Source: Rhodanobacter soli (lineage in GTDB: Bacteria; Pseudomonadota; Gammaproteobacteria; Xanthomonadales; Rhodanobacteraceae). From it: a stretch of 64,000 nt of DNA. Positions 1 through 64,000 of this stretch are shown here, piece after piece. The DNA is taken from the NCBI RefSeq assembly GCF_040548735.1, contig NZ_JBEPSD010000001.1, positions 1-64,000 on the forward strand, in the 5' to 3' direction. How positions within the stretch are numbered: the first letter of the stretch is position 1; every line of letters starts with the position of its first letter. Under the pieces are notes generated by a model, which was not told where the DNA came from, ran no database searches, and was given only the letters and a program-made list of their open reading frames with translations. A program made the translations under genes and the position numbers.

Positions 1-263
1 TGCGGGTGCGCGTTCGCCTCGTTCGGCACGCCGTGCGTGGCCCAGCGGGTATGCGCGATGCCGGTGCCGCCGGCCAAGGGGTCGGCCAGGTACAGTGCCT
101 CCATCTCGCGCACCTTGCCCTTGGCGCGCACGCGGCGGACCTGGCCGCCGTCCAGCACGGCCAGGCCGGCCGAGTCGTAGCCCCGGTATTCCAGCGCCTT
201 CAGGCCGGCGATCAGCAGCGGCGCGACATCCCGCTGGGCGACGGCAGCAACGATTCCACACAT
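1..263 (-). CDS. glmS: Glutamine--fructose-6-phosphate aminotransferase, N-terminal part
   Basis: The minus strand opens with MCGIVAAV, the N-terminal cysteine nucleophile (Cys2 once Met is removed) of class II glutamine amidotransferases. It continues with [11 protein letters not shown] and THTRWATHG-like segments (here [10 protein letters not shown]) that are diagnostic for GlmS. The enzyme makes glucosamine-6-phosphate from fructose-6-phosphate and glutamine, the first step toward UDP-GlcNAc for peptidoglycan and LPS. Only 87 codons are inside the window; the rest lies to the left. AAGGAAG sits about 6 bases before the ATG. glmM, the next step, is at 19574, so the pathway genes are close but not in one operon. 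Confidence 0.96.
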
Positions 264-734
264 GGCAACGCTTCCTTATGCTGGGTACGAAGTTCAAGCC
301 GGCCGGCCATTCTGGGGTGGCCGCATTGCGGCCAGCTTTCGTGGCCGAACCCGCAGCCATGGCGACGCAGCCGCCGGATCAACCGCTTGGTTCGCCTTGC
401 GGTGCAGATAGTTCAACGGGTCGACGTGGGAGCCCAGGCCATCACGGCAGTGGACGCCGGGGCGCGGCAATGCGTCACGACTCCATGAACATACCCGCCT
501 CATCGACGATGCCGGCCGGCTTGTGGCCGTCCATTTCCGGCGGCCGTCATACCGCCGGATGCGTGTACAGGCAGTGATCGGCCATTCGAACGAGCCATCA
601 CCACGGCGCCACACAGGCGCCGATCGCCGAGTGACCGGCGCCTGCCATGTTGCCGTACAACATGCGACAGGCATCGTTTGCCTTCATGATCGCCCGGGTT
701 TCCCCTTCCCATGGCAACCGGAATCGTCCCACGC
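264..734. other. Intergenic region between glmS and the sugar operon
   Basis: These 471 bases separate two divergent genes and should hold the promoters of both. I see the glmS ribosome binding site (AAGGAAG, minus strand) and a small GC-rich inverted repeat around 537-558, but no convincing sigma-70 boxes, RNA gene or operator. Short open frames here have no recognisable content and I do not call them. Confidence 0.4.
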
Positions 735-2195
735 ATGAAGGCAAAACCCGAACTGTCGTTCTGGCAGATATGGAACATGTGTTTCGGATTCCTCGGCATC
801 CAGTTCGGCTTTGCGCTGCAGACGGCGGACGTCAGCCGCATCTTCCAGACGCTCGGCGCGTCGCTGGAGCAGATCCCGGTGCTATGGATCGCCGCACCGA
901 TCACCGGGCTGATCGTGCAGCCGATCGTCGGGCATCTGTCCGACCGCACCTGGACACGGCTGGGACGCCGGCGTCCGTACTTCCTGATCGGCGCGGTGCT
1001 TGCCTCGCTGTCCCTGCTGTGGATGCCGAATGCGTCGGAGCTGTGGATCGCGGCGGCCCTGCTGTGGCTGATGGATGCGTCGATCAATGTTTCGATGGAG
1101 CCGTTCCGCGCCTTCGTCGGCGACCAGCTGCCGGTTCGCCAGCGGCCGCTGGGTTACTCGATGCAGAGCTTCTTCATCGGCATCGGTGCGGTAGTCGCCT
1201 CCGCCATGCCCTGGCTGTTGGCCAGGTTCGGATTCAGCAACATCGCGCCGGACGGCGGCATTCCGGACACGGTGAAGTATTCCTTCTACGCCGGTGGCGC
1301 GGTCCTGTTGGGCGCGGTGCTGTGGACCGTGCTCAGCACGCGCGAATACGCGCCCGAACAGCTGCGGGCATTCGACCCCGTGCCGGTCGACGAGCAGGAT
1401 CCACGCGGGGCAGGCGGCACGCGCAGCGGGATCGCCTGGGCCCTGGCCGGCGTGGCCGGCGCGGTGCTGATCGGCCATTACCACCTGCAGCAGGAACTCT
1501 ACCTGCTGGCCGGCGGCCTCCTGGTGTACGGAGTTTCGCTGCTGTGGCTGGCGCGGACCCGCAGCCGCGGCATGCTCGCGCAGGTGCTCGGCGACGTGCG
1601 CGCGATGCCCGATGCGATGCGCCGGCTGGCGTGGGTGCAGCTGTTCTCGTGGTTCGCGCTGTTCGCGATGTGGATCTATGCCACCGCCGCCGTCACCCAG
1701 GTGCACTTCGGCAGCAGCGATCCGCGCTCGGCGGCGTACAACGACGGGGCCAACTGGGTCGGCGTGCTGTTTGCCGCCTACAACGGTTTTGCCGCACTCG
1801 CCGCGTTGGTCATCCCGTTGATGGTGCGCCGCTGGGGACTGCGTGCCAGCCATCTGATCAACCTGTGGCTGGGCGGCGCGGGGCTGCTTTCCTTCCTGCT
1901 CATCCGCGATCCGCACTGGCTGCTGCTGTCGATGCTCGGCGTCGGCTTTGCCTGGGCGTCGATCCTGTCGCTGCCCTACGCCATGCTGTCCGACAGCGTG
2001 CCGTCGGCCAAGATGGGCGTGTACATGGGCATCTTCAATTTCTTCATCGTCATCCCGCAGCTGGTGGCCGCGAGCGTGCTTGGCCAACTGCTGAAGCTGT
2101 TCTTCCACGGCCAGCCGATGTGGGCGCTTGCGCTGGGCGGGGCGAGCCTGCTGGTTGCCGGGCTGTGCACGCTGCGCGTGCGGATCGCGCTCTGA
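735..2195 (+). CDS. MFS sugar permease, SLC45/GPH-like (alpha-glucoside type)
   Basis: A 486-residue, 12-helix transporter. The N-terminus ([21 protein letters not shown]) and the loop [14 protein letters not shown] between helices 2 and 3 are typical of the bacterial SLC45-like permeases found in maltose and sucrose loci of xanthomonads, which bring glycosides across the inner membrane with protons. I start at the ATG at 735; an ATG at 711 would add eight residues and has no better ribosome site. It is first in a set of genes that ends with an exported GH13 enzyme and an AraC regulator, so it probably imports the product of that enzyme. The actual substrate cannot be read from the sequence. 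Confidence 0.85.
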
Positions 2196-2345
2196 ACCGA
2201 GGTCATGAATCCGACAGTCCGGTCGCCTCGTTCGACACATGTCGCCGATGTGCGGCGATGCGCGGGTTCCTACCATGGCAGTCGACATGAACCCGCCTGG
2301 CGTCGCGCCTGCCGCGGATACGCTGGGAACCGTGGAGATGCCGGC

Positions 2346-3158
2346 ATGACGATCGACCTTGCTCGACCTTACCTTCTGTCGGAACGGCAGGTTGCGGATT
2401 TCCGCCGCGACGGTTTCATCAAGCTCAAAGACGTGTTCAACGCCGACGAGCTGCGCCACTACGGCGAAGAAATCACGCGGCTGACCATCGCGCTGAATAC
2501 CCAGACGCTGCCGCTGGAACAGCGCAGCACCTACGACCGCGCCTTCCTGCAGGTGATGAACCTGTGGGAGGAAAGCGAACGGGTGCGCGAGTTCGTGTTC
2601 GGCCGTCGCCTCGCCGGCCTGGCCGCGGCGCTGCTGCAGGTCGACGGCGTGCGCCTGTATCACGACCAGTCGCTGTACAAGGAGCCGGGCGGCGGCATCA
2701 CGCCGGCGCATGCCGACCAGTACTACTGGCCGGTCGACAGCGACCGCACGATCACCGCATGGGTACCGCTGCAGGCGGTGCCGCAGGAGATGGGGCCGCT
2801 CGCATTCTTCGCCGGCAGCCAGGCGGTGGAGTTCGGCCGCGACCTAGGCATCTCCGACGAGAGCGAACGGGCGATCACGGCGAACATGGAGGCGCAGGGT
2901 TTCCGCGTGGTGGACGAGCCTTTCGCGCTGGGCGAGGTGAGCTTCCACCTCGGCTGGACCTTCCACCGCGCCGGCCCGAACCGCTCGGCGCGGCCGCGTT
3001 CGGTGATGACCGTGATCTACATGGATCGCGACATGAAGCTTAAGGCGCCCGGCAACGCCATGCAGCAGGCGGATTGGGAGCGCTGGTGCCCCGGCGCCAA
3101 GGCCGGCGAGGTCATCGCCACGCCGAAGAATCCGCTGTTGTTCGAACGCGCGCCATGA
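2346..3158 (+). CDS. Phytanoyl-CoA dioxygenase (PhyH) family Fe(II)/2OG oxygenase
   Basis: A 270-residue PhyH-family protein. The metal triad is visible as His122-x-Asp124 (in PAHADQYYW) and His207 (in GWTFHRAGPN), with Arg216 or Arg218 nearby to hold 2-oxoglutarate. GGAG precedes the ATG at 2346; longer in-frame starts from 2205 have no family similarity. The enzyme should hydroxylate or oxidatively cleave a small molecule at the expense of 2-oxoglutarate and oxygen. Its stop overlaps the start of the alcohol dehydrogenase (ATGA), so the two are translationally coupled. PhyH enzymes act on very diverse substrates; the sugar-operon context suggests a glycoside aglycone or sugar derivative, but this is inference. 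Confidence 0.87.
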   Translation: MTIDLARPYLLSERQVADFRRDGFIKLKDVFNADELRHYGEEITRLTIALNTQTLPLEQRSTYDRAFLQVMNLWEESERVREFVFGRRLAGLAAALLQVDGVRLYHDQSLYKEPGGGITPAHADQYYWPVDSDRTITAWVPLQAVPQEMGPLAFFAGSQAVEFGRDLGISDESERAITANMEAQGFRVVDEPFALGEVSFHLGWTFHRAGPNRSARPRSVMTVIYMDRDMKLKAPGNAMQQADWERWCPGAKAGEVIATPKNPLLFERAP

Positions 3159-4273
3159 GCACCGGCATCGCCAGCGGGCCGGCGATCATCGCCGACGGCA
3201 AGGGCGGATTCGCGATCGAGACGATCGAGGTCGAGCCGCCCGGACCGGGCGAAGTGCGCGTCGCCATTGCTGCGGCTGGCGTCTGCCATACCGACCATGC
3301 CTCGCTGCACTGGCCCGGCCCGCTGGTGATGGGTCACGAGGGGGCCGGGCATGTCGAACAGGTCGGCGAGGGCGTGCGCGGACTCGAGATCGGGCAACCG
3401 GTGTTGCTGAACTGGGCGATCCCCTGCGGCGCTTGTTTCCAGTGCGCACGTGGCGCCGCGACCCTGTGCGAACGGACCCACGAACTCGACGTGCCCCGGC
3501 TGGGCAACAGCCGTGCCCACGCCGGCGCGACGCGCTGGCGCGGGCGTCCGGTCGAGCGCTCGTTCCACCTCGGGACGTTCGCGCGGCATGCGCTGGTGCG
3601 TGCCGAGGCGGTGACGCCGTTGCCGGCGGAGCTGCCGGTGGACGCGGCCTGCATCCTCGGCTGCGCGGTGATGACGGGCGTCGGCTCGGCGGTGAACGTG
3701 GCCGCCGTCGCGCCGGGCGCGTCGGTGGCGGTGCTGGGGTGCGGCGGGGTAGGGCTCAACGTGATCCAGGGCGCGCGGATCAGCGGTGCCCGCACCATCA
3801 TCGCCATCGATCGCGTACAGGCCCGGCTCGAGCGCGCCCGCGAGCTGGGCGCCACCCATCTGCTGCTGGCCGCCGACGACGATCCGCAGCATGCGCAGCT
3901 GGTCGCCGCGGTACGCGCGCTGACCGAAGGCCGCGGCGTGGATCACGCCTTCGAAGCCACCGGCACGGCAGCTCTTGCCTTGCTGCCGCTGCAGCTCGCG
4001 CGCAACGGTGGCGACGCATTGCAGGTCAGCGGCGCGCATGGAACGGCCGCGTTCGAACTGCCGCAGCTGTTCTGGAACAAGCGCTACATGGCGCCGCTGT
4101 ATGGCGACTGCGTGCCCGACCGCGATTTCCCGCGCCTGTTCGACTGGATCGCTCGTGGCCAGCTCGAACTCGCCTCGCTGATCAGCCATCGCTATCCGAT
4201 GGAAGCGTTGGGCTGCGCCTTCGACGACATGCTGGCCGGACGCAGCATGAAGGGAGTGTTGCGCATCGCATGA
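3155..4273 (+). CDS. Zinc-dependent alcohol dehydrogenase (class III-like MDR)
   Basis: A 372-residue medium-chain dehydrogenase. Catalytic zinc ligands are Cys44 (GVCHTDH), His61-Glu62 (GHEGAG) and Cys170 (LGCAVMTG). The structural zinc lobe has Cys91, Cys94, Cys97 and Cys105. The Rossmann turn GCGGVG spans 195-200, with Asp219 at the end of the next strand, predicting NAD(H). It resembles class III (formaldehyde/glutathione type) enzymes more than yeast-type ADH. Start and stop overlap the neighbours by ATGA. The pairing with a PF00756-type esterase directly downstream recalls frmA-frmB, but glutathione-linked formaldehyde oxidation is only one possibility. Confidence 0.9.
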   Translation: MSTGIASGPAIIADGKGGFAIETIEVEPPGPGEVRVAIAAAGVCHTDHASLHWPGPLVMGHEGAGHVEQVGEGVRGLEIGQPVLLNWAIPCGACFQCARGAATLCERTHELDVPRLGNSRAHAGATRWRGRPVERSFHLGTFARHALVRAEAVTPLPAELPVDAACILGCAVMTGVGSAVNVAAVAPGASVAVLGCGGVGLNVIQGARISGARTIIAIDRVQARLERARELGATHLLLAADDDPQHAQLVAAVRALTEGRGVDHAFEATGTAALALLPLQLARNGGDALQVSGAHGTAAFELPQLFWNKRYMAPLYGDCVPDRDFPRLFDWIARGQLELASLISHRYPMEALGCAFDDMLAGRSMKGVLRIA

Positions 4274-5109
4274 ATACCGGCCAGCCGACCTTTCGCACCA
4301 TCGAGCAGTCCGATTCCGCCATCGCGACGACCGGGCTGGAGTTCGTCACCGTCAAGAGCCGCGCGCTCGGCCGACGCGTCGACGTCACCCTGTTCGTGCC
4401 GCCCGCGACGCGCGGCGCGACGGATCTGCCGATGGTGATGCTGCTGCATGGCGTGTTCGGTTCGCACTGGGCGTGGGCGCTGAAAGGTGCGGCTCACCTC
4501 ACCGCCGCGCGGTTGATCGCCGAAGGCGCGTTGCCGCCGGTCGCGCTGCTGATGCCGTCGGATGGCCTGTGGGGCGATGGATCGGGCTATGTGGCGCAGG
4601 CGGGCCAGGATGCCGAACGCTGGATCATGGACGAGGTGCCGGCGCTGGCGTGCGAGGTGATCGAAGGCTGCACGACGCGCTCGCCACTGCTGCTGGCGGG
4701 CCTGAGCATGGGCGGCTTCGGCGCCTTGCGGCTGGCGGGAAAATATCCGCGGCGCATCACCGCTGCCGCCGCGCTGTCGACGGTGACCGACGTCGCACAG
4801 CTCGACGGGCTCATCGAGGAAAGCCGAACCGGCTGGAGCGATGCCCCGGCCGACCGCAGCATCCTGGCCGCGCTGGTCGGCGCGACCGACGTACTGCCGC
4901 CGATCCGCCTTGCCTGCGGCCGCGACGATCCGTATCTGGACGCGAACCGCACACTGCACCGCGCGCTGCAGCAGGCCGGCATCACCCATCAGTACGCCGA
5001 AGGCGAGGGCGGGCACGACTGGCCTTACTGGGCCGCCGCACTGGACGGCACGCTGCGCTTCTTCGGCCAGATGCTGCATGCCCACACTGAAGAAGGGAAC
5101 GACGCATGA
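4270..5109 (+). CDS. Alpha/beta-hydrolase esterase (esterase D / PF00756 type)
   Basis: A 279-residue cytoplasmic esterase with no signal peptide. The nucleophile elbow is GLSMGG with Ser146, the catalytic His is His249 (GGHDWPYW), and the acid is probably Asp219 or Asp220 (CGRDDPY). The oxyanion strand carries LLHGVFGSH (59-66). The fold and length match the family that contains S-formylglutathione hydrolase and many acyl-sugar esterases. ATGA overlaps join it to the dehydrogenase before it and the GH13 gene after it. It could remove an acyl group from an imported sugar or hydrolyse a thioester made by the dehydrogenase; the sequence does not decide. Confidence 0.85.
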   Translation: MNTGQPTFRTIEQSDSAIATTGLEFVTVKSRALGRRVDVTLFVPPATRGATDLPMVMLLHGVFGSHWAWALKGAAHLTAARLIAEGALPPVALLMPSDGLWGDGSGYVAQAGQDAERWIMDEVPALACEVIEGCTTRSPLLLAGLSMGGFGALRLAGKYPRRITAAAALSTVTDVAQLDGLIEESRTGWSDAPADRSILAALVGATDVLPPIRLACGRDDPYLDANRTLHRALQQAGITHQYAEGEGGHDWPYWAAALDGTLRFFGQMLHAHTEEGNDA

Positions 5110-6680
5110 ACCTGATGAAGTCCACGCTCACCTGGGTCGCCACGATCATGCTCGCGATGGCGGCGTTCTCTACCCCGGCCTCGACCGCACCGCCGCGAGT
5201 GCAGTCAGCCGACGAGGTTTTCTATCAGATCTTCGAGCGCAGCTTCCGCGACAGCAATGGCGACCGCATCGGCGACCTCAAGGGCCTGACGTCCCAGCTC
5301 GACTATCTCAAGCAACTGGGCATCACCTCGATCCTGCTCACGCCGCTGCAGCCTTCGCCGTACTACCACAATTATTTCGCCACCGACTTCAGGGCGATCG
5401 AACCGGCCTACGGTTCGATGGACGATTACTTCGCGTTCGTCCGCGCCGCGCATGCGCGCGGGCTGAAGGTCTATCTGGACGAGGAATTCCAGTACGTCGC
5501 CGAGGGCCACCCGTGGTGGCGCGAATCGATAGGCAGGCCTCATGCCAAGTACGCCGATTACCTGCTGTGGCGCGATCCGGAGCATCGCATCGCCGAACCG
5601 TTCCTCGACCACGCCACCTGGGCCGGCTATGACGGCCGCCAGATCGGCATCGCCATGGTCGACCTGAACCAGCCGGCGGTGAAGCGCTACTTCCTGGATA
5701 TGCTGCTGTACTGGGCCGATCCCCACGGCGACGGCAGCGGCCGCGATGGCGTCGACGGTTTCCGCATCGACCACATGATGGACGACCTCGACCACAAGGG
5801 CCTGGACAAGAACCTGTTCGCGGATTTCTGGACGCCGATGTTCCGCGCGCTGAAGGCGCGGCGGCCGGAGCTGCGCATCCTTGCCGAACAGGCCGGCTGG
5901 GGCTACGGCCAGGAATTTCTGACGCGCGGCCACGCCGACCTGGTATTCGCGTTTCCGTTGCGCGGTGCGCTGGTGCAGCTCGACAAGCAGGCCATCGTCA
6001 AGGCGCTGCGGGCCACGGCCGCCGCCACGCCACCGGGCAAGGACCAGGTGATCCTGCTGGAAAACCACGACATCGACCGCTTCATGTCGCTGGTCGACGG
6101 CGACCCGGCACGGGCCCGTGCCGGTGCTGCCATCGCGCTGATGCTGAAGGGCGAGCCGCTGATCTACTACGGGCAGGAACTGGGCATGCGCGGACGCCCG
6201 CTGCAGAACGCCCCGGTATCCGACGGCATCCAGATCCCGATGCGCGAAGCGTTCCGCTGGAAAGCCGACCTCGCCGCCCCGGGTTCGGCCACCTGGTATC
6301 AGGGCCCGCAGCGCTGGTGGACCGAGCGCTTCAACCGCTCGAACGACGGCGTATCGCTGGAGGAAGAACAGGCGCGGCCGGATTCGCTGTACCACTGGTA
6401 CCGGAAACTGCTGGCGCTGCGCCATGCACGGCCGGAGTTGCGCGAAGGCAGCCAGCGCATCCTGTGCGACGATGCTTCCGCGGTGCTGTGCATCCTGCGC
6501 GAGCAGGGAGCTCGGCGTACGCTGCTGCTCGTCAACCTCGGCCATACTGATGCGCGGCCGGCGCTCGACCCTGCGTCGATCGGCGATACGCCGTGGGTCG
6601 ATCTGCTGGATGGCGGCGCGGGTGCAGCGGTCGACACGGTCCTGCACCCGATGCAGGTGCGCGTGCTCGGTACGCGCTGA
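5106..6680 (+). CDS. Exported GH13 (alpha-amylase family) glycoside hydrolase
   Basis: A 524-residue protein with a Sec signal peptide (about residues 1-28, cut near STAPP). The GH13 barrel is clear: region II DGFRIDHM gives nucleophile Asp222, region III ILAEQ gives acid/base Glu261, region IV LENHDIDR gives Asp322. Region I, normally DxxxNH, reads LDEEFQYV (124-131), so the usual Asn-His pair is absent. The residues expected for calcium binding are therefore doubtful. It should cleave or transfer alpha-glucosides in the periplasm or outside the cell and supply the permease encoded five genes upstream. Its start overlaps the esterase stop (ATGA). Confidence 0.9.
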   Translation: MNLMKSTLTWVATIMLAMAAFSTPASTAPPRVQSADEVFYQIFERSFRDSNGDRIGDLKGLTSQLDYLKQLGITSILLTPLQPSPYYHNYFATDFRAIEPAYGSMDDYFAFVRAAHARGLKVYLDEEFQYVAEGHPWWRESIGRPHAKYADYLLWRDPEHRIAEPFLDHATWAGYDGRQIGIAMVDLNQPAVKRYFLDMLLYWADPHGDGSGRDGVDGFRIDHMMDDLDHKGLDKNLFADFWTPMFRALKARRPELRILAEQAGWGYGQEFLTRGHADLVFAFPLRGALVQLDKQAIVKALRATAAATPPGKDQVILLENHDIDRFMSLVDGDPARARAGAAIALMLKGEPLIYYGQELGMRGRPLQNAPVSDGIQIPMREAFRWKADLAAPGSATWYQGPQRWWTERFNRSNDGVSLEEEQARPDSLYHWYRKLLALRHARPELREGSQRILCDDASAVLCILREQGARRTLLLVNLGHTDARPALDPASIGDTPWVDLLDGGAGAAVDTVLHPMQVRVLGTR

Positions 6681-6721
6681 GGCGACGCACGACCGGTGGA
6701 ACGCCGGGGGAGGAACTCGAC

Positions 6722-7579
6722 ATGGCGCTGCCGCATCTCGATCGACCGATCTGCGAGCCGGTCGAACTGCGTCCGGGCGCCACGGTGCGCGCGGAGCGCA
6801 TCCGGCAGGGGCGCGAGGCCACCGCGTCCGAACCGTTCGTGCATTTCCACGACGTGCACGAACTGGTGCTGTTCGGCAAAGTGTCCGGACATTTCGTCGC
6901 CGACGACCGGCGCTACACGCTGGCTCCCCGCTGCATCGCCTTCGTGCCCTCGATGATCCATCACGACTTTGCGCTGGGCGCGGGGCCGCGCGACTGGGTG
7001 CTGGTGCAGGTCGAGGCGGGCGCCGGCGAGACGCTGGCGCGCACCTCCGGCCTGGAGCGCCTGCAGCACCCGTTCTGCGCCCGGCCCGACCGCGCAACGT
7101 ATCTCCGCCTGCTGCTGCTGGCCGACTGGCTTACCGGGCTGGATGCGGCCGACCCGTTGGCGTTGCCGCTGATCGAACTGCTGCTGCGTGCGGCCGTCCG
7201 CGCACCCGCCATCCAGGGCCAGAGGCTGGCTGCGGACGCCGGCGGGCTGCAGCGCCTGCGCCCGGCGATCGACCGCTTGCGCAACAACCCGGCCGACGCG
7301 CCCGGAGCGGAGCAGGCCGCGGCACTGTGCGCGCTGTCGCCGGCCTATTTCAGCCGCCGCTTCAAGCAGCAGGTCGGCATGAGCTGGAGCGACTACGTCC
7401 GCACGCACCGCCTGCACCTGGCCAGCCGGCGGTTGCTGGAATCCGGGCAGAGCGTCGCCGCCATCGCCGACAGCCTGGGCTTCTCCACCCCGTCACACTT
7501 CGGCGAACTGTTCCATCGCCGCTTCGGCATGACGCCAGGGGATTACCGCCGCGCCGGGCGCGGCGGTTCCACGCTGTAG
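6722..7579 (+). CDS. AraC-family transcriptional regulator
   Basis: A 285-residue regulator. The N-terminal half is a cupin-like sensor (HFHDVHELVLFG, then a beta-rich stretch to SMIHHDF). The C-terminal 100 residues hold the two AraC helix-turn-helices, with LSPAYFSRRFKQQVG and the second-motif signature SLGFSTPSHFGELFHRRFG. GGAGG lies about 8 bases before the ATG at 6722. It follows the GH13 gene by 41 bases on the same strand and most likely controls the sugar operon in response to its substrate. Upstream in-frame codons from 6593 fall within the GH13 gene and are not counted. Confidence 0.9.
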   Translation: MALPHLDRPICEPVELRPGATVRAERIRQGREATASEPFVHFHDVHELVLFGKVSGHFVADDRRYTLAPRCIAFVPSMIHHDFALGAGPRDWVLVQVEAGAGETLARTSGLERLQHPFCARPDRATYLRLLLLADWLTGLDAADPLALPLIELLLRAAVRAPAIQGQRLAADAGGLQRLRPAIDRLRNNPADAPGAEQAAALCALSPAYFSRRFKQQVGMSWSDYVRTHRLHLASRRLLESGQSVAAIADSLGFSTPSHFGELFHRRFGMTPGDYRRAGRGGSTL

Positions 7580-7625
7580 CGGATGTTTTCAGTTTCGGGA
7601 AGGTGCTGGTAGGCCGAGCGCTCCT

Positions 7626-8834
7626 TCAGCCTTTCACATCCGGCACCACCACGGCGGCTCCCCCGTTGCCGGATCGCTTCAGCAGCCACGCCAATACCGG
7701 CGGCGTCACCATCGCGGTGAGCAACGACATCGCCACGATGATGGCGTAGATGCGGTTGTCGAATACGCCAGCGGCGAGGCCCAGGGTGGCGACCACGATG
7801 CCCACCTCGCCGCGCGGCACCATGCCGAAGCCGATGATGGTGGCGCTGCGCCGGCCCAGCGACAGCGAACCGAGCCAGCCGCCGATGAACTTGGAGACGA
7901 TCGCGATCGTGGTGACCACGGCCAGCATCAGCAGGGCGTCCATACTCGCCAGCTCGTGCAGGTCGACCTTGCTGCCGGTGACCACGAAGAAGAACGGCGT
8001 GAGCAGGGCCAGCAATGGCTGGGTCTGTTTCTCCAGGGTGTGCTGCTGGCGGGTTTCCGAGGCGATCATGCCGGCCAGAAACGCGCCGATGATCGCGGCC
8101 AGGCCGAACTGGGTGGACAGCCAGGCCAGGCCCAGGCACAGCGCCAGCACGATCATCAAGGGCGAGTGCGGGCCCAGCGGCTTGTCCAGCCAGGCGGAGT
8201 TCCAGCGCATCACTCGCGCGCCGCCCCAACCGATCACCGCGATGAAGCCGACCGCGCCGGCCAGCACCACCAGCAGGTGCGAGGCGTTGATGCTGCCGCC
8301 GCCCTGCAGCGACACCACGATGCCGAGCAGCAGCATGGCGAGGATGTCGTCGATCACCGCGGCGCCCAGGATCACCTTGCTCTCGATGCGCTGCAGCGCG
8401 TTCAGCTCCTGCAGCACACGCGCGGTGATGCCGGCCGAGGTGGCCACGAAGGCGGCCGCGACGAACAGCGAGCGGTCCCAGTCGAAGCCGTTGCCATGGG
8501 CCCACACGCTGCCCATGCCGAACGGCACCAGCACGCCGACCACGCCGACCACGAACGCGACCTTGCCGACCTTCTTCAGGTCTTCCAGCCGCGTTTCCAG
8601 GCCCACCGCGAACAGCAGCAGGATCACGCCGATCTCGGCCAGCACGTCGAGCGGGGTGCCGGTGACGATCTGCTCCGGGCTGATCCAGCCCAGCAGGGAG
8701 GGACCGATCGCGCAGCCGGCGGCGATCTCGCCGACCACGCCGGGCAATTTCAGCCGTTGCGCGATCTCGCCGCCGATCTGGGCGGCGACGAACACGACGA
8801 ACAGGGTGAACAGGATCTCGCTGGCGTGGTGCAT
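7626..8834 (-). CDS. Cation/proton antiporter (CPA2, KefB/NhaS-like)
   Basis: A 402-residue membrane protein of 11-13 helices. Typical CPA2 segments are visible: LPGVVGEIAAGCAIGPSLLG, GVILLLFAVGLETRLEDL, and ATSAGITARVLQ near the unwound helix, followed by VIDDILAMLLL, the conserved acidic ion-binding pair of this family. There is no C-terminal RCK/TrkA-N domain, so it is not a full-length KefB/C. It probably exchanges Na+ or K+ for H+ across the inner membrane. It lies 55 bases downstream of the DHA2 exporter on the same strand and may be cotranscribed with it. Confidence 0.88.
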   Translation of the reverse strand: MHHASEILFTLFVVFVAAQIGGEIAQRLKLPGVVGEIAAGCAIGPSLLGWISPEQIVTGTPLDVLAEIGVILLLFAVGLETRLEDLKKVGKVAFVVGVVGVLVPFGMGSVWAHGNGFDWDRSLFVAAAFVATSAGITARVLQELNALQRIESKVILGAAVIDDILAMLLLGIVVSLQGGGSINASHLLVVLAGAVGFIAVIGWGGARVMRWNSAWLDKPLGPHSPLMIVLALCLGLAWLSTQFGLAAIIGAFLAGMIASETRQQHTLEKQTQPLLALLTPFFFVVTGSKVDLHELASMDALLMLAVVTTIAIVSKFIGGWLGSLSLGRRSATIIGFGMVPRGEVGIVVATLGLAAGVFDNRIYAIIVAMSLLTAMVTPPVLAWLLKRSGNGGAAVVVPDVKG

Positions 8835-8889
8835 GCGGCGCGTGCCCGGGCTTTCGACAAAGACTGCATGCTACATGCAGCCTCCTGCG

Positions 8890-10365
8890 TCATGCAGCGC
8901 CGGGCACCGGACGATCGTGCCGCAAGCGGCTGAACACGCGGCTGGCCACCGCGGTGATCGCCGCCAACATGATCATCGTCCAGCGGAATGCCACCACGTA
9001 ATCTTCGTGGGCGTGGCCTTGCAGCATCGCTTCCATCAGCAAGGTGGACAGTGCGATGCCAAAACTCATCGCGAGGTACTGCACGGTCGAGGCCATCGAC
9101 GAGGCCATCGAGGCGTGCTTGATGTCGAGGTCGGTGTAGATCAGCGTGTTCATCGTGGTGTATTGCAGGCCGGCGAAGGCGCCGTAGGCGAACGTCAGCA
9201 ACGCGATCACCCACACCGGCGAGCCCGGACCGAGCAGGGCGAACGTGGCCAGCAGCGCGGCCACGATCAGCGTGTTGCCCAGCAGCAGGCGGCGGTAGCC
9301 GTAGTGCACCAGGGCGCGGTTGACCGCCCACTTCGCGATGATCGAACCCAGCGCCTGCGGCACCATCATCAGGCCGGCCATCAGCGGCGACCAGCCGCAG
9401 CCGACCTGCAGGAACAGCACCAGCAGCAAGAACATGCCGGAAATGCCGAGCCGGGTGAACAGCCCGCCGGCCAGCGACACCCACACGCTGCGCACGCGCA
9501 GCAGTTGCAGGTCCGCCACCGGATACGGGGTACGCCGGCTATGCCACACGTAGATCGCCCCGAGCAGCACGGCAACCAGCGCGCACAGGCCCATCCGCAG
9601 CCACGGTACCGGTGCGCTGCCGGCCAGTTCCGAGGCGGTGAGCAGCAGCGCCGAGGCGGCACCGAACAGCAGGAAGCCGGACAGGTCGAAGCGGTTCGCG
9701 CGGTCGAGCCGGTAGTCGGGCATGTCGCGCTTGTTCATCCACACGCCGGCGATCGCCACGGGCACGTTGATCAGGAAGATCAGCCGCCACGAGGTGAACT
9801 CGACGATCGCGCCGCCCAGCAGGGGGCCCAGCACTGAACCGAGCAGGCCGAACGTGGCCACCGTGCTCATCGCCCGCACGAACTCGCGCTTGTCGATGCT
9901 GCGCACCAGCACGTAGCGGCCCACCGGCATCAGCGAGGCGCCACCGATGCCCTGCACCACGCGCGCGGCGACCAGTTGCGGCAGCGTCTGCGCCACGCCG
10001 CACAGCAGCGAGCCCAGGCCGAACACCACGATCGCCGCGCCGAACACCCGCCGCGTGCCGAAGCGGTCGCACAGCCACGGGCTGGCCGGGATCAGGATCG
10101 CCAGGGTCAGCACGTAGCTGGTCAGCGCGGTGCGCATGCCCAGCGGGGTGACCAGAAGCGCTTCGGCCATCGCCGGCACCGCGGTGTTGACCACGGTGGA
10201 ATCCAGTGCCTGCATGAAAAACGCGGCGGCCACCAGCCACAGCAGTCCACGGAAGCGCTCGCGCGTGGAAATTTCACGCAAATCAGCCGCATCCGTCGTT
10301 GGCACGAGGGCGTCGGGGGCGACGGCGTGGGTGTCCGCGGCAGTGTGGGGAGGCATTTCCCGCAT
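8890..10365 (-). CDS. DHA2-family (EmrB/QacA-like) MFS drug exporter
   Basis: A 491-residue, 14-helix major facilitator. Motif D1 in helix 1 (MQALDSTVVNTAVPAMA) and motif C in helix 5 (GLLGSVLGPLLGGAI) identify the DHA2 drug:proton antiporters. Motif A reads LCDRFGTRRVFG. Members expel hydrophobic drugs, detergents or metabolites. There is no adjacent EmrA-type adaptor or TetR gene, so it may work alone in the inner membrane. The first two ATGs (residues 1 and 4) are both possible starts. Confidence 0.88.
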   Translation of the reverse strand: MREMPPHTAADTHAVAPDALVPTTDAADLREISTRERFRGLLWLVAAAFFMQALDSTVVNTAVPAMAEALLVTPLGMRTALTSYVLTLAILIPASPWLCDRFGTRRVFGAAIVVFGLGSLLCGVAQTLPQLVAARVVQGIGGASLMPVGRYVLVRSIDKREFVRAMSTVATFGLLGSVLGPLLGGAIVEFTSWRLIFLINVPVAIAGVWMNKRDMPDYRLDRANRFDLSGFLLFGAASALLLTASELAGSAPVPWLRMGLCALVAVLLGAIYVWHSRRTPYPVADLQLLRVRSVWVSLAGGLFTRLGISGMFLLLVLFLQVGCGWSPLMAGLMMVPQALGSIIAKWAVNRALVHYGYRRLLLGNTLIVAALLATFALLGPGSPVWVIALLTFAYGAFAGLQYTTMNTLIYTDLDIKHASMASSMASTVQYLAMSFGIALSTLLMEAMLQGHAHEDYVVAFRWTMIMLAAITAVASRVFSRLRHDRPVPGAA

Positions 10366-10463
10366 GGTAGCTGCTATGACAGCTTGATTTTCGCCGGTGG
10401 TATCAGCACAGTGGACCTTGTTTCATCTGCCAGTCATGCCCAGATAGGCATCACGGCCACTAA

Positions 10464-13390
<2,927 letters not shown>

Positions 13391-13391
<1 letters not shown>

Positions 13392-14347
13392 TGGGCGTCG
13401 AACCACTTGCCGCCCTGCAGCTGCGCGCGCGGCTGTACGCACTGGTACGCGCACATTTCGCCGAGCACCGAGTGCTGGAAGTGGAGACGCCGATCCTGTC
13501 GGCGGCCGGCAATACCGAGCCGAACATCGAGAGTTTCAGCACGCGCTTCAGCGGCCATGTCGACGCCGGCGCGCGCGAGCGCTGGCTGCGCACCTCGCCG
13601 GAATATCCGCTGAAGCGGCTGCTCGCGGCGGGTGTCGGCGACTGCTACGAGCTGGGCCGGGTGTTCCGCAACGGCGAGGCGGGCGGGCGGCACAATCCCG
13701 AGTTCACCATGCTGGAGTGGTACCGGGTCGGCTGGGACCATCGCCGGCTGATGCAGGAAACCATTGCGCTGGTCGAGGCGGCGCTGGCGATGGTGGGACG
13801 GCGCGCCGAGGTGCTGGTGACGAGTTACCGGCAACTGTTCCTCGACGGGCTGGGCATCGACCCGGCGCATGCCTCGATCGACGAGCTGCGTGCACCGCTG
13901 GCCGAGTACGGCATCGGTCCGAATGGCCTCGGCCGCGACGACTGGCTCGACCTGCTGATCACGCACAAGCTGCAACCGGCGTTTCCGCGCGATCGCATCA
14001 CGGTGATCCACGACTACCCGGCCAGCCAGTGCGCGCTCGCGAAGATCCGTCCCGGTGAGCCGCCGCTGGCCGAGCGCTTCGAGTTGTACCTGGGTCGCTA
14101 CGAGCTGGCCAACGGCTATCACGAATTGAACGACGCCGCGGAACAACGCAGGCGTTTCGAGCGCGACAACACGGTGCGCCGCGCGCGCGGCCTGCGCGAG
14201 ATCCCGCTCGACGAACACCTGCTCGGCGTGCTCGACGCGATGCCCGACTGCGCCGGCGTGGCACTGGGCATTGAGCGCTTGCTGATGTGCCTGGCCGACA
14301 CCGACGCGATCGCCGACGTGCTGGCGTATCCATTTTCCGAAGCCTGA
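13391..14347 (+). CDS. epmA: Elongation factor P beta-lysine ligase (GenX/PoxA)
   Basis: A 318-residue class II aminoacyl-tRNA synthetase-like protein lacking the anticodon-binding domain of LysRS. Motif 2 (FRNGEAGGRHNPEFTMLEWYR) and motif 3 (GVALGIERLLMCL) are intact. EpmA attaches (R)-beta-lysine to a conserved lysine of EF-P, which helps ribosomes through polyproline stretches. The start overlaps ligA's stop by one base, so expression is coupled to the ligase. The partner genes efp and epmB are not in this window. Confidence 0.94.
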
Positions 14348-14468
14348 CCCGGTGGCCTGAAACCGACGCCCCCGCGCCGGACGTGGATGTCTTGACGCGA
14401 TCGCACGATGGCAGCGACGGACGGGGCTGCTAAGGTTGCGCGCTTGTCATGGCAGGAATGCTCACGCG

Positions 14469-15782
14469 ATGCAGACCCCACTGGTTGACAACTTTCCCTC
14501 CGATCGTCTGCGCCGACGCGACGTGAAAACCCTGCTGCTGTCCGCGCTGGGCGGTGCGCTGGAGTTCTACGACTTCGTGGTGTTCGTGTTCTTCGCGATC
14601 CCGTTGAGCCACCTGTTCTTTCCGCCCGACACCGCGCCGTGGCTGGCCCAGCTGCAGGTGTTCGGCATCTTCGCGGCGGGTTACCTGGCGCGGCCGCTGG
14701 GTGGCATCGTGATGGCGCACTACGGCGACAAGCTGGGGCGCAAGCGGATGTTCACCCTCAGCGTGTTCCTGATGGCGGTGCCGACCCTGGCCATCGGCCT
14801 GCTGCCGGTGTACGCGCAGATCGGCATGCTGGCGCCGCTCTTGCTGCTGTTGCTGCGGGTGGTGCAGGGCATCGCGGTGGGCGGCGAGGTGCCCGGCGCA
14901 TGGGTATTCGTTGCCGAGCACGTGCCGGCGCGGCGCATCGGTTTCGCCTGCGCCAGCCTCACCTCAGGACTCACCGTGGGCATCCTGATCGGCTCGCTGG
15001 TGGCCGCGGCAATCAACAGCCGGATGACTCCGGCCGAAGTGCTCGATCATGGCTGGCGGCTGCCGTTCCTGGCCGGCGGCGTGTTCGGCTTCTTCGCGGT
15101 GTGGCTGCGCCGCTGGCTCAGCGAGACGCCGGTGTTCGAGGCGATGCATGCGCGCAAGGAGCTGGCCTCGGGCCTGCCGCTGCGGCGGGTGTTCGAACGA
15201 CACCTGCCCAGCGTGCTGCTGTCGATGCTGGTGACCTGGATGCTCACCGCCGCGATCGTGGTGCTGATCCTGATGACGCCGTCGCTGGTGCAGTCCGCGT
15301 TCCATGTCGTGCCGGCGCGCGCGTTCCTCGGCAACAGCGTGGCCTCGTTTGCGCTGGCGCTGGGCTGTCTCTTCTACGGCTGGCTGGCCGATCGCATCGG
15401 CTACGCGTGGGCGTTGCTGTGCGGCGCGATCGGGCTGCTGGTATGCGGCTACGCGTTGTACTTCGACCTGCAGGCCGGCGCCGCACATTTCGTCGCGCTG
15501 TACGCACTGGCGGGTTTCGCCGTGGGCGTCGTCGGCGTGGTGCCGGCGCTGATGGTGGTGGCGTTTCCGCCAGCGGTGCGTTTTTCCGGCCTGTCGTTCT
15601 CGTACAACATCGCCTATGCGCTGTTCGGTGGATTGACGCCGCCGCTGATCGGCCTGCTGCTGAAGCGGTTCGGCGTGCTCGCACCGGCGCACTACGTGGC
15701 GTTCACCGCCGTGATCGGGATCGCCGTCGCGGTCTGGCTGCTGGCCGCGCGGCGCAGCAGCGTCACGATGGCTCCGGTCTAG
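14469..15782 (+). CDS. MFS permease, metabolite:H+ symporter (MHS) type
   Basis: A 437-residue, 12-helix transporter. The start of helix 1 (GGALEFYDFVVFVFFA) and the loop RPLGGIVMAHYGDKLGRKRM are the signature of the MHS branch, which takes up dicarboxylates, citrate, osmolytes or aromatic acids. The GEVPGAWVFVAEH stretch in helix 5 is also typical. The substrate is not evident. I use the ATG at 14469; an upstream start at 14436 lacks a membrane-family N-terminus. Its stop overlaps the convergent DUF2461 stop in the palindrome CTAG. Confidence 0.87.
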   Translation: MQTPLVDNFPSDRLRRRDVKTLLLSALGGALEFYDFVVFVFFAIPLSHLFFPPDTAPWLAQLQVFGIFAAGYLARPLGGIVMAHYGDKLGRKRMFTLSVFLMAVPTLAIGLLPVYAQIGMLAPLLLLLLRVVQGIAVGGEVPGAWVFVAEHVPARRIGFACASLTSGLTVGILIGSLVAAAINSRMTPAEVLDHGWRLPFLAGGVFGFFAVWLRRWLSETPVFEAMHARKELASGLPLRRVFERHLPSVLLSMLVTWMLTAAIVVLILMTPSLVQSAFHVVPARAFLGNSVASFALALGCLFYGWLADRIGYAWALLCGAIGLLVCGYALYFDLQAGAAHFVALYALAGFAVGVVGVVPALMVVAFPPAVRFSGLSFSYNIAYALFGGLTPPLIGLLLKRFGVLAPAHYVAFTAVIGIAVAVWLLAARRSSVTMAPV

Positions 15783-16465
15783 AACTCCAGTTCCTGCGCC
15801 GCGCACAGGTAGTCGACCAGCGGCGCGACCTGCTTGAACGTGGCCACCGTCCACGGCAGCAGTTCGTCGGAACAGGCCAGTGCCTCGCTGAACGCGGTGG
15901 TGGCGACGAAATCCTTGCGCTTGAGGTCTTCGATCAACTCGTGCGCAGGGTCGTAGCCGCGCGGCGGGCGGACCAGCGATTCCCCACCCAACCGCAGGCG
16001 CTCGCGAAACGCCTTGCCCTGGGTGGCCCGTTTCCACGCGGCGGGGTTGTTGACCAGGAATTCGCGGATGTGCTTCAGCGCATCCGGTTCCGGGTGCCAC
16101 ATGCCGCCCCCGGCGAAGCATTCGCCAGGTTCGATGTGCAGGTAGAACCCCGGCGCCTGGATCTCGTGCCGGCGCTCGTGGAAGAAGCGCGAACCCTGCC
16201 ACGACTTGTACGGCAGCTTGTTGTTGGAGTAGCGGGTGTCCCGGTAGATGCGGTACAGCGAGCCGCCGTTCTTGCGCGGGTCGGCGCGGTAGTGCGGGCT
16301 GATCTTTGCCAGCGGCCCCTGCAGGTCGGTGATCAGCCGCAGGAACGGCTCGCGCACGTGACGCTCGTAGTCATCCTTGTGCGCGTGGAACCAATCGCGG
16401 TTGTTGTTGCGCCCGACGGCGCGCAGGAAGCGGAAGGTGGCGGGGGTGAAATAGCTCTGGGACAT
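15779..16465 (-). CDS. DUF2461 (TIGR02453) family protein
   Basis: A 228-residue protein with the DUF2461 signatures: NNNRDWFHAHKDDYE near the N-terminus, KNGGSLYRIYRDTRYSNNK around residues 65-83, and PGFYLHIEPGECFAGGGMW. Members are widespread, cytoplasmic and of unknown biochemical function. It sits 33 bases downstream of sbcB on the same strand, so the two may share a transcript. I know of no proven link to recombination. Confidence 0.88.
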   Translation of the reverse strand: MSQSYFTPATFRFLRAVGRNNNRDWFHAHKDDYERHVREPFLRLITDLQGPLAKISPHYRADPRKNGGSLYRIYRDTRYSNNKLPYKSWQGSRFFHERRHEIQAPGFYLHIEPGECFAGGGMWHPEPDALKHIREFLVNNPAAWKRATQGKAFRERLRLGGESLVRPPRGYDPAHELIEDLKRKDFVATTAFSEALACSDELLPWTVATFKQVAPLVDYLCAAQELEF

Positions 16466-16498
16466 GGCGGGTCTTGAGGGCGGATCGGGTGGGTTGGA

Positions 16499-17944
16499 TC
16501 AGAGGGGGGCGACGCTGGCGGCGAGCTGCTCGCCCCACGCCTGCAACTGGTCGAGCAGGGCCAGCTTGTCCTGCGCCTGCGGATCGTGGCGGAGTTCGCC
16601 GAGGCGGGCGAAATAATCGTCGAGGGTGAGTCCGGTAAGCGGCGTGTGGCGGGTGAGGCGCGCTTCGCGGAAGCTTTCCCAGCGCGTTCGCTCGTCGGCA
16701 TCCAGCGTTTCGGGCCAGTTGCGCGCGCGGTAGCGGAACAGCAGCTCCGCATAGCGTGGATCGCGGAACGGGAACGCGCGCGTGCCCAGTTCCTTCGGCG
16801 GCGTGGCGCGCACCTGGGCCAGCAGGCGCTTGTCCGCGTCGGGCAGGAAGCCGCCGCCGTACAAGGCCAGTTCGGGGTCTTCCGGTGGCGGCAGTTCGGC
16901 GGCGCGCTGGAACACGCGGCGCAGTTTCTCGGCGAGCCCGTCGACGGCATGCAGCACGTCACGGTGGGCCTGGCAGCGGGCCAGGTCCAGCTGCAGGCGG
17001 TCCAGGTCCACGCCCTGCAGCACCGACAGCGGCGCCAGCGCCGGCGCGTGGTTCGCGCGCACGGTGCGCAGCGGGATGCGTTCGATATCCTCGGGCAGGT
17101 CGGCGCGCGCGGTGAAGATGCGGTCGGCGATCTCGTCCTCGTCCAGCGCCAGCCATGCGGCCGGGTCGGTGGCGAGGTCGTACACGATCACCTCGCCGGG
17201 GCGGCTGGGATGCGGCGCCAGCGGCGCGATCACGGCCAGGCAATGGCGGCTGGCCGGGTAGCGCGAGGAGACGTGCACCAGCGGCGTCATGTTTACCGCG
17301 TCGAGCAGCTCGAACACCTTCTGCTTGCGGCGCAGGCCGTAGTACCAGTCCCACAGCCGCGGCTGGCGCACGCGGATCAGCCGGGCCAGGTCGATCAGCG
17401 CGTAGACGTCCGACAGTGCGTCGTGGGCGCGTTCCTGCTTGAGCTGGTTCGCGCCGGCCAGGTGTTCCAGCTTGAAGCTGGGCGAGCCGTCCTCGCGGAG
17501 CGGCCAGACGATGCCTTCGGGCCGCAACGCCTGGCACATGCGCACCAGGTCGATCAGGTCCCAGCGCGAGTTGCCGTTCTCCCACTCGCGGCCGTACGGC
17601 TCGTAGAAGTTGCGGTACAGCATCTGCCGGGTGAACTCGTCGTCGAAGCGCAGCGAGTTGTAGCCGACCCCGCAGGTGCCAGGCGCCGCCAGCTGTTCGT
17701 GCACGCGAGCGGCGAATTCGGCCTCGCTGACCCCTTCGCGTTCGGCCTGTTGCGGGGCGATGCCGGTGATCAGGCAGGCGTCGGGGTGGGGCGGCATCTC
17801 CAGCGAGGGCCTGCCGTAGAACATCACGGGTTCGCCGATGACTTCCAGTTCGAGGGTGGTGCGGATGCCGGCGAACTGCAGCGGCCGGTCGCGCCGCGGG
17901 TCGGCGCCGGAGGTCTCGTAGTCGTGCCAGAAGAAGGTCTGCAT
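16499..17944 (-). CDS. sbcB: Exodeoxyribonuclease I
   Basis: A 481-residue DnaQ-fold 3'-5' exonuclease (E. coli SbcB is 475). ExoI motif [19 protein letters not shown] gives the first acidic pair (Asp8, Glu10); motif II is [11 protein letters not shown], and the last motif contains RAHDALSDV. It degrades single-stranded DNA and acts in mismatch repair and recombination. I start at the ATG at 17944 ([11 protein letters not shown]); earlier in-frame codons lie in the short intergenic space. It is divergent from orn, another DnaQ-fold exonuclease. Confidence 0.95.
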
Positions 17945-18015
17945 CGGGCCATGATCGCATGGCCGAAAGCCGGGCCGGCATGGGACTGATAAACTCCCGC
18001 CCACAAGGAGAGCCC

Positions 18016-18582
18016 ATGAGCCAAGTACACGAAGACAACCTGATCTGGATCGATCTGGAGATGACCGGCCTCGACACCGACAACGACTCGATCCTGGAGA
18101 TCGCCACGGTGGTCACCGACAAAGATCTGAACGTGCTGGCCGAAGGACCGGTATTCGCCATGCGCCACGAAATCGACCGACTGGAGTCGATGGACAGCTG
18201 GAATACCAACCAGCACCACAAGTCGGGCCTGTGGCGGCAGGTGCTGATCTCGGAAACCGATCACGCGATGGCCGAGCAGGCCACGGTGGATTTCCTGCGC
18301 GCGTGGGTGCCGCCGGGCAAGTCGCCGATGTGCGGCAACTCGATCTGCCAGGATCGCCGCTTCCTGCACCGGCAGATGCCGCGGCTGGAACGCTACTTCC
18401 ACTACCGCAACCTGGACGTCTCCACGCTCAAGGAACTGGCCCGGCGCTGGGCGCCGGAAATCGCCAAGAGCGTCGGCAAGGAATCGGCGCATACCGCGCT
18501 GTCGGATATTCGCGACTCCATCGCCGAGCTGCGCCATTATCGCCGCTACATGGGCGAACTGGGCGGCGGGATCAAAGCCTGA
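18016..18582 (+). CDS. orn: Oligoribonuclease
   Basis: A 188-residue DEDDh exonuclease. Exo I is [11 protein letters not shown] (Asp13, Glu15), Exo II is [11 protein letters not shown], and Exo III is [12 protein letters not shown] with the catalytic His. Orn finishes RNA decay by cutting 2-nt RNAs, including pGpG from cyclic di-GMP breakdown. AAGGAG lies 5 bases before the ATG. The length and sequence are standard for gammaproteobacteria. Confidence 0.97.
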
Positions 18583-18614
18583 GTGCGACGCTGTTTCCGG
18601 AAACTGACGAGGCC

Positions 18615-19529
18615 ATGAGCATGTCGAACGATCTGTTTGCGCCGGTGCTGGACTGCGCCGGGCGTCCGTTGCGGCTCGATCGCGCACGGGTGGTCGGCAT
18701 CCTCAACGTCACCCCCGATTCGTTTTCCGACGGCGGCATGCACGACAGCGTGGAAACCGCCGTGGCGCATGGCCTGCGCATGGCGGAAGAGGGCGCCGAC
18801 ATGCTCGATGTCGGCGGCGAGTCGACCCGTCCCGGCGCGGCCGACGTGCCGGTCGAGGAAGAGTTGCGCCGGGTGCTGCCGGTGATCGAGCAACTGATCG
18901 CGCGCACCACGTTGCCGATCGCGATCGACACGTCCAAGCCGGAGGTGATGCGCGCAGCGGTGGCCGCCGGCGCCGGCATGATCAACGACGTGTATGCGCT
19001 GCGCCGCGATGGTGCGATGCAGGCTGCGGCCGAACTGGGCGTGCCGGTGTGCCTGATGCACATGCAGGGCGAGCCGCGCAGCATGCAGGCCGAGCCGCAT
19101 TACGACGACGTGGTCGGCGAGGTGCACCGGTTCCTCACCGACCGGCTGTTCGCCTGCGAACTGGCCGGGATCGACCGGCGCAAGGTGATGGTCGACGTCG
19201 GTTTCGGTTTCGGCAAGACGCTGCAACACAACCTCGCGCTGCTGTGCGCGCTGGAGCGTTTCGCCAACCTCGGCAGCGGCGTGTATGCCGGGCTGTCGCG
19301 CAAGTCGATGATTGGCACGCTGACCGGCCGCAGCGAACCCATCGAACGCGCCGCCGGCTCAGCCGCGGCCGCGTTGATCGCGGTTCAGCGTGGCGCCCGC
19401 ATGGTGCGCGTGCATGACGTCGCCGCCACCGTGGATGCATTGGCGGTATGGCAGGCGGTGCGTGCGCTCGACACCGTACCGCGGCGTGAGGAAAAATCCA
19501 GCGCACCGCGCTGGCCCGACGACGACTGA
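18615..19529 (+). CDS. folP: Dihydropteroate synthase
   Basis: A 304-residue TIM-barrel enzyme joining 6-hydroxymethyl-dihydropterin diphosphate with p-aminobenzoate in folate synthesis; it is the sulfonamide target. Visible signatures are [14 protein letters not shown] (pterin/diphosphate loop), [20 protein letters not shown], and [13 protein letters not shown] with GLSRKSMIG near the C-terminus. The start is ATG 18615 (MSMSND). folP followed by glmM is a conserved gammaproteobacterial pair and is kept here with a 44-base gap; the usual ftsH is not in front. Confidence 0.95.
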
Positions 19530-19573
19530 TCGGCCGGGCGAAGCAGCGGCAGGGACGGCAAAAACCTTTCGGA

Positions 19574-20938
19574 ATGACGGACACGATGACCCAGCGCAAA
19601 TATTTCGGTACGGACGGCATTCGCGGCATGGTCGGGCAATGGCCGATCAGCGCGGACTTCATGCTGCGGCTGGGTCGCGCCGCCGGCAGCGTGCTGGCGC
19701 GCGACGGCAAGGAGCGGCCGAATGTGCTGATCGGCAAGGACACCCGCATTTCGGGCTACATGTTCGAGGCCGCGCTGGAGTCTGGCCTGGTGGCCGCCGG
19801 TGCCGACGTGGGCTTGCTTGGCCCGATGCCGACGCCGGCAGTGGCGTACCTGACCCGTTCCATGCGCGCGCAGACCGGCATCGTGATCAGCGCCTCGCAC
19901 AACCCGCATCACGACAATGGCATCAAGTTCTTCTCCGCCAACGGCGAGAAACTGTCCGACGAGGTCGAGCTGGCGATCGAGCGGGAGATCGACGCCGAGT
20001 TCGTCACGGTGCCGTCCGAACGGCTTGGCAGGGCTCGCCGGATCGATGATGCGGTGGCCCGTTACGCGGAGTACTGCAAGGGCACCGTGGCGGAGGATTT
20101 CAGCCTGCACGGGCTCAAGCTGGTGCTGGATTGCGCGCATGGCGCCACTTACCAGGTGGCGCCGAAAGTGTTTGCCGAACTGGGCGCCGAGGTGATCGCG
20201 ATAGGCGACAGGCCGGATGGCTTCAACATCAACCGCGAAGTCGGCTCGACCCATCCGCAGACTTTGCAGCAGGCGGTGCTGGCGCATGGCGCCGACATCG
20301 GCATCGCGTTCGACGGCGACGGCGATCGCGTACAGCTGGTCGACCGGCATGGCGTACTGGCCGACGGCGACGATATCCTCTATGTGCTGGCGCGCAGCTG
20401 GCACGCGCAGGGGATGTTGAAGGGGCCGGTGGTCGGCACCCTGATGAGCAACTACGGCCTGCAGCTCGCGCTGGCCGAGCTCGGGGTGCCGCTGATCCGC
20501 GCCAACGTGGGCGACCGCTACGTACTGCAGAAGCTGAAGGAGCATGGCGGCGTGCTCGGCGGCGAAACTTCCGGCCACGTCCTGTGCCTGGACCGTGCCA
20601 CCACCGGTGACGGCATCGTCGTCGCGCTGGCCGTGCTGGAGGCGCTGGCGCGCTCAGGCTTGGACCTGGCCGCAGCGCGGCAGGGTTTGCAGAAAATGCC
20701 GCAGGTGATGCTCAACGTGCGTGCCGCCGGCGCACGCGAGGCACTGGCGAGCAGTGAAGTAAAACAGGCTTTGGCCGAGGTGGAACAGATCCTGCACGGC
20801 CGCGGCCGAGTGGTGCTGCGCGCCTCCGGTACCGAACCGCTGGTGCGCGTCACCATCGAGGGGGCCGATGCGGTGGAAGTGCAGCGGTTGGCAGAGAGGC
20901 TCGCCGGGATTGTAAAATCCACAGCCGAACGCTCGTGA
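19574..20938 (+). CDS. glmM: Phosphoglucosamine mutase
   Basis: A 454-residue alpha-D-phosphohexomutase that converts glucosamine-6-P to glucosamine-1-P for UDP-GlcNAc. Seen directly: YFGTDGIRG at the N-terminus, the phosphoserine loop [11 protein letters not shown] (Ser108), the metal loop FDGDGDR, the sugar loop GGETSGH and the phosphate loop [11 protein letters not shown]. ATGs at 19574 and 19586 are both possible; the second gives [11 protein letters not shown], closer to most homologues. Confidence 0.96.
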
Positions 20939-20940
20939 AC

Positions 20941-21034
20941 CTGTAGTGGTATTGGGTCGCCATGGACTGGCCCGACGTGCCCCGCCCTTGCGGTGGCGGA
21001 TGAATCGACCGCACGCCCAACCAGTGGACTACAG
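20941..21034 (+). promoter_or_regulatory. Long inverted repeat directly before an oxygenase start codon
   Basis: CTGTAGT at 20941-20947 is matched by ACTACAG at 21028-21034, and the pairing continues inward through GGT/ACC and TTGGG/CCCAA with bulges. A second stem (CCGCC/GGCGG) lies inside the loop. The outer stem ends two bases before the ATG at 21037 and covers the place where a Shine-Dalgarno sequence should be; none is obvious. It may be a structured leader controlling translation. Confidence 0.4.
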
Positions 21035-21036
21035 CC

Positions 21037-21972
21037 ATGAAGAATGTTCCCACCCTCGACATCCGCCGCTACGACACCGATCGCGACACCTTCGTCGCCG
21101 AGATCGGCGCGGCCTACCGTGAATTCGGTTTCTGCTGCATCAGCGGACACGGCATCGCGCGCGACCTGATCGACGGCTCATACGACGTGTTCCAGCGCTT
21201 CTTCGCGCTGCCGACCGAAATCAAGATGAAATACCACATCGCCGGTGCCGGTGGCGCGCGCGGCTACACGCCGTTCAAGGTGGAAACCGCCAAGGACAGC
21301 CAGTACGCCGACCTCAAGGAGTTCTGGCATATCGGCCGCGAGATACCGCGCGATTCGAAATTCGCCGACGTGATGCCGCCGAATATCTGGCCGAGCGAAG
21401 TGCCGGAATTCAGGCAGTACGGCTACGGCCTGTACGAAGCGCTGGATCAGCTCGGCACGCGCGTGCTGCGCGCGCTGGCCTTGCACATCGGCGAGCCGGA
21501 GAACTTCTTCGAAGACAAGACCGACGTCGGCAACTCGATCCTGCGCCCGATCCACTATCCGCCGATCACCCAGGACGACATTCCGAACGTTCGCGCCGGT
21601 GCACACGAGGACATCAACTTCATCACCCTGCTGGTTGGCGCCAGCGCGGAAGGGCTGGAAGTGCTCACCCGCGAGGGCGAGTGGCTGCCGATCACCACCG
21701 AGGGCGACGCGATCGTGGTGAACATCGGCGACATGCTGCAGCGGCTTTCCAACCACGTGTTCCCGTCCACCACGCATCGGGTGGTCAACCCGCGGAACGA
21801 GAACGCGCGCAAGCCGCGCTATTCGGTGCCGTTCTTCCTGCACCCGAACCCGGACGTAGTGCTGGACCCGCTCGACTCGTGCATCACCCCGGACAACCCG
21901 CGCCGCTACGACACCTCGATCACCTCGCACGAGTATCTGCTGCAACGGTTGCGCGAGATCAAGCTGATCTGA
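21037..21972 (+). CDS. Isopenicillin N synthase-like Fe(II)/2OG oxygenase
   Basis: A 311-residue member of the IPNS-like dioxygenase family. The N-terminal DIOX_N-type part has REFGFCCISGHGI. The catalytic jelly roll carries His190-x-Asp192 (GAHEDINFITLL), His247 (STTHRVVNP) and Arg261 (KPRYSVPFF) for Fe(II) and 2-oxoglutarate. Bacterial members hydroxylate or oxidise varied small molecules; the substrate here is unknown. A likely structured leader precedes the ATG. A second, unrelated Fe/2OG protein lies convergently just downstream. Confidence 0.88.
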   Translation: MKNVPTLDIRRYDTDRDTFVAEIGAAYREFGFCCISGHGIARDLIDGSYDVFQRFFALPTEIKMKYHIAGAGGARGYTPFKVETAKDSQYADLKEFWHIGREIPRDSKFADVMPPNIWPSEVPEFRQYGYGLYEALDQLGTRVLRALALHIGEPENFFEDKTDVGNSILRPIHYPPITQDDIPNVRAGAHEDINFITLLVGASAEGLEVLTREGEWLPITTEGDAIVVNIGDMLQRLSNHVFPSTTHRVVNPRNENARKPRYSVPFFLHPNPDVVLDPLDSCITPDNPRRYDTSITSHEYLLQRLREIKLI

Positions 21973-21988
21973 GGCGACGGACCGGCTC

Positions 21989-22660
21989 CTACGCCATCCA
22001 GAAGAACACGGCGGTCATGCGCTTGGCCGCCGTTTCCAGCCCCCAGTACGCGCTGGCGCTGTGGATCAGGTTGGCCTTGTAGACCAGCAGCCGGTTGTAG
22101 CGATGCGCCACGCGCACGTCCTCGACGAACGAGTTCGGCTGCACGAAACGGTTGCCCAGCGCTTCGGCCAGGTTGCGGTGCGGTGGCATCACGATATTGC
22201 CGCCGAGCTGGCCGCCGGGCATGCGCTGGCGGAAGAAGCTGGTGCCGCACTGCTCCGGCACGTCGGGGTTGAGATACAGCACGGCGGCGTAGCGGCACAG
22301 GTTCGATGAATCGGTATGCGGCTTGACCGCGCCCTCGACCGAGCCGACCACCTGCACGCAATTGTGGTTGAGCCGGATGCCGGTCTCGGTTCGCTCGACC
22401 CAGACTTTCTTCGCACCGGTCAGCCGGCACACCTGTGCATCCAGCGCGGCCAGCTCCTCGTCGAGCAAGGCGGGCGTTGCGCGCATGCCCGGCCATACCT
22501 CGCCGGTGTACGGATAGCCCATTTCCCAGTCGGTCTTGGCCAGGCAGCGCGCGTGCACCTCGTCGGCATTCGGCAGCACGTCGTCGACCACCCAGTAGTC
22601 GCGGCCTTCGACGGGCTTGCGGTAAGGCAACGGACGCATCTGGGTAGGGAACAGGGACAT
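21989..22660 (-). CDS. Fe(II)/2OG oxygenase-like protein, probably DUF6445
   Basis: A 223-residue protein with the jelly-roll residues His115-x-Asp117 (VKPHTDSSN), His200 (NLIHSASAYWG) and Arg214, consistent with an iron/2-oxoglutarate active site. I believe it belongs to DUF6445, whose function is unknown. The start is the ATG at 22660 (MSLFPTQMRPLP). It is convergent with the IPNS-like gene, leaving 16 bases between stops. Earlier in-frame codons overlap the neighbouring SDR gene and look non-coding. Confidence 0.75.
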   Translation of the reverse strand: MSLFPTQMRPLPYRKPVEGRDYWVVDDVLPNADEVHARCLAKTDWEMGYPYTGEVWPGMRATPALLDEELAALDAQVCRLTGAKKVWVERTETGIRLNHNCVQVVGSVEGAVKPHTDSSNLCRYAAVLYLNPDVPEQCGTSFFRQRMPGGQLGGNIVMPPHRNLAEALGNRFVQPNSFVEDVRVAHRYNRLLVYKANLIHSASAYWGLETAAKRMTAVFFWMA

Positions 22661-22719
22661 TCGATGAAGGCCGGTGGTGTGTGCGGGAGAACAGTAGCCG
22701 ACGACGCAGATCCGCGAAG

Positions 22720-23529
22720 CTAGATCTGGGTATTCCGGTAGCGTTTCGACTCCCGTGCGGAAAGCCACATGGCCAGCCGGTCCGGCAGCAACTGGATGGC
22801 TGCCTTGATGGTGCGATTGACCCGGCCGGGAATGTATACGGCGTCGCCACGTTCGACCGCCGCGATGCCCTGGTGCACCACCTCTTCCGCGCTCAGCCAC
22901 ATGAAGCCGGGCAGCTTGTCCATCTTGTCGCGGGTGCGGGTGACGTCGTGGAATTCCGACCAGGTGAAGCCGGGGCAGAGTGCGCAGACGTTCACCCCGG
23001 CCGCGCGGTTTTCCAGCGCCAGCGACTGCGAGAACTTGATCAGATAGGCCTTGCTGGCGGCATACAAGGTATGCCCGGCCGGACCGGGGACGTGCCCGGC
23101 GAGCGAGGCGACGTTGATGATGCGGCCGTGGCCGCGCTGGCGCATGCCAGGCAGCAACCGCCACGCCAGTTCGGTGGGTGCGGTCAGCAATACCTGCAGG
23201 AAGTCCGCGTGGGTCGCCCAGCCGTTGGCGACGAAGGTGCCGGGTACGCCGTAACCGGCGTTGTTGATCAGCCAGTCGACCTGCAGGCCACGCTGTTCCA
23301 GTGCATCGCACAGTGTCCGCGGCGTGGCCGGATCGGACAGGTCGTGCGGCAGCACGATGATCCGGGTGGCATGTTGGCCGCGTAATTCGGTGGCGAGGGT
23401 TTCCAGCCGGTCGACTCGGCGAGCGGTCAGCACCAGGTCGTGGCCGAGCGTAGCAAGTTGCCGGGCAAAGGCGGCACCGATGCCGGACGAGGCGCCGGTG
23501 ATCAGGCTGAGCGGGCGGGGCGGTGGCAT
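22720..23529 (-). CDS. Short-chain dehydrogenase/reductase
   Basis: A 269-residue classical SDR. The cofactor loop is TGASSGIG near residue 10, followed by ARRVDR (NADPH preference likely), NNAGYG, and the active site Ser (NVASLAGH) with YAASK. The C-terminal region is typical of the DltE/YqjQ-like branch that includes many enzymes of unknown substrate. I start at the ATG at 23529 (MPPPRPLSLITGAS). Confidence 0.88.
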   Translation of the reverse strand: MPPPRPLSLITGASSGIGAAFARQLATLGHDLVLTARRVDRLETLATELRGQHATRIIVLPHDLSDPATPRTLCDALEQRGLQVDWLINNAGYGVPGTFVANGWATHADFLQVLLTAPTELAWRLLPGMRQRGHGRIINVASLAGHVPGPAGHTLYAASKAYLIKFSQSLALENRAAGVNVCALCPGFTWSEFHDVTRTRDKMDKLPGFMWLSAEEVVHQGIAAVERGDAVYIPGRVNRTIKAAIQLLPDRLAMWLSARESKRYRNTQI

Positions 23530-23655
23530 GCGGCGTTCCGTGAACGAAACGTCATTCTTGACCGACCCGGCCGACCGGCGCCAGTAGTCTGCGCAGGTTT
23601 GCCCATATCTTGGGCCATCGGTAAGCTTGCGGTTTGACCGCAACGGAAGCAGCAC

Positions 23656-24423
23656 ATGCGCAAGAAATTCGTCGCCGGCAACTGGAAAATGCACGGCAGC
23701 CGTTCGATGGCCAAGGCCCTGGTGAACGACATCGCTGCCGGCATGCCGGACGACATCGATGTGGCCGTATTCCCGCCGTTTCCGTACCTGGCCGAACTGG
23801 CCTGGCAGCATGCCGATTCCGGTCTGGGCATGGGTGCGCAGGACGTCAGCGAGCATGAGGGGCAGGGCGCGTATACCGGTGAAGTCTCCGCCGCCATGCT
23901 GGCGGATGTCGGCGCGCGCTGGGCGCTGGTCGGCCACTCCGAGCGCCGCCAGTATCACGGCGAGAGCGACGAACTGGTCGCGCGCAAATTTGCCGCGGCC
24001 CGTGCCGGCGGCCTGACGCCGATCCTGTGCGTGGGCGAAACCCTGGAGCAGCGTGAAGCCGGCGAAACCGAAGCGGTCATCGCGCGGCAGTTGCAGGCCG
24101 TGCTGGCGCTCAATGGCGCGGCCAGTTTCGACACCGCGGTGATTGCCTACGAGCCGGTCTGGGCGATCGGTACCGGCCGTACCGCCAGCCCAGAGCAGGC
24201 ACAGCAAGTGCATGCCTTCATTCGTAGCCAACTGGAAAAGGAAGATGTTATGATTGCCCGTCTGACCCGACTGCTTTACGGCGGCAGCGTCAAGGCGGCC
24301 AATGCCGCGGAATTGTTCGCGCAGGCGGACGTGGATGGAGGGCTGATCGGCGGTGCCTCTCTGGCCGCATCCGACTTCCTTGGAATCTGCGCCGCGGCGC
24401 ATCAGGCGCTACAGGCTCAATAG
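23656..24423 (+). CDS. tpiA: Triosephosphate isomerase
   Basis: A 255-residue TIM. All catalytic elements are present: Asn-x-Lys in GNWKMHG, His in VGHSERR, Glu in AYEPVWAIGTG, and the phosphate loop YGGSVKAANAAEL with GGLIGGASL. It interconverts dihydroxyacetone phosphate and glyceraldehyde-3-phosphate. It is followed after 7 bases by secG and then tRNA-Leu, a common gammaproteobacterial order. Confidence 0.97.
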   Translation: MRKKFVAGNWKMHGSRSMAKALVNDIAAGMPDDIDVAVFPPFPYLAELAWQHADSGLGMGAQDVSEHEGQGAYTGEVSAAMLADVGARWALVGHSERRQYHGESDELVARKFAAARAGGLTPILCVGETLEQREAGETEAVIARQLQAVLALNGAASFDTAVIAYEPVWAIGTGRTASPEQAQQVHAFIRSQLEKEDVMIARLTRLLYGGSVKAANAAELFAQADVDGGLIGGASLAASDFLGICAAAHQALQAQ

Positions 24424-24430
24424 AAACCTT

Positions 24431-24892
24431 ATGTTCGTCATTTTCAGCGTGTTTTACATTCTGATCGCTGCGGCGATGATCGTGCTGATCCTGCTGCAGA
24501 ACGGCGCTGGCGCCGATGCCGGTTCGGGCTTCGGCGGCGGCGCGTCGGCCACGGTGTTCGGCGCGCGTGGTTCGTCCACGTTCCTGACACGTGCCACCGG
24601 CGTGCTTGCGGGTTTGTTCTTCCTGCTCAGCCTCGGCATGGGCATCTACCTGCATGGCAACGGCGCGCCGCATACCAATGCGGAGGATCTGGGCGTGATG
24701 GCCGCGCTCGCCGACAAACCGGCTGCCGGCAAGACGACCCCGGCCGCGCCGGCGGCGGGCTCGGAAGTACCGGCAGCGGCGCCCGCTGCAACCAACAACG
24801 CCGTCCCGGCTGCACAGCCGGCGGCCACCCCCGCCCCGACTCGGAGTCAGGGCGAGGTACCGGCAGCCACCGAGCCGCCGGCCAAGCACTGA
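24431..24892 (+). CDS. secG: Protein translocase subunit SecG
   Basis: A 153-residue inner-membrane protein with two transmembrane helices (about 2-22 and 53-74). Between them is the cytoplasmic loop GSGFGGGASATVFGARGSSTFLTR, characteristic of SecG. It assists SecYE during preprotein export. It is longer than E. coli SecG (110) because of an Ala/Pro-rich periplasmic tail from about residue 95. It lies between tpiA and the tRNA. Confidence 0.93.
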   Translation: MFVIFSVFYILIAAAMIVLILLQNGAGADAGSGFGGGASATVFGARGSSTFLTRATGVLAGLFFLLSLGMGIYLHGNGAPHTNAEDLGVMAALADKPAAGKTTPAAPAAGSEVPAAAPAATNNAVPAAQPAATPAPTRSQGEVPAATEPPAKH

Positions 24893-24903
24893 GCAACACA
24901 CCT

Positions 24904-24988
24904 GCCCAGGTGGCGGAACTGGTAGACGCACTACCTTGAGGTGGTAGCGACGCAAGTCGTAGGGGTTCGAGTCCCCTCTTGGGCACCA
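24904..24988 (+). tRNA. tRNA-Leu (anticodon GAG)
   Basis: An 85-base tRNA with acceptor stem GCCCAGG/CTTGGGC, encoded CCA, D-arm, a long class II variable arm and T-arm GGGGTTCGAGTCCCC. The anticodon stem is CTACC/GGTAG with loop TTGAGGT, so the anticodon is GAG (leucine, CUC/CUU codons). The 3' end is the integration site of the adjacent mobile element and remains intact. Confidence 0.97.
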
Positions 24989-24991
24989 ATG
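24975..24991 (+). repeat. attL core of the tRNA-Leu integrative element
   Basis: CCTCTTGGGCACCAATG spans the last 14 bases of tRNA-Leu and three bases beyond. A near copy, CCTCTTGGCACCAATG (one G fewer), occurs at 32822-32837. This places the element between them. P4-type integrases commonly use tRNA 3' ends. Confidence 0.8.
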
Positions 24992-25031
24992 GACGTTTCA
25001 GGAAGTCTCACGAAGTCTCTGAAACACACGG

Positions 25032-25057
25032 AACCCCGCATAACAGCGGGGTTTTTT
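25032..25057 (+). terminator. Terminator downstream of tRNA-Leu, inside the element
   Basis: Stem AACCCCGC (25032-25039) and GCGGGGTT (25046-25053), loop ATAACA, followed by a T run to 25057. It lies 43 bases after the tRNA and 96 bases before int, so it ends tRNA transcription and insulates the integrase. A related hairpin with similar flanks occurs just outside attR. Confidence 0.85.
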
Positions 25058-25098
25058 GTGTCTGAATGTCTCGCGGGGTTTCAGGGGAGCTTGCGGTC

Positions 25099-25139
25099 TT
25101 GTGTATGTTTTTGTGTATGATGGCGACATCCATACACAA
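25099..25139. repeat. TTGTGTATG sites upstream of int (left arm)
   Basis: Three copies of TTGTGTATG: direct at 25099-25107 and 25111-25119, 12 bases apart, and inverted (CATACACAA) at 25131-25139. The same direct pair with the same 12-base spacing lies at 32739-32759 near the other end. Such sites are the expected arm-type binding sites of the integrase or operators for the AlpA-like protein. The inverted pair overlaps the likely int promoter. Confidence 0.7.
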
Positions 25140-25153
25140 ACTGGTCCCGCTTT

Positions 25154-26446
25154 ATGCCCCGTCTTGCCAAGCCCCTTACCGAGCTTCAAATCAGCAAAGC
25201 CAGAGCCAAAGCCAAGCCGTATGCGCTGGCCGACGGTAATGGGCTATACCTCATGGTGAGCACGGCCGGCTTGAAGACGTGGGTGGTTCGCTATCGCCTT
25301 CCCGGTAGCGCCACGGCCACGCCCGCCACCATTGGCCGTTATCCGGCCATGACCCTTGCGGAAGCCCGTGTGTGCGCTGTGCAGGCCAAGCGGGACGCAG
25401 CACAGGGCAAAGGCACGGCTGGTACGCGCAAGGCGCAGCAGGTCGCAGCCCAAGCGGAGACGGGCGAGCAAGAGGCCGAGGCAGCGGCATCGGCGGAAGC
25501 CGAGCGGGCCACTTTCAGGGCCGTATCAGGCCGCTGGTTGGCCGAGAGGCGGCCCGGCTGGGCAGCAGAGACGTACCGGAAAGCGCGACTAGTGGTGGAT
25601 TCTTACCTAGTCCCGAAGCTGGGCGATGCAGACATGCGCACGCTTGAGACCAAGGACGTCCGGCCGGTGCTGGTCGAGATGGCAGCCAAGACGCCACAGC
25701 TTGCCCGGAAGGCCCGACAGTACGTGGGTAGCATCGTAGATCACGCGATCAATGAGGGGCTGCGGCCGGACGAAAGCGCGCTCAGGCTTGCCAGAAGTCT
25801 GCCCACGTTCCGCAGTGGTCACATGCCGGCCGTCACGGACGATGAGGGCAAGCTGGGCAAAGTTATGCGCGCCATTGATGCCCACGGGAATCGTGTGGTC
25901 CGCGCTGCGTTGACCCTGGCGGCTCTGACCGTCATGCGGTCTGGTGTGGTTGCCAGCGCCCGATGGTCAGAGATCGACCTGGTGGCGGGGGAGTGGAAGA
26001 TTCCCGGCAAGGAGCCGGATGGCAGCAACCGCATGAAGACCGGGCAGGATTACAGCACATCACTGCCGGCGCAGGCGCTAGAGGTATTGCGGGAGATGCA
26101 CGCACGGAGCGCGGGAGAGGAATACGTCTTCCCGCCGCAGGCCCGGCAGAACACACCGCACCTGTCCCGCGACGCACTGAGCAAGGCGCTCAGGGATATG
26201 GGCTTTCAGGGCGAACACACCACCCACGGCTTCCGGGCATCGCTGCGCACGCTGGGCCGTGAGCGGCTGGGCGTCGACGTGGATGTGCTGGAGGCACAGC
26301 TTGCCCACGCACCGAAGGACGAGGTGGAAGCGGCTTATGCGCGGGTGAAGTTCAAGGAGCAGCGCCGCGTGGTCATGCAGGCGTGGGCCGACTATCTGGA
26401 CAAGGTGAAGGGCGGCAACGTGGTGGAGTTCAAGCGCAAGGCTTGA
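25154..26446 (+). CDS. P4-type tyrosine recombinase (integrase)
   Basis: A 430-residue integrase. The N-terminal DUF4102-type arm-binding domain (LTELQISKARAKAKPYALADGNG) is followed by an unusual Ala/Glu-rich linker (about 85-118), a core-binding domain and the catalytic domain. Catalytic residues are Arg262 (TVMRSG), His358 and Arg361 (HGFRAS), His385 (LAHAP) and the nucleophile Tyr395 (AAYARVKF). All are present, so it looks active. Its position beside attL and the tRNA fits integration and excision at the tRNA-Leu 3' end. Confidence 0.94.
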   Translation: MPRLAKPLTELQISKARAKAKPYALADGNGLYLMVSTAGLKTWVVRYRLPGSATATPATIGRYPAMTLAEARVCAVQAKRDAAQGKGTAGTRKAQQVAAQAETGEQEAEAAASAEAERATFRAVSGRWLAERRPGWAAETYRKARLVVDSYLVPKLGDADMRTLETKDVRPVLVEMAAKTPQLARKARQYVGSIVDHAINEGLRPDESALRLARSLPTFRSGHMPAVTDDEGKLGKVMRAIDAHGNRVVRAALTLAALTVMRSGVVASARWSEIDLVAGEWKIPGKEPDGSNRMKTGQDYSTSLPAQALEVLREMHARSAGEEYVFPPQARQNTPHLSRDALSKALRDMGFQGEHTTHGFRASLRTLGRERLGVDVDVLEAQLAHAPKDEVEAAYARVKFKEQRRVVMQAWADYLDKVKGGNVVEFKRKA

Positions 26447-26482
26447 GGTGCCACGGTACGCACATTTGCTGTCGGTCTCTTC

Positions 26483-27082
26483 TCATCTGTCGTTTTCGCT
26501 CAAAGCCGCCGACGCAATCTTTTCCTGTTCCGCGAGGGGAGGCAAGCCGGCGCCCTTCATTATCGCATCTGGCGTGGCCATGAATGTCGCCATGAGTCGT
26601 GTCAGCGGCTCGTGGTTCGCTGGGTCTCTGTTAGCCGGACTCATAAGAATCGCTCGACCATGCCAAGCCGCAACTCCTTCGATAAATGCCTGTCGTGCTG
26701 GCGCGTCGAGGTATAGACAATTCTTTCGCCACCAGTCATTGCATTCATCCATCACCGCGAAGTCAGCAATGTCAGCGTCGAACAGTGCTCGCCAAAGAGC
26801 GAAGGCTTCTTGGGATGCTCTCAGACGCTCGGGACCAGCGAGTGTCCGCAAATTCTGATGGGCTTTGAAAGATTCAATGAAAACGTTCTGCTCATGTGCG
26901 CGGCTTTGCGCGTCTCGGACGAAGTCCGCCCTGATCCCTTCAACCTTTTTTGTAATTTCCCCGACATCTTCTTTCGTCGCTAAATTCTCCCCTTTTCTCT
27001 TCAAGTATCCGGAGAGAAAAGCCCCGGACCAGCCGCCGATGGCGCTAAGCATCGCGATGGCCAAAGCGTACGTGATGGTCAT
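26483..27082 (-). CDS. Membrane-anchored protein of unknown function, coupled to the RM gene
   Basis: I do not recognise a named family. The 199 residues begin with one transmembrane helix (about 3-26, GGWSGAFLSGYLKRKG at its end) and a charged helix (ATKEDVGEITKKVEGIRADF), suggesting a short coiled coil. A soluble helical part of about 140 residues follows, with a WWRKNCLY motif. The start overlaps the stop of the MmeI-like gene (ATGA on the minus strand), so it is translated from the same message. Parts are less GC-rich than core genes (25 of 60 bases in 26941-27000). It could be an accessory or effector of the restriction system, or an unrelated cargo gene. Confidence 0.75.
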   Translation of the reverse strand: MTITYALAIAMLSAIGGWSGAFLSGYLKRKGENLATKEDVGEITKKVEGIRADFVRDAQSRAHEQNVFIESFKAHQNLRTLAGPERLRASQEAFALWRALFDADIADFAVMDECNDWWRKNCLYLDAPARQAFIEGVAAWHGRAILMSPANRDPANHEPLTRLMATFMATPDAIMKGAGLPPLAEQEKIASAALSENDR

Positions 27083-29868
27083 TCAACTGTCGTCCGCTTT
27101 CGACGAGATATCTTCGGCCTTTCAGCGGGCAGCAGCGAGGTCAGTTGCTGGTAGCGCTCGAACAGGAATGCCACGCGCTCTGCATCGCTCCCCAGCTTTG
27201 GTGGCTTGCGGCCGGCCAGCTTCTCGGCGGCCACGTAAGCGGCATCCACGGCGCGATCCAGCGCCTGATGGGCCTTCACCAGTGCGGGCGGCATGGTGAT
27301 CGGGTCGTACAGGTCAGCCAGTGTGCTGTTCGGAAACGTGGCGCGCGCGTTGAGCACGGCTTGCGCGGCGGCTTCGATGGCTTCGTGGTGCTTGTCGGTG
27401 GTCGAGTCGGGCCACGGGAAGTTGTTGTAGACGATACCGGCGGAATAACGGAAGTCACTTTTCAAACGACCGCAGACAGATCGCACCCAAGCCATGTGCA
27501 TCGTCGAGGTCAGAATGCCAAAGTCGAATACTGATCCACCCGTAACCGTAAACAATTCAGTGCTTGCAATAGTCTGCTCGTCAAGAAAGCCAATCGGTAT
27601 GAACGCGCGGTTCTCTGAGGAGGTTTTTGGTATTGCGATATAGCCGATTTCTGGTTGTCGAATCTCACCGAACAGTGTCGGAGTTCTCGCCAGCATGTTG
27701 GTAGTCGGGCGGGGACTTTCTGTGCGAACTCCTTTGACAGCTGCAACACGCGTCGACAAATGTGGAAACGCACGTAGCTGATCGGGAGTGATCTTGACGA
27801 GCCAGAGACACCAGCGGGCAATGCCGTTGATGAATTCCTCCGAACCAAGAAATGGCCTTATCCACGCCGCTGCTCCTGGCTCGATCGCCAGTAGCGCTGT
27901 TTTCTCTTGATCGCTCAACAGCAAGTGTCCGCCGTCATTTGGCATACTGCCAAAGGCAATGTCGGGTGCTTGCGAGATTGAAGCCGAGCGTCTGGAGAGG
28001 AAGGTCTCGGGCGCATCCACGAGATAAGGATTGATGCGAGACGTTTGCACCAAATGTGCATCGCCCTCCACACGTTCATAGTCAAACAGCTGTTTTGTAG
28101 AACTGTCCGGCACCGCAAAGCCAATGATGACGCAGTGCACCGCCGCCTTGCCTTTAGCTTCGTTGCTCCACTTGAAAGTTCGATGAGCGAACTGGATATG
28201 CATACCACGTCGGTATAGCTCACCCCACAGTACGCCGACCTGCTCACCCTGCGTGATTGAATTAGTGGAGACGAAGGCGCAATGGATTACGGTGCCTTGT
28301 ACATATTTGGCAGCCAGCAGATACCACGCCGCCACAAAGTCCAAGACTCCCGAACCCTTCACCCCAGAAAATACGTAGGACATGTCTCGCTTCTGCTCGG
28401 CGTTCTGCTCTTTCTTACCGACAAACGGCGGATTGCCTAAGATGTAACTCAGCTGTTCCTTCGGCACCACATCGTTCCAGTCGATTCGCAGCGCATTGTC
28501 ATGCACGACCATCGGTGACTTCTTTAGCGGCAGGCGTGCGAAGTAGTTGCCGAACGCCTCGCTGACCAGCATGTTCATCTGGTGATCCATGAGCCACATG
28601 GCGACCTGCGCGATTTGCGCGGGGAACTCCTCGATCTCGATGCCGTAGAACTGATCTACATCGACCTGGACTTCTTCGGTGACCCACAGGGCACGTGAGG
28701 AGGCCCCTTCGGGATGCAGGCGGCGCAGCACCTCCAGCTCCAGCAGGCGCACCTCCCGGTACGCGATGACGAGGAAGTTGCCGCAGCCGCAAGCCGGGTC
28801 GAGGAACCGCAGGGCGGCAAGCTTGCTGTGATAGGCCCGCAGCTTGGCCTCGTGGCTGCCGATGCGTTCCAGCTCGGCTTTCAGGCCATCCAGAAACAAC
28901 GGGCCGACCAGCTTGAGAATGTTCTTTTCGCTGGTGTAGTGCGCGCCGAGGTTGCGGCGGGCCTTGGCGTCCATAACGGACTGGAACATGGAGCCGAAGA
29001 TGGCCGGCGAGATACGGCTCCAGTCCAGCAGCGAGGCGTCCAGCAGCAACTCGCGCATTTTGGCGTCGAACGCCGCCAACGGCAGCGATTCGGCGAACAG
29101 CTTACCGTTGACGTAAGGAAACTCCGCGAGCTGGGCATCCAGTGTGGTCTGGCGCCTGTCCGTGTCCGTGTTGAGCGTCTGGAATAGCTGCGCCAGCCAC
29201 TGACCAAGGTCCACGCCGTCCGCCGAGGTGCGCTGCGACAACAGCTCGTGGAAGGTATGCGGCGGGAAGATGCCCGTGTCATCGGCGAACAGGCAGAACA
29301 GCAGACGCACCAGCAGCACCTCCAGTGCGTGCCCGTCGTAGCCAGCTGCCTTGAGCGCGTCGTGTAACTTGCCCATGCGCTCGGCGGCCTGCACGTTGAC
29401 CGGATCTTCTTCCTTGAATGATCGCGCCTGATAGCCGGCGATGAAGCCGAAACGGCGCACCTGCTTATGCAGGTCTTTCAGCCCGAACTCGACTGGCTCC
29501 GCATTGGTTTCGAGATCGTAAAGCCGGAACCGGGCGAAGTCGGAGACCAGCAGGTACTTCGGCAGCTCGGCATCGGTGAGACCGTGGAAGTAGTCGCGGG
29601 CTTGCTGGTGAGCACGGTCGAGGCTCTTGCCGCGTGACTTGTGTTCGACCAGCAGCACGCCTTTCCACAGCAGGTCGATATAGCCGTCCTTGCCGTCGAT
29701 CTTCTTCACCTTGCGCTCGAAGGTGGCAAGGCGACGACGGGGCACGCCGAACACGTTGAAGAACCCGTTCCAGAACGTCTGGGCCTCGGCATCTTCGGAG
29801 CTTTCGTCGATCCATTCGCGCGAGAACGTCATCGCGCGATCCTTGATCTCATTCCAACTCAGCGGCAT
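27079..29868 (-). CDS. MmeI-like (type IIL) restriction endonuclease-methyltransferase
   Basis: A 929-residue single-chain RM enzyme, nearly the length of MmeI (919) and similar throughout by recall. The N-terminal PD-(D/E)xK nuclease has Asp65 and Glu75-x-Lys77 (YIDLLW, VEHKSRGK), the spacing of MmeI. A helical connector (about 150-300) follows. The gamma-type N6-adenine methyltransferase has motif I LDPACGCGNF (356-365) and motif IV GNPPF (478-482). A target-recognition domain (about 620-860) and a C-terminal helical bundle end the chain. MmeI-type enzymes methylate one strand and cut about 20 bases from the site. Both active sites look intact. GC falls in the target-recognition part, suggesting a domain swap. 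Confidence 0.92.
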   Translation of the reverse strand: MPLSWNEIKDRAMTFSREWIDESSEDAEAQTFWNGFFNVFGVPRRRLATFERKVKKIDGKDGYIDLLWKGVLLVEHKSRGKSLDRAHQQARDYFHGLTDAELPKYLLVSDFARFRLYDLETNAEPVEFGLKDLHKQVRRFGFIAGYQARSFKEEDPVNVQAAERMGKLHDALKAAGYDGHALEVLLVRLLFCLFADDTGIFPPHTFHELLSQRTSADGVDLGQWLAQLFQTLNTDTDRRQTTLDAQLAEFPYVNGKLFAESLPLAAFDAKMRELLLDASLLDWSRISPAIFGSMFQSVMDAKARRNLGAHYTSEKNILKLVGPLFLDGLKAELERIGSHEAKLRAYHSKLAALRFLDPACGCGNFLVIAYREVRLLELEVLRRLHPEGASSRALWVTEEVQVDVDQFYGIEIEEFPAQIAQVAMWLMDHQMNMLVSEAFGNYFARLPLKKSPMVVHDNALRIDWNDVVPKEQLSYILGNPPFVGKKEQNAEQKRDMSYVFSGVKGSGVLDFVAAWYLLAAKYVQGTVIHCAFVSTNSITQGEQVGVLWGELYRRGMHIQFAHRTFKWSNEAKGKAAVHCVIIGFAVPDSSTKQLFDYERVEGDAHLVQTSRINPYLVDAPETFLSRRSASISQAPDIAFGSMPNDGGHLLLSDQEKTALLAIEPGAAAWIRPFLGSEEFINGIARWCLWLVKITPDQLRAFPHLSTRVAAVKGVRTESPRPTTNMLARTPTLFGEIRQPEIGYIAIPKTSSENRAFIPIGFLDEQTIASTELFTVTGGSVFDFGILTSTMHMAWVRSVCGRLKSDFRYSAGIVYNNFPWPDSTTDKHHEAIEAAAQAVLNARATFPNSTLADLYDPITMPPALVKAHQALDRAVDAAYVAAEKLAGRKPPKLGSDAERVAFLFERYQQLTSLLPAERPKISRRKRTTVE

Positions 29869-29980
29869 GGCTTCCCCTCTTTAGCTGTTGCGAGCATACG
29901 ACATTGCCGGAAGCTCCCATCGAGCCGCCTAGTCTGATCGCTGAGACATGGGTTTTGGGGCGCGGTGACCGGGCGGGATT

Positions 29981-30213
29981 AATTTAGTAGTCAACATCAC
30001 CAGAAGGAACGCCGCGCTGCGCCCGGATGGAATTAAACAGTCATCCGAAAGGAGGGGGCGGCTGGGCAATGCTCAAGCTGCCCAATTTAGTCGTCATCTT
30101 GGAAGAAGGGGGCCTGGCTCCCTGCGATCGACGGCAATTTAGTCGTCACTATCAACGAAAGGGAAACCGACGCTCTGCGGCACAGCCGAGTTTAATCGTC
30201 ACCCGAAAGGTGG
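29981..30213 (+). repeat. Array of five degenerate units, period about 52 bp
   Basis: The box AATTTAGTCGTCA recurs at 29981, 30031, 30084, 30136 and 30189 (intervals 50, 53, 52, 53), each followed after a few bases by GAAAGG or GAAGG. The GC-rich filler between boxes differs in sequence, but in units 2, 3 and 5 it can fold: GGGCGGCT/AGCTGCCC near 30056-30083, AGGGGGC/GCTCCCT near 30106-30122, GGTGG/CCACC near 30209-30223. The period is not a multiple of three, so it is not coding. The array sits between the divergent RM gene and the RHH/ParB-like operon. Iterons, a centromere-like site or operators are all possible; it does not look like a CRISPR. Confidence 0.65.
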
Positions 30214-30331
30214 AGACCCCACCGCCCCAGTCACCACTGATCACCCGAGGGCATCCCAGCTGCCCCCGGCGTTTCACCGTGCCCGTCATTCGGGCAACCC
30301 ACCACCACCGACCACAGAGAGACACAGACGC

Positions 30332-30550
30332 ATGATCGACTTCGATCCCGCACACCTCGCCGCAGCCATCGCACTGACTGAGCCACTAATCATCCGCACC
30401 ATCGCCTTCGATGTGCCCACCTTCGATCGCCTGAAAGGATTTCAGCGGAAGCTGGAGAGCTTCATCCGCAGGGACACCGGCAATGCCGAGGTTCTGAAAT
30501 ACCTGATCCACACGCACCCGGAAGTGAAGGCGCTGGGCGATGGACGTTGA
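30332..30550 (+). CDS. Small ribbon-helix-helix-like protein
   Basis: A 72-residue protein with no named family that I recognise. The pattern IIRTIAFDVPTFDRLKGFQR followed by NAEVLKYLI resembles a strand-helix-helix (RHH/Arc) DNA-binding fold, but this is inference. The reading frame overlaps the next start by 11 bases, so translation is coupled to the ParB-like gene. It begins 119 bases after the last repeat unit. Together they resemble a plasmid partition or copy-control unit without ParA. Confidence 0.6.
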   Translation: MIDFDPAHLAAAIALTEPLIIRTIAFDVPTFDRLKGFQRKLESFIRRDTGNAEVLKYLIHTHPEVKALGDGR

Positions 30551-31391
30551 ACGGTCACTCCAGCGACTCCAGGTCGCCCGGGTGCAAAACCTGCCGCTGA
30601 GGACGTTGAAGACCGACGAAGCATTGCAGCCCCGCGAGGCTCGCATGGTTCCTTTCAGAGAACAGGCGAGAGCCGAGAAGCGCAGCGAGGAGCACGCCGG
30701 CACCATGCGGCTTGCACTGGAGGCAGCACACACCATCGAGCTTGCAGCCGTGCTGGTGGCAGACATCGGCGGCGCCCTATTCGTCGTCGATGGTCACCAC
30801 CGGATGCAGGCGTACCGGATGGCAAAGCGGGAAACCATCCCGGCCCGCGTGCTGCCCATGAGCCGCCGAGAGGCCGTGCTGGTTTCCAAGCTGGTCAACT
30901 GCGCCGAGAGGGCGCTGGAGATGCACAAAGAACAGCGGTTCGACGCGGCGTGGCAATACCTCGCCGCCGTGACACGCCGGGGCGCTGACGCGATGCCTGC
31001 CAGCGAGTCACTGCGAACCATTGCGGGCCGCTTCGGCATCGGGAAGGACACGGTGACCACGATGCTACGCACGCTGCCAAAGGTGAAGCTCACAGACTTC
31101 AATCCGGAAGCACTCGACCCTGGCACCGGCTTCCCCCGCTGGCGGTATGTCCGCGAGAGGAAAGTTGGCTGGCACGACATGAAGGAGAAGATGACCATGG
31201 AACAGCTCACGGAACACGAGGCCGAGAAGGCGGCAAAGAAGATCGGCGCAGTGCTGGACAAGCTCACGCCCACGGCAGCAGCACGAGCACTGGAGATGCT
31301 GGCGAACGAAGCGAAGCTCGCAGTACGCAATGCCGACACGCTGGCCTTCCTTGCCGACATAGCCGACCCCGATCCACACTCGGATTACTGA
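30540..31391 (+). CDS. ParB-like DNA-binding protein
   Basis: A 283-residue protein with a ParB/Sulfiredoxin-like N-terminal domain (LPLRTLKTDEALQPRE, then VVDGHHRMQAYRMA at 82-95, the position of the GxxR phosphate/CTP motif). A helix-turn-helix follows (SLRTIAGRFGIGKDTVTTML, about 157-176), and the C-terminal tail is helical (about 218-275). ParB and KorB-like proteins bind specific repeats to segregate plasmids or repress operons. No ParA ATPase is nearby. The five-unit array upstream and palindromes downstream are natural candidates for its binding sites. Confidence 0.75.
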   Translation: MDVERSLQRLQVARVQNLPLRTLKTDEALQPREARMVPFREQARAEKRSEEHAGTMRLALEAAHTIELAAVLVADIGGALFVVDGHHRMQAYRMAKRETIPARVLPMSRREAVLVSKLVNCAERALEMHKEQRFDAAWQYLAAVTRRGADAMPASESLRTIAGRFGIGKDTVTTMLRTLPKVKLTDFNPEALDPGTGFPRWRYVRERKVGWHDMKEKMTMEQLTEHEAEKAAKKIGAVLDKLTPTAAARALEMLANEAKLAVRNADTLAFLADIADPDPHSDY

Positions 31392-31399
31392 GGTTCAAC

Positions 31400-31543
31400 T
31401 GTCCTTACAAGGACACCGAGGAACGGCGCCAGATGGGCACCGATTGTCTGAAACGAGCCCACATATGCAGACACCGGCCACCACAACCGCAACCGTCCTT
31501 GCAAGGACACCACAGGCCATCCGCCGACTGTCTGTAGCAGACA
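31400..31543. repeat. Four palindromes of two alternating families
   Basis: Family A: TGTCCTT-AC-AAGGACA at 31400-31415 and GTCCTT-GC-AAGGAC at 31495-31508. Family B: TGTCTG at 31445-31450 pairing with CAGACA at 31468-31473, and TGTCTG-TAG-CAGACA at 31529-31543. Each is followed by CC. They alternate A, B, A, B in the gap between the ParB-like gene and the HNH-like gene. They could be operators for a dimeric regulator or small RNA hairpins. None has a T run, so they are not ordinary terminators. Confidence 0.7.
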
Positions 31544-31642
31544 CCCGGCACCAGTAACACCCACCACCCATACAGCCCCCTTCACTGCCTGCCCCGCAGA
31601 CGGTTACGGGCAGCTATTCCCCATTGAAAGAGGAACCGACAG

Positions 31643-32233
31643 ATGAAGCAGCAAACAGTAACCGAACACACCACCGACGCCGACGGCCAGCAGCTTGTGC
31701 ATATCGCGCTGGGGGACAGTGGTAAGCGAGCCACCCTGTACGCCGAGGACTACCAGCGATTGATGGACGCGGGATTCTCCCCTTGTTGGCAGTACACCGG
31801 AGACGGACGCGGCTATGCCTACGCCACGTTGGGGGCGTACAACGCCAAAGGCGTGGACTGCCTTGTACCAGTGGCCCGCCTGATCGCCCAAGCGAAAGCA
31901 GGCCAGGTCGTGCGATACGCGGACGGTAACCCTCTCAATCTGCGCGCCGAGAATCTGAAACTGATGGCAGGCACTGCCCGATATGGTGCGGCGGACTGGT
32001 ATCCGAATGCAGCAGCGTTGCTTGATGCCGGAATTGCCCCGAAGGCGAGCGACTGGAGGGAAGGGAGCAGGCCACCACGGAAGCCTCAGAAGCTCCGTCG
32101 CGCCCCTGTGAGGACTGCCGAGGTTCCACTGAAACCCGAGGCCACCCAATGCGACCCAGAGACCGCCACCGCGCCCCACAGGTGGCCGAGGGAGACCGAA
32201 AGATTCATCGCAAATTTTCGCAGCGGTATATGA
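31643..32233 (+). CDS. Unknown protein with a degenerate HNH-like motif
   Basis: A 196-residue protein. The segment VVRYADGNPLNLRAENL (89-105) matches the second half of HNH/homing endonuclease motifs (usually HHxDGxPLNNRxENL), but both histidines are replaced. It probably lacks nuclease activity and may only bind DNA. The C-terminal 70 residues are basic, Pro-rich and likely disordered. A GAGGAA ribosome site lies 9 bases before the ATG. The gene stands alone between two C-rich spacers within the element. Confidence 0.65.
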   Translation: MKQQTVTEHTTDADGQQLVHIALGDSGKRATLYAEDYQRLMDAGFSPCWQYTGDGRGYAYATLGAYNAKGVDCLVPVARLIAQAKAGQVVRYADGNPLNLRAENLKLMAGTARYGAADWYPNAAALLDAGIAPKASDWREGSRPPRKPQKLRRAPVRTAEVPLKPEATQCDPETATAPHRWPRETERFIANFRSGI

Positions 32234-32421
32234 CGATCTGACGATCCGCGCAGACCCCCCGTAGCCCCCAGCGCCACCACGCCATCGACGACACCACGTC
32301 CACCCAACAGGCCACCGCAGACCAAGCGGACACCCAGCGGGCCACCTCGATAATCACAGCACCCACAGACACCGCAGCCAGTCCATCGGCTGCGCTGCCG
32401 TGCGTAAAGGAATGACAGCCA
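32234..32421 (+). other. C-rich spacer before the AlpA-like gene
   Basis: 188 bases strongly poor in T and rich in C and A on the plus strand (runs such as CCACCACG and CACCACGTCCACCC). No gene, palindrome or clear promoter is visible apart from AAAGGA before the AlpA start. Similar composition is seen at 30214-30331 and 31544-31620. Unstructured C-rich, G-poor leaders are the kind of sequence used by Rho. Confidence 0.4.
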
Positions 32422-32694
32422 ATGAACAAAGTCACCAGCAGCACCCAGCACACCAGCACCACCATCCGGCCCACCATCATTCGATTGCCGGAAGTCTTGC
32501 AGACCGTCGGCCTGTCCCGCGCCAGCATTTACCGGCTGATGAAGCTGGGCCAGTTCCCGCAGCAGGTACGGCTAGGCATGAAGGCAGTAGGCTGGTTGCG
32601 TGCCGAGGTTGAGCACTGGATTATCAGCCTGAGCCAAGCACGGCCCGGTTCGATGCCCGAACAGGTACTAACATTGCAGCGCACAGCGGCTTGA
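32422..32694 (+). CDS. AlpA-family regulator/excisionase
   Basis: A 90-residue MerR-like winged helix-turn-helix protein. The core IIRLPEVLQTVGLSRASIYRLMKLGQFP, then VGWLRAEVEHWI, is the AlpA/Xis signature (P4 Vis, CP4-57 AlpA). Such proteins act as directionality factors or activate int of satellite-type elements. It is the last gene of the element, 45 bases before the right pair of TTGTGTATG sites, which it may bind together with the three copies upstream of int. Confidence 0.9.
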   Translation: MNKVTSSTQHTSTTIRPTIIRLPEVLQTVGLSRASIYRLMKLGQFPQQVRLGMKAVGWLRAEVEHWIISLSQARPGSMPEQVLTLQRTAA

Positions 32695-32738
32695 GCGGCA
32701 CCACGCATGCCCACGCGAGCACAGCCAAGCGCCACCGT

Positions 32739-32759
32739 TTGTGTATGTGTTTGTGTATG
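32739..32759. repeat. TTGTGTATG pair near attR (right arm)
   Basis: Two direct copies of TTGTGTATG at 32739-32747 and 32751-32759, 12 bases apart, exactly as at 25099-25119. Extended by three bases, the two segments differ at one position in 22. Located 63 bases from the attR core, they are likely arm-type recombinase or excisionase sites. Confidence 0.7.
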
Positions 32760-32821
32760 AAGTTGTCGGCGCCATGATCTGTACCCATTGCAATCAGCAA
32801 GTTGCGGTCGATTACGGGTCT

Positions 32822-32837
32822 CCTCTTGGCACCAATG
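32822..32837 (+). repeat. attR core
   Basis: CCTCTTGGCACCAATG repeats the tRNA-Leu 3' end (attL at 24975-24991) with one G missing. Upstream of it the match to the tRNA fades, as expected for the element side. It marks the right boundary of the integrase-bearing element. Confidence 0.75.
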
Positions 32838-33274
32838 CACTGTTTGAGGACGTCCGGTGGAGTCCAAAAAACACAACGAAACCCGCAATTTGGCGGGTTT
32901 TTTTGTGTCCCGGCGTCTGATTTGGTGCACGGGCAAGCCGGCGAAGTTCGGTCAGCGTTGTCGGGTTCGACGACATGAGTCTGCCGGCGGCGGCCGATGA
33001 AACACCACGAAATGCGCAGCACGCCGCAGCATACTGCCCTCTCCGGCACCGCGCACGCTTTCCTGTTGGCCCGCCAAGGTTCAGGGCAAGCTCCCTTGCA
33101 ACAGGGTATTTGCCGCCGCTGATCATCCTGCGCCTACACGCCGTGGCGAGTTCTGCCGATCCACACCCACGCCCAGTGCCCGCATCATGCCCATGCCCCG
33201 CGAGTCAGGCCCAGACTGCCCTCTGTCAGCGCGGACCGATGACCGGGGCGACTTCCCTCGCACGAGTGCCGCGC
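32838..33274. other. Intergenic region right of attR
   Basis: 437 bases. The first 90 resemble the DNA right of the tRNA inside the element: both have a GTTT-AGGA-GTC segment, an AACACA-CGAAACCCGC-type stem, a T run and GTGTC. The rest contains no gene that I can support. In-frame upstream extensions of the next gene have no ribosome site or family similarity. Confidence 0.5.
32880..32904 (+). terminator. Terminator right of attR
   Basis: Stem AACCCGC (32880-32886) and GCGGGTT (32893-32899), loop AATTTG, T run to 32904. It is probably the original terminator of tRNA-Leu, displaced by the insertion and replaced by the similar hairpin at 25032. Confidence 0.8.
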
Positions 33275-33514
33275 ATGATCGTCTACACCGTCAAGCAGAA
33301 CGAGAATGGGCTGTGGAGCGTTGCCTATATGGGCATCACGCTCGCGGACGGCCTGCACCTCGGCCCAGCCATCACGCAGGCGAGGGAGGCTGCTCGAGCG
33401 GAACACCTGGACTCCGGCCTCACCACGCGGGTGGAGATGCACGGCGCTGACGCGATCGTACCTCTCGCCAACTACCAGAAGCCGCAAGGCAACTGGACGG
33501 GCGCCACAGCGTGA
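33275..33514 (+). CDS. Small DUF2188-like protein (paralogue 1)
   Basis: A 79-residue protein beginning MIVYTVKQNENGLWSVAYMG, followed by a helix ITQAREAARAEHL and a final strand TRVEMHGADAIVPLANY. The strand-strand-helix-strand layout is that of DUF2188-type small domains. A paralogue is encoded at 34378. Function is unknown. The start at 33275 is chosen because upstream codons lack any similarity to the second copy. It overlaps or touches the next small gene. Confidence 0.6.
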   Translation: MIVYTVKQNENGLWSVAYMGITLADGLHLGPAITQAREAARAEHLDSGLTTRVEMHGADAIVPLANYQKPQGNWTGATA

Positions 33515-33522
33515 AGGCGAGC

Positions 33523-33708
33523 ATGGGCGAGCGAATCAACCTCCGCGACCGGCTGAGCCGCGCCCACTGGTGTGGTTGCTTCAGTTGCAGCGACCGAGAG
33601 CTGGTCGAAGCGGTGCGCGCCACCGGCAGCACCGAAGTCGGCGTGGTGGGGTTGTATCTTGCCACCAGGTACGCGCTGGAATCGTTTGATGTGGACGCCG
33701 TGGCTTGA
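33523..33708 (+). CDS. DUF3606-like small protein
   Basis: A 61-residue protein with RINLRDRLSRAHWCGCFSCS then ELVEAVRATGSTEVGVVGLYL. This matches the DUF3606 pattern (IN...D...YW...LGVS...L..AV..VG....AV). The function of the family is unknown. I prefer ATG 33523, with GAAGG 5-10 bases before it; a GTG at 33511 overlapping the previous stop would add four residues. Confidence 0.65.
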   Translation: MGERINLRDRLSRAHWCGCFSCSDRELVEAVRATGSTEVGVVGLYLATRYALESFDVDAVA

Positions 33709-33885
33709 TTCCAACCTCAAGCATGATCGACTCCCCAACATTTCCTGCCGACCGGCACGGTTCACGGCGCGCGATCTAGGCAAGCTCTCCATCGACCGGA
33801 TTTCCGCCTGCTGTCCGCAATTTCACGGATAGATCATGGCCACGGCGTGTAAAAAAGAAGGTGACAGGGCGCCAGGAAAGCTCAT

Positions 33886-34122
33886 ATGCAGGTGGTGGCT
33901 GAACTCGATAAACGCATCGAGGAAGCTCGTCGACTTTTGGTCCTGGACGAGCTGCATTTGCAACGCGTGTCGCAAGCCGGTCTCGACACAATGACCGCGC
34001 TGGATCTCGTCGAACGGCAGAAACGCTACCTGGACCGCTTGATCGTCCAGCACGACCGGGTTGTGGCGCACCGGCTCGCCCTCCACGCGCGTGATCAGAC
34101 AGATCCGACTGCAGGAACGTGA
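33886..34122 (+). CDS. Small helical protein of unknown function
   Basis: A 78-residue protein that is almost entirely helical and charged (MQVVAELDKRIEEARRLLVL, then DLVERQKRYLDRLIVQHDRVV), likely a coiled coil. AGGAAAG lies 7 bases before the ATG. I do not recognise a family. It is in a cluster of tiny accessory genes. The overlapping minus-strand frame 33823-34296 has no recognisable content, so I keep the plus-strand call. Confidence 0.5.
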   Translation: MQVVAELDKRIEEARRLLVLDELHLQRVSQAGLDTMTALDLVERQKRYLDRLIVQHDRVVAHRLALHARDQTDPTAGT

Positions 34123-34377
34123 CGCGAAGCCTATGCATCCGCCTCGTCGGGCTCGCCATGCGAGATGGAACCGAGAGGGAATACGAACCAACAGGATGTC
34201 CTGAACATCGGGCAATCGCAGGGATGTTGCACCGTGCTTCCCGCACAACGAGTGTGGGTGGCGGCTGACATATTGAGCCTTCCCGCCATGACACATTGCG
34301 TCCGGACGACGAAGGTATTGAACGGCCGGCTGGTCGTGTCGCTACCAGGTTCCTCATCGGGAAGGGGAGTGGTTTTC

Positions 34378-34632
34378 ATGGTGACGATTTCGCTGAAGCA
34401 ATCGGCAGCGGGCGGCTGGCGTGTCTGCCGCTGCCGGATCACGTTGTTCAGTGACCTGCAGTTGGGGGCAGCGATCAAGCTGGCCCGGGAAATGGCTCGC
34501 GACGAACATCAGCGCCTCGGGCGCCGGGTTTGCGTGGAAATGCCCGGGCCGATTTCCGCGATCGTGCTGGCGCGTTATGCCAACGACGGCACCGAAAGCA
34601 AAGGTAATATCCATGACATGCTGGCTGCCTGA
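34378..34632 (+). CDS. Small DUF2188-like protein (paralogue 2)
   Basis: An 84-residue protein aligned along its length with the product at 33275: ISLKQSAAGGWRV against YTVKQNENGLWSV, IKLAREMARDEH against ITQAREAARAEH, and VEMPGPISAIVLARY against VEMHGADAIVPLANY. AAGGGGAG precedes the ATG at 34378 by 9 bases. Function is unknown. Divergence of the copies argues for an old duplication or independent arrival. Confidence 0.65.
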   Translation: MVTISLKQSAAGGWRVCRCRITLFSDLQLGAAIKLAREMARDEHQRLGRRVCVEMPGPISAIVLARYANDGTESKGNIHDMLAA

Positions 34633-34798
34633 GCTGTTGTTCGGCCTGGCGTCGAAACCGCGCCCGAGGCATTCGGCATGCCGTCGACGCGGTACGCCGC
34701 AGTCGGCATTTCATGGACGTACGAGGGAAGTACCGAACTGCTTGCAATAGGGCGCTGTGCGGCCTAATTTCATGCAGCCCAACCAAGGAGGGCGTCAA

Positions 34799-35452
34799 GT
34801 GATCAATGTGGTCCTGGTGGACGATCATGAGCTGGTTCGCACCGGCTTTCGAATGATCCTGCAGCAACAGCCGGACATCAATGTCAGCGGCGAAGCGGGC
34901 AGTGCCGAGGATGGCCTGCACCTGATCCGGACGTTGGCGCCGGACATCGCCCTGGTCGACGTGCACATGCCCGGCATGAGCGGGATCGAGCTCACCGAGC
35001 GCGTCTGCCGCTCGAAGCTGTCCACGCATGTCGTCATCGTGACGGTGGTGGATGACGCACGCTTTCCCAAGCGCCTGCTCGATGCCGGCGCGCTTGGTTA
35101 CCTGACCAAGGGCTGCAGTGCCGATGAACTGGTATCTGCGGTGCGCCAGGTGGCCGGCGGCCGTCGTTATCTCGCCCCGGCCGTTGCGCAGCAGCTGGCA
35201 TTGGCCACCCTCGACGGCAGCGCCTCGCCGTTCGATGTGCTGTCCAGCCGCGAACTTGAAGTGGCGATGATGCTGGTACGCGGCAAGCCGTTGACGATCA
35301 TCGGCGAGCAGCTCAACCTGAGCCCGAAGACCGTATCCACCTACAAGCAGCGACTGATGGAAAAGCTGCACGTGGACCACGTGCTCAGTCTGGCCCATCT
35401 GATGACTGTACACGGCTTGATCGATACGCCAAATCACCACGTCGGCAACTGA
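34799..35452 (+). CDS. uvrY: GacA/UvrY-like response regulator
   Basis: A 217-residue NarL-family regulator. The receiver has Asp8-Asp9, phosphoacceptor Asp54 (VDVHMPGMSG) and the conserved Lys in YLTKG. The LuxR-type helix-turn-helix is at about 150-205 (LSSRELEVAMMLVRG ... LSPKTVSTYKQRLMEKL). The sequence and length match GacA/UvrY, which with GacS/BarA activates transcription of RsmA/CsrA-sequestering RNAs. The start is GTG 34799 with AAGGAGG 7 bases upstream. No sensor kinase is adjacent. A candidate Rsm-type RNA lies at 44893-45080. Confidence 0.85.
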   Translation: MINVVLVDDHELVRTGFRMILQQQPDINVSGEAGSAEDGLHLIRTLAPDIALVDVHMPGMSGIELTERVCRSKLSTHVVIVTVVDDARFPKRLLDAGALGYLTKGCSADELVSAVRQVAGGRRYLAPAVAQQLALATLDGSASPFDVLSSRELEVAMMLVRGKPLTIIGEQLNLSPKTVSTYKQRLMEKLHVDHVLSLAHLMTVHGLIDTPNHHVGN

Positions 35453-35484
35453 TGCGGCGGACCGCGTTGCTGCGTGGCGCCAGG

Positions 35485-35520
35485 CAATAGAAAACCGGAC
35501 GCGAGTCCGGTTTTCTATTG
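35485..35520. terminator. Bidirectional terminator between uvrY and rne
   Basis: A perfect 16-bp stem: CAATAGAAAACCGGAC (35485-35500), loop GCGA, then its complement to 35520. A run on one arm and T run on the other let it terminate both uvrY (plus) and rne (minus), which converge here. Confidence 0.9.
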
Positions 35521-35553
35521 TGTAGCGTGGTGCTGCGGCGACTCAGCCGTGCC

Positions 35554-38500
35554 TCAGCCGTGCGAGTCGTTCTTGTGTGCGTCAGGCTCGTCGTGTGGCA
35601 TCGGCGACGCCTGCTTGCTTGCGTCGTCAGCCGTCGGTGTCGGCTTTGCCGGATGGATCGGCTGGGCCAGCAAGTCGCCTTGCTTGGGCAACGGCAGCGA
35701 AGCTATCGGGCTGGCAACCGTCGGCTTTTCAGAAACGTCGACCGCGCCCGCAGGTATCGTCACGCTGACCGGATGGTCTTCCTGCAGGGCAGCCGGAGTT
35801 GCCACCGTCGGGGACGTCGCTGCAGACGGCGCAGGAGCTGGCGTCGCAATCGGGGCGGGAGTCGCAGGAGCAACGATCGTCGGGCTTGCCGGAATTGCCG
35901 CTACCGGGGTTGGCCTCACCACCGCTGGTTCTACGTCGAAAGCCGATGCGCTGATCGTTGTCGGCGTCACCGTAGTCGTGGTAATGGCGGGGGCCGATTC
36001 CAGCCCTGCAATGGGGGCATCCATCTGGGGCGCGTTAGTCGAAGCAGCCTGAGGCTTCGGCGCAGCGGGAGCAGCCGTGGGAGTGACCCTGACGATATCC
36101 TGCTCGTCAGCGGCGTTCGTTGCCGCCGAGGACTTCACCTGGTCGGGGATCGGCGGCAGGGTAGGCAGGTTGAAGGCTGTCGCGGTGGGCATGGCGGCGC
36201 TGACTGCCGCCGCAACCGTGGTAGCAACGGGCTTTTCAATCGGCTGGGCAACCATCGGCTGGCGAACTGCCGGAATGGCATGGCCGGCCATGTCCATGTC
36301 GCCTGAAGCCATGGTCGTCGCGGTCGACGATTCACGCGGCGGTTGCTCGCTGCGCACGACCGTCGTGGTCGTGGCAGACGCCGCGGTGGCTTCGTCACGA
36401 TCCTCATCGTCGAGCGCCTGCGCCTGCGCGCTATCGATGCTCGCGCTATTCGCGCCGGCTTCGTCATGACGGCGCCGGCGGCGACCGCCGCGACGTCCAC
36501 GACGACGGCGCGACTGGCTGCCCTCGGCATCCATTGCGCTCTCGGCGGACTCCGGTGCAGTCGACGCGGCCGGCGGTGTAAGCAGAAGTTCGGCTTCTTT
36601 GGCCGCATCGTCCAGCGGAGCAGCGGTGGGGCGCTCATTCGTGGCGACCCGTGGTTGCCGCTCGGTCTTCCCCTGCTGCTGCGGGCCCGGCTTGCGCTCG
36701 GCCGCCCGTGCCTGGTTGCTTTCGCCTGCGGCCGGCTTGGGCTGGCGCTCCGCCTTGGCAGTCTGCACCTGTGCCTGCTGCGGCGGACGCGATTGCGCCT
36801 CGTTGTTGCGCTGACGGTTGCTGCGGGCCTGCTGCTGGGCGGCGGATTTCGGCGAGCTCTGCTGGGTCGTTTCGCGCCGCGGCTGGCGCGACGATGACGC
36901 GTTTGCACCATTGACCGCGCGATTGCCGCGTTCGTCGCGGCGATTGCGGTTGCCGCCGTCGTTATTGCTGTCAGCGTGCTTCGGCGCCGGTGTCGGTGCC
37001 GCCGTTTCCGCGTTGCGGAACCAGCCCAGCAGGCGCGCGATGACGCCGCCGGTCGGTGCGGTACGTGCGGCCGGTGCCGCCACCGGCTGACGGCGTGCAG
37101 CAGGCTGTGCCGAGGCGACCGGCGCGACGATTTCTTCGCGCACCGGAGCCGGGCTGGCCGGTACGATACCGCTCACCGCAGGCTGCTCGCCGCTGCCCAG
37201 GGCCTGGCCCATCTTCGGCAACTCGGCCGGTTCCACCGTGGTGAGGCGTTCGTAGCTGGGCTTGCTGTGCTCGCCCATGTCCGCTTCGCGGATGCGCTGG
37301 ATTTCGATATGCGGGGTTTCCAGCTTCTCGTCGGCGACGATCATCACGTGCACCTTGTGGCGCAGCTCGATCTCGACCACGCTGGCGCGCTTCTCGTTGA
37401 GCAGGAAGTTGGCGACGCTGCTCGGCGCCTGCACCAGCACCTGGCCGGTGTTGTCCTTCATCGCATGTTCTTCGATCAGGCGCAGGGTCGACAGCGACAG
37501 CGATTCCACGCCACGGATGTGACCGTGGCCTTCGCAGCGCGGGCAGGTGATCTGGGTCGCCTCACCAAGACTCGGGCGCAAGCGCTGGCGCGACATCTCG
37601 AGCAGACCGAAGCGCGAGATGCGGCCGATCTGTACGCGGGCGCGGTCCAGTTTCAGCGCGTCTTTCAGGCGATCTTCCACCTCACGCTGGTGCTTCGGGC
37701 TGTCCATGTCGATGAAGTCGATCACCAGCAGGCCGCCGGCATCGCGGATGCGCGCCTGACGGGCGATTTCCACCGCGGCCTCGCAATTGGTGTTGAACGC
37801 CGTTTCCTCGATGTCGCTGCCCTTGGTCGCCTTGGACGAGTTGACGTCGATCGCGGTCAGCGCTTCGGTCTGGTCGATCACGATCGAACCGCCCGACGGC
37901 AGGCGTACCTGGCGGTCGAACGCGCTCTCGATCTGCGTCTCGATCTGGTAGCGGGTGAACAACGGGGTATCGTCGCGATACAGCTTGAGCTTGCGCAGCG
38001 CGTTCGGCATCACCTGCTGCATGAAGTCGCGGGCGTCGTTGTACAGCGGCTCGTCGTCGATCAGGATTTCGCCGATGTCGCTGCGCAGGTAGTCGCGCAG
38101 GGCGCGGATGAACAGCTTCGACTCCTGATAGATCAGGAACGGCGCTTTCTGCTTGCTGGCCGCTTCGGAGATCGACTTCCACAGCTGCAACAGGTAGTCC
38201 AGGTCCCACTGCAGTTCTTCGGCGTCGCGGCCGAGGCCGGCGGTACGCACGATCAGGCCGACGTCGTCAGGCACGGTAACGTGGTCGAGTGCTTCCTTCA
38301 GTGCCTGCCGATCCTCGCCCTCGATCCGGCGCGAGACGCCGCCGGCCTTCGGGTTGTTCGGCATCAGTACCATGTAGCGGCCGGCCAGGCTGATGAACGT
38401 GGTCAGGGCGGCGCCCTTGTTGCCGCGTTCTTCCTTTTCCACCTGCACGACGACTTCCTGACCTTCCTTGATCAGTTCGCGGATGTTCGCCTTGTGCGGG

Positions 38501-38748
38501 TCCAGGCCCGCGGTGAAGTAGTCGCGGGAGATTTCCTTCAGCGGCAGGAAACCGTGGCGTTCGGCGCCATACTCGACGAAGCAGGCTTCGAGTGAAGCCT
38601 CAACTCGAGTGATTCGACCCTTGTAAATATTTGACTTTTTCTGTTCCCGCGAAGGGATTTCGATGTCCAGGTCATACAGGTTCTGGCCATCGACAATGGC
38701 CACGCGCAACTCTTCACGCTGAGTCGCGTTGATCAACATACGTTTCAT
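35554..38748 (-). CDS. rne: Ribonuclease E
   Basis: A 1064-residue RNase E. The N-terminal catalytic half has the S1 domain ([24 protein letters not shown]), the 5' sensor region, the DNase I-like catalytic site ([16 protein letters not shown] with the metal Asp) and the Zn-link CPRCEGHG joining subunits. The C-terminal 500 residues are disordered, rich in Ala, Pro, Arg and Gln, with an Arg-rich patch [15 protein letters not shown] likely to bind RNA and to scaffold the degradosome. It initiates decay of most mRNAs and matures rRNA and tRNA. I start at ATG 38748 ([10 protein letters not shown]), preceded by AGGA; 16 earlier codons lack similarity. Confidence 0.96.
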
Positions 38749-39081
38749 GGTGGTAATCCTCGGCTTGGCCGCGCGTCGCGTGCCACGTGGCGCCACAATG
38801 GCGGCCTGCCGGGGATCGCGCCGCTGCGGTTAAGCGGCAAAAAAACGGCACCGTTTCCGGCGTCGGGATGATTCGGTCAGCTGCGCCTGCCGCCCCGACA
38901 CCGCAATGGCATCGGACAAACAGCGGCCCAAACCGTTACGATGAAAGGGAGTCGCGACCGGCCGCCCGAAGGCACCGGAGCAATCCTCGCCGACGTTACG
39001 GGCGGGCATTCGACCCGATCCAGACTTCGATGGGCAGAATGTAGCGCCCGCCGAGTATCCTATTTAAGCAGGTTTTTTTCA
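38749..39081. promoter_or_regulatory. Divergent rne/rluC region with rne leader hairpin
   Basis: 333 bases containing both promoters. On the rne (minus) strand a run of seven T (38839-38845) is followed by a stem GCCGCT/AGCGGC (38820-38838), about 72 bases before the rne ATG. A U-rich tract with a hairpin in the leader is how E. coli RNase E senses and cleaves its own mRNA. The rest of the leader is GC-rich. TATCCT at about 39057 is a possible -10 for rluC. No gene is supported here. Confidence 0.5.
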
Positions 39082-40080
39082 ATGCAGACGGCAACTTCCC
39101 ATGACGCACCTCACGGTGTACGTCAAGTCGAGATCGGCCCCGAGCGGGACGGCCAGCGCATCGACAATGCGTTGGTGACCCTGCTCAAGGGCGTGCCCAA
39201 GAGCATGATTTACCGGCTTTTGCGGACCGGCCAGGTACGTGTGAACGGCAAGCGGGCCAAGCCGGATACCCGTCTCGCCGATGGTGATACGCTGCGGATT
39301 CCCCCCGTGCGGGTGGCGGAACGGCCGGAGGGTCGTGCGCCGGCCAGCGGTCTGGTGGCATCAGTGGCCGACTCGATCATTTTCGAGGACAAGCACTTCC
39401 TGGTCATCGACAAACCCGCCGGCGTGGCCAGCCACGGCGGCAGCGGGGTCAGCCATGGCGCGATCGAGCTGTTGCGTGCGGCGCGGCCACAGGAACACCT
39501 GGAACTGGTGCACCGGCTCGACCGCGATACCAGCGGCGTGCTGGTGTTTGCCCGCACCCGGGCCGGGCTGACCGGCCTGCAGGCGGCGATCCGCGCCGGC
39601 GAAGTCACCAAACAGTATCTGTGTTTGATGCTCGGTCACCCGTCCAAGGCGAAGTTCGACGTCAACGCGCCGTTGCTGAAATCGGTCATGCAGGGCGGCG
39701 AGCGGATGGTGCGGGTGGCCGACAACGGCAAGCCTTCACTGACGTTCTTCCGTGAAATGGAACAGTACCCCAGCGCCCGCCTGATGCAGGCCACGCTGGG
39801 CACCGGCCGCACCCATCAGATCCGGGTACATGCAGCACATATCGGCCATCCGCTGGCCGGCGACCCGAAATACGGCGATCGCGAGATGAACAAGCGCTTC
39901 CGCGAGATGGGCCTGAACCGGATGTTCCTGCACGCCTCGCACATGAGCTTCGACCTGGACGGGCGCGCTTACAGCTTTTCCGCGCCGCTGCCTGACGACC
40001 TGAAGGATTTCCTCGACGTGCTGTCGGTGAAAGGCAAGCGGCTGCTGTGGATGAAGGAAAAGTCGCGCACCGACTTCTGA
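39082..40080 (+). CDS. rluC: 23S rRNA pseudouridine synthase C
   Basis: A 332-residue RluA-family enzyme. An N-terminal S4 domain (QRIDNALVTLLKGVPKSMIYRLLRTG) precedes the catalytic domain with HRLDRDTSG (144-152, nucleophile Asp147) and the GRTHQIRVHAAH motif. RluC modifies U955, U2504 and U2580 of 23S rRNA in E. coli. Divergence from rne is the standard gammaproteobacterial arrangement and supports RluC over RluD. Confidence 0.93.
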   Translation: MQTATSHDAPHGVRQVEIGPERDGQRIDNALVTLLKGVPKSMIYRLLRTGQVRVNGKRAKPDTRLADGDTLRIPPVRVAERPEGRAPASGLVASVADSIIFEDKHFLVIDKPAGVASHGGSGVSHGAIELLRAARPQEHLELVHRLDRDTSGVLVFARTRAGLTGLQAAIRAGEVTKQYLCLMLGHPSKAKFDVNAPLLKSVMQGGERMVRVADNGKPSLTFFREMEQYPSARLMQATLGTGRTHQIRVHAAHIGHPLAGDPKYGDREMNKRFREMGLNRMFLHASHMSFDLDGRAYSFSAPLPDDLKDFLDVLSVKGKRLLWMKEKSRTDF

Positions 40081-40425
40081 TCAGCGCGCCAGCAGGGCCT
40101 CGACCCGCGCGGCGCAGATGAAGTCGTTCAGCGACAGTCCGCCAACGTCATGGGTCGACCACAACACCTGGCAATGGCCATAGCCGGCTTCGAGATCCGG
40201 GTGGTGGTCTTCCTGATTGGCCATGAAGCCCACCGCGTTGATGAAGCCCAGCGTGTGGTGGAAGTCGGCAAACCTGAAGTCCTTGACGATGGCTGCACCG
40301 TCACCGCGCAACTGCCAGCCCGACGGCAGCTGCTGCAACAGCTCGGCCACCTGCGCGCCGCTCAGCGCATGTTCTTTGCCCTTGCGCGGCTGGCAGTGCC
40401 GGGTGGCCAGATCGTTCACGTTCAT
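40081..40425 (-). CDS. phhB: 4a-hydroxytetrahydrobiopterin dehydratase (PCD/DCoH)
   Basis: A 114-residue pterin-4-alpha-carbinolamine dehydratase. The active site triad segment is ANQEDHHPDLEAGYGHCQV, containing the signature (E)DHHP, and the closing strand has THDVGGLSLNDF. It recycles the pterin used by phenylalanine hydroxylase; that hydroxylase is not in the window. GGAG lies 6 bases before ATG 40425. Its stop abuts that of rluC on the other strand. Confidence 0.93.
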   Translation of the reverse strand: MNVNDLATRHCQPRKGKEHALSGAQVAELLQQLPSGWQLRGDGAAIVKDFRFADFHHTLGFINAVGFMANQEDHHPDLEAGYGHCQVLWSTHDVGGLSLNDFICAARVEALLAR

Positions 40426-40578
40426 GGGATCTCCGTCGGGCTGAAAGTCTTGAGGATGCGAAGCGTCGAAGTTGTGCGCGCAAAAGTCAAAGTGCACATG
40501 AAATCTGAAACAGGACTAAAATGGTGCTGTTTCGCCGGCAAGGCTTGCCGGCACCCGTTTGGTGATACTGGAGCAGGC

Positions 40579-41187
40579 ATGATCGACATTTCCGAACGCG
40601 CGCAGCAGCATTTTCTGCGGCTTCTCTCACAGCAGGGCATCGACGGGCTGGGCATCCGCCTGCGGGTGACCTCGCCCGGCACGCCGGCGGCCAACTGCGA
40701 GCTGGAATTCTGCGAGCCCGCGGATCTGGCCGGCGGGGAGTGGACGATCGAGTGCGCCGGCTTCGACTTCCATGTCGACGGCGCCAGCGCCCCTTGGCTG
40801 GACCACGCCAGTATCGACTTCGAGCCGAATGCCACCGGCGGCCAGCTCAACATCCGTGCGCCGAAGATCAAGGGCGATGTGCCTGGCGTGGAAGCTGGCC
40901 TGATCGAGCGCGTGCGCTACGTGCTGGAGGCGGAGATCAACCCGAAGCTGGCCTCGCACGGCGGCCGGGTCAGCCTGCTGGAGATCGATGCCGATGGTGC
41001 GGTGCTGCTGCAGTTCGGCGGCGGCTGCCATGGCTGCGGCATGGTCGACGTGACGCTGAAGCAGGGCGTGGAAAAGACCTTGCGCGAGCGGGTGCCGGAA
41101 ATCACCGCGGTGCGCGACGCCACCAACCACGCCGTCGGCGAAAAGCCTTACTACAGCAAGGCCGAAGGCAAGTCGGCGATTGCCTGA
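40579..41187 (+). CDS. nfuA: Fe-S biogenesis scaffold/carrier NfuA
   Basis: A 202-residue protein with a degenerate A-type (IscA-like) N-terminal domain and a C-terminal NifU domain carrying Cys150-x-x-Cys153 (GGGCHGCGMVDVTL). NfuA binds a 4Fe-4S cluster between two subunits and delivers it to targets, particularly under oxidative stress or iron limitation. The scaffold cysteines of IscA are not conserved, as usual for NfuA. Confidence 0.94.
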   Translation: MIDISERAQQHFLRLLSQQGIDGLGIRLRVTSPGTPAANCELEFCEPADLAGGEWTIECAGFDFHVDGASAPWLDHASIDFEPNATGGQLNIRAPKIKGDVPGVEAGLIERVRYVLEAEINPKLASHGGRVSLLEIDADGAVLLQFGGGCHGCGMVDVTLKQGVEKTLRERVPEITAVRDATNHAVGEKPYYSKAEGKSAIA

Positions 41188-41203
41188 ACCAGGCGCGGAT
41201 CGC

Positions 41204-41242
41204 AAAAAAGCAAAGGCCCGCCGAAGCGGGCCTTTGCTTTTT
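41204..41242. terminator. Bidirectional terminator after nfuA
   Basis: Perfect 12-bp stem GCAAAGGCCCGC (41210-41221) with loop CGAA and complementary arm to 41237, six A on the left and five T on the right. It serves nfuA on plus and the cytochrome genes on minus. Confidence 0.92.
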
Positions 41243-41262
41243 CCTGCAACGCGGCAGCAGGT

Positions 41263-41616
41263 TTACTTGTCGCCGCTGATGTGGCCCTTCAGCGTATCGA
41301 GCTTGCTCGGCAGGCTGGAGAAATAGGTGGCGACATCCTCGATGTCCTGGTCGGACAGCGTGGCCACCATGCCTTTCATGATCGGATTATTGCGCTGGCC
41401 ATCCTTGTACTCGTGCAGCACATGCTGCAGATACAGGTTGTACTGGCCGGCGAGGCGCGGATACTGCGGGTCGATCGAATTGCCGTCGACGCCATGGCAT
41501 GCGAAGCAGGTGGCCGCCTTCTGCTTGCCGTTCTCGGCGTTGCCGGTGGCAAGCAACTGGGTGGAAGCGAACGCCAGGATGGCGCCGAATGAAAGCAGGG
41601 TAATCGCACGTTTCAT
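41263..41616 (-). CDS. Periplasmic cytochrome c, class I (c4/c553-like)
   Basis: A 117-residue monohaem cytochrome with a signal peptide (about 1-23, LLATGNA) and haem site CFACH (37-41); Met80 or Met83 is a likely axial ligand. It lies 19 bases downstream of a second cytochrome of the same family. Together they may act like the two halves of a dihaem cytochrome c4, carrying electrons from bc1 to a terminal oxidase, but the partner is not shown by context. Confidence 0.88.
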   Translation of the reverse strand: MKRAITLLSFGAILAFASTQLLATGNAENGKQKAATCFACHGVDGNSIDPQYPRLAGQYNLYLQHVLHEYKDGQRNNPIMKGMVATLSDQDIEDVATYFSSLPSKLDTLKGHISGDK

Positions 41617-41635
41617 GCGGGAAGTCCTTGGCAAC

Positions 41636-41959
41636 TTACTTGGCGAGACTGGAAAGATAGGCGGCAATGTTCTGGATGTCCGTCGCGGACAGGCTCTGCG
41701 CCTGCGCATCCATGGTCGGGTGCTTGCGATCGCCGCTCTGGTAACCCTGCAGCGCATTGACGATGTACTGCTCGTTCTGGCCGGCGATCTTCGGCACCGG
41801 GTATTGCGGGTAGGCGTTGGTGTACCCAGGCACCCCATGGCAACCAGCGCACGTATAAATGAGTTTGCGGCCGGCAGCCTTGTCACCTTCAGCATGCACG
41901 CTGGTGGCGGCGAAGAGGGCTGTGGCCACGGCCAGGCCAAGCAATTGCAATCGAGTCAT
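41636..41959 (-). CDS. Periplasmic cytochrome c, class I (c4/c553-like)
   Basis: A 107-residue monohaem cytochrome with a signal peptide (VATALFAATSVHA, cut near residue 23) and haem site CAGCH (37-41). Met83 (HPTMDAQ) is the probable axial ligand, with the family ending NIAAYLSSL. I choose ATG 41959 (MTRLQLLGL); ATG 41974 adds five residues. It is first of a two-gene cytochrome operon. Confidence 0.88.
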   Translation of the reverse strand: MTRLQLLGLAVATALFAATSVHAEGDKAAGRKLIYTCAGCHGVPGYTNAYPQYPVPKIAGQNEQYIVNALQGYQSGDRKHPTMDAQAQSLSATDIQNIAAYLSSLAK

Positions 41960-42106
41960 CGAGATCGTTCCCACGAGTGCGACGGGTACAGGGTCATGTA
42001 AGCCACCAAGTATAGACGTTGCTTTAACGCGTGAACAACACTCCGCTCAGGAGTGGTCAATGTTTGCGCAACACATCGGCACCTGTGCCGAGTGCATCGG
42101 CTGACA

Positions 42107-42136
42107 TTGCTGTTGTGGTCATCGCCCCCATATACT
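42107..42136 (+). promoter_or_regulatory. Probable ssrA promoter
   Basis: TTGCTG (42107-42112) and TATACT (42131-42136) with an 18-base spacer, 23 bases upstream of the mature tmRNA 5' end. The gap fits a short precursor trimmed by RNase P. Confidence 0.55.
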
Positions 42137-42159
42137 GGCGTGGTCATATCGTTTTCCCC

Positions 42160-42514
<355 letters not shown>

Positions 42515-42523
42515 ACGCAAAAC

Positions 42524-42547
42524 CCCCGAGCGATCGGGGTTTTTTTT
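42524..42547 (+). terminator. ssrA terminator
   Basis: Stem CCCCGA/TCGGGG (42524-42529, 42534-42539), loop GCGA, then eight T. It lies 10 bases beyond the CCA end and before the convergent smpB stop. Confidence 0.92.
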
Positions 42548-42567
42548 ATGGTTTGACTGTGGTGGAT

Positions 42568-43059
42568 TCAGGCGGCGCGATTGTGCGAACGCATGGTGCG
42601 CTGCTTCTCGATCTGCCAGTCACGCTGTTTTTCGGTGTCTCGCTTGTCGTGTTCCTGCTTGCCGCGGGCGAGGCCGATCTCGACTTTCACCTTGTTGCCT
42701 TTCCAGTACATCGCGGTGGGCACCAAGGTGTAACCCTTGCGCTCGACGGCGCCGACCAGCTGGTCGATCTCCTTGCGGTGCAGCAGGAGCTTGCGGGTGC
42801 GCCGGTCCTCGGCGATGACGTGGGTGGAGGCGCTGATCAGCGGCGGGATCGATGCGCCGACCAGGAAGATCTCGTTCTTCAGCACGACCGCGTAACTGTC
42901 GCCGAAGTTGATCCGGCCCGCACGCAATGCTTTCAGCTCCCAGCCCTGCAGCGCAACGCCGGCCTCGAAGCGCTGGTCGATGTGGTATTCGAAGCGCGCA
43001 CGCTTGTTGAGCGCGATGGTGCCGCCGCCCTTGTTGTCCTTGTCCTTTGTCTTGGCCAT
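42568..43059 (-). CDS. smpB: SsrA-binding protein
   Basis: A 163-residue SmpB. Seen: [42 protein letters not shown], and the basic tail [20 protein letters not shown] that enters the mRNA channel. It delivers tmRNA to stalled ribosomes. It is convergent with ssrA and divergent from ratA. The start is ATG 43059 ([13 protein letters not shown]). Confidence 0.96.
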
Positions 43060-43142
43060 GTCCGTTAAACTCGGGCCTTGTCGCCCTGATGCCGATCCGG
43101 CCGCATATCGGGCCAAACCAAGCGTGATGTGAAGAGGTTGCC

Positions 43143-43574
43143 GTGATCGAAATTCGTCGCAGCGCGTTGGTGAGGTATTCGCCAGCGCAGATGTTCGACC
43201 TGGTCAATGACGTTGAAGCATACCCAAAGCGCTTCTCTTGGTGTGCCGCTGCCGAGATCATCGAGCGCAAGGAGGATGTGCTGGTGGCACGGCTGGATCT
43301 CAAGTTTGCCGGGTTCCACCAGAGCTTCACCACGCGCAACACGATCGACCCGCCACGGCGCCTGCGGATGGACCTGGTCGACGGCCCGTTCCGCAGCCTC
43401 GATGGCGTGTGGGATTTCATCGCCCTCGGCGATGCCGGTTGCAAGGTCGCGTTTGCGCTGGATTTCGATTACGCCGGCCGGCTCGGTGGTGCAGCGCTGA
43501 AGCTGGGTTTCCAGGGGCTGGCCGGGCGCATGGTGGACGACTTCTGCCGCGAGGCCGAGCGTGTCTATGGCTGA
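43143..43574 (+). CDS. ratA: RatA / COQ10-like START-domain protein
   Basis: A 143-residue SRPBCC protein with the family start [29 protein letters not shown] and [13 protein letters not shown]. RatA was described as a toxin that blocks 70S assembly, while the fold resembles the ubiquinone-binding COQ10 family, so its normal role may be in respiration. The start codon is GTG 43143. The stop overlaps the rnfH start by 8 bases. Confidence 0.9.
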
Positions 43575-43845
43575 GCGCACGATCCGCGTCGAAGTGGTTT
43601 ATGCAGGGGCGGAACAACCGATCCAGCGTCGGGTCGAATTGGCCGATGGCTGCACGGTGATGCAGGCCATCGACGCCTCGGGGATCGTCGCCATGCTTCC
43701 AAACGGCGCGATCGATCCGGCTCGCCTCGGCATCTTCGCTCGAAAAGTGGCGCCGGACCGGCTCGTGCGGGAAGGCGACCGGATCGAGATCTACCGGCCG
43801 CTGGTGCTTGATCCGATGGAAGCGCGCCGCCGGCGTGCCCGTTAG
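43567..43845 (+). CDS. rnfH: RnfH-family ubiquitin-like protein
   Basis: A 92-residue beta-grasp protein (IRVEVVYAGAEQPIQRRVEL, CTVMQAIDASGI, GDRIEIYRPLVLDPMEARRRRAR). The last segment is diagnostic for RnfH/RatB. It is consistently encoded after ratA; its role is not established. The overlap with ratA indicates translational coupling. GTG 43561 is an alternative start. Confidence 0.92.
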   Translation: MAERTIRVEVVYAGAEQPIQRRVELADGCTVMQAIDASGIVAMLPNGAIDPARLGIFARKVAPDRLVREGDRIEIYRPLVLDPMEARRRRAR

Positions 43846-43866
43846 GGCAGGGCAAGCCGCCTTGGG

Positions 43867-44337
43867 TCAATGGCCGTCGTTGCTGTCCGGGTTGCCGCCC
43901 TGGCCGAAGCCGCCGTCATTCTTCTTGTCGTCCGGGGACGTGCTCTTGTCGCCCTGGGTCTCATTGACCGGATAGCCGGCGTTGTACTTCTTGCTGTCCT
44001 TGATCAGCTGCTGGGCATCCTGTGCAAAGAAGTCGCCCTCGGTACGCACCAGGGTGTCGTTGTTGAAGGTCAGGGTGAACGTGCGCACTTTCATGGCACC
44101 GCCACGGTGCGACAGGGTCGATACGTAGTCCCAACGGCTCTGGTCGAACGGCGTGCTCACCGAAGGCGTACCCATCAGCACCAGTACCTGGCGCTTGGTC
44201 ATGCCGGGCTTGAGCTGATCCACCGTTTTCTTGTCGAGCAGGTTGCCTTGCTGCACGTCGGGTTTGTAGACGATATGGCAACCGGCAACGGAAAGCGCCA
44301 GCACGGCGAAAACCAGCAGGGTGATCAGCTTTTGCAT
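43867..44337 (-). CDS. bamE: Outer membrane protein assembly factor BamE
   Basis: A 156-residue lipoprotein with signal peptide and lipobox LSVAGC (Cys20). The SmpA/OmlA domain follows: IVYKPDVQQGNLLDKKTVDQLKPGMTKRQV, MGTPSV, FDQSRWDYV and FTLTFNNDTL. It is part of the BAM complex that inserts beta-barrels in the outer membrane. The tail after about residue 120 is Gly/Asp-rich and disordered. It is divergent from fur with 75 bases between, a conserved arrangement in this group. Confidence 0.93.
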   Translation of the reverse strand: MQKLITLLVFAVLALSVAGCHIVYKPDVQQGNLLDKKTVDQLKPGMTKRQVLVLMGTPSVSTPFDQSRWDYVSTLSHRGGAMKVRTFTLTFNNDTLVRTEGDFFAQDAQQLIKDSKKYNAGYPVNETQGDKSTSPDDKKNDGGFGQGGNPDSNDGH

Positions 44338-44412
44338 GCGTGTTGCGTCCGGATCATGAAGGTGTCGGATGATACACTACCGGCTCGGAAACGCCGTGTG
44401 CGGAGGTGGGTC

Positions 44413-44838
44413 ATGGAACAGGAAACCAAAGAGCTGCGCAGGGTTGGCCTCAAGGTGACCCACCCACGCATGCGCATCCTGCAAATCTTCGACGAGGAGG
44501 GCGTACAGCATCTCACCGCCGAGGACGTCTACAAGAAACTACTTGCCCACCAGGAAGACATCGGCCTGGCCACGGTGTATCGCGTGCTGACCCAGTTCGA
44601 GGCGGCAGGCATCATCGTCAAGCACAATTTCGAAGGTGGCCAGGCTGTCTACGAACTCGACCGCGGCAAACATCACGATCACATGATCGATGTGGACAGC
44701 GGGAAAGTGATTGAGTTCGTCAGCGAGGAGATCGAACGCCTGCAGCACGAGATAGCGGCGAAGCATGGTTATGTGATCGAGGATCACAGTCTGGTGCTGT
44801 ATGTGCGGCCGAAGCAGCGCGCCCCTCGCAAAAGCTGA
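44413..44838 (+). CDS. fur: Ferric uptake regulator Fur
   Basis: A 141-residue Fur. The winged helix (LKVTHPRMRILQIF ... GLATVYRVLTQFEAAGI) and metal motif HHDHMIDVDSGKVIEF are standard. The protein contains no cysteine, so the CxxC structural zinc site of E. coli Fur is missing; the iron-sensing residues (His, Asp, Glu) remain. Fur represses iron uptake when Fe(II) is abundant. GGAGG is 6 bases before ATG 44413. Confidence 0.94.
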   Translation: MEQETKELRRVGLKVTHPRMRILQIFDEEGVQHLTAEDVYKKLLAHQEDIGLATVYRVLTQFEAAGIIVKHNFEGGQAVYELDRGKHHDHMIDVDSGKVIEFVSEEIERLQHEIAAKHGYVIEDHSLVLYVRPKQRAPRKS

Positions 44839-44892
44839 AGAGTCGCGATTGTCTTGAGGGCTGCCAGGGATGCCGTCGGTGAAAGCGGGCAT

Positions 44893-45080
44893 AAAAAAGC
44901 CGCGAGGAGGACTCCTGTCCGCCCGCGGCTGCTCCCCTACCTGTCGGTTGGCAATGCGAGTGGCTCGCTATTGCCTTTGACGCTCGCCAGGTAGCGGCGA
45001 AACGGCTTCCTGCCGTTGTTTCAGAGCCCCCGTCCCCACGGTGACTCTGATCCACCATCTTGCGATGGTGGCTCCCCCAC
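44893..45080 (-). ncRNA. Candidate RsmA/CsrA-binding small RNA
   Basis: Read on the minus strand, this stretch is a chain of hairpins ending in a strong intrinsic terminator. In order: CCACCATC/GATGGTGG (45052-45071), CAGAG/CTCTG (45022-45049), AACGGC-AGGAA-GCCGTT (45001-45017), GGCAAT/ATTGCC with an inner stem (44950-44975), and GCCGCG/CGCGGC (44899-44929) capped by GGAC-AGGA-GTCC, then six T. Two apical loops present AGGA and further GGA triplets lie between, the mark of RsmY/Z or CsrB-type RNAs. It contains no open frame. It lies just after the sensor kinase gene, so it could also be that gene's 3' UTR. The 5' end is approximate. Confidence 0.55.
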
Positions 45081-45133
45081 ATCGATAGACAGATCCTAAC
45101 GAGAGCTTCACGTCTCCGGTATCGGAAAAATTC

Positions 45134-46732
45134 CTAGTTTTGCCGACCCATCTCGGAAGGATTGTTGTTGCCGCGCAGCAAAATTCGCAGGTGCACACCG
45201 GCCGGGGCAGGGCGCAGTCGGAACTGTCCGCCAAGCGAGGTGACCCGATCGCGCATGCCCTGCAGACCGCGACCGCCGCGGGGCAGACGGCTGGGCAGGC
45301 CGGTGCCGTCGTCGCGCAGGTCGAGCAGGGCCACGGCGATGCCCTGGCGTTCGCCGATACGCAGGCGCAGCCTGAACTCGCTGGCCTTGGCGTGCTTGAC
45401 GGCGTTGGTCGCGCTTTCCTGCACCAGCCGGTAGATCGCGGTACGGGTATCGTCGTCCAGCAGGCGGGGATCACCGTGCAGTTCGGTATGGTAGGTCATC
45501 CCGGCGGTATTCAGCAGGTCGCGGATGGGGCCTTCATCGAGGGCGCGCAGCAACCCGAATTCGTCCAGTACCGCAGGGCGCAGGTCGTCCAGCAGGCGGT
45601 GCAGGGCGCGCCGCATATGCGCCAGGATGGTATTGATCGAGGTGCTGATGTCCTCCATGCCGGCCTGGTGCAGGCGCGCCTGGGCCAGTTTCACGTGGGT
45701 CTGGATGGCGGTGATGTTCTGGCCCAGTTCGTCGTGCAGTTCGGCGGCCAGGTGGCGGCGCTGGTTTTCATCCGCCTGCAGGTTGCCGCGGGCGGCGTCG
45801 CGCAGTTGATGGGCCAACTGGTCCAACCGGCGGTTGACCGCGCCCAGGTAGACGTTCTGCTCGGCCACCCGTTCGCTGCTCCGGCGCAACGCATCGGTGG
45901 CCGACCCCAGCATCAGCGCGCCGGTGCCGGCCACCGCCAGAAACAGGTAGGCCGCGGCGTTCGACGGGGCGTGGCCCAGGTGCTGGTCGACCAGGGTCAT
46001 GCCGAGGCTGGTGATGAGCATGGCCAGGCTGGCGCCGCGCCAGCCGTGGCGGAAGGCGAAGAACAGCACCGGCGCCAGCGACAGTACACGGGCAAATTGC
46101 GGCTGGGGCGCGGCCTGTTCGGACAGCACCAGCAGGATCGTCATGGAAGGCAGCATCACCAGCAGCCCATCCATGAACAGGCTGGCCAGGGCGCGTTGCT
46201 CCATCCGGGTGCGCAACAGCATGATCATCAACGGCACGATCAGCAGGATGCCCAGATAGTGGCTGAGGACTTCCTCGCCGAGTACGCGGACCATCAATTC
46301 AGGCGAGCTCGGCGTGCTGACCAGCGCCAGCAGTGCCGCATCGACGGCGGTAGTTGCCGTCACCACCAGCACTACGGAAAGCAGCAGGCGGGTGACCTCC
46401 TGCGGACTGTGCAGGCTGGCATGCAGGTTGAATCGCCGCAGCAGCCAAAGGCCGGCGGCCATGACCAGCGGTTCGGGCAGTTCGTTGGTGGCGAAACCGG
46501 CCCAGCCCAGCGGCAAACCATGGGCCAGGCTGATGCCGGCGGTGGCGACCAGTTCGGCGCCCAGCAACCAGCCCCAGTAGCGGACCGGGGTGAGCAGCAG
46601 GGCGCCAAAGCGCAGGCCGTACGGCAGCATCCAGTACGGCTGCACGGTCAGCCACAGCAGCAGCCACAGCAGCAGGTAACCGGCGGCGAGCAAGGGACCG
46701 GAGTCGGGCAGGCGTAGGGGTTTCAGGCGCAT
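45134..46732 (-). CDS. MASE1-type sensor histidine kinase
   Basis: A 532-residue kinase. About eight transmembrane helices (residues 10-280) form a MASE1-like membrane sensor. A linker helix and a HisKA_3 domain follow with phosphoacceptor His333 (RRHLAAELHDELGQNI). The HATPase has QESATNAVKHAKA (N box), DLRDDGTGLP and GRGLQGMRDRV (G boxes). It belongs with NarL/UhpB-type kinases. The signal is unknown. It is divergent from a NarL-type regulator at 46829, its likely partner, with 96 bases between. Confidence 0.9.
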   Translation of the reverse strand: MRLKPLRLPDSGPLLAAGYLLLWLLLWLTVQPYWMLPYGLRFGALLLTPVRYWGWLLGAELVATAGISLAHGLPLGWAGFATNELPEPLVMAAGLWLLRRFNLHASLHSPQEVTRLLLSVVLVVTATTAVDAALLALVSTPSSPELMVRVLGEEVLSHYLGILLIVPLMIMLLRTRMEQRALASLFMDGLLVMLPSMTILLVLSEQAAPQPQFARVLSLAPVLFFAFRHGWRGASLAMLITSLGMTLVDQHLGHAPSNAAAYLFLAVAGTGALMLGSATDALRRSSERVAEQNVYLGAVNRRLDQLAHQLRDAARGNLQADENQRRHLAAELHDELGQNITAIQTHVKLAQARLHQAGMEDISTSINTILAHMRRALHRLLDDLRPAVLDEFGLLRALDEGPIRDLLNTAGMTYHTELHGDPRLLDDDTRTAIYRLVQESATNAVKHAKASEFRLRLRIGERQGIAVALLDLRDDGTGLPSRLPRGGRGLQGMRDRVTSLGGQFRLRPAPAGVHLRILLRGNNNPSEMGRQN

Positions 46733-46828
46733 GCGCGGATGTTACATGTGCGCCGTGCAACGGTGGTCGGTCGCGCCGTCGGCAAGCCGGATGTGCATAA
46801 CGGCAGGGTCCCTGTGTAAAGTAGCGGG

Positions 46829-47464
46829 ATGTACAGCATTGTTCTGGTCGATGACCATGCCATCGTTCGCGAGGGCTTCAAGCGGCTGATCGAGATGGAG
46901 TCGGATCTCGACGTGGTAGCCGAGTGCCGCAGCGCCGACGATGCGGTCGAGGCGGTCAGCCACTGGCGCCCCGACCTGGTCGCGCTGGATCTGTCCTTGC
47001 CTGACGGCAGCGGGCTGCCGCTGATCGAACACCTGCTCAGCGTCCACTCGCAAACCCACATCGTGGTGTTGAGCATGCACGATGGCGAGCCGTACGTGTC
47101 CGAGGCGTTGCGCCGCGGCGCCAGCGGTTACGTCACCAAGGGCGTGGCGCCGGAGGAACTGGTGGCGGGCCTGCGCGCGGTGATGCAGGGCGAATGTTTC
47201 CTCAGCTCGGATCTGCGCCAGCGCCGGGCCGACCGGCCGAATGCGGCGCTGGACCCTCTCAACCGGCTGACCGCGCGCGAGCGCGAGGTGTTCCTGCTGC
47301 TGGCCGGGGGTCGCGCCCCGAAGCAGGTCGCGGCGGAGCTGGGGATCGGCCAGAAGACGGTCTACATCCATCGCGCCAGCCTGATGGGCAAGCTCGGTGC
47401 CGGCTCGGAACTCGACCTGTACCGGATGGCGACCGAGCGCGGGATGTTGTCGCCGGCCGGGTGA
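46829..47464 (+). CDS. NarL-family response regulator
   Basis: A 211-residue regulator with receiver Asp8-Asp9 (LVDDHAIV), phosphoacceptor Asp54 (ALDLSLPDG), Lys104 (YVTKG) and a C-terminal LuxR-type helix-turn-helix (LTAREREVFLLLAGG ... IGQKTVYIHRASLMGKLG). It probably receives phosphate from the divergent MASE1 kinase. Its targets are unknown; the intervening promoter region may be one. Confidence 0.9.
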   Translation: MYSIVLVDDHAIVREGFKRLIEMESDLDVVAECRSADDAVEAVSHWRPDLVALDLSLPDGSGLPLIEHLLSVHSQTHIVVLSMHDGEPYVSEALRRGASGYVTKGVAPEELVAGLRAVMQGECFLSSDLRQRRADRPNAALDPLNRLTAREREVFLLLAGGRAPKQVAAELGIGQKTVYIHRASLMGKLGAGSELDLYRMATERGMLSPAG

Positions 47465-47479
47465 CACGGCCTCGTCGAA

Positions 47480-49153
<1,674 letters not shown>

Positions 49154-49217
49154 GGGCAGGCTGATGATGAGGTGGTGGGATTGTAGCGGCAGCCCGGTGG
49201 CGCAAAACACCATTCCA

Positions 49218-49244
49218 CTTGCAAGCTGCGCGCGCAGACCTTAT
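49218..49244 (+). promoter_or_regulatory. Sigma-32-like promoter for hrcA
   Basis: CTTGCAA (49218-49224) and CCTTATTT (49237-49244) separated by 12 bases resemble the heat-shock consensus CTTGAAA and CCCCATnT. It lies 33 bases before the hrcA start. Confidence 0.5.
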
Positions 49245-49276
49245 TTCTGTCGGGTCTCAAGGATTGCTACGACAGC

Positions 49277-50347
49277 ATGATCAACCCGCATGGCCACGAC
49301 CTCGACTCACGCGCGCGCAGCCTGTTGCGCACGCTGATCGCCCAGTATCTGGTCGATGGCGAACCGGTGGGCTCGCGCACGCTGTCGCGTTCGTCCGGCC
49401 TGGACGTGAGCCCGGCGACGATCCGCAACATCATGGCCGATCTCGAGGATGCCGGCCTGGTCGCTTCGCCGCACACCTCGGCGGGGCGCGTCCCGACGCC
49501 GCGCGGCCTGCGCCTGTTCGTCGACAGTCTGATCGAGCTGCAACCGCTGCCGCGCGCGGAAATGGCCCGCCTGCAGCGCGAACTGCCGCCGGGGCCGACC
49601 ACCACGCGTGACCTGCTCGGCAATGTCTCCACCCTGCTGTCGGCGATGACCCATTTCGCCGGGGTGGTCACGGTGCCGCGCCAGGCCGATTTTCCGCTGC
49701 GGCATATCGACTTCGTGGCACTGCCGGGTGCGCGGGTGCTGGTGATCCTGGTGTTCAGCGACAACCAGGTGCAGAACCGCATCGTGCAACTGGCCCGGCC
49801 GCTCGACGGCCGGGAGCTGGAACAGGCGGCGAACTACCTGAACAGCCACTTCGCCGGGCTGCGCGTGGACGACATCCGCGCCCACCTGCTGGCCGAGGTA
49901 CGCAAGGCCGGCAGCGAGTTGAACCAGCTGCTGGCCAGCACGGTGGAACTGGCCACCGCCTCGTTCGCGCCATCGGCAAGCGGCCCCAGCGGTCCGGATG
50001 TGCTGGTCAGTGGCCAGACCAACTTGATGGGCTACTCCGAGCTGGCCGACATGCAGCGCCTGCGCGAGTTGTTCGAGGCGTTCCAGCAGAAGAACGAATT
50101 GCTGCAGCTGATGGAGGTTTGCGCCCGGGCGCCGGGCGTGCGCCTGTTCATCGGCGAGGAATCCGGCTTCACCGCCCTCGACGGCTGCAGCGTGGTCACC
50201 GCCAGCTACGGCGCGCAGGGGCGTGTGCTCGGCGCGGTCGGCGTGATCGGCCCGACCCGGATGGCCTACGAGCGGGTGATTCCGGTCGTGCAGGCCACCG
50301 CCGGATTGCTGAGCGACGCCTTGAATCGCGCCGCCACGACCCTATAA
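49277..50347 (+). CDS. hrcA: Heat-inducible transcription repressor HrcA
   Basis: A 356-residue HrcA. The N-terminal winged helix (SRARSLLRTLIAQYLVDGEPVGSRTLSR then SPATIRNIMADLEDAGL, SPHTSAGRVPTPRGLR) is diagnostic. A GAF-like dimer domain follows with a C-terminal GEES and GVIGPTRMAYERVIPVV. It represses chaperone operons through CIRCE elements. I find no CIRCE repeat near this cluster, so its targets (such as groESL) are probably elsewhere, and this cluster seems driven by sigma-32. Confidence 0.95.
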   Translation: MINPHGHDLDSRARSLLRTLIAQYLVDGEPVGSRTLSRSSGLDVSPATIRNIMADLEDAGLVASPHTSAGRVPTPRGLRLFVDSLIELQPLPRAEMARLQRELPPGPTTTRDLLGNVSTLLSAMTHFAGVVTVPRQADFPLRHIDFVALPGARVLVILVFSDNQVQNRIVQLARPLDGRELEQAANYLNSHFAGLRVDDIRAHLLAEVRKAGSELNQLLASTVELATASFAPSASGPSGPDVLVSGQTNLMGYSELADMQRLRELFEAFQQKNELLQLMEVCARAPGVRLFIGEESGFTALDGCSVVTASYGAQGRVLGAVGVIGPTRMAYERVIPVVQATAGLLSDALNRAATTL

Positions 50348-50426
50348 CCGCAGCGGGAGGCGGGGTTTCTCGCAGATTTGGACGGTCGGCATCCGTGCCG
50401 GCCATGAACTTTCGTTTGGAGTGAGC

Positions 50427-50960
50427 ATGCAGAACAACGATCCGCAGTCGCCGGGCGAGGCGCCGACCCAGGGCCAGACCGCCGAATCGACGACCACCGA
50501 ACTGGCCGGCCTGCAGGCGCGTGTGGCCGAGCTGGAAGCAAGCAATGCCGAATTGCGCGAGACGGTGTTGCGTGAACATGCGGAGCTGGAGAACCAGCGC
50601 CGTCGCCTGCATCGCGACCTGGAACAGGCCCGCCGCTTCGCCAACGAGAAACTGCTGAGCGAATTGCTGCCGGTCTACGACGGCCTGGAGAGCGGCCTGG
50701 CAATCGAGGGTGGCGATTTCGCCTCGATGCGCGAAGGCCTCGGCCTGACCCTGAAGGCGCTGCTGAAGGTGGCCGAGAACCATGGCATGGCGCAGGTCGA
50801 CCCGCTGGGCCAGCCACTCGATCCGGAACGTCATCATGCGGTGAGCATGGTCGAGGCGCCGGGTCAGGCGCCCGGCACCGTCGTCAACGTGCTACAGAAA
50901 GGTTATGTGCTGAACGATCGCCTGCTGCGTCCCGCGCTGGTCGCGGTGGCAAAGGAATGA
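50427..50960 (+). CDS. grpE: Nucleotide exchange factor GrpE
   Basis: A 177-residue GrpE with a disordered start, a long dimerising coiled coil (about 26-90, LAGLQARVAELEASNAELRE) and the C-terminal beta domain ending GYVLNDRLLRPALVAVAK, the family signature. It releases ADP from DnaK. GGAG is 5 bases before ATG 50427. It sits between hrcA and dnaK. Confidence 0.95.
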   Translation: MQNNDPQSPGEAPTQGQTAESTTTELAGLQARVAELEASNAELRETVLREHAELENQRRRLHRDLEQARRFANEKLLSELLPVYDGLESGLAIEGGDFASMREGLGLTLKALLKVAENHGMAQVDPLGQPLDPERHHAVSMVEAPGQAPGTVVNVLQKGYVLNDRLLRPALVAVAKE

Positions 50961-51032
50961 ACGTCGCCGCTGGCGCCCACCTGAACGGCGCGGCGGCGAA
51001 CACCACGAAATCGCATCCGGGGCCTTGTTGGC

Positions 51033-51060
51033 ATTGAATCGCCAAGGCAGACCCCCATCT
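51033..51060 (+). promoter_or_regulatory. Sigma-32 promoter for dnaK
   Basis: ATTGAAT (51033-51039) and CCCCATCT (51053-51060), 13 bases apart, closely match the sigma-32 boxes. The distance to the dnaK ATG is 50 bases. This gives dnaK its own heat-shock start inside the hrcA-grpE-dnaK cluster. Confidence 0.7.
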
Positions 51061-51110
51061 GAAAACCAGCGCGGCCGCGGGGGCCGCAAGTAGATTTGGA
51101 GAGCATACGC

Positions 51111-53030
<1,920 letters not shown>

Positions 53031-53062
53031 TTGGCTACCGTTGTCGGCACGGCCGATGAACC

Positions 53063-53092
53063 AGCCCGTGCCGGCAACCCCCGGCACGGGCT
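53063..53092 (+). terminator. Strong hairpin between dnaK and dnaJ
   Basis: AGCCCGTGCCGG (53063-53074) and its exact complement (53081-53092) with a 6-base loop. The tail GTCTGTTG has few T, so it may only partly terminate or may protect the dnaK message, lowering DnaJ relative to DnaK. Confidence 0.65.
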
Positions 53093-53162
53093 GTCTGTTG
53101 AGCGGAATACGGAACCGTCGACTTCTCCGGCCAGGGCAGCGACAAGCAGTGTGGATGCATGA

Positions 53163-54290
53163 ATGAGCAAGCGTGATTACTACGAGGTGCTGGGCGTCGA
53201 GCGCAGCGTCAGCGAAGCCGAACTGAAGAAATCCTTCCGCCGGCTGGCGATGAAATACCATCCGGACCGCTGCCCGGACGATCCCACGGCACAGGACAAG
53301 TTCAAGGAGGCCAAGGAGGCCTACGAGGTACTGTCTGATGCCTCGAAGCGCGCGATGTACGACCAGCACGGCCATGCCGCTTTCGAGAACGGGATGGGCG
53401 GCCGCGGCGGCGCCGGTTTCGGCGATGTCGGCGACATCTTCGGTGACATTTTCGGCGACATCTTCGGCCGCAGCGGCAGCGGGCGCGGCCGTCCGCGGCG
53501 CGGCGCCGACCTGCGCTACATCATGGAACTGGACCTGGAGGAGGCCGTGTTCGGCGTCAGCCGGCAGATCGAGGTGCCGACCCAAGTCAACTGCCACCAC
53601 TGCAACGGCAGCGGTTCGGAGGACGGCAAGGTCAGCAAGTGCAAAACCTGCAATGGCCACGGCCAGGTGCGCATGCAGAACGGCATCTTCTCGATCCAGC
53701 AGTCCTGCCCGCACTGCGGCGGCAGCGGCCAGGCGATCGAGAAGCCGTGCAGGAAATGCCACGGTGAAGGCCGCCTCGAGGAAACCCGCACGCTGTCGGT
53801 GCAGATCCCCGAGGGCGTCGACAACGGCGACCGCATCCGCCTGACCGGGCAGGGCGAAGCGGCCCCGGCCGGAGCGCCGGCCGGCGACCTGTATGTGGAA
53901 GTACACGTGCGCGAACACGCCATCTTCCAGCGCGACGGCAATGACCTGTATTGCGAGCTGCCGATCCGCTTCTCGCAGGCGGCGCTGGGCGCCGAACTGC
54001 CGGTGCCGACGCTGGAAGGCGAAGTGCCGGTCAGCATTCCGCCGGAGACACAGACCGGCACCCAGTTCCGCCTGCGCGGCCGCGGCGTCAAGTCCGTGCG
54101 CAGCAGTCGCCATGGCGACCTGATCTGCCGCGTGGTGGTGGAGACGCCGGTGCGATTGACCAAGCAGCAGCGTGAGTTGCTGGAATCGCTGGAGGCCACC
54201 TTCGACAGCAGCGACGCGGGCAAGCACACACCGCGCGCGAAGGGTTGGGTCGACGGCGTGAAGAAATTCTGGTCGAAAGTCACCGCGTAA
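53163..54290 (+). CDS. dnaJ: Chaperone protein DnaJ (Hsp40)
   Basis: A 375-residue type I DnaJ. The J domain has HPD at 33-35, then a Gly/Phe region (about 75-105) with repeated FGDI. Four CxxCxGxG zinc repeats follow ([32 protein letters not shown]), then the C-terminal substrate domains. It delivers clients to DnaK and stimulates its ATPase. dapB follows after 52 bases. Confidence 0.97.
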
Positions 54291-54342
54291 GCCTCATCGC
54301 CCCCGCTAGCATGTACGGATCGACCACTGGAGTGCGCTGCCG

Positions 54343-55143
54343 ATGACCCGTCCCCTCCGCCTCGCCCTCAGTGGCGCCTCCGGCCGCATGGGCCACGCGC
54401 TGCTGAGCCTGCTCGGCGATGACGCCCGCTTCGAACTGGTGCATGCGGTGGTGGCGCCGGGGTCGATCCACGATGGCCAGCCGGTATCTCCCGCTGCGGC
54501 GGGTTCCCTGCGGTATGCGCACGACTGGACGCTGGCGCCGCCGATCGACGTCATCGTCGACTTCAGCAGCCCGGCCGCTCTGGCGCTGGCGCTCGATCAT
54601 TGCCTGGCGCACGGCACGGCCCTGGTCAGCGGCACCACCGGTATGGACGCCACACTGGAGGCGCGACTGGCCGATGCCGGTCAGCGCATCGCGATCCTGC
54701 GCGCCGCCAACTTCAGCCTGGGCGTGGCGGTGCTGGCGCGCCTGCTGCGCGAGGCGGCGGCAGCGCTGCCGGACTGGGATCTGGAAATCGTCGAGGCGCA
54801 TCACGGCCGCAAGCAGGACGCGCCGTCCGGTACCGCGCTGGCGCTTGGCCAGGCGGCGGCGGCGGCACGCGACACCACGCTGGAAGCAGCAGCGGTCTAC
54901 GGCCGCGAAGGCCGCACCGGCGAACGGATCGAAGGCAGCATCGGCTTTGCCGTGGTACGCGGTGGCGACATCGTGGGCGAGCACACCGCCATGCTGATCG
55001 GACAGGGCGAACGGGTGGAACTCGCACATCGCGCCACCGACCGCTCGATCTTTGCGCGTGGCGCCCTGCACGCGGCGCATTGGCTGGCGGGTCGTGCGCC
55101 GGGCCAGTGGCAGTTGGACGACGTGATCGCCACGCTGCGCTGA
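54343..55143 (+). CDS. dapB: 4-hydroxy-tetrahydrodipicolinate reductase
   Basis: A 266-residue DapB. The cofactor loop is GASGRMG, with VDFSSP and GTTG in the Rossmann half and the catalytic signature EAHHGRKQDAPSGTA. It reduces the dapA product toward diaminopimelate and lysine. The order dnaJ-dapB-carA-carB-greA is conserved in gammaproteobacteria; here one oxygenase gene is inserted before carA. Confidence 0.96.
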   Translation: MTRPLRLALSGASGRMGHALLSLLGDDARFELVHAVVAPGSIHDGQPVSPAAAGSLRYAHDWTLAPPIDVIVDFSSPAALALALDHCLAHGTALVSGTTGMDATLEARLADAGQRIAILRAANFSLGVAVLARLLREAAAALPDWDLEIVEAHHGRKQDAPSGTALALGQAAAAARDTTLEAAAVYGREGRTGERIEGSIGFAVVRGGDIVGEHTAMLIGQGERVELAHRATDRSIFARGALHAAHWLAGRAPGQWQLDDVIATLR

Positions 55144-55200
55144 TCCGCCTGCGCCAGGGCTGGCGCAATCATGGCGAACCCGGTGGGCGAACGGTCGGAT

Positions 55201-55896
55201 TCAGTCGCGGTGCGAGGCGTTGCGATCGCGGCCTGCACCCAATCGGGTATCGAGGCGGCCAAACAATTTCTTGAACGTGCGCGAGAAGTTTCCACGTTTC
55301 GTCTTGCGCAGTTTCTCTTCCTCGCTGATCAGCCAGGCAACCTGGATCACCCGCCGCTCACCCTCGTAGGGCAGATGGCCGTGGAAGGAGTTCTCGCAGC
55401 GCTTGAATACGGCGAACTCGCCGTAGAGCGGCGCCAGTTCCGGGGCCGCGATGCTGTCGATGTCGTCGATCTTGTGCAGGAAACGCAGGCAGCCGTCGCT
55501 GGTGTCCGGCCACTGCGCATTCAGGTAGATCAGCGCGGTGGCCACCTTGGACTTGCTGTCGGTATGGATGGTGCCGTGGCGCTTGTTGAGCAGGCGGCAC
55601 AGGGTCACCAGGGTCGGGTACTGGCCGAGATTGTCTATGCCCAGCCGCTGGCCGATCGCGCTGGCAAAGGCCGGCGAAGTCATGTTCTCGATCAGCGCAT
55701 TGACGCTCGGGCCGCAGTCGGCCGGGTCGTAGGGAAAGAAGCCGGCGCTGGCGTAGCACGGGAAGTCACGATCCAGGTCGCCACGCACTTCATCCGGCAA
55801 CTGGCCATGCGCGACCATGAATGGAAAGGGCTGCTGCTGCACCGTGGTATCCGGGCGATCGAGACGGGCGGGATCGAGCAGGACAACAGCACTCAT
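55201..55896 (-). CDS. Fe(II)/2OG oxygenase (prolyl 4-hydroxylase-like)
   Basis: A 231-residue 2OG-Fe(II) oxygenase. Ligands are His111-x-Asp113 (GTIHTDSKSK) and His172 (NSFHGHLPYEG), with Arg181 or Arg182 to bind 2-oxoglutarate (ERRVIQVAWL). The C-terminal tail is basic (EEEKLRKTKRGNFSRTFKKLFGR). This small family is often found with surface polysaccharide or peptide modification, but its substrate is unknown. It is antisense within the otherwise conserved dapB-carA interval. I start at ATG 55896. Confidence 0.82.
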   Translation of the reverse strand: MSAVVLLDPARLDRPDTTVQQQPFPFMVAHGQLPDEVRGDLDRDFPCYASAGFFPYDPADCGPSVNALIENMTSPAFASAIGQRLGIDNLGQYPTLVTLCRLLNKRHGTIHTDSKSKVATALIYLNAQWPDTSDGCLRFLHKIDDIDSIAAPELAPLYGEFAVFKRCENSFHGHLPYEGERRVIQVAWLISEEEKLRKTKRGNFSRTFKKLFGRLDTRLGAGRDRNASHRD

Positions 55897-56109
55897 GGGG
55901 CATCGGACTCCGGCAAAATGTGGCCTAGTGTAGCGCCGACCGATCGGCGGAGATGGACGAATAATCGCAAGATTCACGCACCGTAAGGTGGACAGAAACG
56001 GCATCGCCGCTTATCATTTCCACCCGCCCAGATCCTTTCCCTTCCAAGCTCCACAAGCCAGCAATCGTGCGGCTTGCGGACTTTGCTGCATCCAAAAGGC
56101 GGTTACTGT

Positions 56110-57246
56110 ATGCCTATTCCTGCCCTGCTGGCCCTCGAAGACGGCAGCGTGTTCCATGGTCACGCTGTCGGCGCCATTGGCGAAACCGTTGGCGAAGTGG
56201 TTTTCAACACCGCCATGACGGGTTACCAGGAGATCCTCACCGATCCTTCCTACTCGCGCCAGATCGTCACGCTGACCTATCCGCATATCGGCAACACCGG
56301 CATCAACGCCGAGGATGTCGAATCCACCGCCGTGCATGCTGCCGGCCTGATCGTGCGTGACGTGCCGCGCCGGGCCAGCAGTTGGCGCAGCACCGAAAGC
56401 CTGCCGGATTACCTGAAGCGCCACGGCACCGTGGCGATCGCCGGCATCGACACCCGCCGACTGACCCGCATCCTGCGCGACAAGGGCGCGCTGGCCGGCT
56501 GCATCATGGCCGGCGAGCAGGTCGATGCCGAGGCCGCGCTGGCCAAGGCGCGCGCGTTCCCCGGCCTGAACGGGATGGATCTGGCCAAGGTGGTCAGCAC
56601 CGTCAAGCCGTATGTGTGGAACCAGGGCGTGTACGACCTCGACCGCACCGCGTTCAATCAGCCAACAGCACGTTTCAAGGTGGTCGCCTACGACTTCGGC
56701 ACCAAGCTCAACATCCTGCGCCTGCTGGCCGAGCAGGGCTGCGAGGTCACCGTGGTGCCGGCGCAGACGCCTGCCGACGAAGTGCTGGCGATGCAGCCCG
56801 ACGGCGTATTCCTGTCCAACGGCCCTGGCGATCCGGCGGCCTGCGATTACGCGATCGCGGCGACCGGGCAATTCCTCGACGCGAAGATCCCGCTGTTCGG
56901 CATCTGCCTCGGCCATCAGCTGATGGGCCTGGCGCTGGGCGGCAAGACGCTGAAGATGAAGTTCGGCCACCACGGGGCAAATCATCCGGTCAAGGACCTG
57001 GACGACGGCCGCGTGCTGATCACCTCGCAGAACCATGGCTTCGCGGTGGATCCGGCCACCTTGCCGGCGAACGTGCGGGTCACGCATACCTCGCTGTTCG
57101 ACGGGTCGCTGCAGGGTTTCGCGCTGACCGACCGCCCGGCGTTCTGCTTCCAGGGCCATCCCGAAGCGAGCCCCGGCCCGCTCGACATCGGTTATCTGTT
57201 CAAACGTTTCGCCGTACTGATGCAGGAGGCCCGCACGCATGCCTAA
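56110..57246 (+). CDS. carA: Carbamoyl-phosphate synthase, small subunit
   Basis: A 378-residue CarA. The N-terminal domain ([32 protein letters not shown]) is followed by a class I glutamine amidotransferase with Cys in [15 protein letters not shown] and His/Glu in [12 protein letters not shown]. It supplies ammonia to CarB for arginine and pyrimidine synthesis. I choose ATG 56110 ([12 protein letters not shown]) rather than 56074. The end overlaps carB by 8 bases. Confidence 0.97.
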
Positions 57247-60200
57247 GCGTACCGATATCAAGAGCATCCTCATCATTGGCGCCGGCCCGATCGTGATCGG
57301 CCAGGCCTGCGAGTTCGACTACTCCGGCGCGCAGGCATGCAAGGCGCTGAAGGAAGAGGGCTTCCGGGTGATCCTGGTGAACTCCAACCCCGCCACGATC
57401 ATGACTGACCCGGACACCGCCGACGCGGTGTACATCGAGCCGATCAACTGGCAGACGGTGGAACGCATCATCGCCAAGGAACGCCCGGATGCGGTGCTGC
57501 CCACGATGGGCGGCCAGACCGGCCTCAACTGTGCTCTGGACCTTGCCGACAACGGCGTGCTGGAGAAGTACAACGTCGAGCTGATCGGCGCCAAGCGTGA
57601 AGCCATCCGCATGGCCGAGGACCGCGAGCTGTTCCGCGTGGCGATGGGCGAGATCGGGCTGGAATGCCCGAAGGCCGAGGTCGTGCGCACGTTCGAGCAG
57701 GCGCTGCTGACCCAGGCCAAGGTCGGCTATCCGACCGTCATCCGCCCCAGCTTCACCCTCGGCGGCTCCGGCGGCGGCATCGCCTACAACCGCGAGGAGT
57801 TCGAGGAGATCGTCAAGCGCGGCCTGGAACTGTCGCCAGTGGGCGAGGTGCTGGTCGAGGAATCCGTGCTCGGCTGGAAGGAGTTCGAAATGGAGGTGGT
57901 CCGCGACACCGCGGACAACTGCATCATCGTGTGCTCGATCGAGAACCTCGACCCGATGGGCGTGCACACCGGCGACTCGATCACGGTGGCGCCGGCGCAG
58001 ACGCTCACCGACAAGGAATACCAGCGCCTGCGCGACGCCTCGATCGCGGTGCTGCGCAAGATCGGCGTGGACACCGGCGGCTCCAACGTGCAGTTCGGCA
58101 TCAATGCCGAGAATGGCCGTGTGGTGGTCATCGAGATGAATCCGCGCGTGTCGCGCTCGTCCGCACTGGCGTCGAAGGCCACCGGTTTCCCGATCGCCAA
58201 GATCGCTGCCAAGCTGGCGGTCGGCTACACGCTGGATGAACTCAAGAACGACATCACCGGCGGACTCACGCCGGCGTCGTTCGAGCCGTCGATCGACTAC
58301 GTGGTCACCAAGATCCCGCGTTTCGCGTTCGAGAAATTCCCGGCCGCCGATGCCCGTCTCACCACCCAGATGAAGTCCGTCGGCGAGGTGATGGCGATTG
58401 GCCGCACCTTCCACGAATCGCTGCAGAAGGCGCTGCGTGGTCTGGAGATCGGCAAGACCGGTCTCAACCCGACCGGGCTGGACATCAGCACCGAGGACGG
58501 CCTGGCCGTGCTCAAGCGCGAGCTGCGCGAACCACGCCCCGACCGCGTATTTCACCTGGCGGACGCGTTCCGCGCCGGCCTGTCGCTGGAGGAAGTGTTC
58601 AACCTCAGCCGTGTCGACCCCTGGTTCCTCGCCGCGTTCGAGGACATCGTGCTGACCGAGGCGGACGTGGTAGCGCAGGGCATCACCGCGCTCGACGAAC
58701 CGCGCGTGCGCGAACTCAAGCGGCTCGGCTTTGCCGATGCTCGCCTGGCCGAACTGCTCAACACCGACGAAGCCTCGTTGCGCCATCTGCGCCATACGCT
58801 GGGCGTGCGCCCGGTGTACAAGCGGGTGGATTCCTGTGCGGCCGAATTCGCCACCAGCACCGCCTACATGTATTCGACCTACGAGGAAGAGTGCGAGGCG
58901 AACCCGACCAGTCGCGACAAGATCATCGTGCTCGGCGGCGGCCCGAACCGGATCGGGCAGGGCATCGAGTTCGACTATTGCTGCGTGCATGCGTCGCTGG
59001 CGCTGCGCGAGGATGGCTACGAAACCATCATGGTCAACTGCAACCCGGAAACGGTGTCGACCGACTACGACACTTCCGACCGCTTGTACTTCGAGCCGCT
59101 GACGCTGGAGGACGTGCTGGAAATCGTCCACGTGGAAAAGCCGAAGGGCGTGATCGTGCAGTACGGCGGGCAGACTCCGCTGAAGCTCGCCCGCGCGCTG
59201 GAAGCGGCTGGCGTGCCGATCATCGGCACCAGCCCCGACTCGATCGATCTGGCCGAGGACCGCGAGCGCTTCCAGCAGATGATCGAGAAGATCGGCCTGA
59301 AGCAGCCGCCGAACCGCACCGCGCGCAATGCCGACGAGGCGCTGGCGCTGGCCCGCGAGATCGGCTACCCGCTGGTGGTGCGGCCGAGCTACGTGCTTGG
59401 CGGTCGCGCGATGGAAGTGGTGCATGACGACGCCGACCTGTCGCGCTACATCCGCGATGCGGTGAAGGTGTCGAACGATTCGCCGGTGCTGCTGGATCGC
59501 TTCCTCGACCACGCGGTCGAAGTCGACGTGGACGTGATCGCCGACGCCGAGGGCACCGTGCTTATCGGCGGTATCATGGAACACATCGAGGAGGCCGGCG
59601 TGCATTCGGGCGATTCGTCCTGCTCGCTGCCGCCGTATTCGCTGAGCGCGGACATCCAGGACGAAATGCGCCGCCAGGTCAGCGCGATGGCCAAGGAACT
59701 GAAGGTGATCGGCCTGATGAACACCCAGTTCGCGATCCAGGGCGACACGGTATTCATCCTGGAAGTGAACCCGCGTGCCTCGCGCACGGTGCCGTTCGTG
59801 TCCAAGGCTACCGGCGTGCCGCTGGCCAAGATCGCTGCGCGCGTGATGGCCGGCCGTTCGCTGGCCAGCCTGAACGCGACGCGCGAGGTGATCCCGGCCT
59901 ACTACTCGGTGAAGGAGGCGATCTTCCCGTTCCTGAAATTCCAGAACGTCGACCCGATCCTTGGACCCGAGATGCGCTCGACCGGTGAAGTGATGGGCGT
60001 AGGCCGCAGTTTCGGCGCGGCCTTCGCGCGTGGCCACGAAGCGGCCGGCATCAAGGCGCCGATGGTCGGCAAGGCATTCCTGTCGGTACGCGATGGCGAC
60101 AAGGAGCGCCTGTTGCCGGTGGCGAGGGAAATCATTGCGCGTGGTTTCAACGTGGTGGCGACCTCCGGTACCGCCAGCTACCTGGCCGAGCACGGCGTGG

Positions 60201-60466
60201 TGTGCGAGCGGATCAACAAGGTGCTCGAAGGCCGCCCGCACATCGTCGATCTGATCAAGAACGGCGAGATCGTCTACATCGTCAACACCACCGAGGGCAA
60301 GCAGGCGATCGCCGATTCGTTCTCGATCCGGCGCGAGGCACTGCAGCATCGCGTCACGTATTCCACTACCGTGGCAGGCGCCCGTGCGCTCGTGCATTCG
60401 CTGGATTTCCACAGCGATGGCGAGGTGCACAGCCTGCAGGAACTGCACAAGGAGCTCATCGCATGA
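57239..60466 (+). CDS. carB: Carbamoyl-phosphate synthase, large subunit
   Basis: A 1075-residue CarB with two homologous ATP-grasp halves: [20 protein letters not shown] in the first, [20 protein letters not shown] in the second. The oligomerisation region lies between, and a C-terminal MGS-like allosteric domain (from about 935, [19 protein letters not shown]) responds to UMP and ornithine. It makes carbamoyl phosphate from bicarbonate, ATP and ammonia channelled from CarA. Confidence 0.98.
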
Positions 60467-60939
60467 GTCGCCCTCCCATCACCAAGACCGGCGCCGAGCG
60501 CTTGCGCGCGGAACTGGAACGGCTGAAGTCCATCGACCGCCCGCGCATCATCGCGGCGATTGCCGAGGCGCGTGCACACGGTGACCTCAAGGAGAACGCG
60601 GAATACCACGCCGCGCGCGAACTGCAGAGTTTCACCGAGGGCCGCATCGCCCAACTGGAGGCCCTGCTGTCCACCGCCGAGGTGATCGATGTCGCTCAGT
60701 TGAAGCCGGGCAATCGCGTGGTGTTCGGCGCCACCGTGGACCTGGAGGACGAGGACTCCGGCGTGGCGGTGACCTATCAGATCGTCGGCGACCTGGAAGC
60801 GGACATCAAGCAGCGATTGATCGCGGTGTCCTCGCCGATCGCCCGTGCACTGATCGGCAAGAGTGCCGGCGACAGCTTCGAGTTCACCGCGCCGAACGGC
60901 GTCAAGCACTACGAAATCATCGACGTCCGTTACGCATGA
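60463..60939 (+). CDS. greA: Transcription elongation factor GreA
   Basis: A 158-residue GreA with the N-terminal coiled coil ([39 protein letters not shown] with acidic tip) and C-terminal FKBP-like domain ([23 protein letters not shown]). It rescues backtracked RNA polymerase. The start overlaps the carB stop (ATGA). Confidence 0.97.
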
Positions 60940-60991
60940 CGGTGGTCGAGGGCTCCGCGGCATCGTCGTCGGAGCCTTGATGGACGCCCAC

Positions 60992-61016
60992 AAAAAAGGC
61001 CGCTCGCGCGGCCTTT
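60992..61016. terminator. Terminator between greA and rpmJ
   Basis: Stem AAAGGCCGC (60995-61003) and GCGGCCTTT (61008-61016), loop TCGC, with further A residues on the left. Suited to termination from both strands, as greA and rpmJ converge. Confidence 0.85.
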
Positions 61017-61039
61017 CTCATGGCATCGGCAGGCTGGAT

Positions 61040-61165
61040 TCAGCGCTGGCGAGCCTTGAAACGGGGGTTGCTCTTGCAGATCACGAACACCTTGCCGCGA
61101 CGGCGCACAATCTTGCAGTCGCGATGCCGCGCCTTGGCGGACTTCAAAGAGTTAAGCACCTTCAC
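61040..61165 (-). CDS. rpmJ: 50S ribosomal protein L36, YkgO type
   Basis: A 41-residue protein, [20 protein letters not shown] then [21 protein letters not shown], starting from GTG at 61163-61165. It keeps only two of the residues of the zinc ribbon in canonical 38-residue L36, so it is the C-minus (YkgO) form that can function without zinc. In xanthomonads this form is often the only L36 gene, as far as I recall. It is too short for usual ORF cut-offs. Confidence 0.92.
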
Positions 61166-61226
61166 GGCCAGCTCCTGACACTAAACGAAAATGTAAGCAC
61201 GCAAGTGTAACGGCCCCAATGACTTA

Positions 61227-62138
61227 TCACAAGCCCGGTGCGACGGCCGTTTCCGCCACCGTGGCCAGGAATTGCTGCAGGGCCGGGGAGTGGTCGTCGG
61301 CCCGACACGCCACGGCCAGCAGCAGGTAGGCGTCGGGATCTTCCAGCGGCACGTAGCAGACCCCGGCCAGGCGCACGGTACGCATGCTGGCCGGCACCAG
61401 GGCCAACCCCAAGCCGGCGGCAACCAGGGCGAGCAAGCCGTTGATCTGTTGTGCGTGCTGGGTGATCGATGGCTGGAAGCCGGCCCGCGTCGCCAGTTTC
61501 ACTAGCCGGTCGTACAGTGTGGAAGCCAGTTCGCGCGGTTGCGACACGAAGGCATCGCCGGCCACCTCGGCCAGGCGCAGGCTGTCGCGGCTGGCCATGG
61601 GATGGCCGGCGGGCAGGGCGAGCAGCAAGGGCTCGCGGTCGATCATGCTCAGCCGCAGGCCGCGCGCGTCCTGTGCATGCGCTGGCTCATCGCGAACAAA
61701 ACCGACGTCGATCTGGCCGGCGAGCAGGGCGGCGAACTGCGGCTCGGTATACATCTCGCTGAGTTGCAGGCGCACGTTGGGCGCGATCTGGCCAAAACGC
61801 AGCAGGGCCTGCGGCATGGCCGGATGGAACGAGACCGACACGGTATAGGCCAGCCGCAACTGGCCGCTGTAACCTGCCGCCGCCGCCACCACCTGACTGC
61901 GTGCTTCGTCGACCTTGGCCAGGATCTGCCGGGCCTGCTCCAGGAAAATCCGGCCCGGCTCGGTCAGCGCCACGCTGCGCTTGGTGCGCTCCAGCAGGCG
62001 CACCCCCAGGTCCTGCTCCAGTGACTGGATCTGCTGCGATAGCGGCGGCTGGGAAAGGTGCAGGCGCAGCGCCGCCCGGGTGAAGCTGAGCTCCTCGGCG
62101 ACGGCAACGAAATAGCGCAACTGGCGAAGATCAAACAT
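61227..62138 (-). CDS. LysR-family transcriptional regulator
   Basis: A 303-residue LTTR. The N-terminal helix-turn-helix is MFDLRQLRYFVAVAEELSFT ... LSQPPLSQQIQSLEQDLGVRL. The periplasmic-binding-protein-like effector domain begins at about residue 90. The sequence resembles the BenM/CatR-like branch. It lies downstream of the dienoyl-CoA reductase on the same strand, so the target is not obvious. An AT-rich stretch directly upstream (62139-62200) should hold its promoter. Confidence 0.9.
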   Translation of the reverse strand: MFDLRQLRYFVAVAEELSFTRAALRLHLSQPPLSQQIQSLEQDLGVRLLERTKRSVALTEPGRIFLEQARQILAKVDEARSQVVAAAAGYSGQLRLAYTVSVSFHPAMPQALLRFGQIAPNVRLQLSEMYTEPQFAALLAGQIDVGFVRDEPAHAQDARGLRLSMIDREPLLLALPAGHPMASRDSLRLAEVAGDAFVSQPRELASTLYDRLVKLATRAGFQPSITQHAQQINGLLALVAAGLGLALVPASMRTVRLAGVCYVPLEDPDAYLLLAVACRADDHSPALQQFLATVAETAVAPGL

Positions 62139-62384
62139 ATAGCGATTTCGAATTAGTATGGCGCTAAATATATATTAGATACTTTATTGCGTCGATCATA
62201 AAATCACTCTCGTCCCGCCACTTCCCCTCCCCCTAGTGGCGGCGGCCCTCGCCCCGCAGCGACGCTAAATACGACATCTGGTTCAACTCCCCCCCTGAAC
62301 CCATGTCGATGCGTCTCCCCTGCGGGGCGCTTTCTTTTCCACGATCGACACCGCCGCCTGATGGCGGCGGTGTCGATGTCGGAA
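62139..62384. other. Spacer between fadH-like gene and LysR gene, with perfect hairpin
   Basis: 246 bases. The part next to the LysR start is AT-rich. At 62344-62377 a perfect 15-bp stem (ATCGACACCGCCGCC and complement, loop TGAT) begins 7 bases after the reductase stop. There is no T run on the minus strand after it, so it is a message-end stabiliser or weak terminator. The middle contains C-rich runs and no gene. Confidence 0.6.
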
Positions 62385-64000
62385 TCAGATTTCGCTGGCC
62401 AACCGGGTGCCTTGGGCGATCGCACGTTTGGCGTCCAGCTCCGCAGCCACGTCGGCGCCACCGATCACGTGCACCTTCGCGCCGGCGGCGATCAGTTCGT
62501 CGGCCAGTCGGCGATTCGGCTCCTGGCCGGCACACACCACCACGTTGTCGACCGGCAGAATCTGCGGGTTCCCATCGACGGTGACGTGCAGGCCGTCGTC
62601 GTCGAAACGCTCGTAGCCAACTTTGCCCAGCATGGTTACCCGCTTGGCCTTGAGCGTGGCCCGGTGCACCCATCCGGTGGTCTTGTTGAGCCGTGCGCCG
62701 GGGCGGCCTTCGCTGCGCTGGAGCAGCCAGACCTGCCGCGCCGGCGCTTCCGGCTGCGGTGGCTGCAGACCACTGCGTTGCCGTAGCTGCATGTCCACGC
62801 CCCATTCGCGGGTCCAGCGGGTCACGTCGGTGGTGGGCGAGGGCGGGGGTTCGACCAGGAACTCGGCCACGTCGAAGCCGATGCCGCCGGCACCGATGAT
62901 CGCCACCCTGGAACCCACCGGCCGGTGTCGGGCCAGCACGTCGAGATAGCTCAGCACACGCGAATCGTCGCTGCCCGGGAAGCTCACCTGCCGCGGCGTG
63001 ATGCCGGTGGCGATCACCACCTCGTCATAGCCGCCGGCTTGCAGCGAGGTGGCGTCCGCGACCCGGCCGAGTTGGACGTCAACGCCGGCGGCGTCCAACT
63101 GGTGGCGGAAATAACGCAGCGTTTCGTGGAACTCTTCCTTGCCCGGAATCCGCTTGGCGTAGTTGAACTGGCCACCGATCTCGCTGGCCTGGTCGATCAG
63201 GGTCACCGCATGGCCGCGCTCGCCCAGCGTATTGGCGCAGGCCATGCCGGCCGGCCCCGCGCCAATCACGGCGATGCGCTTGCGCACGCTGGCCGGTTCG
63301 ATCTTCAGTTCGGTTTCGTGGCAGGCGCGTGGGTTGACCAGGCAACTGGCGCGCTTGTTCTGGAACACGTGGTCGAGGCAGGCCTGGTTGCAGGCGATGC
63401 AGGTGTTGATGCGCTCGCTGCGACCGGCCCTAGCCTTGTTCGCCCAGGCGGGATCGGCCAGCAGCGGACGCGCCATCGAGACCATGTCGGCCTCGCCGCC
63501 GGCGAGGATGCGTTCGGCCACGTCCGGCATGTTGATCCGGTTGGTCGCCACCAGCGGGATGGCCACCTCGCCCTTGAGCTTCTGCGTGACCCAGGCGAAG
63601 CCGGCACGCGGCACACTGGTGACGATGGTCGGAATGCGCGCTTCATGCCAGCCGATGCCGGTATTGATGATGCTGGCACCGGCCGCTTCGATCGCCCTGG
63701 CCAGGGCCGCGATCTCGCTCCAGTCCTGGCCGCCCTCGACCAGGTCGAGCATCGACAACCGGTAGATGATGATGAAGTCGCGGCCCACGGCCTCGCGCGT
63801 GCGGCGCACGATCTCGATAGGGAAACGCATGCGCCGGACCACGTCGCCGCCCCAGGCATCGCTGCGCTGGTTGGTGCGGGCGGCAATGAATTCGTTGATC
63901 AGATAGCCTTCCGAACCCATCACCTCGACGCCGTCGTAGCCGGCGTCCTGTGCCAGCCTCGCACAACGCACGAAGTCGCCGATGGTGCGCTCCACGCCGC
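62385..64000 (-). CDS. fadH: 2,4-dienoyl-CoA reductase (NADPH), N-terminus cut by window end
   Basis: The last 538 or so residues of an old yellow enzyme/FAD fusion. Seen: the end of the TIM barrel (GGEADMVSMARPLLADPAW), the 4Fe-4S cluster CIACNQAC with a fourth Cys 12 residues on (ASCLVNPRA), FAD loop AVIGAGPAGMACA, and NADPH loop AIIGAGGIGFDVAEF. FadH reduces 2,4-dienoyl-CoA during beta-oxidation of unsaturated fatty acids. Length and cluster fit FadH, although related trimethylamine dehydrogenase-type enzymes share the layout. The first 130 or so residues are outside the window. Confidence 0.9.
   Translation of the reverse strand, partial: GVERTIGDFVRCARLAQDAGYDGVEVMGSEGYLINEFIAARTNQRSDAWGGDVVRRMRFPIEIVRRTREAVGRDFIIIYRLSMLDLVEGGQDWSEIAALARAIEAAGASIINTGIGWHEARIPTIVTSVPRAGFAWVTQKLKGEVAIPLVATNRINMPDVAERILAGGEADMVSMARPLLADPAWANKARAGRSERINTCIACNQACLDHVFQNKRASCLVNPRACHETELKIEPASVRKRIAVIGAGPAGMACANTLGERGHAVTLIDQASEIGGQFNYAKRIPGKEEFHETLRYFRHQLDAAGVDVQLGRVADATSLQAGGYDEVVIATGITPRQVSFPGSDDSRVLSYLDVLARHRPVGSRVAIIGAGGIGFDVAEFLVEPPPSPTTDVTRWTREWGVDMQLRQRSGLQPPQPEAPARQVWLLQRSEGRPGARLNKTTGWVHRATLKAKRVTMLGKVGYERFDDDGLHVTVDGNPQILPVDNVVVCAGQEPNRRLADELIAAGAKVHVIGGADVAAELDAKRAIAQGTRLASEI

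Follow-up and report, generated by a model that had tools for sequence, protein, structure and literature searches.

Putative tandem T7/SP6-type phage promoters in a phage-satellite-like island of Rhodanobacter soli

Introduction

The PICMI of Vibrio (phage-inducible chromosomal minimalist islands) are among the closest described parallels to the locus reported here, being small islands with int and alpA whose prototype also carries a defence gene. According to the available passages of the describing paper (PMC10803314), alpA expression is both necessary and sufficient for activation, AlpA overexpression activates the island without phage, and helper activation of the early regulon is stated as open. 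P4-like satellites share alpA and defence cargo, and in the passages at hand (PMC8628076) the late genes of helper and satellite are under common transcription control, through Ogr/Delta. Temperate T7-like phages provide a third comparison: as described in the accessible part of its report (PMC10134795), a phage-specific promoter drives the RNA polymerase (RNAP) gene of phage LUZ100, and a tyrosine integrase lies near that gene.

Here we analyse a 64,000-nucleotide stretch of the Rhodanobacter soli genome (the window), which contains an array of short repeats within an integrative island. The array is best read as tandem promoters for a single-subunit T7/SP6-type phage RNAP in a phage-satellite-like island, a reading to which we assign a probability of a little under 0.8. 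In the titles and abstract openings of the open-access papers retrieved, we found no description of a satellite with such a T7-type promoter array.

Results

The window island extends over 7.9 kb from a tRNA-Leu 3' end to an imperfect copy of it, and its array points at the last four genes (Table 1). An integrase, an excisionase and att sites are present, as in phage satellites, without a virion set of the island's own. No virion gene and no RNAP were recognised in the island, and no replicase among its seven ORFs in Pfam, PHROG and NCBIfam. The 11-mer TTTGTGTATGA, at 25110 and 32750, is a putative integrase arm site. Neither the 72-aa nor the ParB-like protein has a Pfam match, and a PDB profile search with the former gave weak unrelated matches. 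Consensus scans found no sigma-70-like site in 29800-30332 (other promoter types escape such scans) and no + strand terminator-like site from the array to the end of alpA. Two supposed decayed units at 30241 and 30283 in the preliminary description are better interpreted as the downstream gene's leader, since a similar leader occurs in other islands. The consensus fold of a seven-sequence alignment of this leader is weak, as is its covariation. By eye, small hairpins such as GTCCTTACAAGGAC, TGTCTGTAGCAGACA and TGCCCGTCATTCGGGCA are seen in the intergenic parts of the operon at 31400-31620 and 30236-30331 of the window.

Table 1. Features of the island and its array (window coordinates).
Feature	Position	Strand	Basis and remarks
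attL, 3' end of tRNA-Leu(GAG) (tRNA 24904-24988)	24972..24994	+	ARAGORN
Tyrosine integrase	25154..26446	+	Pfam Phage_integrase, Arm-DNA-bind_3; 79% identity to L221 island integrase
Cargo ORF, 199 aa	26483..27082	-	No Pfam, PHROG, NCBIfam or PADLOC match at limits used
MmeI-type restriction-modification enzyme, cargo	27079..29868	-	Five MmeI Pfam domains; PADLOC REase_MTase_IIG, 1204 bits
Putative promoter unit 1 (-18 to -1)	29981..29998	+	Core GTAGTC; matrix 26.2, rank 2; same core in L221
Putative promoter unit 2, divergent	30031..30048	+	Core ACAGTC; R2 E 0.033; core also in L221
Putative promoter unit 3	30084..30101	+	Core GTCGTC, as in phage contig L311; R2, matrix rank 3
Putative promoter unit 4	30136..30153	+	Core GTCGTC, as in phage contig L311; R2, matrix rank 1 (28.2)
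Putative promoter unit 5	30189..30206	+	Core ATCGTC; R2, matrix rank 13
Operon leader with two small hairpins	30236..30331	+	Similar sequence upstream of homologous gene in other islands
72-aa gene, RHH-like by eye only	30332..30550	+	Homologues 35-86% identical, beside ParB-like homologues
ParB-like protein, 283 aa	30540..31391	+	phrog_1033 E 4e-8; PDB 4umk ParB E 5.6e-4 (family profile)
HNH-like protein, 196 aa	31643..32233	+	phrog_959 E 6.5e-4; Pfam HNH_3 under its cut-off
AlpA excisionase/regulator	32422..32694	+	Pfam Phage_AlpA E 9e-22; PHROG excisionase and transcriptional regulator
attR, imperfect copy of tRNA-Leu 3' end	32819..32840	+	By eye

The array consists of five direct units, all on the + strand and spaced by 50, 53, 52 and 53 bp, which bears out the five-unit array of about 52-bp period first reported. 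A profile of 34 positions (R2), derived from 14 units among which are the window's five, retrieves precisely these five places from the 3.89-Mb genome at E<=10. In sequence, every unit is laid out like a promoter read by a single-subunit T7/SP6-type phage RNAP, a non-palindromic element of about 23 bp whose left and right parts are constant and whose core lies at -12 to -7, though units 2 and 5 show this layout weakly. These two are divergent, and the box earlier thought to be conserved in all five units is exact in only two. The view that the array is not a CRISPR was sound, as near-identical repeats are absent, the core varies between units, and two array copies are 62% and 76% identical to the reference copy. 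Hairpins had been reported in three of the fillers. When each filler was shuffled 200 times, 4 shuffles folded as well as that of unit 2, a clear result, and 12 as well as that of unit 5, a marginal one; the fillers of units 1, 3 and 4 did not outdo their shuffles (182, 89 and 118, respectively). No Rfam match overlaps the array. This weak evidence for folding, together with the match of the units to T7-type phage promoters, disfavours a set of structured RNAs.

That match was measured with a type-A matrix trained on ten promoters of T7-like phages and no island units. Units 4, 1 and 3 take the first three ranks among 127,966 window positions, with scores of 28.2, 26.2 and 23.7, against 13.5 for the next-best position and a maximum of 16.4 in the reversed-window control. 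Unit 5 ranks 13th and unit 2 falls outside the top 15.

Several other candidates were set aside. A CsrA sponge, a Shine-Dalgarno (SD) array, a type III antitoxin RNA, a hairpin flanking TAAAA in type-B units and an integron-like cassette boundary were dropped once the same boxes appeared in T7-like prophages. Exact 14-mer matches in GTDB (among the matches listed) and IMG/VR were mostly due to chance, judging from titles and single matches per locus. A ParABS/ParR centromere is not favoured, there being no ParA/ParM-type match among the seven island ORFs in Pfam, PHROG and NCBIfam.

The phages concerned are prophages and IMG/VR contigs. Profile R1 matched T7-like prophages. The initial detection of the phage promoters relied on a matrix derived from island units; the reverse tests apply phage-trained matrices to the islands. 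Of 230 family genomes, 5 encode a PF00940 RNAP, and three of the five belong to the window's genus. The own genome has no T7-type RNAP, so the helper must come from outside. Type-B promoters are present in four prophages, and the fifth RNAP locus (G345) has a partial RNAP match and no A or B sites above threshold in 19 kb. Among 17 viral contigs with related RNAPs (16 and L311), five have type-B and four type-A promoters; seven of the remaining eight have no sites, and L306 has one A-like site above the threshold and one below. In L274, L292, L295-L299, L301 and L311 one promoter precedes the RNAP gene by about 140-225 nt; in L288 (G130) and L290 (G410) the distance is about 0.95 kb. Another is found about 370 nt before the end of the RNAP gene, with more further on. 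Such occurrence at recurrent places in phages with PF00940 RNAPs fits promoters of the T7/SP6 type. All three promoters of L311 have the core GTCGTC of window units 3 and 4, and those of L299 and L301 have GTGGTC. None of the sampled type-A phages has the cores of units 1 and 5; that of unit 2 is approached, though not equalled, by the two L306 sites.

Several islands and several T7-like phages are located at, or contain, a tRNA-Leu 3' end. In the G410 prophage, two copies of the tRNA-Leu(TAG) end are separated by 45 kb, and matches of 31-41 bp to the tRNA-Leu end occur in L311, L299, G821 and G822. Two further sites are recorded here as observations. The adjacent late promoters of a T7-like prophage at L274:18731 and 18777 include one core unlike its others, and L278:7469 is an isolated type-B unit on the - strand of G130, about 23 kb past the late promoter of that genome's T7-like prophage.

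In a single clean comparison, that of L301 and L302 with L311, the core agrees with the specificity loop of the RNAP. The L301 and L311 enzymes are 88.7% identical (93 differing alignment positions), and over T7 residues 727-790 they differ only at 748 (R/N) and 756 (E/K), which we take to be base contacts of T7 RNAP. Their promoter cores differ only at -10 (GTGGTC/GTCGTC), and L302, with core GTGGTC, keeps R748/E756. Among eight type-B RNAPs, loop 742-770 is variable at 62% of positions, compared with 34% for the rest of 550-883; among four type-A RNAPs, the loop shows no such excess (10% compared with 11%). The accessible part of a published review (PMC11617373) lists -12 to -8 as specificity positions, with -11, -10 and -12 chiefly separating T3 from T7, and -9 and -8 separating SP6 from T7.

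Of 299 genomes of the order, 9 encode a relative of the ParB-like protein, as do 11 of the 233 family genomes (own genome in both counts). Together these give 14 loci in 13 genomes, with a second copy in the own genome. The family profile matches 1 of 369 genomes of the class, which is the own genome, and no match was found among plasmids, phages and viral contigs. Inspection of the region upstream of the gene at all 14 loci revealed clear arrays at eight, of type A in the window, L221 and L234 and of type B in L220, L223, L225, L226 and L233. Similar arrays thus precede homologous operons in seven other islands, as expected of the recurring oriented element first described, so the repeat does not fall for want of such arrays. 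L236 has one unit and L222 one weak unit (E 0.24). No array was seen upstream of the ParB-like gene in L227 and L235, the latter beginning near a contig end. Other repeated boxes occur at 8098-8440 of L224 and 8212-8480 of L228 (ParB-like orientation; L228 box AATAGGGTCCACCATAGGGG), possibly promoters of further RNAP types.

Phage-trained matrices were applied to other loci as well. On L234, where an HNH-like gene sits between the array and the 72-aa gene, the type-A matrix scores all five units at 15.5-27.5 (reversed control 11.2); on L221, two of four units exceed 21, and the other two score 11.7 and below 10. The type-B matrix, trained on 27 type-B phage promoters, finds eight sites in L220, ten in L225 (one of them, at 17557, 6 kb off the array), six each in L223 and L226, four in L280 and two each in L279 and L276. 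The sites lie on a single strand per locus, and reversed controls give none. L279 probably represents the rest of the G261 island, which would be divided between contigs, and L276 was entered as a non-phage locus rather than an established island; neither has a ParB-like gene in the stretch read. In L226 and L280 the units lie on both sides of the cargo (four at 17688-17864 and two at 10898-10971; two at 2505-2568 and two at 1686-1755, respectively), as if cargo had been inserted into an array. A simple operon model leaves this arrangement unexplained.

Of the type-A islands, those of the window and L221 share integrases at 79% and AlpA at 64% identity. Type-B integrases are 67-78% identical among L220, L223, L233 and L226, and type-B AlpA proteins 62-72% among L220, L223, L225 and L226. 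No integrase of L234 was found in the protein comparison among islands. The integrase adjoins tRNA-Leu(GAG) in the window and L221 and tRNA-Leu(CAA) in L220, L223 and L279; L234 adjoins tRNA-Phe instead of tRNA-Leu.

The second island of this kind in the own genome, L220 (G000:C2:366000-385000), has eight type-B units with eight different cores, so that the host carries one island of each promoter family. A gene of L220 located between those for the HNH-like protein and AlpA encodes a T7_gp14-family protein (PF24072, E 2.7e-16), which shares 69-80% identity with its counterparts in four T7-like prophages of the family. A virion protein of this kind indirectly supports a predicted dependence on T7-like virions.

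The specificity core is constant within most of the T7-like phages and varies from unit to unit within island arrays. For 27 type-B promoters of nine phages (four prophages, five contigs), the mean core distance is 1.34 within phages (29 pairs) and 3.79 between them (322 pairs), and none of 10,000 label permutations gave a within-phage distance as low. For 37 type-B units of seven non-phage loci, the values are 3.25 within (102 pairs) and 3.20 between (564 pairs), or 3.26 and 3.22 without L279 and L276. Of the 37 array cores, nine exactly match a core from the set of 16 found in phages, where column shuffling predicts 2.6 (p=0.0006). Mixed cores occur in three of the nine phages (G360, IMG_820 and IMG_822), whose minority cores supply five of these nine matches. 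When the list is restricted to the five cores with two or more occurrences in a single phage, the matches fall to 2 of 37 (0.37 expected, p=0.05); adding two IMG_834 cores raises this to 4 of 37 (0.42 expected, p=0.0006). Excluded from the phage side were L274:9120, L278:7469 and L315 (other strand or outside the phage stretch) and L296:6196 (13.5, below the threshold of 15); excluded from the island side were sites below 17.5 (e.g., L220:9660 and L225:17557) and L222, L236, L277, L278 and L281.

Discussion

If the array consists of promoters for a phage RNAP, infection by a T7-like phage or prophage induction would supply a helper RNAP that starts at the matching unit or units and transcribes rightwards through the 72-aa, ParB-like, HNH-like and alpA genes. 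AlpA and the integrase would then excise the island, and the helper would replicate and package it. The sequences show the promoter-like layout of the units, the occurrence of both promoter families in T7-like phages, the orientation and recurrent position of the arrays, the core statistics and one correlation of RNAP loop with core; we infer promoter recognition and induction as well as island excision, replication and packaging. The order from helper RNAP through array, operon and AlpA to excision is suggested by the lack of host promoter- and terminator-like sites in our scans and by the AlpA activation of PICMI. Several findings weigh against this reading: the own genome has no T7-type RNAP, the cores of units 1 and 5 are missing from the sampled type-A phages, three of nine phages have mixed cores, L234 adjoins tRNA-Phe, the window island has no recognised virion gene, and some islands have units on both sides of cargo.

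Because the units differ in their specificity cores, one island could answer several helper RNAPs and, on this sequence evidence, may sense more than one helper virus. The island might even collect and diversify RNAP promoters, with units answering different T7-like lineages and the repertoire following the evolution of RNAP specificity loops, a tentative idea that we hold at slightly less than even odds.

The strongest rival places replication first: transcripts from the tandem promoters would prime replication by the phage replisome, with gene activation secondary or additional. Origin, centromere, operator ladder and structured RNAs had all been proposed at the outset, and the first alone keeps some standing, since the primary origin of T7 consists of phage promoters in tandem. 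In the T7 record, the tandem pair phi1.1A and phi1.1B is placed directly after the RNAP gene, and the island has no recognised replicase in the seven ORFs scanned; the diverse cores, however, could serve either role. We regard origin function as the principal purpose as unlikely, though it is the alternative to be taken most seriously.

A defensive decoy, in which the array titrates or misdirects phage RNAP and operon transcription is secondary, is improbable. Multiple tandem promoters do adjoin restriction cargo, and in some islands promoter groups flank the cargo on both sides, but so few single-copy sites would probably make a poor sponge and the units all face the conserved operon that ends in alpA.

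There is very little room for a reading in which AlpA, the ParB-like protein or the 72-aa protein binds the units, be it as operator ladder or centromere. The array does lie directly upstream of the operon, and box type goes with integrase/AlpA type when the window and L221 are set against L220, L223, L225 and L226. However, the same boxes occur both upstream of and within phage RNAP genes, in sampled stretches where BLAST finds no homologue of these island proteins. Moreover, the window and L220 are closest in their ParB-like (72%) and 72-aa (86%) proteins yet differ in box type, which disfavours a centromere or a ParB/RHH ladder, and the window AlpA is about equally similar to those of L226 (B, 50%) and L234 (A, 48%). 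Overall, the evidence does not favour an iteron set, a centromere or a CRISPR. Least probable of all, by a small step, is a functionless, decayed array acquired from a prophage: two of five units are divergent, but sampled phage promoters are mostly isolated and mostly of one core rather than in mixed-core arrays, and the arrays recur at the same place in islands otherwise diverged in their genes.

Under the promoter reading, the switch of an alpA satellite would be readable from sequence as the helper's own RNA polymerase. This would mean a further class of satellites, one that relies on T7-type phages; it would also account for the mixed specificity of a promoter array, document RNAP-promoter coevolution in nature and yield orthogonal RNAP-promoter pairs.

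Set beside known systems, unit 4 is identical by eye to the SP6 promoter sites (AY288927) at 13 of 16 positions from -17 to -2; the two differ in the specificity core, and SP6 itself is not the proposed helper. Phages of the LUZ100 type, as portrayed in the available text (PMC10134795), are complete and have their own RNAP, whereas the window island has no recognised RNAP or virion gene. The PICMI model, in the passages at hand (PMC10803314), requires int, alpA and prim; the first two are present here, and no primase was recognised in the seven ORFs. The PICMI prototype lies downstream of fis, and those passages contain no T7-type promoter array. The P4 genes psu, sid, delta and alpha are absent from the Pfam, PHROG and NCBIfam matches of the seven ORFs. 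Finally, P4, in the accessible account (PMC8628076), uses an activator protein, whereas the window island is proposed to carry promoters for the RNAP of its helper.
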